From NCBI RefSeq assembly GCF_000953825.1, contig NZ_BBUL01000077.1, positions 1 to 45,539 of the forward strand: DNA of 45,539 nucleotides, read 5' to 3'. The notes under the pieces are model-generated. The model saw nothing but the letters and a program-made list of their open reading frames with translations, had not been told where the DNA came from and ran no database searches. Shown here in pieces: positions 1 through 45,539 of this stretch (within the stretch, counting starts at the first letter, position 1; each line of letters begins with the position of its first letter). The position numbers and the translations under genes were made by a program. The DNA comes from Cellvibrio sp. OA-2007 (GTDB lineage: Bacteria; Pseudomonadota; Gammaproteobacteria; Pseudomonadales; Cellvibrionaceae).

Positions 1-78
1 AGGGAGTCGTCATCCCCGCTTGCGGGGATCCATAGATATAGAATCAAAAGCTGGACTCCCGCGAGCGGGAGTGACGAT
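1..78. repeat. Imperfect inverted-repeat element made of two small hairpins
   Basis: Two compact palindromes face each other: ATCCCCG-CTTG-CGGGGAT near positions 11-28, and CTCCCGC-GA-GCGGGAG near 56-71. The outer arms (CGTCATCCCCG and CGGGAGTGACG) are also nearly complementary, so the whole segment can fold into one long structure. Short elements with CGTCATCCCCGC and GCGGGAATGACG ends are widely dispersed in proteobacterial intergenic DNA. That identification is from recall and no second copy lies in this window. It lies downstream of the S41 peptidase gene, where it could protect or terminate the transcript. Confidence 0.55.
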
Positions 79-136
79 GGAAATATAAAAACCTAAATCA
101 ATAAGGGCCGCACAGAAACGACCTTTAATTTAATAA

Positions 137-1717
137 TTAACGAATCATTATCTCTCGCACTTCTGGCCGCACTAACTCACCAGAAAATTCCTCTGCAGAC
201 ATTTTTTGTTGGCGCCCACTCGCTGTTGCAGGGCATGTACCCGTTGCTCGTAATTGCAGCGCAGCGGCAAGCAATGCTTCGTTCGGGTCGCCCAATTCGC
301 GCGTCAAATCATCGGCCACTTTACAACCTTTGACTTTATCCAAACCGTTATCGGTACTGGACGGAATAAAGCCGTCACTATATTCACCAAAACCTTTGGC
401 ATTAATCGCTTTAAATTGAATGGTGTAATAGGTGGTGCCGCAGTTTGGCTGCGGTAAAAAGCCATAGGGTTTGCCGCAGGTGGTATCGCCAATTAAATAC
501 ACACTCACACCAATACCGCGCAAACTGTTGATAACCAATTCACTTGCCGAGCAAGTGCCTTTAGTCGCCAACACATACACACGCTGTAAATTCAGGGTAG
601 GCAAGGTTAAAGATTTATTTAAACCATAAAGCCCAGTATCCAAAAAGCCCCAGGGATCTTCTTTAGGGCTTTTTGAATTAGCAACATCTTGATAGAACAC
701 TTTATTGCGCGTGTTTGCCCCTGCAATCATATAACCCACTTGCGCAGCAACCGAGATGTAACCACCGCCGTTGTAGCGCATATCCACCACCAGATCAGTC
801 ACACCAGAATTTTTCAGTGAGTTCACAGCAGTGACCCATTGATCTTGCGCATCAGGAATAAATGTATTGAATTGCACATAACCCACCTTGCTTCCGTTAT
901 GGTTAATGGTTTTGGCAACCGAGACGGAATCGGTCGGCAGCGAAGCCGAATCCAAAACAACCTTGCGCGTGGTACTAGCCCCTTGATCGAGAATTTCAAA
1001 TTCATGCACCGCGTTAATCTGCGAGGGATAAAGTGCATCAACTAGTGTATTAATATTAACGGTTGCAACACTTAAGCCATCGATTGCAATAATTTTTGCA
1101 CCGCGCTTGATACCTTTATTGGCAGCGGGCGATCCGGTATCGCTATAGGTTACATAAATGGTACGCGGAACATCCCACTCGGTTTTCAGGTTGAGGCCGT
1201 AACCGTAGGTAATACCAGCAACCCAAGCCTCTTGATTTTCAGTGGGTTCATAAAAATGAAAGTTATCTTTAGGCGAACCTGATGCGGTTTTTTTACTGGA
1301 AACCAAACGCTTAAAATAGGCTTGCGGTGTATCACCGTTGTTAGGATTTACATCCGGCAAATCTTCAAACCACAAATAGGTTTCGTAACTCCAGGAGCGC
1401 AAGAAATTTTTCTCTTGCAAGCTACTGCCTTTTTTATCAGGAAAGGGAATGCCGGTAATTTTGCTCGCACCTACACGCGGTGCCGCACAATAGTGTGCAA
1501 AACTATTTGATGACTTATAAACTCCCGCTTGCCAAGCATCCGTATTACCGCCATTAGAAATTGGATTACCGCCGCCATCTCCACCGCCACCTCCGCAGGC
1601 AGCCAATAAACAGGAGAGGCCAAACGCGAGGCTGAACTTGGCCAAACGAGTGGATGTAAGCAACACAGAAAACGAAGGACGCGAGGTGACACGCAAGTAT
1701 GAAGAGGATTCTTTCAC
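137..1717 (-). CDS. S41 family peptidase, lipoprotein (C-terminal processing protease-like)
   Basis: About 526 residues. A hydrophobic N-terminus ends in the lipobox LLAAC (Cys41) followed by a Gly run, so this is probably a lipoprotein. A PDZ-like segment covers roughly residues 168-245. The S41 core follows: VVDMRYNGGG (about 311-319), then SASE holding the presumed nucleophile near 390-392, and Lys416 in TTCGKPYG as the presumed general base. The chosen GTG start at 1717 has AAGGAAAT upstream at good spacing. A longer frame to 1855 has no such site and would put 46 non-signal-like residues before the lipoprotein signal. The gene follows the GH3 gene on the same strand, but substrate and any link to xylan use are unknown. 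Family call is firm, role is not. Confidence 0.85.
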   Translation of the reverse strand: MKESSSYLRVTSRPSFSVLLTSTRLAKFSLAFGLSCLLAACGGGGGDGGGNPISNGGNTDAWQAGVYKSSNSFAHYCAAPRVGASKITGIPFPDKKGSSLQEKNFLRSWSYETYLWFEDLPDVNPNNGDTPQAYFKRLVSSKKTASGSPKDNFHFYEPTENQEAWVAGITYGYGLNLKTEWDVPRTIYVTYSDTGSPAANKGIKRGAKIIAIDGLSVATVNINTLVDALYPSQINAVHEFEILDQGASTTRKVVLDSASLPTDSVSVAKTINHNGSKVGYVQFNTFIPDAQDQWVTAVNSLKNSGVTDLVVDMRYNGGGYISVAAQVGYMIAGANTRNKVFYQDVANSKSPKEDPWGFLDTGLYGLNKSLTLPTLNLQRVYVLATKGTCSASELVINSLRGIGVSVYLIGDTTCGKPYGFLPQPNCGTTYYTIQFKAINAKGFGEYSDGFIPSSTDNGLDKVKGCKVADDLTRELGDPNEALLAAALQLRATGTCPATASGRQQKMSAEEFSGELVRPEVREIMIR

Positions 1718-1733
1718 GAGAGATTTCCTTAAT

Positions 1734-1762
1734 ATCCTATAAGCCCGAGTGCGATATGCCAA
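1734..1762 (-). promoter_or_regulatory. Possible promoter of the S41 peptidase gene
   Basis: On the minus strand TTGGCA (1757-1762) and TAGGAT (1734-1739) are separated by 17 bases. They lie just upstream of the AAGGAAAT ribosome site and the GTG at 1717. The implied leader is very short, so this is tentative. Confidence 0.3.
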
Positions 1763-1858
1763 CGGGTAGCTGCAGGATAAAAGAAAATGGCGGATAAAAC
1801 TATGCCGCAACGCAGACATCATTGAATGGCTGACACACATCCCTGTGTGACGCACAAA

Positions 1859-4318
1859 TTAGAGCTGAGTGGTTACTACAGGCGTCAAATAGACTTTTTT
1901 GGTGGAGATATTCGTAGCCTTACCGATAATATCGATTTCACCTTTAAGTCGGATATCTGCTGACGATGCCCCCATCAGCAAATTGATCTTGCCCGGTTCC
2001 AGCACAAAATCCATATTGCGATCATAGAAACCCAACTGATTCGCCGAGAGTGTAAAGGTCACCCGCGCCGATTGATTAGGTGCGAGGCTGACACGCTTAA
2101 AGCCACGCAATTGTTTTACTGGCTGAGTCACACTCGCAACTGGATCATTGGTATAAAGCTGCACGATTTCATCGCCTGCACGCTTGCCTGTATTGGTGAT
2201 AGTTACGCTAATATCAACCGATTCATTGGCACTGAGCTTGGTTTTGCTCCACTGCATATCTTTATATGCAAACTGCGTGTAACTCAAACCAAAGCCGAAT
2301 GGATAAAGCGCATCAGTTTTATCAAATGCATAACCACGTTTTGCTGCAGGCTTGTAATTGTAATAAACCGGCAAGTGACCAACGGAGCGCGGCACACTCA
2401 CCGGCAATTTGCCACCGGGATTTACCTCACCAAATAAAACACGCGCAAGTGCATGACCGGTTTCTTGGCCCAGATACCAGCCTTGCAAAATAGCCGGTGC
2501 GGTTTCAGCCAGCTTGCTAATCGCCAGCGGACGCCCACCGATCAACACCACCACGGTTGGCTTGCCAGTTGCCAATACAGCATCAACTAATTGTTGCTGC
2601 TCACCCAACAACTCCAAGCTAGTGCGATCCCCCAGATGGCTTTCAGCCCAAGCCTCGCGCGAAGTTGCTTCGTTATCGCCCACCACTACAATCGCCACAT
2701 CACTTTTTTGTGCTGCGGCAACGGCTTTGGCAATCATGCCTTTGGTGTCCGCAGGTGTTGCGAGCACCACCTCATCTGTATGCCAGCGCTGTTTGGAGCG
2801 TGAATTTGCTGCCGCAGAATCCGCATCGGACGCCCATTTTTCAATCGTCAACAAGGTACCTTTTTCATGATGAAGAGTTACCTCAGTGCCAAGATATTCT
2901 TGCAAGCCTTGCAAAATACTGACGGTTTTTTTCGGCACATCGCTGTAGCCACCAAGCAGGGTTTCGTCTACATGCGGACCAATCAAAGCAACTGACTTTA
3001 ATGCGGACTTATTCAGCGGCAGAATATTTTTTTCATTTTTCAGCAGTACGATGGATTTCTCAGCGAGCATTTGTGCAAAAGCAACATGCTTGGCATTGCC
3101 GATAAACTCTTCAACGCCCTCTTCTTTCACATAAGGGTTTTCAAACAAACCGAGCATGAATTTTTCATGTAATACACGCGCAACGGCGGTGTCGAGTTGT
3201 TTTACGCTGAGCTTCTTATCTTTTACCAATTGCACCAGGGTTTTGTAAGCATCGCCGTTTGGCGTCTCCACATCAACACCCGCAGTCATGGCCATAAGCG
3301 CCGCTTCAGATTTTTCTGCCACCAGATGATGGCGGGAAATTAATTCAGCAATGGCAAAATAGTCACTCACTACCACACCATCAAAGCCCCACTCGCCGCG
3401 CAAAATATTTTGCAGCAAATCGACATTTGAGTGTGAGGGGATGCCATCGATTTCGTTGTAGGATGCCATCACACTGCGCGCGCCACCCACCTTGATTGCT
3501 GCTTCAAATGGCGGCAGAAAAATTTCGCGCAAGCCGCGTTCACCAACCGGCGCAGGCGCTGTATTTAAACCACCGACAGGCTCACCATGACCAGCCAAAT
3601 GTTTTAATGTTGCAATCACGCGATTAGGAGCAATACCTTCACCATCACCTTGGAAACCTTTCACACTGGCGACCCCCAACTCAGTGACCAGATAGGGATC
3701 TTCCCCCATGGTTTCTTCAATGCGCCCCCAGCGCGGGTCGCGTGCCACATCCAGAATAGGTGTTAATGCTTGATGCACGCCCACGGCACGAATTTCTTGC
3801 GCGGCTATTGCGTACATATCGTGAATTAATTGTGCATCCCAGGTGCTGGCCAAGCCTATCGCCTGAGGAAAGCTAGTGCCGTTGCGCGCGGCAAAACCGT
3901 GCAGGGCCTCTTCATGAAAAATCGCGGGAATACCCAAACGAGTATTTTCCACTAAATATTTTTGGATTGCATTGGTAAAAGCAACGGTTTGTGCCGGCGT
4001 CTTATTAATCGAGATAGTGGCTTTATTTTCAGCGGGGCGAGCCACCTGCCCAATACCCAAACCTAAAATATCTTTTGCATGCTCACCGGTAAACACGCCC
4101 GCGTCTGTTTCCAATTTTTGGCGATCTGCCCAGACTGTTTGCAATTGCGCCGCTTTTTCTTCCAGGGTCATACGCTTGAGCAAATCTTTTACCCGTGCAT
4201 CGATGGGTTTTTCTGGATTTTTATACACCGGCTCTGCCGCTACAGTCGTGGCACTAGCCAAGGCTAGCACCATGCTTGCGATACCTATTTGATAAAACTT
4301 TTTTGTCGTTGTGTTCAT
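1859..4318 (-). CDS. Exported glycoside hydrolase family 3 (beta-xylosidase/beta-glucosidase type)
   Basis: About 819 residues, the usual length of three-domain BglX-like GH3 enzymes. The signal peptide ends at VAA-EP (about residue 28). The TIM-barrel domain shows DPRWGR (about 194-199), the KH pair (239-240) and GVVVSDY with the expected nucleophile Asp319. An alpha/beta sandwich and a C-terminal fibronectin-III-like domain (FGFGLSYTQF onward) follow. ATG at 4318 was chosen because GAGG lies upstream and the signal peptide begins there; an upstream GTG at 4345 adds nine residues and is less likely. The gene lies downstream of xylBA on the same strand, behind a terminator. This favours trimming of xylo-oligosaccharides to xylose in the periplasm, but GH3 specificity cannot be read from motifs and beta-glucosidase remains possible. 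Confidence 0.92.
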   Translation of the reverse strand: MNTTTKKFYQIGIASMVLALASATTVAAEPVYKNPEKPIDARVKDLLKRMTLEEKAAQLQTVWADRQKLETDAGVFTGEHAKDILGLGIGQVARPAENKATISINKTPAQTVAFTNAIQKYLVENTRLGIPAIFHEEALHGFAARNGTSFPQAIGLASTWDAQLIHDMYAIAAQEIRAVGVHQALTPILDVARDPRWGRIEETMGEDPYLVTELGVASVKGFQGDGEGIAPNRVIATLKHLAGHGEPVGGLNTAPAPVGERGLREIFLPPFEAAIKVGGARSVMASYNEIDGIPSHSNVDLLQNILRGEWGFDGVVVSDYFAIAELISRHHLVAEKSEAALMAMTAGVDVETPNGDAYKTLVQLVKDKKLSVKQLDTAVARVLHEKFMLGLFENPYVKEEGVEEFIGNAKHVAFAQMLAEKSIVLLKNEKNILPLNKSALKSVALIGPHVDETLLGGYSDVPKKTVSILQGLQEYLGTEVTLHHEKGTLLTIEKWASDADSAAANSRSKQRWHTDEVVLATPADTKGMIAKAVAAAQKSDVAIVVVGDNEATSREAWAESHLGDRTSLELLGEQQQLVDAVLATGKPTVVVLIGGRPLAISKLAETAPAILQGWYLGQETGHALARVLFGEVNPGGKLPVSVPRSVGHLPVYYNYKPAAKRGYAFDKTDALYPFGFGLSYTQFAYKDMQWSKTKLSANESVDISVTITNTGKRAGDEIVQLYTNDPVASVTQPVKQLRGFKRVSLAPNQSARVTFTLSANQLGFYDRNMDFVLEPGKINLLMGASSADIRLKGEIDIIGKATNISTKKVYLTPVVTTQL

Positions 4319-4438
4319 TGGGTTTTGACCTCGTGTGGTTAACACTTTTACTCATTATTTAGTAAATACACTCTTGCCATTAGCAACAGCGCCTTTAGGG
4401 CAACCGTAACAACATCCTTTTTTATTTTTTATTAGATT

Positions 4439-4489
4439 AAAAAAAAGCCGCCAAGCATCTGGTCAGTAATGAGTCGATGTTTAGCGGCT
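4439..4489 (-). terminator. Intrinsic terminator downstream of xylA
   Basis: On the minus strand AGCCGC...CATC (from 4489) pairs with GATG...GCGGCT (to 4446), 14 positions with one wobble and one mismatch. A run of T follows (complement of A 4439-4446). It separates xylA from the GH3 gene. Confidence 0.75.
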
Positions 4490-4508
4490 AAGCTTTGCTA
4501 GAAAAACC

Positions 4509-4536
4509 GGTTAACCCAAAACAATCAGGGTTAACC
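4509..4536. repeat. Perfect 9-bp inverted repeat in the xylA-GH3 gap
   Basis: GGTTAACCC (4509-4517) and GGGTTAACC (4528-4536) flank a 10-base loop. On the minus strand it is followed by GGTTTTTC, so it may be a first, weaker terminator hairpin. It could also be an operator. Confidence 0.5.
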
Positions 4537-4558
4537 AATAGGGATTTAACAACCAGAA

Positions 4559-5890
4559 TTAACGAATGTAACGATTGATTACGTTTTCGTATAGCTCCTG
4601 ACGACCACTTTGCAGAACAATCTCGCCACCTTTATTACCCAAGTCAGCCAGTTGTTGCAAAGTCAGTTTGCCTTGCTCGTAAGCCGCGCCGTTACCTGAA
4701 TCAAATGATGAGTAACGCTCTTTGCGCATACCTTCCAACGGCGATTGTTGAATCAGGCTATCAGCGATTAACAATGCGCGAGCGAAAGTATCCATACCAC
4801 CGATATGGCCGTAGAACAAATCGATAAAGTCAGGGGAGTTACGACGCGCTTTTGCATCGAAGTTAACACCACCACCTTGCAAACCACCTGCGCGCAAGAA
4901 CACCAACATCATCTCCACAGTTTCGTTGATGTTGTATGGGAATTGGTCGGTATCCCATGCGTTTTGGTAGTCGCCGCGGTTAGCATCCAATGAACCCAAC
5001 ATGCCAGCGTTTGCTGCTGCTTGCATATCGTGGCACATGGTGTGGCCAGCCAAGGTCGCGTGGTTAGTTTCCAGATTCAATTTAAAATCCTTATCCAAAC
5101 CGTGGTGACGCAAGAAACCAATTACTGTTTCTGCATCGAAATCGTATTGATGCTTTGAAGGCTCCATTGGTTTTGGCTCAATGAAGAAATAACCTTTAAA
5201 GCCTTGGCCGCGGGCGTAATCGCGAGCCATAGTCAGGAAGCGCGCCATATGCTCTTGTTCGCGCTTCATGTCGGTATTGAGCAAACTCATATAACCTTCA
5301 CGACCGCCCCAGAACACATAGTTCTCACCGCCGAGTGCGATGGTTGCATCAATCGCATCTTTCAATTGCGCGCCGGCATAAGCCACTACGTTGAAATCTG
5401 GATTGGTGGAAGCGCCGTTCATATAGCGTGGGTTAGAAAACAGATTGGCAGTGCCCCACAATAATTTCACACCAGAAGCTGCTTGCTTTTGTTTGGCGTA
5501 TTCAACGATGGTTTGCAAACGCTGGGAAGTTTCTGCGCGAGTAGCGCCTTCATCGATCAAATCTATATCGTGGAAGCAGTAGTAAGGTGTGCCGAGCTTG
5601 GTGATAAATTCAAATGCCGCGTCCATTTTTTCGTGTGCGCGCGCCACTGCATCAGCAGTTGATGACCATGGAAATACTTTAGTGCCTGGACCGAACGGAT
5701 CGTGACCAGCGCCACAAAAACTGTGCCAGTAACAGGTGGCAAACTTGAAATGCTCTTTCATAGTTTTGCCTGCCACTACACGATTTTCGTCGTAGTATTT
5801 AAATGCTAAAGGATTGTCAGAATCAGCGCCTTCGAAACCGATTTTGCCAACACCAGGGAAATATTCTTTGCTACCGATAACAACGCTCAT
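4559..5890 (-). CDS. xylA: Xylose isomerase
   Basis: Cytoplasmic enzyme converting D-xylose to D-xylulose, the first intracellular step of xylose use. At about 443 residues it has the length of the long (class II, E. coli-like) isomerases. Both family signatures are present: FHDIDLIDE with catalytic His107, and [15 protein letters not shown] with metal-binding residues. [12 protein letters not shown] and the late DANRGD segment also match. ATG at 5890 has AAGG eight bases upstream; a GTG three codons earlier is less likely. It follows xylB on the same strand by 76 bases, so the two probably form a xylBA operon, and it is followed by a terminator. Confidence 0.98.
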
Positions 5891-5966
5891 AATTTTCACC
5901 TTGAGGATTTTTTTACTAAAACACTATTCAAAAAAATTGTTTATCGCGACTTAATTTTTCACCGAA

Positions 5967-7451
5967 TTATTGCGGCAAAAAGTGAACCCAGTTTTGATAA
6001 GCATCCTGATACTGCGCAAGCAATTCTGCCTGCGGTTCAACCACGCTCAAGCGGGTCAAACCGGTAAAAGCTTCTGTTGCTGAAGCGTAATAACCACTGC
6101 CCAACGCCGCCGCGCGCGCTGCACCTTCGGCGCCGTCGGTTTCAAACATTTCAACGGCTGCTTGCGTGGTATTGGCAAAGGTTTGGGCGAACACATCGCT
6201 CAAAAACATATTGCCTTTGCCCGCGCGCACCACATCGCAACTACCGCCCAAGGATTTCAACACATCAAAACCCTGATTGAGAGAAAACACGATTCCCTCT
6301 TGCGCGGCGCGCACCATGTGGCCTAAACCGTGGCGATTAAAATCGAGGTTGCGCAGCTGCGCGCCCAGATTTTTATTTTGAAAAATACGTTCAGCGCCAT
6401 TGCCAAACGGATGGAATAGCAATCCTTCACTCCCTACCGGCACCGCTTGTGCCAATGAATTTAACTGCGGATAAGACGGTGTTGCACCCGCCTCACCCAA
6501 AGTTTGACGCAACCAGGAGTACAAACGGCCGCAGCCGTTTACACAAACCAATACACCGTTGCGATTTTTTTCTTCGGTATTGGTAACGTGTAAAAACGTA
6601 TTCACGCGAGATTCCACATCTGCTGCGGGCTGATCGGTCACACCGTAAATCACACCCGATGTTCCAGCAGTTGCCGCCACTTCACCCGGCTCCAGCACAT
6701 TCAAGCTAAAGGCATTGTTGGGCTGATCGCCAGCGCGATAACAAATTTTTACTCCCTCGCGCAAACCTAATTCAGTGGCAGCACTTGCACTGACATGAGA
6801 TTGCACACCAAAACTCGGAACAAGATCAGGGATCAAATCACTGTCCATTCCCCAGTGCTCCAATAGCTCAGTGGCAACACGGTTTTGTTTGAAATCCCAC
6901 AGCGTCCCTTCTGACAATCCAGAAGCCGTTGTATTGATCACGCCAGATAATTTCATCGCAACAAAATCACCGGGCAGCATAATTTTATGAATGCGCGCAA
7001 AAATATCCGGTTGGTTTTGTTGCACCCAGCGCAACTTTGCTGCGGTGAAATTGCCGGGCGAGTTGAGCAGATGACCAAAACAATAATCTGCCCCCAATTC
7101 CGCGAGCGCCGCATTGCCCAGCGGTACCGCGCGGCTATCGCACCAGATAATCGACGGGCGCAGCACTTTTTGGTCTTTGTCTACTACTACCAAACCATGC
7201 ATCTGGTAGGAGATACCAATCGCATCAATTTGCTTGGGGTCAAAACCTGCGCGCGCAACCAAGCGCGAAAACCCCTGACGGATACAGTCCCACCAGGTAT
7301 CGGGATGCTGTTCGGCAAAACCCACTGCGGGGCTGTCGATCGCCAATTCAGACTCAGGATAGGAAAGCGCGCCCAGACTCTTACCTGTGTGGCCATCCAA
7401 CACCGATAACTTGACTGAAGAACTGCCGACATCAATACCAAGAAACAACAT
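5967..7451 (-). CDS. xylB: Xylulokinase (FGGY carbohydrate kinase)
   Basis: Phosphorylates D-xylulose to xylulose 5-phosphate, feeding the pentose phosphate pathway. At 494 residues it is normal for the family. The N-terminal ATP-binding strand reads FLGIDVGSSSVK, followed by YQMHGLV (about 82-88) as in xylulokinases. AGDQPNN carries the expected catalytic base Asp242, and AATAGTSGVIYG supplies the phosphate-binding loop. It is the first gene of the minus-strand xylBA unit. No strong ribosome site precedes the ATG at 7451. Its promoter must lie in the divergent region shared with the NUDIX regulator gene. Confidence 0.97.
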   Translation of the reverse strand: MLFLGIDVGSSSVKLSVLDGHTGKSLGALSYPESELAIDSPAVGFAEQHPDTWWDCIRQGFSRLVARAGFDPKQIDAIGISYQMHGLVVVDKDQKVLRPSIIWCDSRAVPLGNAALAELGADYCFGHLLNSPGNFTAAKLRWVQQNQPDIFARIHKIMLPGDFVAMKLSGVINTTASGLSEGTLWDFKQNRVATELLEHWGMDSDLIPDLVPSFGVQSHVSASAATELGLREGVKICYRAGDQPNNAFSLNVLEPGEVAATAGTSGVIYGVTDQPAADVESRVNTFLHVTNTEEKNRNGVLVCVNGCGRLYSWLRQTLGEAGATPSYPQLNSLAQAVPVGSEGLLFHPFGNGAERIFQNKNLGAQLRNLDFNRHGLGHMVRAAQEGIVFSLNQGFDVLKSLGGSCDVVRAGKGNMFLSDVFAQTFANTTQAAVEMFETDGAEGAARAAALGSGYYASATEAFTGLTRLSVVEPQAELLAQYQDAYQNWVHFLPQ

Positions 7452-7849
7452 AAAGGCTCGCTAATTCAGAGGGTTAATGCGCCCGACCAGTTTTGTCGCA
7501 GCGCGATTTGCAAGGTTCAGCACAGGCCTTGTTTAAAACTTGAGCATCCCCATAAACCATATGAACAGAATAGCTTATTGTCCATCTGACAACAAGATAA
7601 AAGAGTGTAAATATTTATCAGCACTACATTTTGAGCACCAGAAACAAGCATTGGACGGCAGGCAAATCGCAAAACTGCCGCTATAGTGCACAGAGACAAG
7701 GCAGGCTATGGCGCAAAAAACGCGTTAACATGCGCCTCTCGACCATTTTTACACCGGCTTATACAATGCCCATTAAATGAACCTATCGGTCAAAGCTCTA
7801 CCAACCAAAAGAAACAATCATTCAAGCGCAAGCCCTGAGGACATTGCAC
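7452..7849. promoter_or_regulatory. Divergent control region between xylBA and the NUDIX regulator gene
   Basis: Nearly 400 bases without a credible gene. For the plus strand, TCGACC (7739-7744) and TACAAT (7762-7767) at 17-base spacing are a candidate promoter for the regulator gene. For the minus strand, TTGTTG and TATTCT at 17-base spacing lie around 7569-7597. A perfect inverted repeat, TTGTC-N5-GACAA, overlaps the minus-strand candidate. Promoters are inferred from consensus only. Confidence 0.5.
7578..7592. promoter_or_regulatory. Candidate operator, TTGTC-N5-GACAA
   Basis: A perfect 5+5 inverted repeat with a 5-base centre. It overlaps the candidate xylB promoter and lies about 260 bases from the divergent NUDIX-type regulator gene. 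Binding by that regulator is an inference from position only; I saw no second copy upstream of the MFS, GH10 or GH3 genes. Confidence 0.35.
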
Positions 7850-8581
7850 GTGCCCAATACCCATATTCCCGGCAGCCAACACTCCCCCGATGCATTAAGC
7901 CTAGCGGAGAATGTCATTAAAGCACTCTCTATCGACAACCTGGTGTTTGGGTTGGAAGACGATGATTTGAAAATTCTGCTGGTCAAACAAACTGACCCGC
8001 TGCACCAAGGCAAATGGGCACTGCCGGGTGGATGGATTCGCTACGACGAAAATCTGCGCGATGCAGCCTACCGCCTACTGGAAGAATTAACCGGTGTACG
8101 CGATCTGTTTTTGGAGCAACTAAAAACCTTTGGCCGGGTTGACCGCTTTCCGAGTGAGCGGGTAGTAACTATTGCTTACTACGCACTGGTGAGTGCAGAT
8201 AAGTTTTCACTGGTGGCAGGCCAGAGCGCTGCGGATGTGAGCTGGCAAAGCGTGAATAACTTGCCCGAACTGGTGTATGACCACGCCGAGATTATCGAAC
8301 ATGGGCTAAAAGTACTGCGCCACCAAGTTTGCCACCAGCCAATCGGCTTTAATTTGCTGCCCGAAAAGTTCACCCTGCTGCAACTTCAAGCGCTGTATGA
8401 GGCAATCCTCAATACCACGTTAGATAAACCCAACTTCCGCCGCAAGATCATGAAGATGAACCTGTTGTCGCCCTGCAATGAAAAACAGCAAGGCGTGCCA
8501 CATCGCGCGGCAAGCCTTTATCGCTTTGATGCCGAGGCCTACAAACACCTCAGCGAGTCAGGTTTCGCCTTTGAAATCTAA
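7850..8581 (+). CDS. NUDIX-domain transcriptional regulator (NrtR-like family)
   Basis: About 243 residues. Residues 25-150 form a NUDIX fold. The Nudix box region 61-83 begins GWIRYDE but has RLLEEL where the catalytic REXXEE is expected, so one key Glu is Leu and hydrolysis is doubtful. Residues 165-240 match the winged-helix region of NrtR/AraR-like regulators (FTLLQLQALYEAIL, LDKPNFRRKI, YRFDAEAYKHL). In this family the NUDIX domain serves as effector sensor. The GTG at 7850 has GAGG nine bases upstream; a TTG at 7844 is too close to that site. Divergent from xylBA and followed by a sugar symporter, it is a good candidate xylose-responsive regulator. The effector is not known from sequence. 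Confidence 0.85.
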   Translation: MPNTHIPGSQHSPDALSLAENVIKALSIDNLVFGLEDDDLKILLVKQTDPLHQGKWALPGGWIRYDENLRDAAYRLLEELTGVRDLFLEQLKTFGRVDRFPSERVVTIAYYALVSADKFSLVAGQSAADVSWQSVNNLPELVYDHAEIIEHGLKVLRHQVCHQPIGFNLLPEKFTLLQLQALYEAILNTTLDKPNFRRKIMKMNLLSPCNEKQQGVPHRAASLYRFDAEAYKHLSESGFAFEI

Positions 8582-8662
8582 CCGGAACAGATTTAACTGG
8601 CAGTTTACAATTCGCCATATAGTCATTTAAACCTTATTGCTTTAGTATCTCTTCACTCTGAA

Positions 8663-8685
8663 ATGCCAGTTCACGAGACTGGCAT
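8663..8685. terminator. Hairpin downstream of the NUDIX regulator gene
   Basis: ATGCCAGT (8663-8670) and ACTGGCAT (8678-8685) form a perfect 8-bp stem with a 7-base loop. Only a weak pyrimidine stretch follows, so termination is possible but not certain. The rest of 8582-8828 must hold the transporter promoter, which I could not place convincingly. Confidence 0.45.
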
Positions 8686-8828
8686 CTTCTCTGTCTCCGA
8701 CCTCAAACACCTCTCGGCAGCTGCCCGCCATCCGGCAACTGTGATATGGTCGCGCCGTCGAACCAGCGGCAATAACAAACCAGCCCGCAAGGCCGGTATA
8801 AAAAGATAATTCAATAATAGGTATATCC

Positions 8829-10241
8829 ATGAACGAGACCTCCAGCGCGAATCAGGCGAATACGCCGTTTATTATTCTCATTAGTGTCATCGCCACTATC
8901 GGTGGCTTTTTGTTTGGCTTTGATAGTGGTGTTATTAACGGTACGGTTGATGGACTGCGAACCGCGTTTAACATCAATACCGCCGGCTTTGAAGTTTCAT
9001 CCATGCTGCTCGGTTGTGCGGTGGGTGCATTCTTTGCTGGTACCCTTGCCGATAAATTTGGGCGCAAAATTATCCTGATCATTTCTGCGGTATTGTTTAT
9101 TGTGTCGGCTTGGGGCTCAGGCGTAGCAACAGGTTCGATAGAATTTATTATTTATCGCATTTTGGGTGGCTTAGCCGTAGGTGCCGCCAGTGTGATGTGC
9201 CCGGCTTATATCAGCGAAGTTGCGCTGGCGAGATATCGCGGCAAACTCAGCTCGGTGCAACAAGTTGCCATTATCACCGGCCTCACCGCTGCGTTTGTGA
9301 GCAACTATTTCCTCGCCAAAACTGCAGGCTCATCGCTATCCGTATTCTGGTTAGGCTATGAGACCTGGCGCTGGATGTTCTGGATGGAACTGATCCCTGC
9401 CGTTATCTTTTTTGTGGCACTGCTATTTATCCCCGAAAGCCCGCGCTTTTTGATGGCTTCCGGCCAAAAAGATAAAGCAAAAACTGTGTTGATCAAACTC
9501 TACGGCACAGCTGAAGGCACCGCAAAAGTCAGCGAAATCGAAGCATCTTTAGCGTCCGACCATCACAAACCACGCCTGTCCGACATTATCGATAAAGCCA
9601 CCAAGAAAGTTCGTCCGATTGTTTGGATTGGTATTGGTTTGGCAGTTTTACAACAATTTGTCGGGATTAACGTGGTGTTTTACTACGGCTCAGTACTCTG
9701 GCAAGCGGCAGGTTTTTCCGAATCTGACTCGCTGTTAATCAACGTAGTCTCCGGTGTGGTCAGTATCGGCGCCTGTTTTATCACCTTTTTTGTGGTCGAC
9801 AAAATTGGCCGTAGACCGCTGCTTTGGATCGGTTCGCTGGGCATGACCATTACCCTGTCGCTGGTCGCCATTGCCTTTTACGGCGCGCCGCTCGATGAGC
9901 AAAATAAACTGATCCTCTCCACCGAAATGGGCACCCTGGCACTGATCGCCGCCAACCTGTACGTGATTTTCTTTAACGTATCCTGGGGTCCGGTAATGTG
10001 GATCATGCTCGGTGAAATGTTCCCCAACCAGATTCGCGGTTCTTCCTTGGCGGTTGCTGGCTTGGCGCAATGGGGCGCAAACTTCCTGATCACCTTTACC
10101 TTCCCCTATCTGCTCGCCTCGTCACTCGGCTTGCCTGGCGCCTATGGCATTTACGCTTTCTTCTCCGCCTTCTCGATTTTCTTTGTGCTCAAGCTGGTCA
10201 AAGAAACCAAAGGCAAAGAACTGGAACAGATGGAAGGCTAA
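8829..10241 (+). CDS. MFS sugar:H+ symporter (XylE/sugar-porter family)
   Basis: 470 residues, predicted 12 membrane helices, inner membrane. Sugar-porter signatures are in order: FLFGFDSGVINGT in helix 1, DKFGRK in loop 2-3, PESPRFL after helix 6, QQFVGINVVFYY in helix 7, DKIGRRPLL in loop 8-9 and KETKGKELE near the C-terminus. ATG at 8829 follows a weak AGG site. It stands between the regulator and the xylanase gene in a locus carrying xylAB, so xylose is the most likely substrate. Arabinose, glucose or other hexoses cannot be excluded from sequence. A strong terminator follows. Confidence 0.93.
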   Translation: MNETSSANQANTPFIILISVIATIGGFLFGFDSGVINGTVDGLRTAFNINTAGFEVSSMLLGCAVGAFFAGTLADKFGRKIILIISAVLFIVSAWGSGVATGSIEFIIYRILGGLAVGAASVMCPAYISEVALARYRGKLSSVQQVAIITGLTAAFVSNYFLAKTAGSSLSVFWLGYETWRWMFWMELIPAVIFFVALLFIPESPRFLMASGQKDKAKTVLIKLYGTAEGTAKVSEIEASLASDHHKPRLSDIIDKATKKVRPIVWIGIGLAVLQQFVGINVVFYYGSVLWQAAGFSESDSLLINVVSGVVSIGACFITFFVVDKIGRRPLLWIGSLGMTITLSLVAIAFYGAPLDEQNKLILSTEMGTLALIAANLYVIFFNVSWGPVMWIMLGEMFPNQIRGSSLAVAGLAQWGANFLITFTFPYLLASSLGLPGAYGIYAFFSAFSIFFVLKLVKETKGKELEQMEG

Positions 10242-10270
10242 ACCGGCAAGGGACGCACATCATCCCACAG

Positions 10271-10312
10271 CAACAAAAAAGGCGAATCCGCAAGGGTTCG
10301 CCTTTTTTGTTG
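10271..10312. terminator. Strong bidirectional terminator after the symporter gene
   Basis: A perfect 16-bp inverted repeat, CAACAAAAAAGGCGAA and TTCGCCTTTTTTGTTG, with a 10-base loop. A-rich and T-rich arms give a U-run in either direction. Confidence 0.9.
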
Positions 10313-10360
10313 GGGTAAATTGTATTGGAAAAATTGCTTACACTTCTTAAACACTGCAGC

Positions 10361-10369
10361 TGGTATACA
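10361..10369 (+). promoter_or_regulatory. Possible extended -10 promoter of the GH10 gene
   Basis: TGG-TATACA fits an extended -10 box, about 60 bases upstream of the xylanase start and after the terminator at 10312. TATGGT (10383-10388) and ACCATA (10410-10415) form a spaced inverted repeat just downstream. Consensus-based and weak. Confidence 0.25.
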
Positions 10370-10431
10370 AGCAAATCCAACTTATGGTTTAATTGACCAC
10401 AACAATAACACCATAAACAGAGAACCATGCC

Positions 10432-12264
10432 ATGCACCAGATCCAACGCTTGATCCCGCTGCTTTTTGTCACCCTCGGACTCACCGCCTGTGGCGGCGGA
10501 GGTGGAGGTAAATCACCTTCATCTTCCAGTCCTGCATCATCAACACCAGCCTCATCGGTTGCACCTAGTTCAACGGCAGCATCCTCAGTTGCGCCGTCAT
10601 CTACCCCTGCATCATCTGTGGCGCCCAGCTCAGTAGCGCCCTCGTCCACGCCTGCCTCATCTATCGCCGCCAGCAGCTCAAGTGCTGCTGCGACTGTGCT
10701 AAACCTGAGCATGACCAGCGGCTGGCGCGGCAACGGCACCGGTAATAGCGGCATCACTTACAACAGCGATGGAGTCAGTTTTACCGCTAGTGGCGACAAT
10801 ATCGGCGCAGTGACCGATATAGCCAAACCTATCCTGCTGGAAGATGCAGTGATCAGCATGGTGGTAAATGTCAGCTCGGAATTCAAAGCGAGCGGAGCCA
10901 GCCTACAAATTTTTGCGCAGATCAAAGGCGGCAGCTGGCCGGGTGAATGGAATTGCTGGTCAGGCAATGAAACACTGACCGCAGGTGCAGACAGCACTAT
11001 CACCTGTACCGTGAAAGAAGATGATAAAAAATTCAATCAAACAGATAGCGACGTGCAAATTGGTGTGCAAGCCAAGAACGCACCAACCGGTGTAGTTACT
11101 ATCAAAAGCACCAAGATAACACTCGCCAGCAGCCAAACCAGTTCGGCAGCAACCAGTAGCACCGCCTCCAGTGCAACCAGTGTTTACTCAGCCAATGTAG
11201 ATAGCCTGCATGCACTGGCAAGCTTTCCAATTGGCGCCGCCGTCACCAACAATGACTATGCTGCCTACAACATTCTCACCAATGCCTCTGAAAAAGCTGT
11301 GGTGGAAAAACATTTTGATCAGATGACCGCAGGCAACATTATGAAGATGAGTTACCTGCAACCAACGCAAGGCAACTTTACCTTCACCAACGCCGATGCC
11401 TTTGTGGATTACGCAAAAAGTAAAAACATCAATATTCACGGCCACGCTCTGCTCTGGCATTCAGACTATCAAGTGCCTGGCTTTATGAAAAACTGGAGCG
11501 GTTCTGCGGCAGATTTCATCGCTGCGGTAGAGACCCATGTCACCACCATTGTCACCCACTACAAAGCCAAGGGTAATCTGGTGAGCTGGGATGTAGTGAA
11601 CGAAGCGCTGAACGATAGCAGCCCATCTAACTTCCGTACCGACTCAGCTTTTTACAGCAAGAGCGGCAATAGCGCTGTGTACATCGAAAAAGCATTTCAA
11701 GCGGCGCGCGCGGCCGATGCCAATGTGACGCTCTACTACAACGATTACAACATCGATCAAAACAATGCCAAAACCACCAAGTTGATTGAAATGCTGACTG
11801 ACTTCCAAGCGCGCAATATTCCTATCGATGGCGTCGGCTTCCAGATGCACGTATTTATGGATTACCCATCCATCGCCAACATCAGCGCCGCAATGAAAAA
11901 AGTGGTTGATAAAGGCCTGAAAGTAAAAATTACCGAATTGGATGTGGCAGTAAACAACCCTTACAGCGGCAGCTGGCCGGGCAACAAAGTCAGCACCTTT
12001 AACAATACCGTTGCACTGGCACAAAAGAAGCGTTACTGCGAAATTGTGAAAGCCTATTTGGATACAGTGCCTGCAAATTTACGCGGTGGTATTACTGTGT
12101 GGGGCACCACCGATGCCAATACTTGGCTGAACGATTTATTGAAATCGCCAAGTCAATACAACGGTGAAAAAATTGCTTGGCCATTATTATTTGATAGTAA
12201 CTACAACGACAAACCTGCACTGCGTGGATTTGCCGATGCATTACAAGGCACAGCGTGCAACTAA
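10432..12264 (+). CDS. xyn10C: Surface lipoprotein endo-beta-1,4-xylanase, CBM15-GH10 (Xyn10C-like)
   Basis: 610 residues. A lipoprotein signal ends at LTAC (Cys20), then a Gly run and a Ser/Pro/Ala linker with repeated SSVAPSSTPA-like units (about 28-86). Residues 88-232 resemble CBM15 of the Cellvibrio japonicus Xyn10C (GWRGN, GITYNSDGV, ISMVVNVSSEFKAS, FAQIKG, VQIGVQAK), a xylan-binding beta-jelly roll. A second Ser/Thr linker (233-250) leads to GH10 (about 255-608). WDVVNEA carries acid/base Glu391 and ITELD carries nucleophile Glu502. It should cut xylan backbone while anchored to the envelope. The symbol is transferred from the C. japonicus homologue by architecture and recalled sequence. 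Confidence 0.95.
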   Translation: MHQIQRLIPLLFVTLGLTACGGGGGGKSPSSSSPASSTPASSVAPSSTAASSVAPSSTPASSVAPSSVAPSSTPASSIAASSSSAAATVLNLSMTSGWRGNGTGNSGITYNSDGVSFTASGDNIGAVTDIAKPILLEDAVISMVVNVSSEFKASGASLQIFAQIKGGSWPGEWNCWSGNETLTAGADSTITCTVKEDDKKFNQTDSDVQIGVQAKNAPTGVVTIKSTKITLASSQTSSAATSSTASSATSVYSANVDSLHALASFPIGAAVTNNDYAAYNILTNASEKAVVEKHFDQMTAGNIMKMSYLQPTQGNFTFTNADAFVDYAKSKNINIHGHALLWHSDYQVPGFMKNWSGSAADFIAAVETHVTTIVTHYKAKGNLVSWDVVNEALNDSSPSNFRTDSAFYSKSGNSAVYIEKAFQAARAADANVTLYYNDYNIDQNNAKTTKLIEMLTDFQARNIPIDGVGFQMHVFMDYPSIANISAAMKKVVDKGLKVKITELDVAVNNPYSGSWPGNKVSTFNNTVALAQKKRYCEIVKAYLDTVPANLRGGITVWGTTDANTWLNDLLKSPSQYNGEKIAWPLLFDSNYNDKPALRGFADALQGTACN

Positions 12265-12297
12265 GAATTTAACCGTGTTTTAACCTTCATCCCTTTT

Positions 12298-12328
12298 GGG
12301 CAGTTACGCAAGTGGCTGCCCATTTTTT
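12298..12328 (+). terminator. Intrinsic terminator between GH10 and GH43
   Basis: GGGCAG (12298-12303) pairs with CTGCCC (12316-12321), followed by ATTTTTT. It may reduce read-through from the xylanase gene into the GH43-GH115 unit. Confidence 0.7.
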
Positions 12329-12349
12329 ATCTATGCCCGAGGTAAATAT

Positions 12350-14014
12350 ATGAAAGCAAAACAACTGACTGGTTTTTTAGCTGCCAGCTGCTTGTCATTA
12401 AGTGCGCTTGCCAACGACAACCAAGCAATAAACTTTTATCAATTTACCTATGAAGGCAAAGATGCCGTTTTTGCACAAAAACCGGCGCAGGGCCAATTCC
12501 AAAATCCAATTATTGCCGGTTTTTACCCTGACCCTAGCATTACCCGCGCAGGTGATGATTATTATTTAGTGACATCCTCTTTTTCTTATTCCCCCGGTGT
12601 GCCCATTTTTCACAGCAAAGATTTGGTAAACTGGAAATCGCTCGGTCATGTATTGGTTACTCCGAAACAACTACCACTCTACAAACAACAAACATCACGT
12701 GGCATTTATGCACCAACCATTCGCTATCACAATGGTACTTTCTATTTAATTACCACACTCGTGGATGTGCGCGGCAATTTTATTGTCACCGCTAAAAATC
12801 CTGCAGGCCCCTGGTCTGATCCTATTTTATTACCGGAAGTGGGCGGTATAGACCCGGATATTTTTTTCGATGACGATGGCCGCGTATACATCGCCCACAA
12901 CGATGCTCCTATAGGTGAACCACTCTACGAAGGTCACCGCGCGATCTGGCTGTGGGAGTTTGATCTTGAGAAGAAAAAAATTATTAAAAACTCGGGCCGC
13001 ATGATTGTAAATGGCGGCACCGATCTGGCAAAAAAACCGGTATGGATTGAAGCGCCACACATCTACAAAATTAACGGCTGGTACTACTTATTGTGTGCAG
13101 AAGGTGGCACTGGTTACGATCACAGTGAGGTCGCATTTCGCACCAAAGATCTCAGCAAACCATTTGAACCCTACTCTGGCAACCCCATCCTGACCCAGCG
13201 CGATTTAGATATCAATCGCCCGAACCCTATCACCACCGCGGGTCATGCAGATTTAATCCAAACCAAAGAGGGAGAGTGGTGGGCAGTCTTTTTAGCCACT
13301 CGCGCCTATGACAAAACTGCGTACAACACCGGGCGCGAAACCTTTTTATTGCCGGTCAACTGGAAAGATGGATGGCCAATTATTTTGGAGAAGAGCAAAG
13401 AAATCCCCTATCAAACAACCGCACCCAAAATTACCTCAACCACCAAAGATGCAGAGCCGACCACAGGTAATTTTATCTGGCAGGATAATTTCTCCAGCAA
13501 AACACTACAGCATCAATGGGTCAGCTTGCGCACCGCGGATTCACCTTTTTATAAACTGCAAAAGAATAGCATTCAGTTACAAGCATTAACTATAGGGTTG
13601 GACGAACTGGAGCAGCCAGCTTTTCTCGGCCGCCGCCAGCAACACACTCAATTCGCCGCCAGCACCGCGCTGGATATTCCAGCAGAAAAAGCCTCCGCAG
13701 GCATAGTCGCATTACAAAGCGAAACCGCACATTATTATTTCGGCGCAACGACCAGCAACGGCAAAACGCAATTATTTATTGAGCAAGCCAACCAAGGTGC
13801 ACCCAAGGTCATCAAGACACTAGTCCCTACCGATATTGGCAAACGTTTAACACTGGAAATTACCGGCAACGCAGGCAAGATAAATTTTTATTACCACAAT
13901 AAAGATGGCAATAAAAAACCGGTACTGGAAAATGCAAACGCAAAAATCCTGAGCACGGAAGTTGCCGGTGGTTTTGTTGGGACATTGTTAGGTATTCATG
14001 CGAGGGCAGAATAA
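12350..14014 (+). CDS. Exported glycoside hydrolase family 43 (beta-xylosidase/alpha-L-arabinofuranosidase)
   Basis: About 554 residues. The signal peptide ends at ALA-ND (about residue 21). The five-bladed propeller carries the three GH43 acids: base Asp61 in GFYPDPS, pKa-modulating Asp168 in GGIDPD and acid Glu234 in VWIEAPHIYK. Residues after about 360 form a C-terminal beta-sandwich typical of the XynB-type GH43 group. ATG at 12350 has GAGG upstream and opens the signal peptide; an upstream ATG at 12296 lies inside the preceding terminator and is rejected. The stop overlaps the GH115 start (TAATG), so the two are translationally coupled. It probably trims xylo-oligosaccharides or arabinose branches in the periplasm; which of the two is undetermined. 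Confidence 0.93.
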   Translation: MKAKQLTGFLAASCLSLSALANDNQAINFYQFTYEGKDAVFAQKPAQGQFQNPIIAGFYPDPSITRAGDDYYLVTSSFSYSPGVPIFHSKDLVNWKSLGHVLVTPKQLPLYKQQTSRGIYAPTIRYHNGTFYLITTLVDVRGNFIVTAKNPAGPWSDPILLPEVGGIDPDIFFDDDGRVYIAHNDAPIGEPLYEGHRAIWLWEFDLEKKKIIKNSGRMIVNGGTDLAKKPVWIEAPHIYKINGWYYLLCAEGGTGYDHSEVAFRTKDLSKPFEPYSGNPILTQRDLDINRPNPITTAGHADLIQTKEGEWWAVFLATRAYDKTAYNTGRETFLLPVNWKDGWPIILEKSKEIPYQTTAPKITSTTKDAEPTTGNFIWQDNFSSKTLQHQWVSLRTADSPFYKLQKNSIQLQALTIGLDELEQPAFLGRRQQHTQFAASTALDIPAEKASAGIVALQSETAHYYFGATTSNGKTQLFIEQANQGAPKVIKTLVPTDIGKRLTLEITGNAGKINFYYHNKDGNKKPVLENANAKILSTEVAGGFVGTLLGIHARAE

Positions 14015-16875
14015 TGCGCAGATTTTTTCTCTTCTGTATTTTTTTATTGCTTGCACCAGCCAGTTTCGCACTGGGTGAAAAATCCTGGCTGAGCACATCA
14101 GCTGGTCACAACCTGGTGCTGACCGATAACAACAGCAGCGCCGAATTGATTATCGATAACAATGAATTCCCCGGCGTGCTGCGCGCCGCAAAAAATTTAC
14201 AGACTGATATCGAAAAAGTCAGCGGTAAAAAGCCGGCGCTCACCCATCTCATCGGCGATAAAAAATCATCGCTGGTAATTATTGGCACACTCGGCAAAAG
14301 TAAATTGATCGATCAATTGATTGCCGCAAAAAAAATCGATGTGAATAAAATTCGCGACCAATGGGATGCCTATCACGTCGAAGTCATCGAACAACCGTTC
14401 CCGCAGGTACAGCGGGCACTGGTGATTGTCGGCGCCAACAAACGCGGCACCATGTACGGTATTTACAGCTTGAGCGAACAAATCGGCGTATCGCCTTGGT
14501 ATTGGTGGGCCGATGTGCCGGTAAAAAAACAAACCGCTTTGTACATTGATAAAAATGTGCATGTGAGTGAAATCCCCAAAGTGAAATATCGCGGCATTTT
14601 TCTCAACGATGAAGCGCCCGCACTCACCAATTGGGTGACTGAAAAATACGGTAACTACAATCACCAGTTTTACGAAAATGTATTTGAATTATTACTGCGT
14701 TTAAAAGCGAACTTTTTATGGCCAGCGATGTGGAACAACGCCTTTGCCGATGACGACCCACAAAATATGATTCTGGCCGATGAATACGGCATAGTCATGA
14801 GCACCTCGCACCATGAACCGATGATGCGCGCCGACAAAGAGTGGAACCGCTACGGCAAAGGCCCGTGGGAATATTCAAAAAATCCGGAAAATTTGTACAA
14901 CTTCTGGGTCGATGGAACCAAGCGCAATAAGCCCTATGAGAGTATTTACACCTTGGGCATGCGCGGCCAACAAGATGAACCGATGAGCGAAGGTGAAAAT
15001 ATCGATTTACTGGAAAAAATTGTTCGCGACCAACGCAACATTATTAGCGATGTATTTGGTAAAGATCAGCTTACCAAAGTACCTCAGGTGTGGGCGCTGT
15101 ACAAAGAAGTGCAAGGGTTTTACGAGCGCGGCATGCGCGTGCCCGATGATGTAATCCTGCTCTGGTGCGATGACAACTGGGGCAATATTCGCCGATTGCC
15201 GTCACCCGCTGAGCGCAATCGCGCGGGCGGCGCAGGTGTTTATTATCACTTTGATTATGTCGGTGGGCCGCGCTCTTATCGCTGGATCAATACAGTTTCC
15301 ATCGCCAAAATTTGGGAGCAAATGCATCTCGCTTACGCCTATGAGGCGAATCAAATTTGGATTGTGAATGTGGGCGATTTAAAACCCATGGAGTACCCGA
15401 TTGAATTTTTCCTCAACATGGCCTGGAACCCGGAGGCTTGGCCGAAAGAGCGCATTCCAGAATTTGCGACACTCTGGGCCGAGCGCGAATTTGGCAAACG
15501 ACATGCGCAGGAAATTGCGGCGATTATGACCGGCTATACACGCCACAACTTGCGTCGCAAACCCGAATTGCAAGACGCCACAGTTTACAGCCAACTCAAC
15601 TACGCTGAAGCCGACCGGGTGACGGCAGAGATAAAATCCTATACCGCGCGAGCAGAAGCGCTCTACGCAAAAATCCCGAAGGAACAGCGCGATGCGTTCT
15701 ATCAACTCGTGCTCTTCCCTGCCAAAGCGAGCGCGATAGTCACCGAGCTTTACGATGCGCAGGCGAAGAACCATCTCTATGCGCAGCAGACCCGCGCCAA
15801 CACCAATGAATATGCCGATAAGGTGCGCAGATTATTCGCCGCCGATGCAGCACTGGAGCAGGAGTATCACCAACTAAATGGCGGCAAGTGGAATCATTTT
15901 ATGTCCCAGCCACATATAGGCTACAGCCATTGGAATAACCCGCCAGAAGATACGCTGCCAGTTACCCACCACTACCAGCCGCATAACTCGGCCGAAATGG
16001 GCATAGCCGTAGAAGGTGTAGCATCCGCCTGGCCAAGCCCCGGCAACTACCAATTGGGGCGTTTTGACCCTTTCGGCCAACAACAAAGAACCATTGAACT
16101 GTTCAATAAAGGTAAAGAATCGTTCGTCGCTACTGCCAAAGTGAGTGCACCTTGGATTATACTTAGCCACACTAGTATACAAGTTAACTCTGTGGCGCAA
16201 CTTCAGGTATCCATCGACTGGAGCAAAGCCCCCAGCGGAGAAGCTTCCGGCAACATACAAATTGCAGGTACAGGTTGGGGCAGCGCCAGTATTGCGATTA
16301 AAGCGTTTAACCCCGGCATCAAAAAACGTGCACTAAAAGGCTTTGTCGAAGCAGACGGTTATATCGCAATTGAGGCGGAACATTATCAACGCAAAGGCGA
16401 CGCCCGCGATGACAAGGGGGCAACGCTGAGCTGGGAGAAAATCCCTGAGCACGGGCGCACCCTGTCATCCATGTCGGTTTATCCGATTACTGATACTCGC
16501 TTTGCAGTGGCGGAACAGGCGCCCTATTTGGAATATGAGATTTACCTGACACGCGCAGGCACATTTTCGCTCATCGGATTATTTGCGCCCAGCTGGCCGA
16601 TGATGCCGGGGCAAGGTTTACGCTACGCGATTGCGATTGATGACCAACCAGCGCAGATAATCGATTTAACCGCCGATATGAGCAGCGCCACTTGGGACGA
16701 AACCGTGCGCACTAACGTACGCACCAGCCGCAGCGAACACGTGTTTAACAAGCCCGGCACGCACAAGCTGCGCATTTACAGCCTCGACCCGGGAGTGACG
16801 CTGCAGAAAATTATGATTGATACCGGCGGCCTGTTACCCAGCTATTTGGGGCCGGAGGAGAGCCGCTTTTACTAA
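14014..16875 (+). CDS. GH115 xylan alpha-1,2-glucuronidase, exported
   Basis: 953 residues, normal for GH115, with a signal peptide cut near SFA-LG (about residue 20). Family landmarks: GTMYGIYSLSEQIGVSPWYWW (shown here in part as YSLSEQIG and PWYWWADVPV), YRGIFLNDEAPALTNW, LKANFLWPAMWNNAF, MSTSHHEPMMRA, then WCDDNWGN and GAGVYYHFDYVGGPRSYRW. A C-terminal beta-rich region from about residue 780 matches the accessory domain of the family. GH115 enzymes remove (4-O-methyl)glucuronic acid from internal and terminal xylose units. Translation is coupled to the GH43 upstream and the mannonate dehydratase gene follows 32 bases later, which ties glucuronate release to its breakdown. Confidence 0.95.
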   Translation: MRRFFLFCIFLLLAPASFALGEKSWLSTSAGHNLVLTDNNSSAELIIDNNEFPGVLRAAKNLQTDIEKVSGKKPALTHLIGDKKSSLVIIGTLGKSKLIDQLIAAKKIDVNKIRDQWDAYHVEVIEQPFPQVQRALVIVGANKRGTMYGIYSLSEQIGVSPWYWWADVPVKKQTALYIDKNVHVSEIPKVKYRGIFLNDEAPALTNWVTEKYGNYNHQFYENVFELLLRLKANFLWPAMWNNAFADDDPQNMILADEYGIVMSTSHHEPMMRADKEWNRYGKGPWEYSKNPENLYNFWVDGTKRNKPYESIYTLGMRGQQDEPMSEGENIDLLEKIVRDQRNIISDVFGKDQLTKVPQVWALYKEVQGFYERGMRVPDDVILLWCDDNWGNIRRLPSPAERNRAGGAGVYYHFDYVGGPRSYRWINTVSIAKIWEQMHLAYAYEANQIWIVNVGDLKPMEYPIEFFLNMAWNPEAWPKERIPEFATLWAEREFGKRHAQEIAAIMTGYTRHNLRRKPELQDATVYSQLNYAEADRVTAEIKSYTARAEALYAKIPKEQRDAFYQLVLFPAKASAIVTELYDAQAKNHLYAQQTRANTNEYADKVRRLFAADAALEQEYHQLNGGKWNHFMSQPHIGYSHWNNPPEDTLPVTHHYQPHNSAEMGIAVEGVASAWPSPGNYQLGRFDPFGQQQRTIELFNKGKESFVATAKVSAPWIILSHTSIQVNSVAQLQVSIDWSKAPSGEASGNIQIAGTGWGSASIAIKAFNPGIKKRALKGFVEADGYIAIEAEHYQRKGDARDDKGATLSWEKIPEHGRTLSSMSVYPITDTRFAVAEQAPYLEYEIYLTRAGTFSLIGLFAPSWPMMPGQGLRYAIAIDDQPAQIIDLTADMSSATWDETVRTNVRTSRSEHVFNKPGTHKLRIYSLDPGVTLQKIMIDTGGLLPSYLGPEESRFY

Positions 16876-16907
16876 CTACATTTAACCAGCAGTAGAGAAG
16901 CCATTGA

Positions 16908-18116
16908 ATGAAAATTGTTGATGCGAAAGTGATTGTCACCTGCCCCGGCAGAAATTTTGTCACACTGAAAATTACTACTGATCAGGGCGTTTACGGCATC
17001 GGCGATGCAACACTCAATGGCCGCGAAAAAAGTGTGGTCTCTTATCTGGAGGATTATTTAATCCCCGCATTAATTGGCCGCGATCCACAGCAAATTGAAG
17101 ACATCTGGCAATTTTTTTATCGCGGCGCCTATTGGCGTCGCGGGCCAGTGGGCATGACTGCGCTGGCGGCGATTGATGTCGCGCTCTGGGATATCAAAGC
17201 CAAGCTGGCGAATATGCCGCTCTACCAATTGCTTGGCGGAAAAAGCCGTGAGCGCATCCTGACCTACACCCACGCTAACGGCAAAGATTTGGACTCCACG
17301 CTCGATGCTGTGCGCAAAGCGAAAGAAAAAGGCTATCAGGCAATTCGCGTGCAGTGCGGCATTCCCGGCATCGAAAAAACCTATGGTGTTGCCAAAGGCG
17401 ATAAAAGTTATGAGCCGGCAGATGCGGATTTACCTTCGACCGAAGTCTGGTCCACCGAAAAATATTTGAATTTTATTCCCGAAGTATTTGCCGCTGTGCG
17501 CAAAGAATTTGGCCGCGACATTCACTTGCTGCACGATGTGCATCACCGTTTAACGCCAATTGAAGCGGCGCGCCTCGGTAAAGAGCTTGAGCCTTACCAT
17601 TTGTTTTGGATGGAAGATGCAGTGCCCGCCGAACATCAGGAAGCCTTTAAACTAATTCGCCAACACACCACCACACCGCTGGCCGTGGGCGAAGTATTTA
17701 ACTCAATTCACGATTGCCGCGAGCTGATCCAGAATCAATTAATTGATTACATACGCACGACCATTGTGCACGCTGGCGGTATCACCCATGTACGCCGCAT
17801 CGCCGATTACGCCAGCCTGTTTAATGTGCGCACCGGCTTTCATGGCGCAACGGATTTATCGCCTGTGTGCATGGGCGCTGCGCTGCATTTTGATTACTGG
17901 GTACCTAACTTCGGCATTCAGGAGCATATGGCTCACAGCGCACAGATGGATGAGGTATTCCCTCACGCCTATCAATTTGAGCGCGGCTTTTTTACCCCAG
18001 GCGAAGCGCCGGGGCACGGTGTGGACATAGATGAAACGCTCGCCGCCAAATATCCCTACAAGCGCGCCTGCCTACCTGTGAATCGGTTGGAAGACGGAAC
18101 GCTCTGGCATTGGTAA
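16908..18116 (+). CDS. manD: D-mannonate dehydratase, enolase superfamily (ManD)
   Basis: 402 residues, cytoplasmic. Converts D-mannonate to 2-keto-3-deoxy-D-gluconate in the glucuronate pathway. Residue numbering coincides with the characterised Novosphingobium ManD as I recall it: metal ligands Asp210 (LLHDVHH), Glu236 (FWMEDAVP) and Glu262 (AVGEVF), with Arg147, Tyr159, His212 and His312, and a terminal Trp402. Ala314 follows FHG, a residue linked to efficient rather than weak ManD members. Similar proteins are sometimes labelled RspA or starvation-sensing protein. It sits directly after the alpha-glucuronidase gene, which supports mannonate as true substrate. Uronate isomerase and fructuronate reductase genes are not in this window. 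Confidence 0.93.
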
Positions 18117-18146
18117 GATTGTGCTGGCAAACAGCAAAACACAATC
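18117..18146 (+). repeat. Bulged hairpin between manD and the second GH43
   Basis: GATTGTGCTG and CAGC-AAAA-CACAATC pair around a GCAAA loop, immediately after the manD stop. No U-run follows, so an mRNA-stability or processing element is more likely than a terminator. Confidence 0.4.
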
Positions 18147-18164
18147 CACAACGAGACAATAATT

Positions 18165-19286
18165 ATGACAACACAACAAATCCTGATGTCTAGCCTCATC
18201 GCTGGCAGCTTGCTCATCAGCGGCTGCCAAGATAAAACCGCACCTGAGACTAGCACTGCAGCTGCTTCATCCGTTGCTGCTGTAGCGCCCGCACCAACAC
18301 CAGCAGATCCAGCGCAATTTATCGGTCAACCACTCATCAGCGAGATTTACACCGCCGATCCATCTGCCCATGTGTTTAACGGCAAAATTTATATTTATCC
18401 CTCACACGACATAGATACAGGCACCACCTCTGAAGGAGATGGCGATAAATTCGATATGAATGATTATCGCGTGCTCTCTATGGATAGCGCCGATGGCACC
18501 GCGACCCTGCACGATGTAGCACTGAAACTGGAAGATGTACCCTGGGCCAGCCGTCAACTTTGGGCGCCTGACGCGGCGGAAAAAGACGGCAAGTACTATT
18601 TATTTTTCCCTGCTAAAAACAAAGAGCAGATTTTCCAGATCGGCGTCGCCACCAGCGACTCGCCTACCGGCCCATTCAAAGCCGAACCCGAGCCAATCAA
18701 AGGCAGCTTCAGCATCGACCCAGCCGTATTTAAAGACGATGACGGAGCCTACTACATGTACTTCGGCGGCATCTGGGGCGGCCAATTACAGCGCTGGGCC
18801 AGCGGCAGCTATGTTGAAGAAGATAAATATCCAGCAAGTAATGAACCCGCCTACAGCCCGAAAATCGCCCGTATGAGCGACGACTTGCTGCAATTTGCCG
18901 AAACGCCAAAAGATGTGCAAATCATCGACGGCGGCGGTGTTCCGCTGCTGGGCACAGATACCAATCGCCGCTTTTTTGAAGCAGCTTGGGTACATAAATT
19001 TAACGGGAAATATTATTTATCCTACTCCACCGGCGACACCCACTTTATCGCCTACGCGATTGGCGACACCCCCTACGGCCCCTTCACTTACAAAGGCATG
19101 GTGTTAGCACCAGTTTTAGGCTGGACCAACCATCACTCAATCGTGAAGCACAACGACAAATGGTATTTGTTCTACCACGATTCACAACTGTCCGGCGGCC
19201 AAACCCACCTGCGCAATGTGAAAGTGACTGAGCTAGTTCACAATGACGATGGCACCATTAACACCATTGATGCCTATCTCGACTAG
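18165..19286 (+). CDS. GH43 lipoprotein (beta-xylosidase/arabinofuranosidase type)
   Basis: 373 residues. A lipobox LISGC places the lipidated Cys at 21, followed by an Ala/Pro/Ser-rich tether to about residue 50. The catalytic propeller has base Asp65 (YTADPSAHV), Asp185 (FSIDPAVF) and acid Glu272 (RRFFEAAWVH). No accessory beta-sandwich is present, so it is a single-domain GH43 unlike the earlier one. The segment LPAPVLGWTNHHSIVKH-like near the end (VLGWTNHHSI) supplies the conserved His that coordinates a metal in many GH43. It probably acts on xylo- or arabinoxylo-oligosaccharides at the envelope; exact substrate is not readable. A terminator follows. Confidence 0.92.
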   Translation: MTTQQILMSSLIAGSLLISGCQDKTAPETSTAAASSVAAVAPAPTPADPAQFIGQPLISEIYTADPSAHVFNGKIYIYPSHDIDTGTTSEGDGDKFDMNDYRVLSMDSADGTATLHDVALKLEDVPWASRQLWAPDAAEKDGKYYLFFPAKNKEQIFQIGVATSDSPTGPFKAEPEPIKGSFSIDPAVFKDDDGAYYMYFGGIWGGQLQRWASGSYVEEDKYPASNEPAYSPKIARMSDDLLQFAETPKDVQIIDGGGVPLLGTDTNRRFFEAAWVHKFNGKYYLSYSTGDTHFIAYAIGDTPYGPFTYKGMVLAPVLGWTNHHSIVKHNDKWYLFYHDSQLSGGQTHLRNVKVTELVHNDDGTINTIDAYLD

Positions 19287-19314
19287 CGTCTACTGCACTG
19301 ATGCAACAACCCGG

Positions 19315-19345
19315 AACCCCGCCCGATTAAATCCGGCGGGGTTTT
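19315..19345 (+). terminator. Intrinsic terminator after the GH43 lipoprotein gene
   Basis: AACCCCGCC (19315-19323) pairs perfectly with GGCGGGGTT (19335-19343) and runs into TTTTTATT. It closes the GH43-GH115-manD-GH43 unit. Confidence 0.9.
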
Positions 19346-19354
19346 TATTATTTG

Positions 19355-19402
19355 AAAGTCAAAACACAAAAATTGACTTTTGTCATACTAGGTGAATATT
19401 AT
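19355..19402 (+). promoter_or_regulatory. Promoter with overlapping inverted repeat upstream of the ExoP-like gene
   Basis: TTGACT (19373-19378) and TATTAT (19397-19402) are spaced by 18 bases, a good sigma-70 match. AAAGTCAA (19355-19362) and TTGACTTT (19373-19380) form a perfect inverted repeat with a 10-base centre that covers the -35 box. This is the position expected of a repressor site. Confidence 0.55.
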
Positions 19403-19472
19403 TTGAACGCCAGCAAATGTCTTATCAATGGCAAATAGCCCTAATAATAATTACTCACACGAGACTAATTCC

Positions 19473-20120
19473 ATGCGCAATCTTCTCATCAAACTGCTAA
19501 AAACATTACCCTCAGTTGCCCTTGTTTGCTTCCTATCGCCACTCACTAGTCAGGCGCAAAACACGCTTAATCCTAATTATTTTTATTTGGTCAAAGGCGA
19601 GTTAATTGGCCGCAGTATTTCACTCGGCGATCCCAGCAATTGGAGCACAAGCTTGCAAGGGCGCGAGGGAAAATCAGCAAGTAGCAAAGTGGCTGTAGCC
19701 CCAACCGACTTTAAAGCGAAAGGCGATGCTATTCAAATAACTTGGTCGCGCAAAAAAATGCAAGGGAACTTGGGGCTCTATGGTAATGCAATTGATTTAT
19801 CCAAGTTTAAAGACGCTGCATCATTAACTATTGATATGCGTGTCGATGTTAAACCAGATAAGGACGTAAAAATCGGACTGGACTGCGGCTACCCTTGCCG
19901 TGCCGAACTGAGCATCAATAAAATGATCAAAACCATGCCCAAGGGTGAATGGTTTTCTCTGCCACTTCCACTGAATTGCTTTCAGAGCGACAATTTTGAC
20001 CTGAGTAAAATTGTTGGCCCGTTTAGCATTGGAACAGAGGGAAAGTTTACTGTAAGTATCACCAATATCCGCATAGAAAAATTGCCGGATGGTGACAAAG
20101 GCTGCGCCGCTAACGAGTAA
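19473..20120 (+). CDS. Small exported ExoP-like galactose-binding-fold protein
   Basis: About 215 residues. The signal peptide ends near SQA-QN (residue 29). The mature part resembles, from recall, the C-terminal ExoP/galactose-binding-like domain attached to some gammaproteobacterial GH3 exo-glucanases: GRSISLGDPSNWS, DAIQITWSRKK, LTIDMRVDVKP, GLDCGYPCRAEL, LPLPLNCF and ITNIRIEKL. Here it has no catalytic domain attached. Four or more Cys suggest disulfides. ATG at 19473 was preferred over 19428 because it begins the signal peptide and has a GAGA site. It has its own promoter and faces the halogenase operon tail. It may be a secreted sugar-binding helper; no function is proven. Confidence 0.75.
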   Translation: MRNLLIKLLKTLPSVALVCFLSPLTSQAQNTLNPNYFYLVKGELIGRSISLGDPSNWSTSLQGREGKSASSKVAVAPTDFKAKGDAIQITWSRKKMQGNLGLYGNAIDLSKFKDAASLTIDMRVDVKPDKDVKIGLDCGYPCRAELSINKMIKTMPKGEWFSLPLPLNCFQSDNFDLSKIVGPFSIGTEGKFTVSITNIRIEKLPDGDKGCAANE

Positions 20121-20133
20121 GTACAGACAGAAA

Positions 20134-20163
20134 GGGCGCATATCAGTTTTTCTGAATGCGCCC
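20134..20163. terminator. Hairpin between the convergent ExoP-like and halogenase genes
   Basis: GGGCGCAT-A-TCAG and CTGAATGCGCCC form a 12-bp stem with one bulged A and a TTTTT loop. U-runs outside the stem are weak on both strands, but the position between two convergent genes fits a shared terminator. Confidence 0.6.
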
Positions 20164-20206
20164 CTACAACCCCAATTGAGTCAGCTATTAGGGGGATGTA
20201 TTAAAA

Positions 20207-21712
20207 TTATTCCGCTTTACAGTTATCCGCTATATATCGTGTGTGCGTAGGCATAAAATCAATGCACTTATTGATGACCTGCTCGTACGCTTTGAACCTT
20301 TCTGCCAGCTCAGCCAAAGGCATTGAATCTACTGCCGGATGGTACTCTTCCGCTTGAATCCCCTGCCCCTCAAAAACGGCGAGCCAACTCGGAGTGCTAA
20401 ATAACTCCTCGTTTTCTCGATAAATTCGCCCAGTGGAAACATAAAGTTTGATTTTCTCGCGCAAATATTCAGGTATTTCCATGCTGCGACAATAGTTCCA
20501 AAAATCAGAATCTGTGCGTTCAGTAGCCTTGTAATGCAAGATTAAAAAATCACGAATGCGCTCATACTCAAAAACCGTATTTTTGTTATATAGCTCTGCA
20601 CCGTCTTCCATAAAACGCCGCGATGGAAACAAATTAATCAACTTGGAAATTGCTGTCTGAATCAAATGGATGCTCGTAGATTCCAACGGCTCCAAAAAGC
20701 CGCTGGAAAGGCCGATTGCAACACAATTTTTATTCCAAAACTTCACGCGGCGACCCGTTTTAAAGCGAATCACACGAGGGTCAGCGATGACGGCGCCATC
20801 CAAGTTTTTTAACAGTACTCCTGTTGCCTCATCGTCGCTCATGTACTGACTTGCATACACATGCCCGTTTCCAGTTCTATGCTGTAACGGTATACGCCAT
20901 TGCCACCCAGCTGTGTGCGCAGTAGCGCGAGTGTAAGGAATTGGCTCTTCAATTTTCTCACAAGGGGCAGCCACTGCACTATTACAAGGAAGCCAATGCG
21001 ACCAATCTTCAAACCCGGTTTTGAGCGCGCCTTCAATTAACAGGGCACGAATTCCAGTGCAGTCGATAAAGAAATCGCCTTCTATGACAGCACCACCCAC
21101 AAGAGACAATGATTTTATATAACCACTATTTTCACATAGCTCAACCGAAGAAATTTTGCCTTCTGTACGAACAACGCCACGAGCCTCTGCATAACCTCGC
21201 AAGAATTGCGCATAACGGCCCGCATCGAACTGAAATGCATAACCAAAATCAGACAGAGGTGAACCATTGATATTGAGCGGTCGAGTAAACTTTTTGTGCC
21301 GCGCCGCCATGGTGGCAATAGAGTAACTTTCCAAACTCGAGGCTAATCCGCTACTTTTTAGTTTTAGCCAGTACTGATGAAATGGAAACGCATTTATGTC
21401 TTCACCATAAGAACCAAATGGGTGAATATAACTCTGACCTATTTTTTTCCAGTTAATAAACTCAATCCCCAACTTAAATGTTGCCTGAGTTTTTTTCATG
21501 AATTCATTTTCGTCAATTTCCAGAATTTGATTAAACTTTTGGATATGAGGAATTGTTGCCTCGCCCACACCAATAGTTCCAATCTCTTCCGACTCGACTA
21601 GATGCACATCATAATTAGTACATCCCAGCACCTTACTAAGCGCCGCGGCAGTCATCCAGCCCGCTGTACCACCACCGGCAATGACTATTTTTTTAATTTT
21701 ATTATCACTCAT
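20207..21712 (-). CDS. Flavin-dependent tryptophan-halogenase family protein (third of three)
   Basis: About 501 residues. The FAD-binding N-terminus reads IAGGGTAGWMTAAAL, followed by GVGEATIP (about 48-55). Lys80 in ATFKLGIEF is at the place of the catalytic Lys of PrnA/RebH. The halogenase signature WxWxIP is present as WQWRIP, and EPLESTS holds the Glu/Ser pair of the active site. All hallmarks of an active enzyme are therefore kept. ATG at 21712 has GGAT upstream; a GTG three codons earlier is less likely. It is the last gene of the receptor-halogenase operon, 32 bases after its divergent paralogue. Substrate is unknown; relatives near TonB receptors act on free indoles in vitro. Confidence 0.92.
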   Translation of the reverse strand: MSDNKIKKIVIAGGGTAGWMTAAALSKVLGCTNYDVHLVESEEIGTIGVGEATIPHIQKFNQILEIDENEFMKKTQATFKLGIEFINWKKIGQSYIHPFGSYGEDINAFPFHQYWLKLKSSGLASSLESYSIATMAARHKKFTRPLNINGSPLSDFGYAFQFDAGRYAQFLRGYAEARGVVRTEGKISSVELCENSGYIKSLSLVGGAVIEGDFFIDCTGIRALLIEGALKTGFEDWSHWLPCNSAVAAPCEKIEEPIPYTRATAHTAGWQWRIPLQHRTGNGHVYASQYMSDDEATGVLLKNLDGAVIADPRVIRFKTGRRVKFWNKNCVAIGLSSGFLEPLESTSIHLIQTAISKLINLFPSRRFMEDGAELYNKNTVFEYERIRDFLILHYKATERTDSDFWNYCRSMEIPEYLREKIKLYVSTGRIYRENEELFSTPSWLAVFEGQGIQAEEYHPAVDSMPLAELAERFKAYEQVINKCIDFMPTHTRYIADNCKAE

Positions 21713-21744
21713 AATATCCACACTGAAATCCAGAGTAAGGGTAG

Positions 21745-23238
21745 TTACTTAAGTATTGCGTACTTACCTAAAATCTCATCTTCATCAGAAAGTTGGGCAG
21801 CCAGATTTGAATTCACCATGCGCATTTGACCCAAACGCTTAACAACCAATTCCAAATTGCAGCCATTTAATAGAACATCGTGCTTTTCAGGCCAATAGTT
21901 ATTCCCCAACAACAACGATACCCATGAGCCAGGCATCCAAGTTTCGTATTCTTCGAACGCCAACTTGCCTCGCTCTTTAAATAGGCTAAGTTTTCGCTGT
22001 AGCTCAGCGGTGCGCGGAATTTTGCTAGTGCAAGACCAAAACCCAGAAGATTCGGCGGCACCTAATAATAAATTGAGCTGCTGATAATCCAGCACTCGAG
22101 CATATTCATCGGATGTCAACTGATTATATTGTTGCGCAGAAAAATCGTTCACACCCGCAGCGGAATACAAATCAATAAAGCGTAAAACACCACTTTGTAC
22201 ATGATGTAAATAAGAAAAGGTAAGCTCGGTAAAATTACCCGCAGCGGCACCTATTGCAAGGCAGTTTTTTACCCAAAATCTTTCCCTTCTGCCAGGCACG
22301 ATAGTCAATGGCTGCACAGCATCCGACAACTCAACACCAGCGAAATTTATTGCAGCGGTCATTGCTGCATCATCAGACTCATACTCGCTGTTATAGGTTA
22401 GCGAGTACAACGTTTTATCTTTCAATGGAATCGATTTTAGCCAGCCCCCGCGACACACTGACAAATCAGTACACAATCCTGACTTGGCTGCACCGCCTAC
22501 AAGATCGATCTGCTTATTAACGGGCAATTCTTTATCCCATTTTAAAAACTTATCGCCTGGCAACTGCCGCACTAAAACCGAATCACTGCCACTACAATCA
22601 AAAAAGAAATCTCCACCAACCACTTCGCCAGAAGTCAGCACTAGCGCTTTAATATTGCCATCGGCATCAAGATTTAAATGATCCAATTGGCCGCAAATCA
22701 CTTCCAAGTGTTTTCTCACAGCACATGTTTGCATCAACTGGCTATATTGCGAAAGATCAACATGCAAGGAGTAATCTAAGTTAAAACCCTGCTCAACTAA
22801 GTCTTTATTGAGAAACCCAAACTTTTTTGCTGCGGCAGCTTGCGCGGCTAAAGAGTACGCATCAAAAGCCGTTGTATCACCGCATTGATGTAACAAAACT
22901 GCATATTGATGAAAATCAATACCATCAAGCATGCTGCCGTAATTACTAAAACCATGAATAAAGTTTTGCCCCGGTTTGGACCAATTTTTATACAGTGCTC
23001 CAAGCTTAAACGTGGCCGATGTTTGCCCCATAAGCTCCCGCTCAGAAATCCGCATACTGGCATGAAACCGGCGTAAAGAAGTAAATCCCGAGTCAGCGAT
23101 CGAAGGCTCTTTCGTATTCACGCCAGGGTTAACAAGCACAACTTTGAGAACATCTACCGTATAAGCATTTGTAAGCGCGGCAGCCGTAACCCAGGCGCTC
23201 ACGCCTCCGCCATAAATAACAAGTCGATGAGAGGTCAT
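21745..23238 (-). CDS. Divergent tryptophan-halogenase family protein, probable loss of catalytic motifs
   Basis: 497 residues, full length and uninterrupted. It aligns with its two neighbours over the whole length but lacks their hallmarks. The FAD loop is GGGVSAWVTA (GW replaced by AW), GVGEATxP is replaced by SIADSGFTS, WxWxIP becomes WLKSIP, and EPLESTS becomes FTELTFS. Only Lys78 (ATFKLGALY) of the active site remains. Its start overlaps the stop of the preceding halogenase (ATGA), so translation is coupled. A non-catalytic partner or an enzyme of changed chemistry are both possible. Intact length and coupling speak against a decaying pseudogene. Confidence 0.85.
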   Translation of the reverse strand: MTSHRLVIYGGGVSAWVTAAALTNAYTVDVLKVVLVNPGVNTKEPSIADSGFTSLRRFHASMRISERELMGQTSATFKLGALYKNWSKPGQNFIHGFSNYGSMLDGIDFHQYAVLLHQCGDTTAFDAYSLAAQAAAAKKFGFLNKDLVEQGFNLDYSLHVDLSQYSQLMQTCAVRKHLEVICGQLDHLNLDADGNIKALVLTSGEVVGGDFFFDCSGSDSVLVRQLPGDKFLKWDKELPVNKQIDLVGGAAKSGLCTDLSVCRGGWLKSIPLKDKTLYSLTYNSEYESDDAAMTAAINFAGVELSDAVQPLTIVPGRRERFWVKNCLAIGAAAGNFTELTFSYLHHVQSGVLRFIDLYSAAGVNDFSAQQYNQLTSDEYARVLDYQQLNLLLGAAESSGFWSCTSKIPRTAELQRKLSLFKERGKLAFEEYETWMPGSWVSLLLGNNYWPEKHDVLLNGCNLELVVKRLGQMRMVNSNLAAQLSDEDEILGKYAILK

Positions 23239-24782
23239 TGGCGCCCTCCGTATAAACTCATTAACGCCCTCGGACGCCCATTTGTTTTAGCTTGATGCTG
23301 CTCTAGAAATACGTGATGCGCAGGCATTTGCATCGCAGCGCGATCAATAAGCGCCTCTATTTCCAACATTGTTTTTTCCAACTGTGAATTAGTCATCCAA
23401 TTAACGCGTGGGTCATAAGCACTCGGCACCACTCCCTGCCCGAGATATACGGCAACCCAACTAGGCTCCAAAAATAATCCCCCCTGATATTCAACCACAT
23501 GCCCACGCTCGCGAAACAGCGCCATTTTATGAGCGAGCTCATCGGGAATTGACATGTTTCGGCAATAATCCCAAAAAGGAGCATCGTTACGCTGGGTCGC
23601 ATGATAGTGGAGAATAAGAAAGTCCCTGACTCGCAAATACTCCATATCCATTAAACGGTTAAACTCATCGACTCCGGCTAAATCAAATTTTTTGTCTGGA
23701 AAAAACTCTATCAACTTCATTATTGCAATTTGAATTAGATAGATACTTGTCGATTCAAGCGGCTCGAGAAATCCACCCGACAAGCCAATTGCAACGCAGT
23801 TTTTATTCCATGCTTTTTTTCGCTTTCCAGTAGTAAATTGTAGAAACTTAGGATCGGCAATCAACTTTCCATCGATATTACTCATCAAGGTATCGCAGGC
23901 GTCTTGATCAGTTATAAACTCACTGCAATATACATGGCCATTACCCGTGCGATGGCGGAGCGGAATCCGCCAACGCCATCCAGCAACTTGTGCAATTGCC
24001 TTCGTGTAGGGCAATAGCGCCCCGTCCAACTCGGAAGGCGCAGCAACAGCTCTATTGCACGGCAACCAGTGGCTCCAGTTTTCATAGCCTGTTTTAAGTG
24101 TTTGCTCTATGAGAACTCCGCGAAAGCCAGAACAATCAATGAAGAAGTCGCCGCCGATTACCGCTCCAGTTTCAAGCTGCACCGAGCTAATTTCGCCATT
24201 ATCGCGCTGATTAACTGCAACCACTTTTCCTTCTTCACGGACGACCCCAAGGTTTTCACTGTATTTTCTTAGGTAGGATGCATACATACCGGCATCTATA
24301 TGGAAGGCATAAGAATAGGTCGAAAAAACTGACCGCTCATCACTCATGGGGAACATAAACTTTTGTTGTGCTGCTGCAACAACAGGGAGCGAATAATAAT
24401 CTATGGACTTACCCAATCCCTGAAAATGCTGCCTTAGCCAGTAATGATGAAATGCAACGCCATTGATTTCCCGGCCATACTCACCAAATGGGTGAATATA
24501 TGCATCGCCCATCTTGCCCCAATTAGAAAACTCAATGCCCATTTTATAGGTTGCATTGGTTGCCGCCATAAATTCAGCTTCATCAATTCCAAGGGTTTGG
24601 TTAAAAAAGCGCAAATGCGGCAGCGTTGCTTCACCCACGCCGACAGTACCAATAGCCTCAGATTCAATTAATGTAATAGCGTAGCTTTTATTTTTGAGAA
24701 AGTGAGCAAGCGCAGCCGCTGTCATCCAACCAGATGTTCCTCCACCAATAATTACAATTTGTTTTATTTGTTCTTCCTGCAT
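23235..24782 (-). CDS. Flavin-dependent tryptophan-halogenase family protein (first of three)
   Basis: 515 residues. Motifs in order: IIGGGTSGWMTAAAL for FAD, GVGEATLP (about 48-55), ATYKMGIEF with the expected catalytic Lys80, WRWRIP (about residue 270) and EPLESTSIY with the active-site Glu and Ser. It is closest to the third gene of the cluster. It lies 96 bases after the TonB receptor gene, behind a strong terminator hairpin, and overlaps the next gene by four bases. Flavin reductase must be supplied from elsewhere, as none is encoded here. The natural substrate is unknown. Confidence 0.92.
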   Translation of the reverse strand: MQEEQIKQIVIIGGGTSGWMTAAALAHFLKNKSYAITLIESEAIGTVGVGEATLPHLRFFNQTLGIDEAEFMAATNATYKMGIEFSNWGKMGDAYIHPFGEYGREINGVAFHHYWLRQHFQGLGKSIDYYSLPVVAAAQQKFMFPMSDERSVFSTYSYAFHIDAGMYASYLRKYSENLGVVREEGKVVAVNQRDNGEISSVQLETGAVIGGDFFIDCSGFRGVLIEQTLKTGYENWSHWLPCNRAVAAPSELDGALLPYTKAIAQVAGWRWRIPLRHRTGNGHVYCSEFITDQDACDTLMSNIDGKLIADPKFLQFTTGKRKKAWNKNCVAIGLSGGFLEPLESTSIYLIQIAIMKLIEFFPDKKFDLAGVDEFNRLMDMEYLRVRDFLILHYHATQRNDAPFWDYCRNMSIPDELAHKMALFRERGHVVEYQGGLFLEPSWVAVYLGQGVVPSAYDPRVNWMTNSQLEKTMLEIEALIDRAAMQMPAHHVFLEQHQAKTNGRPRALMSLYGGRQ

Positions 24783-24813
24783 GGACTAACCCCACTAAAG
24801 AATTGTTATAAGC

Positions 24814-24849
24814 AAAAAAAAATGCACACGGCAATAATGCCGTGTGCAT
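24814..24849 (-). terminator. Strong intrinsic terminator between TonB receptor and halogenase genes
   Basis: On the minus strand ATGCACACGGCA (ending 24838) and TGCCGTGTGCAT form a perfect 12-bp stem with a 4-base loop, followed directly by a run of T. It lies inside what otherwise looks like one operon, so it likely sets a high receptor to halogenase ratio. Confidence 0.92.
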
Positions 24850-24878
24850 CCTTAGCTCTCAACATCAACAATCCTGAA

Positions 24879-27800
24879 TTAGAACTGACCCTTCAAGACA
24901 ATTGAGAAACGACGATCATTGATAAAGTAGTTACGAGGAATAACCGAACCTTCTTGAGTAACTTGCATTTTGGTCCAAGTAACCTCATCCATCAAGTTCG
25001 AACCTTCCAAACCAATTTTGAAGTTGTCATTGATAGTATAGAAAATCGAGCCATCTAACTGACCAGACGCCTGAGCATAAATTGGCAGCTTAGTAATAAC
25101 GTCACGTGTAGTTAACAAATAATCTGAGCGCCAGTTATAGGCCAAGCGAACAGATAAATCGTCTTTTTCATACATACCCACGATGTTATAGGTAGTTTCC
25201 GACATGCCTTGCAATGGCAAATCACTAAAGGCCGGAGTGAAGCCAGCATCAGCGCTACCCGGTGGATTTGCAGGGTCAATGTTGCTGTTTGGCGATGTAC
25301 CACTTACATCCAACAGAGTTAAGTTCAATTGCAGACCTAAACCATCAAACGGTGCTGGCAACATATCATAAAACTGCTGATAACCCGCTTCAAAACCAGT
25401 AATAGAGGCATCAACATCTTTGTTAACCGGCAAATCCATCAATACGTTGCGAGTAACGCCATTGTTAGTTACTGTGGTTTCCACTGCTTCATTAGCAAAG
25501 AAGTTGCTCATGTCTTTGTAGAAAACACCAGCAAAGACAGAGCCAGCATCCGCAAAATACCATTCAACCGCAGCATCGTAATTAGTAGACTCCATTGGTT
25601 TTAGGTTGGGATTGCCTCCACTACCCTTGTACTCAAAGGTTACATTAGTTGGCGGTAAAGATTCACTAGGGCGAGTTAATGTAGGAGTTGCACTGATGGA
25701 GGTGTAATTACGCAAGTTACCGATATCAGCAAATGAAATAGCCTCCGAGACCGCAAAACGCGCTTGCACATCATCAGCTATTGAATAACGCAAGTTAAGA
25801 CTAGGCAAGGCTTTAGTAAATGAAGCAGTAACTGTGCCGATGCTAAGGGCGCCATTGCTGAATTTTTGATCTTCTGCAAGTTGAGCCGTATTACAGCTTA
25901 CACATTTCGCAATAGCATCGGATAGATTAGCATCCCACTTAGCAGGTAATGCGTTACCGCCAGTAGACTCCGTCTCAACTTTAACTAAACGCACTCCGAC
26001 ATTACCGGTCAAACGCTCTTCGCTATCTGCAAAATTAGCCTGCAGATAAATAGCTTGGTTGCGCTCAGTCGTATTGGTCAACTCGGCCAAAGTATAAAGG
26101 CCGCCATCGTGGGCGGCATCTCTGTAACCTGCCGGTTTATAACCAAACGGCCTAGTTGCCGCAAGAAAATTGTCGTAATTAGTAATTAGAGCCTCGGAGG
26201 CAGCCAAAAATTGCCCGCCCTCTACACCGCTCTTATTGCCCTTACGGAAATGGCCACCTGCATAACTAAACTGATCGAAAGCAATATTATGATCGTAAGA
26301 AACACCATTTTTGCTGTTACCGTCCCACGGAGTATTATCCTGTAAGCCAGTAAAATACTTGCGGCCATTCTTTGGTTCCTCCCCCGCCCAGTTCTCAGAG
26401 AGATTACCCCAATTGTATTGCGACCATTTAACGTCTTGCTGGCGCTCTGAGAAGCGGACACCAGCCTCAACAGATTGCAGCCAGCCATTATCAACTTGAT
26501 ATTCAGCATCTAACTTAATCGCAAACTCGTCGCCTTCGCTGTCTTCAAGGTGATCCATTGCTGAACGCCAATAATAGTTGGCAGGATCAGTAAAAAATGC
26601 CTCCGAGCTAACGCCAGCATCAGGTGAAGTCATAAACACAGTAGGACGATCAGAGGTGAAATCGAACTCAGTATTGGCACGCACACCGCTCTGGATACTC
26701 AGATCGATCGAATCAGTGGATGCTTTCACATACTGCACATCACCAGTCAACTTCAACTCATCTGACGGAGTGAACTCAAGACGGAACGAAAAGTCTTCAA
26801 CCTTAGAATTGGTATCTGAAAAGCGTGAAGTGGTGGTGTAGGAGTCAACATTGTTGACTTCACCCTTAGTCACATAAAGCCCATTGGCTGAGAGATTGGA
26901 ATAAGTGCCAATTTTATCGTCTGACTCTATGTTGTGCTCTAACCAATTGCGGCCAGAATCAGAGTAGACATATTCAACTGTAGCAAGCAATGTATCATCA
27001 GGATTGCGCCATTGCCCTACCAAGGATCCGCCATTACGCTCGCGTTCCTGAATTGCCGAGGTAATACGACCATTGATCGGAGCAAAACGTGTGATCGTTT
27101 GACCATCTACCATAACATTGGTGTTTTGAAATCTCTCTTCTGCTGTTAACTCTCCATTGCCATCAATGTTATTACCAACCTGTCCATAAGCAACCCCATC
27201 AGTGCGACTAGTTAACTCAGAGGTAGCCAAACTAATCAAGAAACCAAACTCCCCTGCATCGGTATCCCATCGATCACTGAACAAACCTGAGATGCTTGGC
27301 TTTGTCTCTTCAGACAAGTCGGCGTAGTTGGCTGCAGCGCTAAATGCTAACTGACGATCCGAAGAGTCGAACGGCTTACGGGTATTCAAATTAATTGTGC
27401 CGGAAATCCCGCCTTCAATCATTTTAGCGCTTTGACTTTTAAAGACTTCAACCTTCGCCATTAACTCTGGCGGAACATCTTGAAAGCTAAGGCCGCGACC
27501 GCTGTTAGCCGAAAAAGAGTCACGACCATTAAATTCACTGCGAGTTTGCGGCAGACCACGAAGAGTCACACCGCTACCTTCGATAGAAAAGTGGTCAGGG
27601 TCATTTCTACCAGCAAAACGCTCGATAGAAACACCAGGCACACGCTGCAGTGACTCGAGAACACTTTTATCAGGCAATGAACCAATGTCAGATGCAGAAA
27701 TAGCATCAACAACAGTCGATGACTCACGTTTTATATCTTGTGCGTTTTGCAAGCTTGCACGCACACCGGTAACCAAAACCTCTTCGGTGGCACTGCTATT

Positions 27801-27917
27801 AGCTGGCGCATCTTGCGCGAAGGATGGTGCACCCATCGCCATAATGCAGACAGCCAACATAGATTTCTTGAACTTAGTAGCTTGTTGTGGATCTTTTTGA
27901 TTCTTATGGAAAACCAT
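24879..27917 (-). CDS. TonB-dependent outer-membrane receptor (Xanthomonas/Caulobacter-type)
   Basis: About 1012 residues. The signal peptide ends at SFA-QD (about residue 34). The plug starts with EEVLVTGVRASLQNA and DAISASDIGSLPD, then LQRVPGVSIERF, the pattern of the large receptor subfamily frequent in Xanthomonas, Caulobacter and Cellvibrio that imports plant glycans. The barrel ends in FSIVLKGQF with terminal Phe as required for outer-membrane insertion. ATG at 27917 has AAGGGG upstream at nine bases; the frame open to 28082 has no signal-like start. It heads the halogenase operon. A carbohydrate, perhaps a xylan product, is the likely cargo, but this is inferred from neighbours. Confidence 0.95.
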   Translation of the reverse strand: MVFHKNQKDPQQATKFKKSMLAVCIMAMGAPSFAQDAPANSSATEEVLVTGVRASLQNAQDIKRESSTVVDAISASDIGSLPDKSVLESLQRVPGVSIERFAGRNDPDHFSIEGSGVTLRGLPQTRSEFNGRDSFSANSGRGLSFQDVPPELMAKVEVFKSQSAKMIEGGISGTINLNTRKPFDSSDRQLAFSAAANYADLSEETKPSISGLFSDRWDTDAGEFGFLISLATSELTSRTDGVAYGQVGNNIDGNGELTAEERFQNTNVMVDGQTITRFAPINGRITSAIQERERNGGSLVGQWRNPDDTLLATVEYVYSDSGRNWLEHNIESDDKIGTYSNLSANGLYVTKGEVNNVDSYTTTSRFSDTNSKVEDFSFRLEFTPSDELKLTGDVQYVKASTDSIDLSIQSGVRANTEFDFTSDRPTVFMTSPDAGVSSEAFFTDPANYYWRSAMDHLEDSEGDEFAIKLDAEYQVDNGWLQSVEAGVRFSERQQDVKWSQYNWGNLSENWAGEEPKNGRKYFTGLQDNTPWDGNSKNGVSYDHNIAFDQFSYAGGHFRKGNKSGVEGGQFLAASEALITNYDNFLAATRPFGYKPAGYRDAAHDGGLYTLAELTNTTERNQAIYLQANFADSEERLTGNVGVRLVKVETESTGGNALPAKWDANLSDAIAKCVSCNTAQLAEDQKFSNGALSIGTVTASFTKALPSLNLRYSIADDVQARFAVSEAISFADIGNLRNYTSISATPTLTRPSESLPPTNVTFEYKGSGGNPNLKPMESTNYDAAVEWYFADAGSVFAGVFYKDMSNFFANEAVETTVTNNGVTRNVLMDLPVNKDVDASITGFEAGYQQFYDMLPAPFDGLGLQLNLTLLDVSGTSPNSNIDPANPPGSADAGFTPAFSDLPLQGMSETTYNIVGMYEKDDLSVRLAYNWRSDYLLTTRDVITKLPIYAQASGQLDGSIFYTINDNFKIGLEGSNLMDEVTWTKMQVTQEGSVIPRNYFINDRRFSIVLKGQF

Positions 27918-28208
27918 AGCCAACCCCTTGTTTAATATTATGATCAGGTAATTTTTATCGTGTCTCGCATGCCCTGTCAGGCAATAAGGACTTATTGAGT
28001 TTGTATCAAGAGCCTCATTAGTCAAATCATCTTGCGTTGATGCAGACAAAAAACAGCAAGATAACCACATCCTAACCTGCAAACCACATTTGTGTCCATA
28101 TGACTATAAGCCAAAAAGGCACATTTTTGATTGATTATTTTGCAAATTGACAGCGCTATCAATTGAGATGCCGCAAATCAATTATCTATGATTAATGGTT
28201 TTGCAAAT
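27918..28208 (-). promoter_or_regulatory. Control region and long leader of the TonB receptor operon
   Basis: No credible gene. On the minus strand it holds, in order, the palindrome at 28147-28162, a candidate -10 TATAGT (complement at 28103-28108) and a leader of about 180 bases. The leader contains a perfect palindrome CAATAAG-GA-CTTATTG at 27982-27997. A -35 box was not clear. Confidence 0.4.
28147..28162. promoter_or_regulatory. LacI-family-type operator upstream of the TonB receptor
   Basis: TTGACAGCGCTATCAA is a 16-base palindrome with one asymmetric pair, centred on AGCGCT as in LacI/GalR operators. It resembles the box bound by xylan-utilisation LacI regulators of Xanthomonas as I recall it. 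It lies about 40 bases upstream of the candidate -10. No LacI-type gene is in the window. Confidence 0.55.
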
Positions 28209-28234
28209 AAAAAAGCCCACTTCGATGAGCGGGC
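28209..28234 (-). terminator. Intrinsic terminator downstream of purA
   Basis: On the minus strand GCCCGCT pairs with AGTGGGC (one wobble) around a CATCGA loop, followed by TTTTTT. It ends the hisZ-purA transcript. Confidence 0.85.
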
Positions 28235-28259
28235 CTTTAAATAACAGAAAAAATGATTT

Positions 28260-30778
<2,519 letters not shown>

Positions 30779-30846
30779 AAGCGACTCTAGTTAAATACAG
30801 GTTAGGTGCAGAGTTGAATGCGAATCAGGTAAGCACACATAAAAAA

Positions 30847-30865
30847 ACCGAGCGCCTGGCTCGGT
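30847..30865 (-). terminator. Intrinsic terminator upstream of hisZ
   Basis: On the minus strand ACCGAGC and GCTCGGT form a 7-bp stem with a 5-base loop followed by a T run (complement of A 30841-30847). It ends transcripts coming from hflC. Confidence 0.8.
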
Positions 30866-30935
30866 TGCGGCATTTTAACACTGTTTGGCGGGGGAATTGT
30901 AGGCCAATTACAACAAGTTAATCCCCCCAAAACCA

Positions 30936-30958
30936 AATCGCCCGCAGAGCGGGCGATT
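30936..30958. terminator. Hairpin just downstream of hflC
   Basis: AATCGCCCGC and GCGGGCGATT form a perfect 10-bp stem with a 3-base loop 18 bases after the hflC stop. The U-run on the minus strand is interrupted, so it may stabilise the 3' end or act with the next terminator. Confidence 0.6.
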
Positions 30959-30975
30959 GGATAAAAAAACAAGGC

Positions 30976-31851
30976 CTAGTTTTTACCCTTGGGATCTTTC
31001 AAGTAGCGGAAAAAGTCGCTTTTGGGGTCAACCACCATCAAATCTTCTTTACCACTAAAACTCTGACGATAAGCATTCAGGCTGCGCACAAAACTATAGA
31101 ACTCAGGGTCTTTGTTGTAGGCGCCAGCAAAAATAGCCGCCGCCTTGGCATCACCTTCACCGCGGATACGCTCTGCATCGCGATAGGCATTTGCCTCAAG
31201 AATAGAAACCTGCTTGTCGGCATCTGCACCAATCACTTCAGCCTGCTCTTTACCTTGCGAGCGATATTCACGCGCTTCTTTTTCGCGATCCGCCGCCATG
31301 CGCGCAAATACAGATTGACTGGCTTCAGCCGGGAAATCGATACGTTTTACCCGAATGTCTTTCACTTCAATACCGAGTAACTTTACCGCATCAACATTGA
31401 TGCTGGCAGTGATTTCACTCATCAACTCGTCACGCTTACCCGAGACCACATCGTGCAAAGTGCGGCGACCAAACTGGTTACGAAGCCCATCCGCCACACG
31501 TTGTGACAAGCGGTTTTCAGCGATCATTTCATCGCCGCCGGTAGCTTTGTAGTAAGTCTCAACATCACTCACCTGCCATTTGATGAACGAGTCCACCATG
31601 ATGCGTTTGTTCTCGACGGTAAAGAAACTTTCAGTGGCCATATCGGCAGTCAATAAACGCCCGTCAAACTTGCGCACTTTTTCTGCAAAAGGCAGCTTAA
31701 AGTGCAAGCCAGGTGGCACATCAGCCTTCACTAAACGACCAAACTGCAACACTACGGCGCGCTGATATTCAGTCACCACATACATCGAGTTCGAACCGAC
31801 CACCAATGCGATCAATATAACAACGATGGAAACGATACCTTTCTTAGACAT
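30976..31851 (-). CDS. hflC: HflC, membrane modulator of the FtsH protease
   Basis: 291 residues. One N-terminal membrane segment (about 5-24) and a prohibitin/SPFH domain facing the periplasm: YQRAVVLQFGRLV, VPPGLHFKLPF and a long coiled-coil with REKEAREYRSQGKEQAE. It forms a cage with HflK around FtsH. The start codon overlaps the hflK stop (TAATG), so the pair is translationally coupled. HflC family length and order after HflK match E. coli. Confidence 0.98.
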   Translation of the reverse strand: MSKKGIVSIVVILIALVVGSNSMYVVTEYQRAVVLQFGRLVKADVPPGLHFKLPFAEKVRKFDGRLLTADMATESFFTVENKRIMVDSFIKWQVSDVETYYKATGGDEMIAENRLSQRVADGLRNQFGRRTLHDVVSGKRDELMSEITASINVDAVKLLGIEVKDIRVKRIDFPAEASQSVFARMAADREKEAREYRSQGKEQAEVIGADADKQVSILEANAYRDAERIRGEGDAKAAAIFAGAYNKDPEFYSFVRSLNAYRQSFSGKEDLMVVDPKSDFFRYLKDPKGKN

Positions 31852-32981
31852 TAGCGCATCTCCCGACGAAGAAGGGGCTTGGTCGCGTCAGCTGGCTGCG
31901 CCGTGCGACTATTAAAATTCTCAGACTGAACTTGAGGTTCACTCGCCTGCGCGCGATTACCCATGCGATCCAAAGGCAAATAAAGCATGTTGTTACCACC
32001 AGCCACATCAACCATCACTTTGGATGAGTTCGCCATCACTGTTTCCATGGTTTCCAGATACAAACGCTGGCGCGTCACTTCAGGCGCACGCTTGTACTCA
32101 GCCAATAAGCTTTCAAAACGATCTGACTCACCCTCTGCCCGCGCAACTACTTCGGCGCGATAGGCTTCAGCCTCTTCGATCATACGCTGAGCGCGGCCGC
32201 GAGCCTCCGGGATAATGCCGTTGGCATAGGCTTGCGCCTGATTCTTAAAGCGCGCTTCATCTTCTTTTGCTCTGATCACATCATCAAATGCAGAGCGCAC
32301 CTCTTCAGGAGGGCGAGCATCCTGGATGTTCACCGTATTCACCTGAATGCCAGCGGCATAAGCATCAAGATAAGCCTGCAGACGCAGTTTCACTTCTTCT
32401 GCGATCTTTTGACGCCCTTCCGATAACACCTGATTCAATTCACTGGAACCTATTACGTGACGCACCGCTGAATCCGTTGCATGACGCAGACTGGTCTCCG
32501 GATCACGTACATTCAATACAAATGCCCTGACATCAGAGACGTTGTACTGCACCGAAATCGGCAGTTCAACAATGCTTTCGTCTTCAGTCAGCATCAAACC
32601 ACGAGACGGATACTGACGCTCGCCGGTGACGTTGACGATAACCACCTCGGTTATTAGAGGCGCATTCCAGTTCAAACCTTCCGTTTTGATTTCAGAAAAA
32701 GCGCCAAACTTAAGCACCACAGCGCGCTCTTTAGCATCGACTTGATAAACCCCGGCGCCAACATAAAACAAAGCGATAATAACGGCACCAATCGCAAATA
32801 AAGGCCCAAAGCTAGCACCACCAGATGATCTTCCACCACCTGAGCCGCCACCAAACATGCCGTTTAGCTTGTCTTGCAGTTTTTTAAATGCCTCATCAAG
32901 ATCCGGCGGGCCATCGTTATTCTTGCCGCTGTCGCGCCCACCCCAAGGATCCTTATCTTTTCCCGGTTCATTCCAGGCCAT
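31851..32981 (-). CDS. hflK: HflK, membrane modulator of the FtsH protease
   Basis: 376 residues. A Gly-rich cytoplasmic N-terminus (WNEPGKDKDPWGG, then GGGSGGG) precedes one membrane segment (about 58-78) and an SPFH domain: VDAKERAVVLKFG, LNWNAPLI, ARPPEEVRSAFDDV, and the coiled-coil with ARGRAQRMIEEAEAYR. ATG at 32981 has GGAG nine bases upstream. It follows hflX by 50 bases, as in the E. coli hfq-hflX-hflK-hflC block. It acts with HflC on FtsH. Confidence 0.98.
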   Translation of the reverse strand: MAWNEPGKDKDPWGGRDSGKNNDGPPDLDEAFKKLQDKLNGMFGGGSGGGRSSGGASFGPLFAIGAVIIALFYVGAGVYQVDAKERAVVLKFGAFSEIKTEGLNWNAPLITEVVIVNVTGERQYPSRGLMLTEDESIVELPISVQYNVSDVRAFVLNVRDPETSLRHATDSAVRHVIGSSELNQVLSEGRQKIAEEVKLRLQAYLDAYAAGIQVNTVNIQDARPPEEVRSAFDDVIRAKEDEARFKNQAQAYANGIIPEARGRAQRMIEEAEAYRAEVVARAEGESDRFESLLAEYKRAPEVTRQRLYLETMETVMANSSKVMVDVAGGNNMLYLPLDRMGNRAQASEPQVQSENFNSRTAQPADATKPLLRREMR

Positions 32982-33031
32982 AGTTTTTCTCCAGATAGAA
33001 AGTAAAGCTGTGTTGGGGATGAATCACGAAT

Positions 33032-34366
33032 TTACAACTCCCGGGATAAATCATCGGGCTCGGGTAAACTTTGTTCATCCCAAATCAAATCCTCATACAC
33101 CAAAGACGCAGCACTGAGAATTCGTAATAAATCACTTTTGGGCACACGAATCTGTAACAGACTGGCGCCATCATCACGGTAATGCTCCGCCACTACCGCC
33201 TGCTGGGTGTAGAGCATAGCGCGCAAACGCCCTTGTGTGGGCGCTAACACCAGACAACCATTCACCACTTCCTTGCCGAGCAGTTCAGAAATCGCCTGGG
33301 TCAGCAACTCGCAACCCAGATCAGCCTGCGCAGAGAGCCAGACAGCAACAGGTTTGCCGGTTGCATCGCGATCTATCTGTGGCTCAGCATCGGCAAGCAA
33401 ATCTATTTTGTTATACACGCGAAGTTGGGGCAAATCGGCTGCGCCAATCTCTTCCAGCACCAACTCCACTTGCTCGGTATTGCGCATACGCTCTTCCGCT
33501 GCGGAATCTATCACATGCAAGAGTAAAGTTGAGTTACTTGCCTCCTCCAATGTCGCGCGAAACGCTTCCACTAACTTATGTGGCAGATGACTGATGAAAC
33601 CTACAGTATCCGCCATAACGACGGCACCTATATCGGATAATTCAATCCGGCGCATAGTAGGATCGAGTGTGGCAAACAGTTTATCCACCGCATACACGTC
33701 TGATCCGGTAAGGCGATTAAACAATGTTGATTTACCGGCATTGGTATAACCCACCAAGGACACTGTCGGTATTGCAGCGCGCTGACGGGAGCGGCGCCCT
33801 TGATCGCGCTGGGAACGCACTTTTTCCAGGCGCTGCTCGATCATACTGATACGATTGCGCAGCAAACGCCGATCTGTCTCCAGCTGGGTTTCACCCGGGC
33901 CGCGCAAACCAATACCGCCCTTTTGCCGCTCAAGATGCGTCCAGCCGCGAATCAAGCGCGTTGCCGTATGGCGCAACTGCGCAAGCTCCACCTGCAACTT
34001 ACCTTCAAAAGTGCGCGCGCGCTGGGCAAAAATATCCAGAATCAAACCAGTCCGGTCGAGTACGCGGCACTGTAGCACTTGCTCCAAATTGCGCTCTTGG
34101 CTGGGAGTCAATGTGTGATTAAAAATCACTAGCTCGGCTTTATGTTCAGCAACCAAATCGGCCAGCTCTTGTAGCTTGCCGGTACTGATAAGAAACTTGG
34201 CGGTGGGAGTAATGCGGGTACCGCCAGTAAGAAAGGCTACCGGATCGCCACCTGCGGACAATACCAGCTCTTCAAATTCGCGGGGGTCTTCGGCATCTTG
34301 GCCGTGAGATAAATTCAGGTGAACCAGCACTGCCAGTTCACCCGATTCAGGGCGATCAAAAAACAA
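33032..34366 (-). CDS. hflX: GTPase HflX (ribosome-splitting, stress-linked)
   Basis: 444 residues. The N-terminal HflX domain shows GGTRITPTAKFLISTGKL; the linker helix contains GGIGLRGPGETQLETDRR. The G domain has GYTNAGKST (G1), DTVGF (G3) and NKID (G4). It binds the large ribosomal subunit and splits stalled ribosomes. The start is an unusual TTG at 34366, supported by GAGG eight bases upstream and by the typical N-terminus MFFDRPESGE. It follows hfq by 35 bases. Confidence 0.97.
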   Translation of the reverse strand: MFFDRPESGELAVLVHLNLSHGQDAEDPREFEELVLSAGGDPVAFLTGGTRITPTAKFLISTGKLQELADLVAEHKAELVIFNHTLTPSQERNLEQVLQCRVLDRTGLILDIFAQRARTFEGKLQVELAQLRHTATRLIRGWTHLERQKGGIGLRGPGETQLETDRRLLRNRISMIEQRLEKVRSQRDQGRRSRQRAAIPTVSLVGYTNAGKSTLFNRLTGSDVYAVDKLFATLDPTMRRIELSDIGAVVMADTVGFISHLPHKLVEAFRATLEEASNSTLLLHVIDSAAEERMRNTEQVELVLEEIGAADLPQLRVYNKIDLLADAEPQIDRDATGKPVAVWLSAQADLGCELLTQAISELLGKEVVNGCLVLAPTQGRLRAMLYTQQAVVAEHYRDDGASLLQIRVPKSDLLRILSAASLVYEDLIWDEQSLPEPDDLSREL

Positions 34367-34401
34367 TTAGCGACCTCGAGATTGTATCAATGATTTGATA
34401 A

Positions 34402-34668
34402 TTACTCGGCCTGCTCGTCTTCTTCGCCTTCGATACCACCTGCTTCGTTCAGCAGAGGTACGCGTACTGCGCGTGATGGAACTACAGTGGAGATTGCATG
34501 CTTGTAAACCATTTGGCTTACAGTGTTTTTCAACAGCACGACAAACTGATCAAATGACTCAACCTGGCCTTGTAACTTAATGCCATTTACCAAATAAATG
34601 GACACAGGCACGCGCTCTTTACGCAGAACGTTCAGGTAAGGGTCTTGTAAGCTATGCCCTTTTGACAT
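34402..34668 (-). CDS. hfq: RNA chaperone Hfq
   Basis: 88 residues. The Sm fold is clear: [30 protein letters not shown] with Gln8 and the Sm1 segment, [10 protein letters not shown], and the Sm2 signature [12 protein letters not shown]. The C-terminal tail is short and acidic (EGEEDEQAE). It pairs small RNAs with mRNAs as a hexamer. A good AGGAGAT site lies six bases before the ATG. A gap of 118 bases to miaA probably carries a separate hfq promoter. Confidence 0.99.
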
Positions 34669-34786
34669 GTTTATCTCCTAGGGACAATAAAAATTATAGT
34701 AATTACCCACCCAAAACACCTAGTACATCGAGTAAGGAGGAGGTGGAAGAAAGCATGAAAATCTGACTAGGGTTCTCACGTAGGCA

Positions 34787-35788
34787 TTATATGGCTGCGG
34801 AGCCTATAAAATTCAAGGCGCAACGCACAATTTCTTCCTTTGTGAGTGAAATTCCCTGTTCAGTCTCAGTGTATACCCAGTGTAGTTCACTATTTGATGT
34901 TGTCGACCAGCCGCGCAACCAAGTGAATTGTCGCTTAGCTAATTGACGTGTGGCGATAATTCCGCGCTCGCTCATTTCACTGTAGCTCAAACAGCCCTCG
35001 AGATAATCCCACACTTGGCGATAACCCACTGCGCGAATTGCAGGCAAATCCGGATGTAAATCACCGCGCTCATACAAGCCTTTCACCTCATCAACCAATC
35101 CGCTACCGAGCATTTTTTCAAAACGTGTAGCGATACGCTGATGCAGAACAGAACGATCGCGCGGCGCTATGGCCAATTGGCACACATTGTAGCGCTCGCA
35201 AAATGATGGCGCGGAGGATGATTGATGCTGAACTTGTCGCAATTGCGCCATAGTTTTACCGCTTACACGATACACTTCCAATGCGCGACTCACCCGTTGC
35301 GAGTGATTGGGATGGATCTCTGCCGCAGTCTCTGGATCAACCAATGTGAGCTGCGCATGAATATGCGGCCAACCAAACTCTTCTGCCTCGCGCTCAATTT
35401 GCGCGCGCACTTCTGCATCTGCCGCAGGCATTTCGGCCAAACCATCGAGCAGCGCGCGAAAATAGAGCATAGTGCCACCCACCAGCAGCGGAATTCTCCC
35501 CTGCGCATGAATCGCTTGAATTTCGCGCTCGGCATCCGCTAAAAAATCGGCGACTGAATAAGGCTCAGCGGGATCGCGAATATCAATCAGGCGATGCGGC
35601 GCCAACGCCTGCTCTTGCGCAGAGGGTTTGGCCGAGCCCACATCCATACCGCGATAAACCAACGCGGAATCCACGCTGATTAACTCCACCGGCAAATGTT
35701 GGCGCAGCGCAATCGCGAGATCGGTTTTGCCGGAGGCGGTTGGCCCCATTAAAAAAATCACCGGCAATTTGTTTGCTGTTGCACTCAT
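34787..35788 (-). CDS. miaA: tRNA dimethylallyltransferase
   Basis: 333 residues, cytoplasmic. Adds the dimethylallyl group to A37 of tRNAs reading UNN codons. The P-loop is GPTASGKTD, followed by [19 protein letters not shown] and [16 protein letters not shown], then [16 protein letters not shown] and the C-terminal [13 protein letters not shown]. It starts three bases after the mutL stop, the conserved mutL-miaA-hfq order. Confidence 0.98.
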
Positions 35789-35791
35789 TGG

Positions 35792-37675
35792 CTATTGCCC
35801 ACGCATAAACATTTTGTCGAGATCATCGAGCGATTGCAGCAGCCAGGTGGGGCGGCCGTGATTGCACTGACCGCTGCGTTCAGTTGCTTCCATATCGCGC
35901 AGCAATGCATTCATTTCAGGAATGGTTAATTTGCGATTGGCACGCACCGAACCGTGACAGGCCATGGTGCCGAGAATTTCGTTGATGTGATGCTGGATGC
36001 GCTCACTGCTGCCGTGTTCGATTAAATCGGACAATACATCGCGCACCAACTGCTCTACTTTGGCGCGATTCAAAATCACCGGCAGTTGGCGGATGAGTAA
36101 TGTCTCTGGCCCGGCGCGCTGCAATTCAAAACCGAGCGATTTAAAAATATCGTGAAAGTTTTCAGCGCAATCCGCTTCTTTTTCACTGACGGCAATACTC
36201 TCTGGCACCAACAGCGGTTGGGTTTGAATGCCGCCGCAGGCAAAGGATTCTTTCATGCGCTCGTAGGTGATGCGCTCGTGCGCCGCGTGCATATCCACCA
36301 CAATTAAGCCCTGCGCATTTTCCGCCAGAATATAAATGCCTTTGAGTTGCGCGATGGCATATCCCAACGGTGGGATTTCTTCGTCAGCCGTCTCGGGCAA
36401 ACTATAGGTTGCCGCCGTGTTTGCAGGGCGATGCAGTTCACCATAAGCGCCCATCTGTTCCCGCACATCAGCAGGAGAAATCGCTGCAGGTTGATAACTC
36501 GCCGGGTAGTTATTGCTTGCCGATGCAGCGCGAAAACCCATCGTCTCCTGGCCCTTAAATTCACCAGCGGCAAGACCTTGAATGGGGCGCGCCGATGAAA
36601 GCGCAAACGGATTTACACCGGGAGTTTCATCGGCGCCTTCACCCAATTCGCGTTTTGCCAGCGTATCTTCCGGGCGCACTTTGGCGAGTGCGCGATGCAA
36701 ACTTGAATAAATAAAATCGTGCACGCTGCGATTATCGCGAAAGCGCACTTCGTGTTTGGTGGGATGCACATTCACATCCACCGTCGATGGATCCAATTCC
36801 AGATACAACACAAATGCGGGATGACGGCCGGGATATAAAACATCCTGATAGGCCTGACGCACTGCGTGGCTGACCAGCTTGTCGCGAATCGCGCGGCCAT
36901 TGACAAAAAAGTGTTGCAGGTCGGCCTGACTGCGGGAAAAGGTCGGCAGCGCAACCCAGCCCCACAGACGCAAAGAACCTCGCTCTATATCGATATGCAC
37001 CGCGTTTTCCATAAACGCTGGGCCACAGACTTGCGCCACGCGGCGCTCCTGCTCCAATTGCGAATCGCCCGCGCGCCAGGAATAAATCGCGCGGTTGTTG
37101 TGGCGCAAATTAAATGCGACATCAAAGCGCGAAAGCGCCAAGCGTTTTACAACATCTTCAAGGTGAGTGTATTCGGTTTTATCGGTGCGCAAAAATTTGC
37201 GGCGTGCAGGGGTATTAAAAAATAAATCGCGCACTTCAACCGTGGTGCCGCGCGGATGGGGCGCTGGCGACAACTGGGTTTCCATATCGCGCCCTTCGGC
37301 CACCACTTGCCAGCCGGCACTGTCTTCGTTGGTGCTGCTGATTAAGGCCAGACGCGCGACCGAGCTGATACTCGCCAGCGCTTCGCCGCGAAAACCCAAG
37401 GTTGCCACGGCTTCGAGATCATCCAATTCGTAGATTTTACTGGTGGCATGACGACTGAGTGCAAGCGGCAAATCGTCTTTATCGATACCACCGCCGTTGT
37501 CGCGCACGCGCATGAGTTTAATTCCGCCTTCCTCGACATCAATCTCCAAGCGCGTTGCGCCTGCATCGAGCGAATTTTCCAACAGTTCTTTGATGACAGA
37601 CGATGGCCGCTCCACCACTTCACCTGCGGCAATTTGGTTCGCGAGGCGCGGGCTGAGTAATTTAATTTTTCTCAT
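35792..37675 (-). CDS. mutL: DNA mismatch repair protein MutL, endonuclease-type
   Basis: About 627 residues. The N-terminal GHKL ATPase shows [27 protein letters not shown] and [13 protein letters not shown]. The C-terminal dimerisation domain keeps DMHAAHE-x4-E (the DQHAxxE-x4-E endonuclease motif with Met for Gln), ACHGSVRAN and CNHGRP. These are metal-site motifs of nicking MutL proteins, absent from E. coli MutL. ATG at 37675 matches the usual [10 protein letters not shown] start; a TTG three codons upstream is less likely. It follows amiB by 23 bases. Confidence 0.97.
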
Positions 37676-37698
37676 GGGATGCAAATCACGTGAAGATA

Positions 37699-39348
37699 TC
37701 AGGATGTCGGAATTTTAAGCGTCTGACCAATTTTTACCGTGGCGTTTTTCATGTTGTTGTGGCGCTGGATGGCGGCAATGCTCACCCCATAGCGCGAGGC
37801 AATGCGGGAGAGAGTATCACCTGCTACCACTTTGTGCTGGCGCGGCGCGGCGGGCGGTGGCGTGTAACTCGGGCGCGCGACTGGCTGGCTGGCAACGGCG
37901 GTACCGCCAGCGGGGATTTTTAACGTCTGCCCTAAATTCACCGTGGTACCGCGCAGATTGTTGTGCAGCATCAAGCTCTGCATAGAAACGCCATAGCGCG
38001 CCGCAATGCCGGACAAACTATCGCCCCGCGCTACGGTATGCTGCCGCTCAAAATCTTTCAGCGCACCAGATTCCAATTGCGCAGCCACATAGGTTCCCGC
38101 AGGTGGGTGCTGATAAAAATGCTGTTTGATACCCTTGAAGACCGATTGCGCCATTTGTTTGCGATATGCCGGGGTCGCCAACTTGCGCGCCTCATCCGGG
38201 TTGGAAATAAAACCCGTCTCAACCAGAATGGAGGGAACATCCGGCGACTTAAGCACCATAAAACCTGCCTGCTCTACATGGCGTTTATGCAAATGTGCAA
38301 GGCCGCCCATGGAGCTCAGTACGTGATGCCCCACCTGCAAACTGGAGTTGAGTGTTGCGGTCATCGACAAATCTACCAGCACACCGGCGAGCACCTGATC
38401 TTTATCGCCGAGACTGATATCACCCACACCGCCAATCAAATCCGACTCGTTTTCGCGCTGCGCTAAAAACCGCGCGGTTTCCGACGTCGCACCATTTTGC
38501 GAAAGCGCAAATACCGAAGCGCCGCGCGCACTGGCTTTGGTAAAGGCGTCGGCGTGGATGGAGACAAACAAATCCGCTTTCATATTGCGCGCCAAGTCGC
38601 GACGTTTTTTAAGCGGGATAAAATAATCGCCAGTGCGGGTTAACTTGCCGGTAAAGCCCGGCTGCGCATTTATCGCAGCAACCAACTCTTTGGCGATCGC
38701 GAGGGTAACTTCTTTTTCGCGCAGACGATTCGGCCCCATGGCGCCCGGGTCTTCACCGCCGTGCCCGGCATCCACTGCGATCACAATAAAACGTTTGCCG
38801 CTGAGATCGGCACTGGCGGTAGTAACAGGAGCGGGAGCAGGAGCACTCACTGCGGGTTTGTCTTGCACCGCGACAGATTTAGTGGTGGGCGGAATTGATG
38901 GCGCTGCAGTCGCAACAGTGGTCGAATTTGCCGGCGTGACCTCATCGTACAAATCGATCACCAAACGGTCGTGCATGCCAGCGTGGGCCTTGAGCGCAAA
39001 ACTGTTGGGCGCGACCTTGGCTTTTAAATCCAGCACTAGACGCAAATCTGTTTTGTTGTGCACGTAGCTGCGGATCACCATCACCGGAGTATCGGCGAGC
39101 GGCAGCTTGGCGAGATCACCCAGCAATTTACTGTTGGGCACATCGAGAATGATACGGTCGGGGTTACCGGCAAGGGTGAGGCTGTGCTGCACTGGAGCAT
39201 CCAAGTCTAACACTATGCGGGTGTGATCGGGAGCGCGCCAAACACGCACACCATTGACGTTAGCCGACTGGGCGGCTTGAGCAACCAACAATACGCCCAA
39301 GCAGCAAATAGCACTCAGCCAGCGAAAACAAACCATAGACGATCTCAT
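37699..39348 (-). CDS. amiB: N-acetylmuramoyl-L-alanine amidase with AMIN and two LysM domains
   Basis: About 549 residues, periplasmic, with a signal peptide ending near SANVN. An AMIN domain (about 30-130) targets septal peptidoglycan. Amidase_3 follows with zinc ligands in [12 protein letters not shown], the REKEVTL Glu, SIHADAF, and the catalytic Glu in LVETGFISN. Two C-terminal LysM repeats begin [18 protein letters not shown] and [18 protein letters not shown]. The symbol rests on its place directly before mutL, as for amiB of other gammaproteobacteria; amiC is the alternative. ATG at 39348 opens the signal peptide; 52 upstream residues in frame are not signal-like. Confidence 0.94.
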
Positions 39349-39612
39349 TAACTTCAATAACAAACTGATTCTAATTAGAGGGTGAAGGCTAAATACCCTT
39401 GCGCAGGTGCTGCAAATAAGAGCACGCAAGTGCGCACAAGTTCGCACTCTACCGCAAAACCCCGTTTTCGCTCTAGCACAATCGCCAAGGCGATCACTTA
39501 GCAACCTGGAAAAACAGCACAGTTTTCCCCCGATTCTGTGAACCAGACACGACTATACTCACCGCTGTATCTGCATCATAACCACCACAAAAAAACTTAC
39601 CGGTGCTCACCT

Positions 39613-40965
39613 ATGCCATCAGCCAGCCGTACCAACTTGTTGCCCTATTCGTTTGCCGCACTTGGCTTAACTCTGGTGAGCATGCCCAGCTTGGCGATCA
39701 GCTATGGCATTTACGATTCCCGCGCACTCGCCATGGGCGGCTCTGCCACCGCCATCGGCAGCCATGCACAGGCGGCGTTTTACAACCCGGCGCTACTGGC
39801 ATTTCACGATAAAGAAGAGGAAGAAGGTCGCGATGGCCGAGTCTATTTGCCCAATTTAGTGCTGCAGGTATCCGACGCCACGGAAGCGGCAATCAATGCC
39901 ATTGACGATGAACTGGACACCCAGCTCAGCGGCGCAATTAACCGATTTAATGCTGCGCCCAGCCTCGACAGTGCCGGGCAAGTCGCCAGCGCAGCGCAGG
40001 ACCTCAACGATGCGCTGGATGATATAGCCAACCAAGAGCTGAAGATCGACAGTTTTATTGGTTTCAACATTAGCGAGCCCAGCAACCGCGAAGGTGGGGC
40101 ATTTTATTTTGGCGCGCGCCTGATCGGCGGCGGCCTTGCCAATGTCAGCGAAGCCGATAGCGCCCTGCTCAAGGACTATATCGAGTCCATGAACAAAGTC
40201 GCCGCCGGAGTTGACCCTGCCACTGTCGCCGCAGAATATCCGCAACTGATCAACACCAACGGCCAGTTGATCGACCCAACCCGCACCCTCACCTCCAATG
40301 CCGATATCAGCGCGCTCGCCATTAGCGAATGGGGCATGGCGATGGCCAAACAATTTGAGTGGGGCGATTATGGCCTCGCTATCGGCATCACCCCCAAACT
40401 GATGCGAGTCGATGCCTTCCGCGATACCGCCGACTTTAATGACAGCCTGGGCTCTGCCGATGAAGGCGTTGATAAATTTTCGGACACCCAAGCAACCCAT
40501 ATCACGCTCAATGCCGACTTCGGTTTAGCGGCCACCATCAAAGAACACTACCGCGTTAGCCTCACACTTAAAGATGCGTTTGAAAAAAGTTTCACCACCA
40601 CCCAAGCGCCAGATCCTCTCACCGGAGAAGAAGCGCCTGAACTCAGGGTTACACTCAGTTCGCGCGCGCGCCTCGGTGTGGGTTATGTGACTGAGAACTT
40701 CAGTGTGGGCGTAGATTACGATTTAGACCAAGCCACCCCCATGGCCAATGAAGCGGGCACACAAGAGTTAAGCCTGGGCGCAGAATATGTTCTGTTTGAT
40801 GCACTCGCCCTGCGCGCCGGATATCGCCAAGACCAAACCGGCCTGCGCGACAATTTAATCAGCGGTGGCGTGGGTTATCAGTGGAGGCGTTTTGTGATGG
40901 ATATCGCCTATGCCAGCGGTGGCGATTATCGCGGCGGCGGCTTGCAGTTGGGCTGGACGTTTTAG
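39613..40965 (+). CDS. TraF-like outer-membrane beta-barrel protein
   Basis: About 450 residues with a signal peptide (to about SLA-ISYG, residue 28). SRALAMGGSATAIGSHAQAAFYNPALLA is shown here only in part (ALAMGGS and AAFYNPALL), the N-terminus of the TraF_2/FadL-like family. Alternating beta strands fill the rest, ending in DIAYASGGDYRGG and GWTF with terminal Phe. Despite the family name no conjugation genes are nearby, so a role in transfer is unlikely. It is on the opposite strand to all its neighbours and converges with the phosphodiesterase gene, 8 bases apart. Function unknown. Confidence 0.8.
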   Translation: MPSASRTNLLPYSFAALGLTLVSMPSLAISYGIYDSRALAMGGSATAIGSHAQAAFYNPALLAFHDKEEEEGRDGRVYLPNLVLQVSDATEAAINAIDDELDTQLSGAINRFNAAPSLDSAGQVASAAQDLNDALDDIANQELKIDSFIGFNISEPSNREGGAFYFGARLIGGGLANVSEADSALLKDYIESMNKVAAGVDPATVAAEYPQLINTNGQLIDPTRTLTSNADISALAISEWGMAMAKQFEWGDYGLAIGITPKLMRVDAFRDTADFNDSLGSADEGVDKFSDTQATHITLNADFGLAATIKEHYRVSLTLKDAFEKSFTTTQAPDPLTGEEAPELRVTLSSRARLGVGYVTENFSVGVDYDLDQATPMANEAGTQELSLGAEYVLFDALALRAGYRQDQTGLRDNLISGGVGYQWRRFVMDIAYASGGDYRGGGLQLGWTF

Positions 40966-40973
40966 TACCCCAG

Positions 40974-43205
40974 CTAACCTTTCATGAACTGGCTGATATC
41001 AAATGTTTGCGCTGCATGGGCGCACATAAACTCAATAAACTCGGCCTCGGGTAATGGGCGGGCGATGACATAACCTTGAGCTATATCACAGCCATCTTTT
41101 TTCAGCATTTGCAACGTTTGATCATCTTCCACACCTTCCGCGACAGTCACTAGCCCAAGCTCCCGCGCCATTAAAATGGTTGAGCGAACTATGCTGTGAT
41201 TGCGCGGATTATCGAGCATATCGCCGACAAAACTGCGGTCGATTTTTAGTTCGCGAATGGGAAACAAACTTAAATAGGAAAGCGACGAATAACCCGTACC
41301 AAAATCATCGACCGAGGCGTAAATACCTCGCTCACTCAACTCACCCAAGACTTGCTGTACGCGCTGCGGATCGGATGCCACCGAGGTCTCGGTCAGCTCC
41401 AGTTTGATATCGCTGGGCAGCCCCTGATAGCGCACCAGTGTCTGGCTCACAATTTCCGCCAGATTGGTTTCAATTAAATCGTAGGCGGCGATATTAATGC
41501 TGATGCAGCAGGGCAAATAACGTTTGCGCAATAGAACCGCTACACGCACTGCCTCATCGATCATCTGCTCGGTCACCTGCTCGATCAAACCGGAATTTTC
41601 CAGCAGCGGAATAAATACGTTGGGTGGCACCAAGCCCAACCGCGGATGCTGCCAGCGCACCAGCACTTCAGCTGAGGTAATTTTGCCAGAGCGCAAATCC
41701 AACTGCGGTTGGAACACCGGGAAGATACCCTGCACATTGCCATCGATAAAAATGGAAATAATATCCAGATCGACCCTGCTGGGTTCCATCGCCGCTTCAT
41801 AGGCGAGCCAGCGACGATGACGCACTTCGCTCATCGCCAAAGCGGTCTCCGCATGACGCATTAATTTTCCCGCTGAGCGACCATGCTGCGGCCAATAGGC
41901 AGAGCCGCCGACAAACTGCGAACTCAGCCCCGGATCAGACTCTGCCATGGCGCTACTTAAATGCTCGAACAGCGCCAGCGCATTGCCTTTATTCAGAAAC
42001 AACGCAAATACACCGCGCCCCAGATAAGAACAAAATGCATCCTCCAACTTGATGAGATGACTGGCCAACGCGCTCACAATCATCTCCGCCCGCGAAAAAC
42101 CGAAGGTGCGCACAATCACATCCAGATCGACCAGCTTGAGCACTAAAATTTCTTTTTCTTGTTTGACCGGTTGCTGATGGGAGTGAAAATAATCATCCAA
42201 CTGGTCAATAAAATAAGGCAGCTTGGCCAAGCCGGTTTGCGCATCAAACTGCGCAGCTCGGCGCAGCTCCTGCTCTGCGCTCTCGCGTTGCACCAGCGCC
42301 TCGCTCAACTCGTGAGTGCGCATTTCAACCTTGCGTTTTAAGCTCCAATACCAACTGCCACCCAGTGCAAGTAAAGCCAGTAACAAGGCAAAGCCAGTAG
42401 AGAAAAAACTCAGCCAGCGATTATTGCGCTGCGCTGGCTCCAACTCGTTGTGCCACTTTTGATAGAGAGTTTGATACTGACCATTGGCGATGGTGGCACT
42501 CAAAGAATCCTGCAACCACTCGGCCAATTCTGGTTTATTTTTATTGACCGCAAATGCGTAACCGCGCGACCAAAACGGTGGCCCCATTCGCTCCAACTTC
42601 CATTCGTGCTGGCGCAACAAACTTTCAGCCGCCAAGCTGGCAAGCACGGCGTAATCCGCCTTACCCTGCAACACCGCCTCTATCGCCGTAAGCGTATTGG
42701 AGGTAAGCACCAAGTTAGGTTTATTAACTAAATGACGTAATTGTTGATGGGCGAAGGACTCTTCTTCCAAGGCTACAGTTTTATCAACAAGGCCATCTAT
42801 TGATGAAACCCGCATCGCGCTGGGCAACGCATAAATCGCATGGGAGGAATAGAGGTAGGCTTGAGTAAAAATAAATTTTCGCGAGCGCTCCAGCGAATAA
42901 TACATAGGTACTACATCTAAACGCCCCTGCTCCAGCGCATGTACTGTATCCGGCCAATTGCCTAGTTGATGCACCGCTTTACTACCGCCGATGCGCGCCA
43001 CTTCGCGCGCCAATTCGATGTTAAAACCTTTGATTTGATTTTTTTCCAACCACTCAAGCGGCGGATAGGCGAGATCACCGCCAAACAAAATTTGCGCGGG
43101 TGGCTCATAAGCGGAAACGGAACGCGGCAGACACACACCTAAAAAACACAAACACACCAGCAATTGCTGGCAACTGCGCGCCAAAAAGAAATGACTCAGG
43201 CACAT
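40974..43205 (-). CDS. c-di-GMP phosphodiesterase with periplasmic solute-binding sensor
   Basis: About 743 residues. After a signal-like N-terminus comes a periplasmic SBP_bac_3 domain (about 35-265: GGDLAYPPLEWLEKN, FNIELAREVARIGG), a membrane helix (about 275-295), a GGDEF domain whose signature is replaced by GRGVF, and an EAL domain. The EAL domain keeps EVLVRW, the Asn of SINIAA, ELTET, DDFGTGYSS, LKIDRSF, AEGVE and AQGY, so it should hydrolyse c-di-GMP. The GGDEF part is probably a non-catalytic sensor. The ligand may be an amino acid or similar small molecule. The start is uncertain: a GTG at 43238 is also open and no ribosome site is convincing. It interrupts the usual tsaE-amiB order. 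Confidence 0.92.
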   Translation of the reverse strand: MCLSHFFLARSCQQLLVCLCFLGVCLPRSVSAYEPPAQILFGGDLAYPPLEWLEKNQIKGFNIELAREVARIGGSKAVHQLGNWPDTVHALEQGRLDVVPMYYSLERSRKFIFTQAYLYSSHAIYALPSAMRVSSIDGLVDKTVALEEESFAHQQLRHLVNKPNLVLTSNTLTAIEAVLQGKADYAVLASLAAESLLRQHEWKLERMGPPFWSRGYAFAVNKNKPELAEWLQDSLSATIANGQYQTLYQKWHNELEPAQRNNRWLSFFSTGFALLLALLALGGSWYWSLKRKVEMRTHELSEALVQRESAEQELRRAAQFDAQTGLAKLPYFIDQLDDYFHSHQQPVKQEKEILVLKLVDLDVIVRTFGFSRAEMIVSALASHLIKLEDAFCSYLGRGVFALFLNKGNALALFEHLSSAMAESDPGLSSQFVGGSAYWPQHGRSAGKLMRHAETALAMSEVRHRRWLAYEAAMEPSRVDLDIISIFIDGNVQGIFPVFQPQLDLRSGKITSAEVLVRWQHPRLGLVPPNVFIPLLENSGLIEQVTEQMIDEAVRVAVLLRKRYLPCCISINIAAYDLIETNLAEIVSQTLVRYQGLPSDIKLELTETSVASDPQRVQQVLGELSERGIYASVDDFGTGYSSLSYLSLFPIRELKIDRSFVGDMLDNPRNHSIVRSTILMARELGLVTVAEGVEDDQTLQMLKKDGCDIAQGYVIARPLPEAEFIEFMCAHAAQTFDISQFMKG

Positions 43206-43322
43206 CCTTAAACACCCAAAAAAATGGCGACCAACCACTGCTTCGCCGAAAGATCCATTAAGCCTAGGGCATGAATGGGGTTTTCACCAACAAAGCAGCA
43301 ACACAAGGGCGGGATAACAAAA

Positions 43323-43793
43323 TCAGGTAGGAGGGAGCAGCGCCGCGAGTGCCGCACTATCTGTGCGCAAGTTAAGACTGCGCCCGTCACCGGCAACACT
43401 GATAGCAACTACCAGATCCGGCACCGGCAATACACCTTCACCGCGCGCGGGCCATTCAATCAAGCACAAGGTGTTAGCGGAAAAATAATCGCGGATACCC
43501 ATGTACTCCAACTCTTCCGGATCGCCGAGGCGATAGAGATCGAAGTGATACACAGTGCGCGCCGCAAATTCATAGGCTTCAACCAGCGTATAAGTCGGGC
43601 TTTTTACCGCACCGGCATGGCCAAATGCGCGCAAGATCCCGCGGGTGAGCGTGGTTTTACCGGCGCCCAGATCCCCCAGTAAATGCACAGTGAGTGCACT
43701 GGGATATTGCGCAAATACACGCCCCAGTTGTTCACCCAGAGCGACCATTGCGGCCTCGTTGTCAGCAATGTAAACGGCTTGATGAGTAGGCAT
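43323..43793 (-). CDS. tsaE: tRNA threonylcarbamoyladenosine biosynthesis ATPase TsaE
   Basis: 156 residues. Walker A is GDLGAGKTT, followed by the conserved SPTYTLVEAYE and HFDLYRL and by LIEWPARGEG. It works with TsaB and TsaD to form t6A37 in ANN-decoding tRNAs. It starts 16 bases after the nnr stop, as in many gammaproteobacteria. Confidence 0.97.
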   Translation of the reverse strand: MPTHQAVYIADNEAAMVALGEQLGRVFAQYPSALTVHLLGDLGAGKTTLTRGILRAFGHAGAVKSPTYTLVEAYEFAARTVYHFDLYRLGDPEELEYMGIRDYFSANTLCLIEWPARGEGVLPVPDLVVAISVAGDGRSLNLRTDSAALAALLPPT

Positions 43794-43809
43794 TTGCTAA
43801 CCTCGCAAG

Positions 43810-45309
43810 CTAGAGCAATTGGCCAAGGTAGGGGATTAAATCAGTCGCCAGTAAACTGCGCTGGCCAAGATCTTCCGCCGCCAGATCCGCCGCGCAAGCG
43901 TGCACCACTGCCCCCAAACGCGCTGCATCGTGGCTACTCAGCCCCTGGGCGATTAAGGCCCCCACAATGCCAGACAGCACATCGCCCATGCCGCCGCTGG
44001 CCATACCGGGATTGCCATCAGTCACCACACCGATAACACCATCATTCGCTGCCACCAAACTGCCGGCACCTTTTAAAATCACACTGGCGTTATAGCGCGC
44101 GCTAAGCGCCCGCACTGCGGCAAAGCGGTCTGCCTGCACTTCGGCGGTGGTGATGCCCAACAAACGCGCCGCCTCAGCGGGGTGCGGGGTGAGCAGCCAA
44201 GGGCGATGTTGTTGCTGCGCCGCGGCAGGTACCACACGGCCTTCCGCGAGAATATTCAGCGCATCGGCGTCCAGCACCAGCGGCAAGCCGGATTTGATTG
44301 CCTGTTGCAGCATTTGCTCTGACCAAGGCGTGCGGCCAAGGCCGGGGCCAACTACCAGCAGTGTCGGCTGTGCTAACAATGGCTCCAACTCCTGCCCCGA
44401 AACAACACCGCAAGCCATCACCTCTGGGCGGCGTGCAAGAATTGCCGCCACATGCTCCGGGCGTGTCGCCACACTGACTTTACCAGCGCCAGAGCGCGCT
44501 GCCGCTTCAGCGGCCATCAGCGCGGCACCGCCGTAACCTGTATCGCCACCAATCACCATCACATGGCCAAAATCGCCTTTGTGCGCATCGGCAGCGCGTG
44601 CGGGCAGCAGGTCAATTAGGGTATTAAGGGATAGACGTTCAACATCGGATGTGATCGCATCATAAGTAACAGCGGGGACATCCAGATTAGCAAGGACTAA
44701 CTCACCAGTCAGCGCAGCACCGCGCCCGGTAAGTAAACCGCGTTTGATGGCGATAAAAGTAATGGTCAATTTCGCTGCAACCGCTACACCGGCAACCGCG
44801 CCGGTATCGGCATTCAGGCCAGAGGGAATATCCAGCGCGAGCACCGGCAAACAGCTGTGATTGATCTGCTCGATCGCCGCAGCAAACTCGCCTGAGGGTG
44901 CACCGCGCAAGCCTATGCCCAGCAGCGCATCCACAATCACACCGCTCGTGGGCGCAGCCGCTTGCACAAAAGGCACCATGGCCACGCCCTCTTGCAGGGC
45001 AAAATCGTAAGCTTGGCGCGCTTCGCCGCTGAGTTTGTCCGGCGCGGTCAACTGAATCACTTGCACCGGCAACAAACGCTGCGCCGCCAGCGCTGCGAGC
45101 ACATAACCGTCGCCGCCGTTATTGCCGGCACCGCAGTAAATACTGATCAACTCCGGCGCAGGAAAGCGCTCAAGCAGCAGCTCAAACGCTGCCCGCCCCG
45201 CCCGTTTCATCAACTGAATCGCGGGAATACCACCGGCTATAGCGGCTGCATCCAACGCATAAACGTCATTGGCGGTGTACAAAATAGGAGATGAAGCGGT
45301 AATTTTCAT
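43810..45309 (-). CDS. nnr: Bifunctional NAD(P)H-hydrate epimerase/dehydratase
   Basis: 499 residues with two domains. The N-terminal YjeF epimerase (about 1-215) has YCGAGNNGGDGYVLA and LALDIPSGLNADTG. The C-terminal ADP-dependent dehydratase (about 225-495) has KGDFGHVMVIGGD, LVVGPGLGR, LVLDADALN and GNPGMASGGMGDVLSG. It repairs damaged NADHX and NADPHX. It is the first gene of the minus-strand nnr-tsaE pair, also known as yjeF or nnrD/nnrE. Confidence 0.98.
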   Translation of the reverse strand: MKITASSPILYTANDVYALDAAAIAGGIPAIQLMKRAGRAAFELLLERFPAPELISIYCGAGNNGGDGYVLAALAAQRLLPVQVIQLTAPDKLSGEARQAYDFALQEGVAMVPFVQAAAPTSGVIVDALLGIGLRGAPSGEFAAAIEQINHSCLPVLALDIPSGLNADTGAVAGVAVAAKLTITFIAIKRGLLTGRGAALTGELVLANLDVPAVTYDAITSDVERLSLNTLIDLLPARAADAHKGDFGHVMVIGGDTGYGGAALMAAEAAARSGAGKVSVATRPEHVAAILARRPEVMACGVVSGQELEPLLAQPTLLVVGPGLGRTPWSEQMLQQAIKSGLPLVLDADALNILAEGRVVPAAAQQQHRPWLLTPHPAEAARLLGITTAEVQADRFAAVRALSARYNASVILKGAGSLVAANDGVIGVVTDGNPGMASGGMGDVLSGIVGALIAQGLSSHDAARLGAVVHACAADLAAEDLGQRSLLATDLIPYLGQLL

Positions 45310-45373
45310 GAGTTGCGACCATTAGGGGCAGGAATGGGGCGCGATTATACGCAACTTGCCCAAGTGCCGCTAA

Positions 45374-45445
45374 GGCTTCGCCATATGGGTTAAGAAGGGC
45401 TTCGCCGTATTGGTCAGCAGCGGCTTCGCCGGAATGGCAGAGAAA
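45374..45445. repeat. Three tandem units with exact 24-base period
   Basis: Each unit begins GGCTTCGCC (45374, 45398, 45422) and continues with a related sequence around TATGGG, TATTGG and AATGGC. The units have diverged except for the shared nonamer. It lies between nnr and the possible gene at the right edge; no open frame there looks coding. Confidence 0.7.
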
Positions 45446-45526
45446 ATGCAGCAGCCTCTGCCAAGTTGACTATATTGAACAAGTGTTTTTATTGATTAGA
45501 ACATCCCAACTCTGCTTTGGAACCAC

Positions 45527-45539
45527 ATGTCTGAATTTA
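45527..45539 (+). CDS. Possible start of a gene cut by the window edge (queG by synteny only)
   Basis: ATGTCTGAATTTA follows a TTTGGA ribosome-like site at eight bases. In many gammaproteobacteria queG (epoxyqueuosine reductase) is divergent from nnr at this point. Four codons cannot confirm this. Confidence 0.3.

Follow-up and report, generated by a model that had tools for sequence, protein, structure and literature searches.

A motif-poor halogenase relative as the probable partner of one flavin-dependent halogenase lineage in TonB receptor loci

Introduction

To our knowledge, no natural role has been settled for the halogenases whose genes lie beside TonB-dependent receptors. The window analyzed here, i.e., positions 1 to 45,539 of contig NZ_BBUL01000077.1 of Cellvibrio sp. 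OA-2007, carries one such locus, in which a receptor gene is followed by three halogenase-family genes, the middle one full length yet poor in the motifs of the family. What is the role of this middle protein, and to which of its neighbors, if any, does it belong?

FADH2, O2 and halide give HOX at the flavin, from where it passes through a tunnel to the substrate site and a Lys residue, while a Glu residue orients and activates it (PMC5945002).

Results

The gene array in the window

Open reading frames and matches to PF04820 and TIGR01782 confirmed the four genes (TBDR, hal1, halM and hal3) at the positions given by an earlier, sequence-only reading (Table 1). The receptor is of the TonB-Xanth-Caul type, as it scores 637 bits in TIGR01782 against a curated cut-off of 310. 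Pairwise identity is 53% between hal1 and hal3, 30% between halM and hal1, and 29% between halM and hal3. Because no signal peptide is visible by eye in hal1, halM or hal3, the three proteins probably work in the cytoplasm. The plus strand of the window carries a neighboring glucuronoxylan set (GH10-CBM15, GH43, GH115, enolase-like, GH43, Exop_C), and a stand-alone Exop_C domain protein (19428-20120, plus strand) is convergent with the array.

Table 1. Features of the halogenase array and their positions in the window
Feature	Position	Strand	Basis
TBDR, first gene of the array	24879-27917	-	TIGR01782 637 bits; Plug and barrel domains; ATG at 27917 from ORF
hal1 (C1), canonical flavin-dependent halogenase, 515 aa	23235-24782	-	PF04820 645 bits; all five motifs; within C1 clade
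halM (P), motif-poor full-length halogenase relative, 497 aa	21745-23238	-	PF04820 286 bits; orthologues in same gene order in two congeners
hal3 (C2), canonical flavin-dependent halogenase, 504 aa	20207-21721	-	PF04820 641 bits; all five motifs
ATGA overlap of hal1 stop and halM start, 4 nt	23235-23238	-	Read from ORFs
C-terminal tail of hal1, MSLYGGRQ	23238-23261	-	[SN]LY[GE] tail pattern
Codon of hal1 Gly435, C1-diagnostic loop position (BrvH E441)	23478-23480	-	Alignment and PMC5945002 numbering
Codon of halM Lys78, catalytic Lys position (BrvH K83)	23005-23007	-	Alignment
Codon of halM Thr340, replacing the catalytic Glu (BrvH E349)	22219-22221	-	Alignment
Codon of halM Glu432, loop Glu absent from hal1	21943-21945	-	Alignment

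The genome is rich in both families. It has 25 PF04820 matches, and no full-length one scores lower than halM; TIGR01782 gives 44 matches at E <= 0.001, of which 28 are whole receptors over the cut-off and one more is in two pieces. Comparison of the coordinate lists of this 4.6-Mb genome placed 19 of the 23 full-length PF04820 matches in line with a same-strand TIGR01782 receptor. One congener has up to 34 PF04820 matches, some of them partial.

Motif state of the three proteins

The definition of a flavin-dependent halogenase used here comprises membership of PF04820 together with GxGxxG, the FAD-loop GE, the catalytic Lys, WxWxIP and the catalytic Glu. Both outer proteins have all of these, and they retain GGGTxGW, GEAT, the Lys, WxWxIP and EPLEST, as had been read earlier; by sequence, hal1 and hal3 are canonical halogenases of known kind. 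The description of the middle protein as motif-poor and full length was equally accurate. The PF04820 profile fits halM over its full length (residues 6-458), and the protein retains Lys78, the glycines that open the FAD motif and the final IP of WxWxIP. Nevertheless, its motif columns read GGGVSAW, ADSGF, ATFKLG, GWLKSIP and FTELTFS, so that the third Gly of GxGxxG, the FAD-loop GE (AD in its place), the second Trp of WxWxIP (WLKSIP) and the catalytic Glu (T340 in its place) are gone. Judged on its residues, halM is a member of the fold family that fails the catalytic definition and is hence not filed as a halogenase; nor can it be expected to make HOX.

Close relatives in the genus

The genus set consisted of 21 genomes, including that of the window. 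A close halM orthologue (match at E <= 1e-80) was found in only two of the 20 congeners, with 57% and 35% identity. At the two loci, L029 and L030, the TBDR-hal1-halM-hal3 order is shared, and the middle gene is motif-poor in both. By eye, the neighbors in L029 resemble the Exop_C, GH43 and enolase-like genes of the window, and an Exop_C protein (L029:2945-3682) is convergent with the array there too, but not in L030.

Regions around the best C1 hits were additionally taken from 16 genus genomes besides that of the window, the choice being made by the C1 hits themselves. A canonical gene followed by a motif-poor one was present in all 16, mostly as TBDR-C1-P-C2 or TBDR-CPCPC (C, canonical gene; P, motif-poor gene; C1, the canonical gene directly 5' of P). 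In L144 and L146-L149 the order is C1-P-TBDR-C2, i.e., C1 and P stay joined where the receptor separates C2, and the array of L148 ends in P before the receptor. With the window, all 17 genomes read at this level, out of the 21, show C1-P.

As a check not guided by C1 hits, we considered the 131 rows of PF04820 matches at E <= 0.001 in five congeners. Each of the nine motif-poor genes directly followed a canonical gene of the same strand, and six of the nine also had a canonical gene immediately 3'. Eight of the nine are full length and score below 340 bits, and the ninth is very divergent; the motif-poor count took in no hit of 340 bits or more, and weak partial hits were left out, as was a split gene (G007:C1:3618619-3619994), taken as a low-scoring piece. 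The divergent gene, G005:C1:1651089, matches with only 73 and 38 bits in two stretches, and its 5' neighbor consists of two overlapping stretches. That region (G005:C1:1649552-1653911) thus holds three genes: a canonical gene in two overlapping stretches, due to a break or a sequencing error, the very divergent P, and a C2 that is intact. Congener hits of 359-445 bits may belong to a second halogenase subtype, seen in L015, L019-L022, L086 and L106, which is characterized by GEGTW, K then QG, GWxWDI and EPLEA.

A recurrent arrangement in Alpha- and Gammaproteobacteria

For a wider survey, P was defined as an ORF keeping at most two of the five motifs. GTDB contigs were scanned, and 81 loci were read, namely 78 of the best-scoring 80 loci plus the window, L029 and L030. 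Among the matches listed, canonical genes stood alone in 45 cases and in pairs in 17; there was one canonical-P pair (L069), and 32 arrays had at least three genes. P was the second gene in 28 of these 32 listed arrays (9 CPC, 16 CPCC, 1 CPCCC and 2 CPCPC). The other four listed arrays were CCC by score (L065 and L074) or contained unresolved ORFs (L062 and L097), which proved to be P on a second look. Among the matches listed for the 81 loci, P was never first, nor last in arrays of at least three genes. The first typing of the listed matches put P at none of the 45 single genes, although the "single" gene of L109 was later found to precede a divergent P. The sequence-only reading had suggested surveying related operons for a motif-poor member, and such a member indeed recurs, directly 3' of the C1 lineage.

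In total, 49 other distinct motif-poor relatives occupy places comparable to that of halM. The resulting counts on 50 P omit the duplicates L031, L032, L094 and L104; no pair among the 50 P is more than 95% identical, and among the C1 one pair is (L066 and L068). P is retained from Alpha- to Gammaproteobacteria as open full-length frames. The fixed co-occurrence of a presumably dead paralogue with a presumably active one is among the features expected of an obligate enzyme-pseudoenzyme pair. An Alpha-type P was found in one of 398 genomes in a phylum-wide search, and this class is therefore rare; with one Alpha-type P as query, plasmids yielded nothing at E <= 1e-40. No natural C1-P fusion was present among ORFs of at least 700 aa in the loci collected.

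Translational coupling of hal1 and halM had also been proposed, and the 4-nt overlap bears it out. As evidence special to C1-P, however, coupling was rejected, since start and stop codons overlap at 30 of 50 C>P junctions and, at nearly the same rate, at 22 of 41 C>C control junctions (7 of 44 for P>C).

Motif loss and selection

Among the 50 distinct P, the catalytic Glu and the FAD-loop GE are kept in none, WxW in two, GxGxxG in 12 and the Lys in 11, so that the Lys of halM is not a trait of the P family. Motif loss in P is partly a matter of construction, as at most two of five motifs were allowed, but this does not determine which motifs are lost. The canonical proteins of the same arrays had all five motifs in 110 of 110 cases; the 50-P set is therefore set apart by a gap and not by a gradient.

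We next consider whether these genes are decaying. The dN/dS ratio of P (NG86) was 0.07-0.31 in six of eight pairs: 0.18 for window/L030, 0.22 for L066/L068, 0.27 for L051/L060, 0.31 for L038/L077, 0.07 for L150/L154 and 0.10 for L144/L146; it was undefined for window/L029 and L155/L157 because of saturated dS. At the same time, the dN of P exceeded the dN of neighboring genes in all eight sets. By the measure of these ratios, P evolves fast yet under purifying selection, and purifying selection on the presumably dead member is another feature expected of an obligate enzyme-pseudoenzyme pair. That halM is a relic of gene duplication heading for loss is thus very improbable. The faster change of P (57% identity between window and L029, against 81% for hal1 and 82% for hal3) and the small number of close orthologues would agree with such a fate, but dN/dS ratios well below 1 and open full-length frames retained from Alpha- to Gammaproteobacteria speak against it. 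Likewise, the sequence-only reading would have been undermined if halM were an isolated, decayed gene that relatives lack or carry in disrupted form; halM is not such a gene, even though its close orthologue occurs in only two of 20 congeners. The decayed-copy reading was accordingly rejected on the grounds of purifying selection and conservation.

P belongs to the C1 lineage

In a tree of 155 rows, P formed one side of a branch with a support of 93, with long-branch warnings from the tool. In the same tree, an exclusive clade (support 98) contained 27 of 29 C1 and, in addition, two genes counted as C2 and C1 at once, the outliers being L069 and L078. With FastTree and 228 rows without P, 49 of 50 C1 fell in one clade of 52 with a local support of 99. 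The three further members (L062, L097 and L109), first filed without P, also precede one; thus, all 52 members of the clade precede P, and only the C1 of L069 falls outside.

The warnings of the tree tool about joined long branches raise the alternative that the single P clade is an artefact and that P arose several times from different halogenases, with no common partner function. Additionally, P-like genes follow enzymes outside the C1 clade in L069 and L074. We regard this alternative as quite unlikely, because less diverged intermediates (12 rows with support 99, including the middle gene of L074) also fall on the P side, and because the C1 clade predicts P by itself and contains no row with a long-branch flag. 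The P-lineage or P-like genes at L074:6454-7974 and L069:9470-10969 follow enzymes without the C1 loop change described below and are possibly early or independent stages.

Co-divergence was evaluated in 44 C1-P-C2 triplets by partial rank correlation on p-distance ranks with 500 permutations. The correlation of P with C1 given C2 was 0.62, a value reached in 0 of 500 permutations, whereas that of P with C2 given C1 was 0.05, with 131 of 500 permutations as high; the test is limited by shared descent and by old paralogy among C1 and C2. As far as these distances tell, P co-diverges with C1 and not with the next enzyme, C2.

A loop signature of C1 and its test on fresh loci

BrvH residues 432-444 form a short loop at the substrate site; M442 and F443 in this loop match RebH residues in contact with the five-membered ring and C-beta of Trp (PMC5945002). 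Based on the halM/BrvH and halM/hal1 alignments and on the M442, F443 and S447 numbering of that paper, Gly435 of hal1 corresponds to Glu441 of BrvH. Of the 50 C1, 48 have Gly in column 435, the exceptions being L042 with Ser and L069 with Glu; the three C1 recognized late have Gly as well. Among the 178 other canonical rows, an acidic residue (Glu or Asp) stands there in 157, and among the 50 P in 40, with Glu in 34 and Asp in 6. The P of L069 therefore stands beside a Glu-type enzyme. By sequence, hal1 has everything for the HOX step, but its substrate loop is altered.

The signature was then applied to fresh loci from hal1-type searches in 244 genomes of the order of the window and 196 genomes of the order of an alphaproteobacterial genome. 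These gave 58 canonical loci (28 and 30), reduced to 55 by dropping three non-Gly loci used before (L197, L211 and L215). They reach only 1,500 bases past the match, and neighbors were sought within 250 or 400 nt. With Gly at 435, a P-type ORF came next in 14 of 14 loci; under the strict motif rule the count is 13, as the P of L203 has three of the five motifs. With Glu, Asp or Asn, a P-type ORF came next in 0 of 41. Column 435 of these 14 P is Glu in 11 and Asp in one, and the catalytic Glu is kept in two (L203 and L214). The P of L195 retains GGGVAGW and GEAT, and that after L163 is weakly recognizable, by 12 bits plus place and size. In L190-L193 and L196, P has only 337-414 aa, with the loop Glu kept in all five. 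The C1 clade, Gly435 and the P neighbor represent one inherited trait, and the counts are therefore not independent events. Read in this way, Gly at 435 is a single-clade trait, a validated marker and not the product of many independent inventions.

A further trait of C1 is a C-terminal [SN]LY[GE] tail after a variable linker, present in 20 of 50 C1; of the 176 remaining canonical proteins whose 3' end is intact, none has it. SLYG-like tails occur in the window, L144-L147, L153, L155, L157 and others, and look like a candidate docking peptide.

Two further alternatives can be weighed against these data. P could serve the receptor locus on its own, binding or sensing a ligand without contact with C1, its adjacency reflecting co-expression alone. 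The frequency of receptor ORFs would suit this role, since one lies within 5 kb in 41 of 46 loci with P; of the five exceptions, L034, L039 and L059 have little or cut upstream sequence, and L092 and L069 do not. Nevertheless, the position and co-divergence of P track C1 and not C2, and Gly435 is seen only before P (51 of 51 rows; two C1, L042 and L069, are without it), which makes such a role rather improbable. P could also be an active flavoenzyme with changed chemistry instead of a pseudoenzyme. GxGxxG is present in 12 of 50 P, L195, L203 and L214 retain parts of the FAD or catalytic motifs, and the Alpha/Alteromonad class has its own invariant residues. In contrast, the FAD-loop GE and the catalytic Glu are both absent from all 50 P, and a gap at the WxW stretch marks four of the fresh P (L190, L191, L193 and L196; 345-414 aa). 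On balance, we consider activity of this kind unlikely.

Discussion

The proposed partnership

Taken together, the absence of FAD loop and catalytic Glu across the P family, the purifying selection, the fixed 3' place, the co-divergence and the reciprocal loop difference lead us to propose that halM is probably a conserved pseudo-halogenase and a dedicated partner of hal1. Motifs and conservation in relatives thus support the earlier idea of a receptor-associated module with two canonical enzymes and one probably non-catalytic partner. To this idea, the comparisons of sequences add that the partner goes with the lineage of hal1 specifically, that the arrangement is widespread, and that this lineage has its own loop change.

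In the proposed mechanism, C1 and P would form a heteromer in which C1 would make and deliver a hypohalous species, and P would recruit, position or orient the substrate, or stabilize C1. The C2 enzyme, hal3, would be a second, self-sufficient halogenase. A more specific version, possible but to be taken as tentative, is a split halogenase in which C1 keeps the flavin chemistry without the loop Glu, P keeps the loop Glu without the chemistry, and the two act only as a C1-P pair, their substrate being a protein or peptide tied to the TonB receptor.

Candidate substrates of the proposed pair are the receptor polypeptide itself, some other peptide and an aromatic compound taken up by the cell. 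The suggested link to aromatic-decorated xylan did not hold up, as the array of L030 sits by eye among seeming histidine genes and that of L144 has a GH18 gene and an AraC regulator as neighbors in Pfam. Of ten array-neighbor genes tested with Pfam, four were Cupin_8 (JmjC-like), a family that includes protein hydroxylases, and on this account the neighborhood leans towards a theme of protein modification. These Cupin_8 genes (L145:7614-8630, L148:11115-12128, L151:2953-3969 and L154:8314-9363) possibly encode a second modifying enzyme.

Relation to known systems

The best solved relatives of hal1 are 9luq, Xcc4156 (PDB 6y1w) and BrvH (PDB 6frl). BrvH from Brevundimonas and Xcc4156 from Xanthomonas campestris share the PF04820 branch of hal1. 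Both were studied as single canonical enzymes; the passages considered from their papers name no paired paralogue, and the word TonB is absent from the main texts. Bromination of indole by BrvH is slow, and the authors of that work question indole as the natural substrate; the site of the enzyme is exposed to solvent, and the open substrate site of the MibH-type peptide tryptophan halogenases is compared with it (PMC5945002). The substrate of MibH is a lanthipeptide. At the loop position, BrvH has Glu441, whereas hal1 has Gly435.

We know of no pseudoenzyme partner of the MibH-type halogenases. A parallel is offered by the trypanosomatid prozymes of AdoMetDC and deoxyhypusine synthase, in which a catalytically dead paralogue is required by the active one. 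Folds and organisms are unrelated, and the activation by prozymes is experimental, whereas that of C1 by P would be deduced from comparison.

In open-licence PubMed Central, outside which most subscription papers lie, "flavin-dependent halogenase" and "pseudoenzyme" together returned no paper. Nor did the search results from that collection, or the passages considered from PMC5945002, PMC7336383, PMC8269204, PMC10919026 and PMC11337851, describe a conserved pseudoenzyme as the partner of such an enzyme. If true, the pair proposed here would be the first of its kind as far as the open-licence literature shows.

If one halogenase lineage needs a paralogous partner, its enzymes would seem weak or substrate-less when assayed alone. 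Co-expression of the C1-P pair would be a direct test, and Gly at the position of BrvH 441 is a sequence marker for the enzymes likely to need a partner. In some bacteria that import sugars via outer-membrane receptors, a conserved look-alike devoid of catalytic residues beside a halogenase suggests that the two form a pair, and may thereby offer a route to the role of these enzymes.
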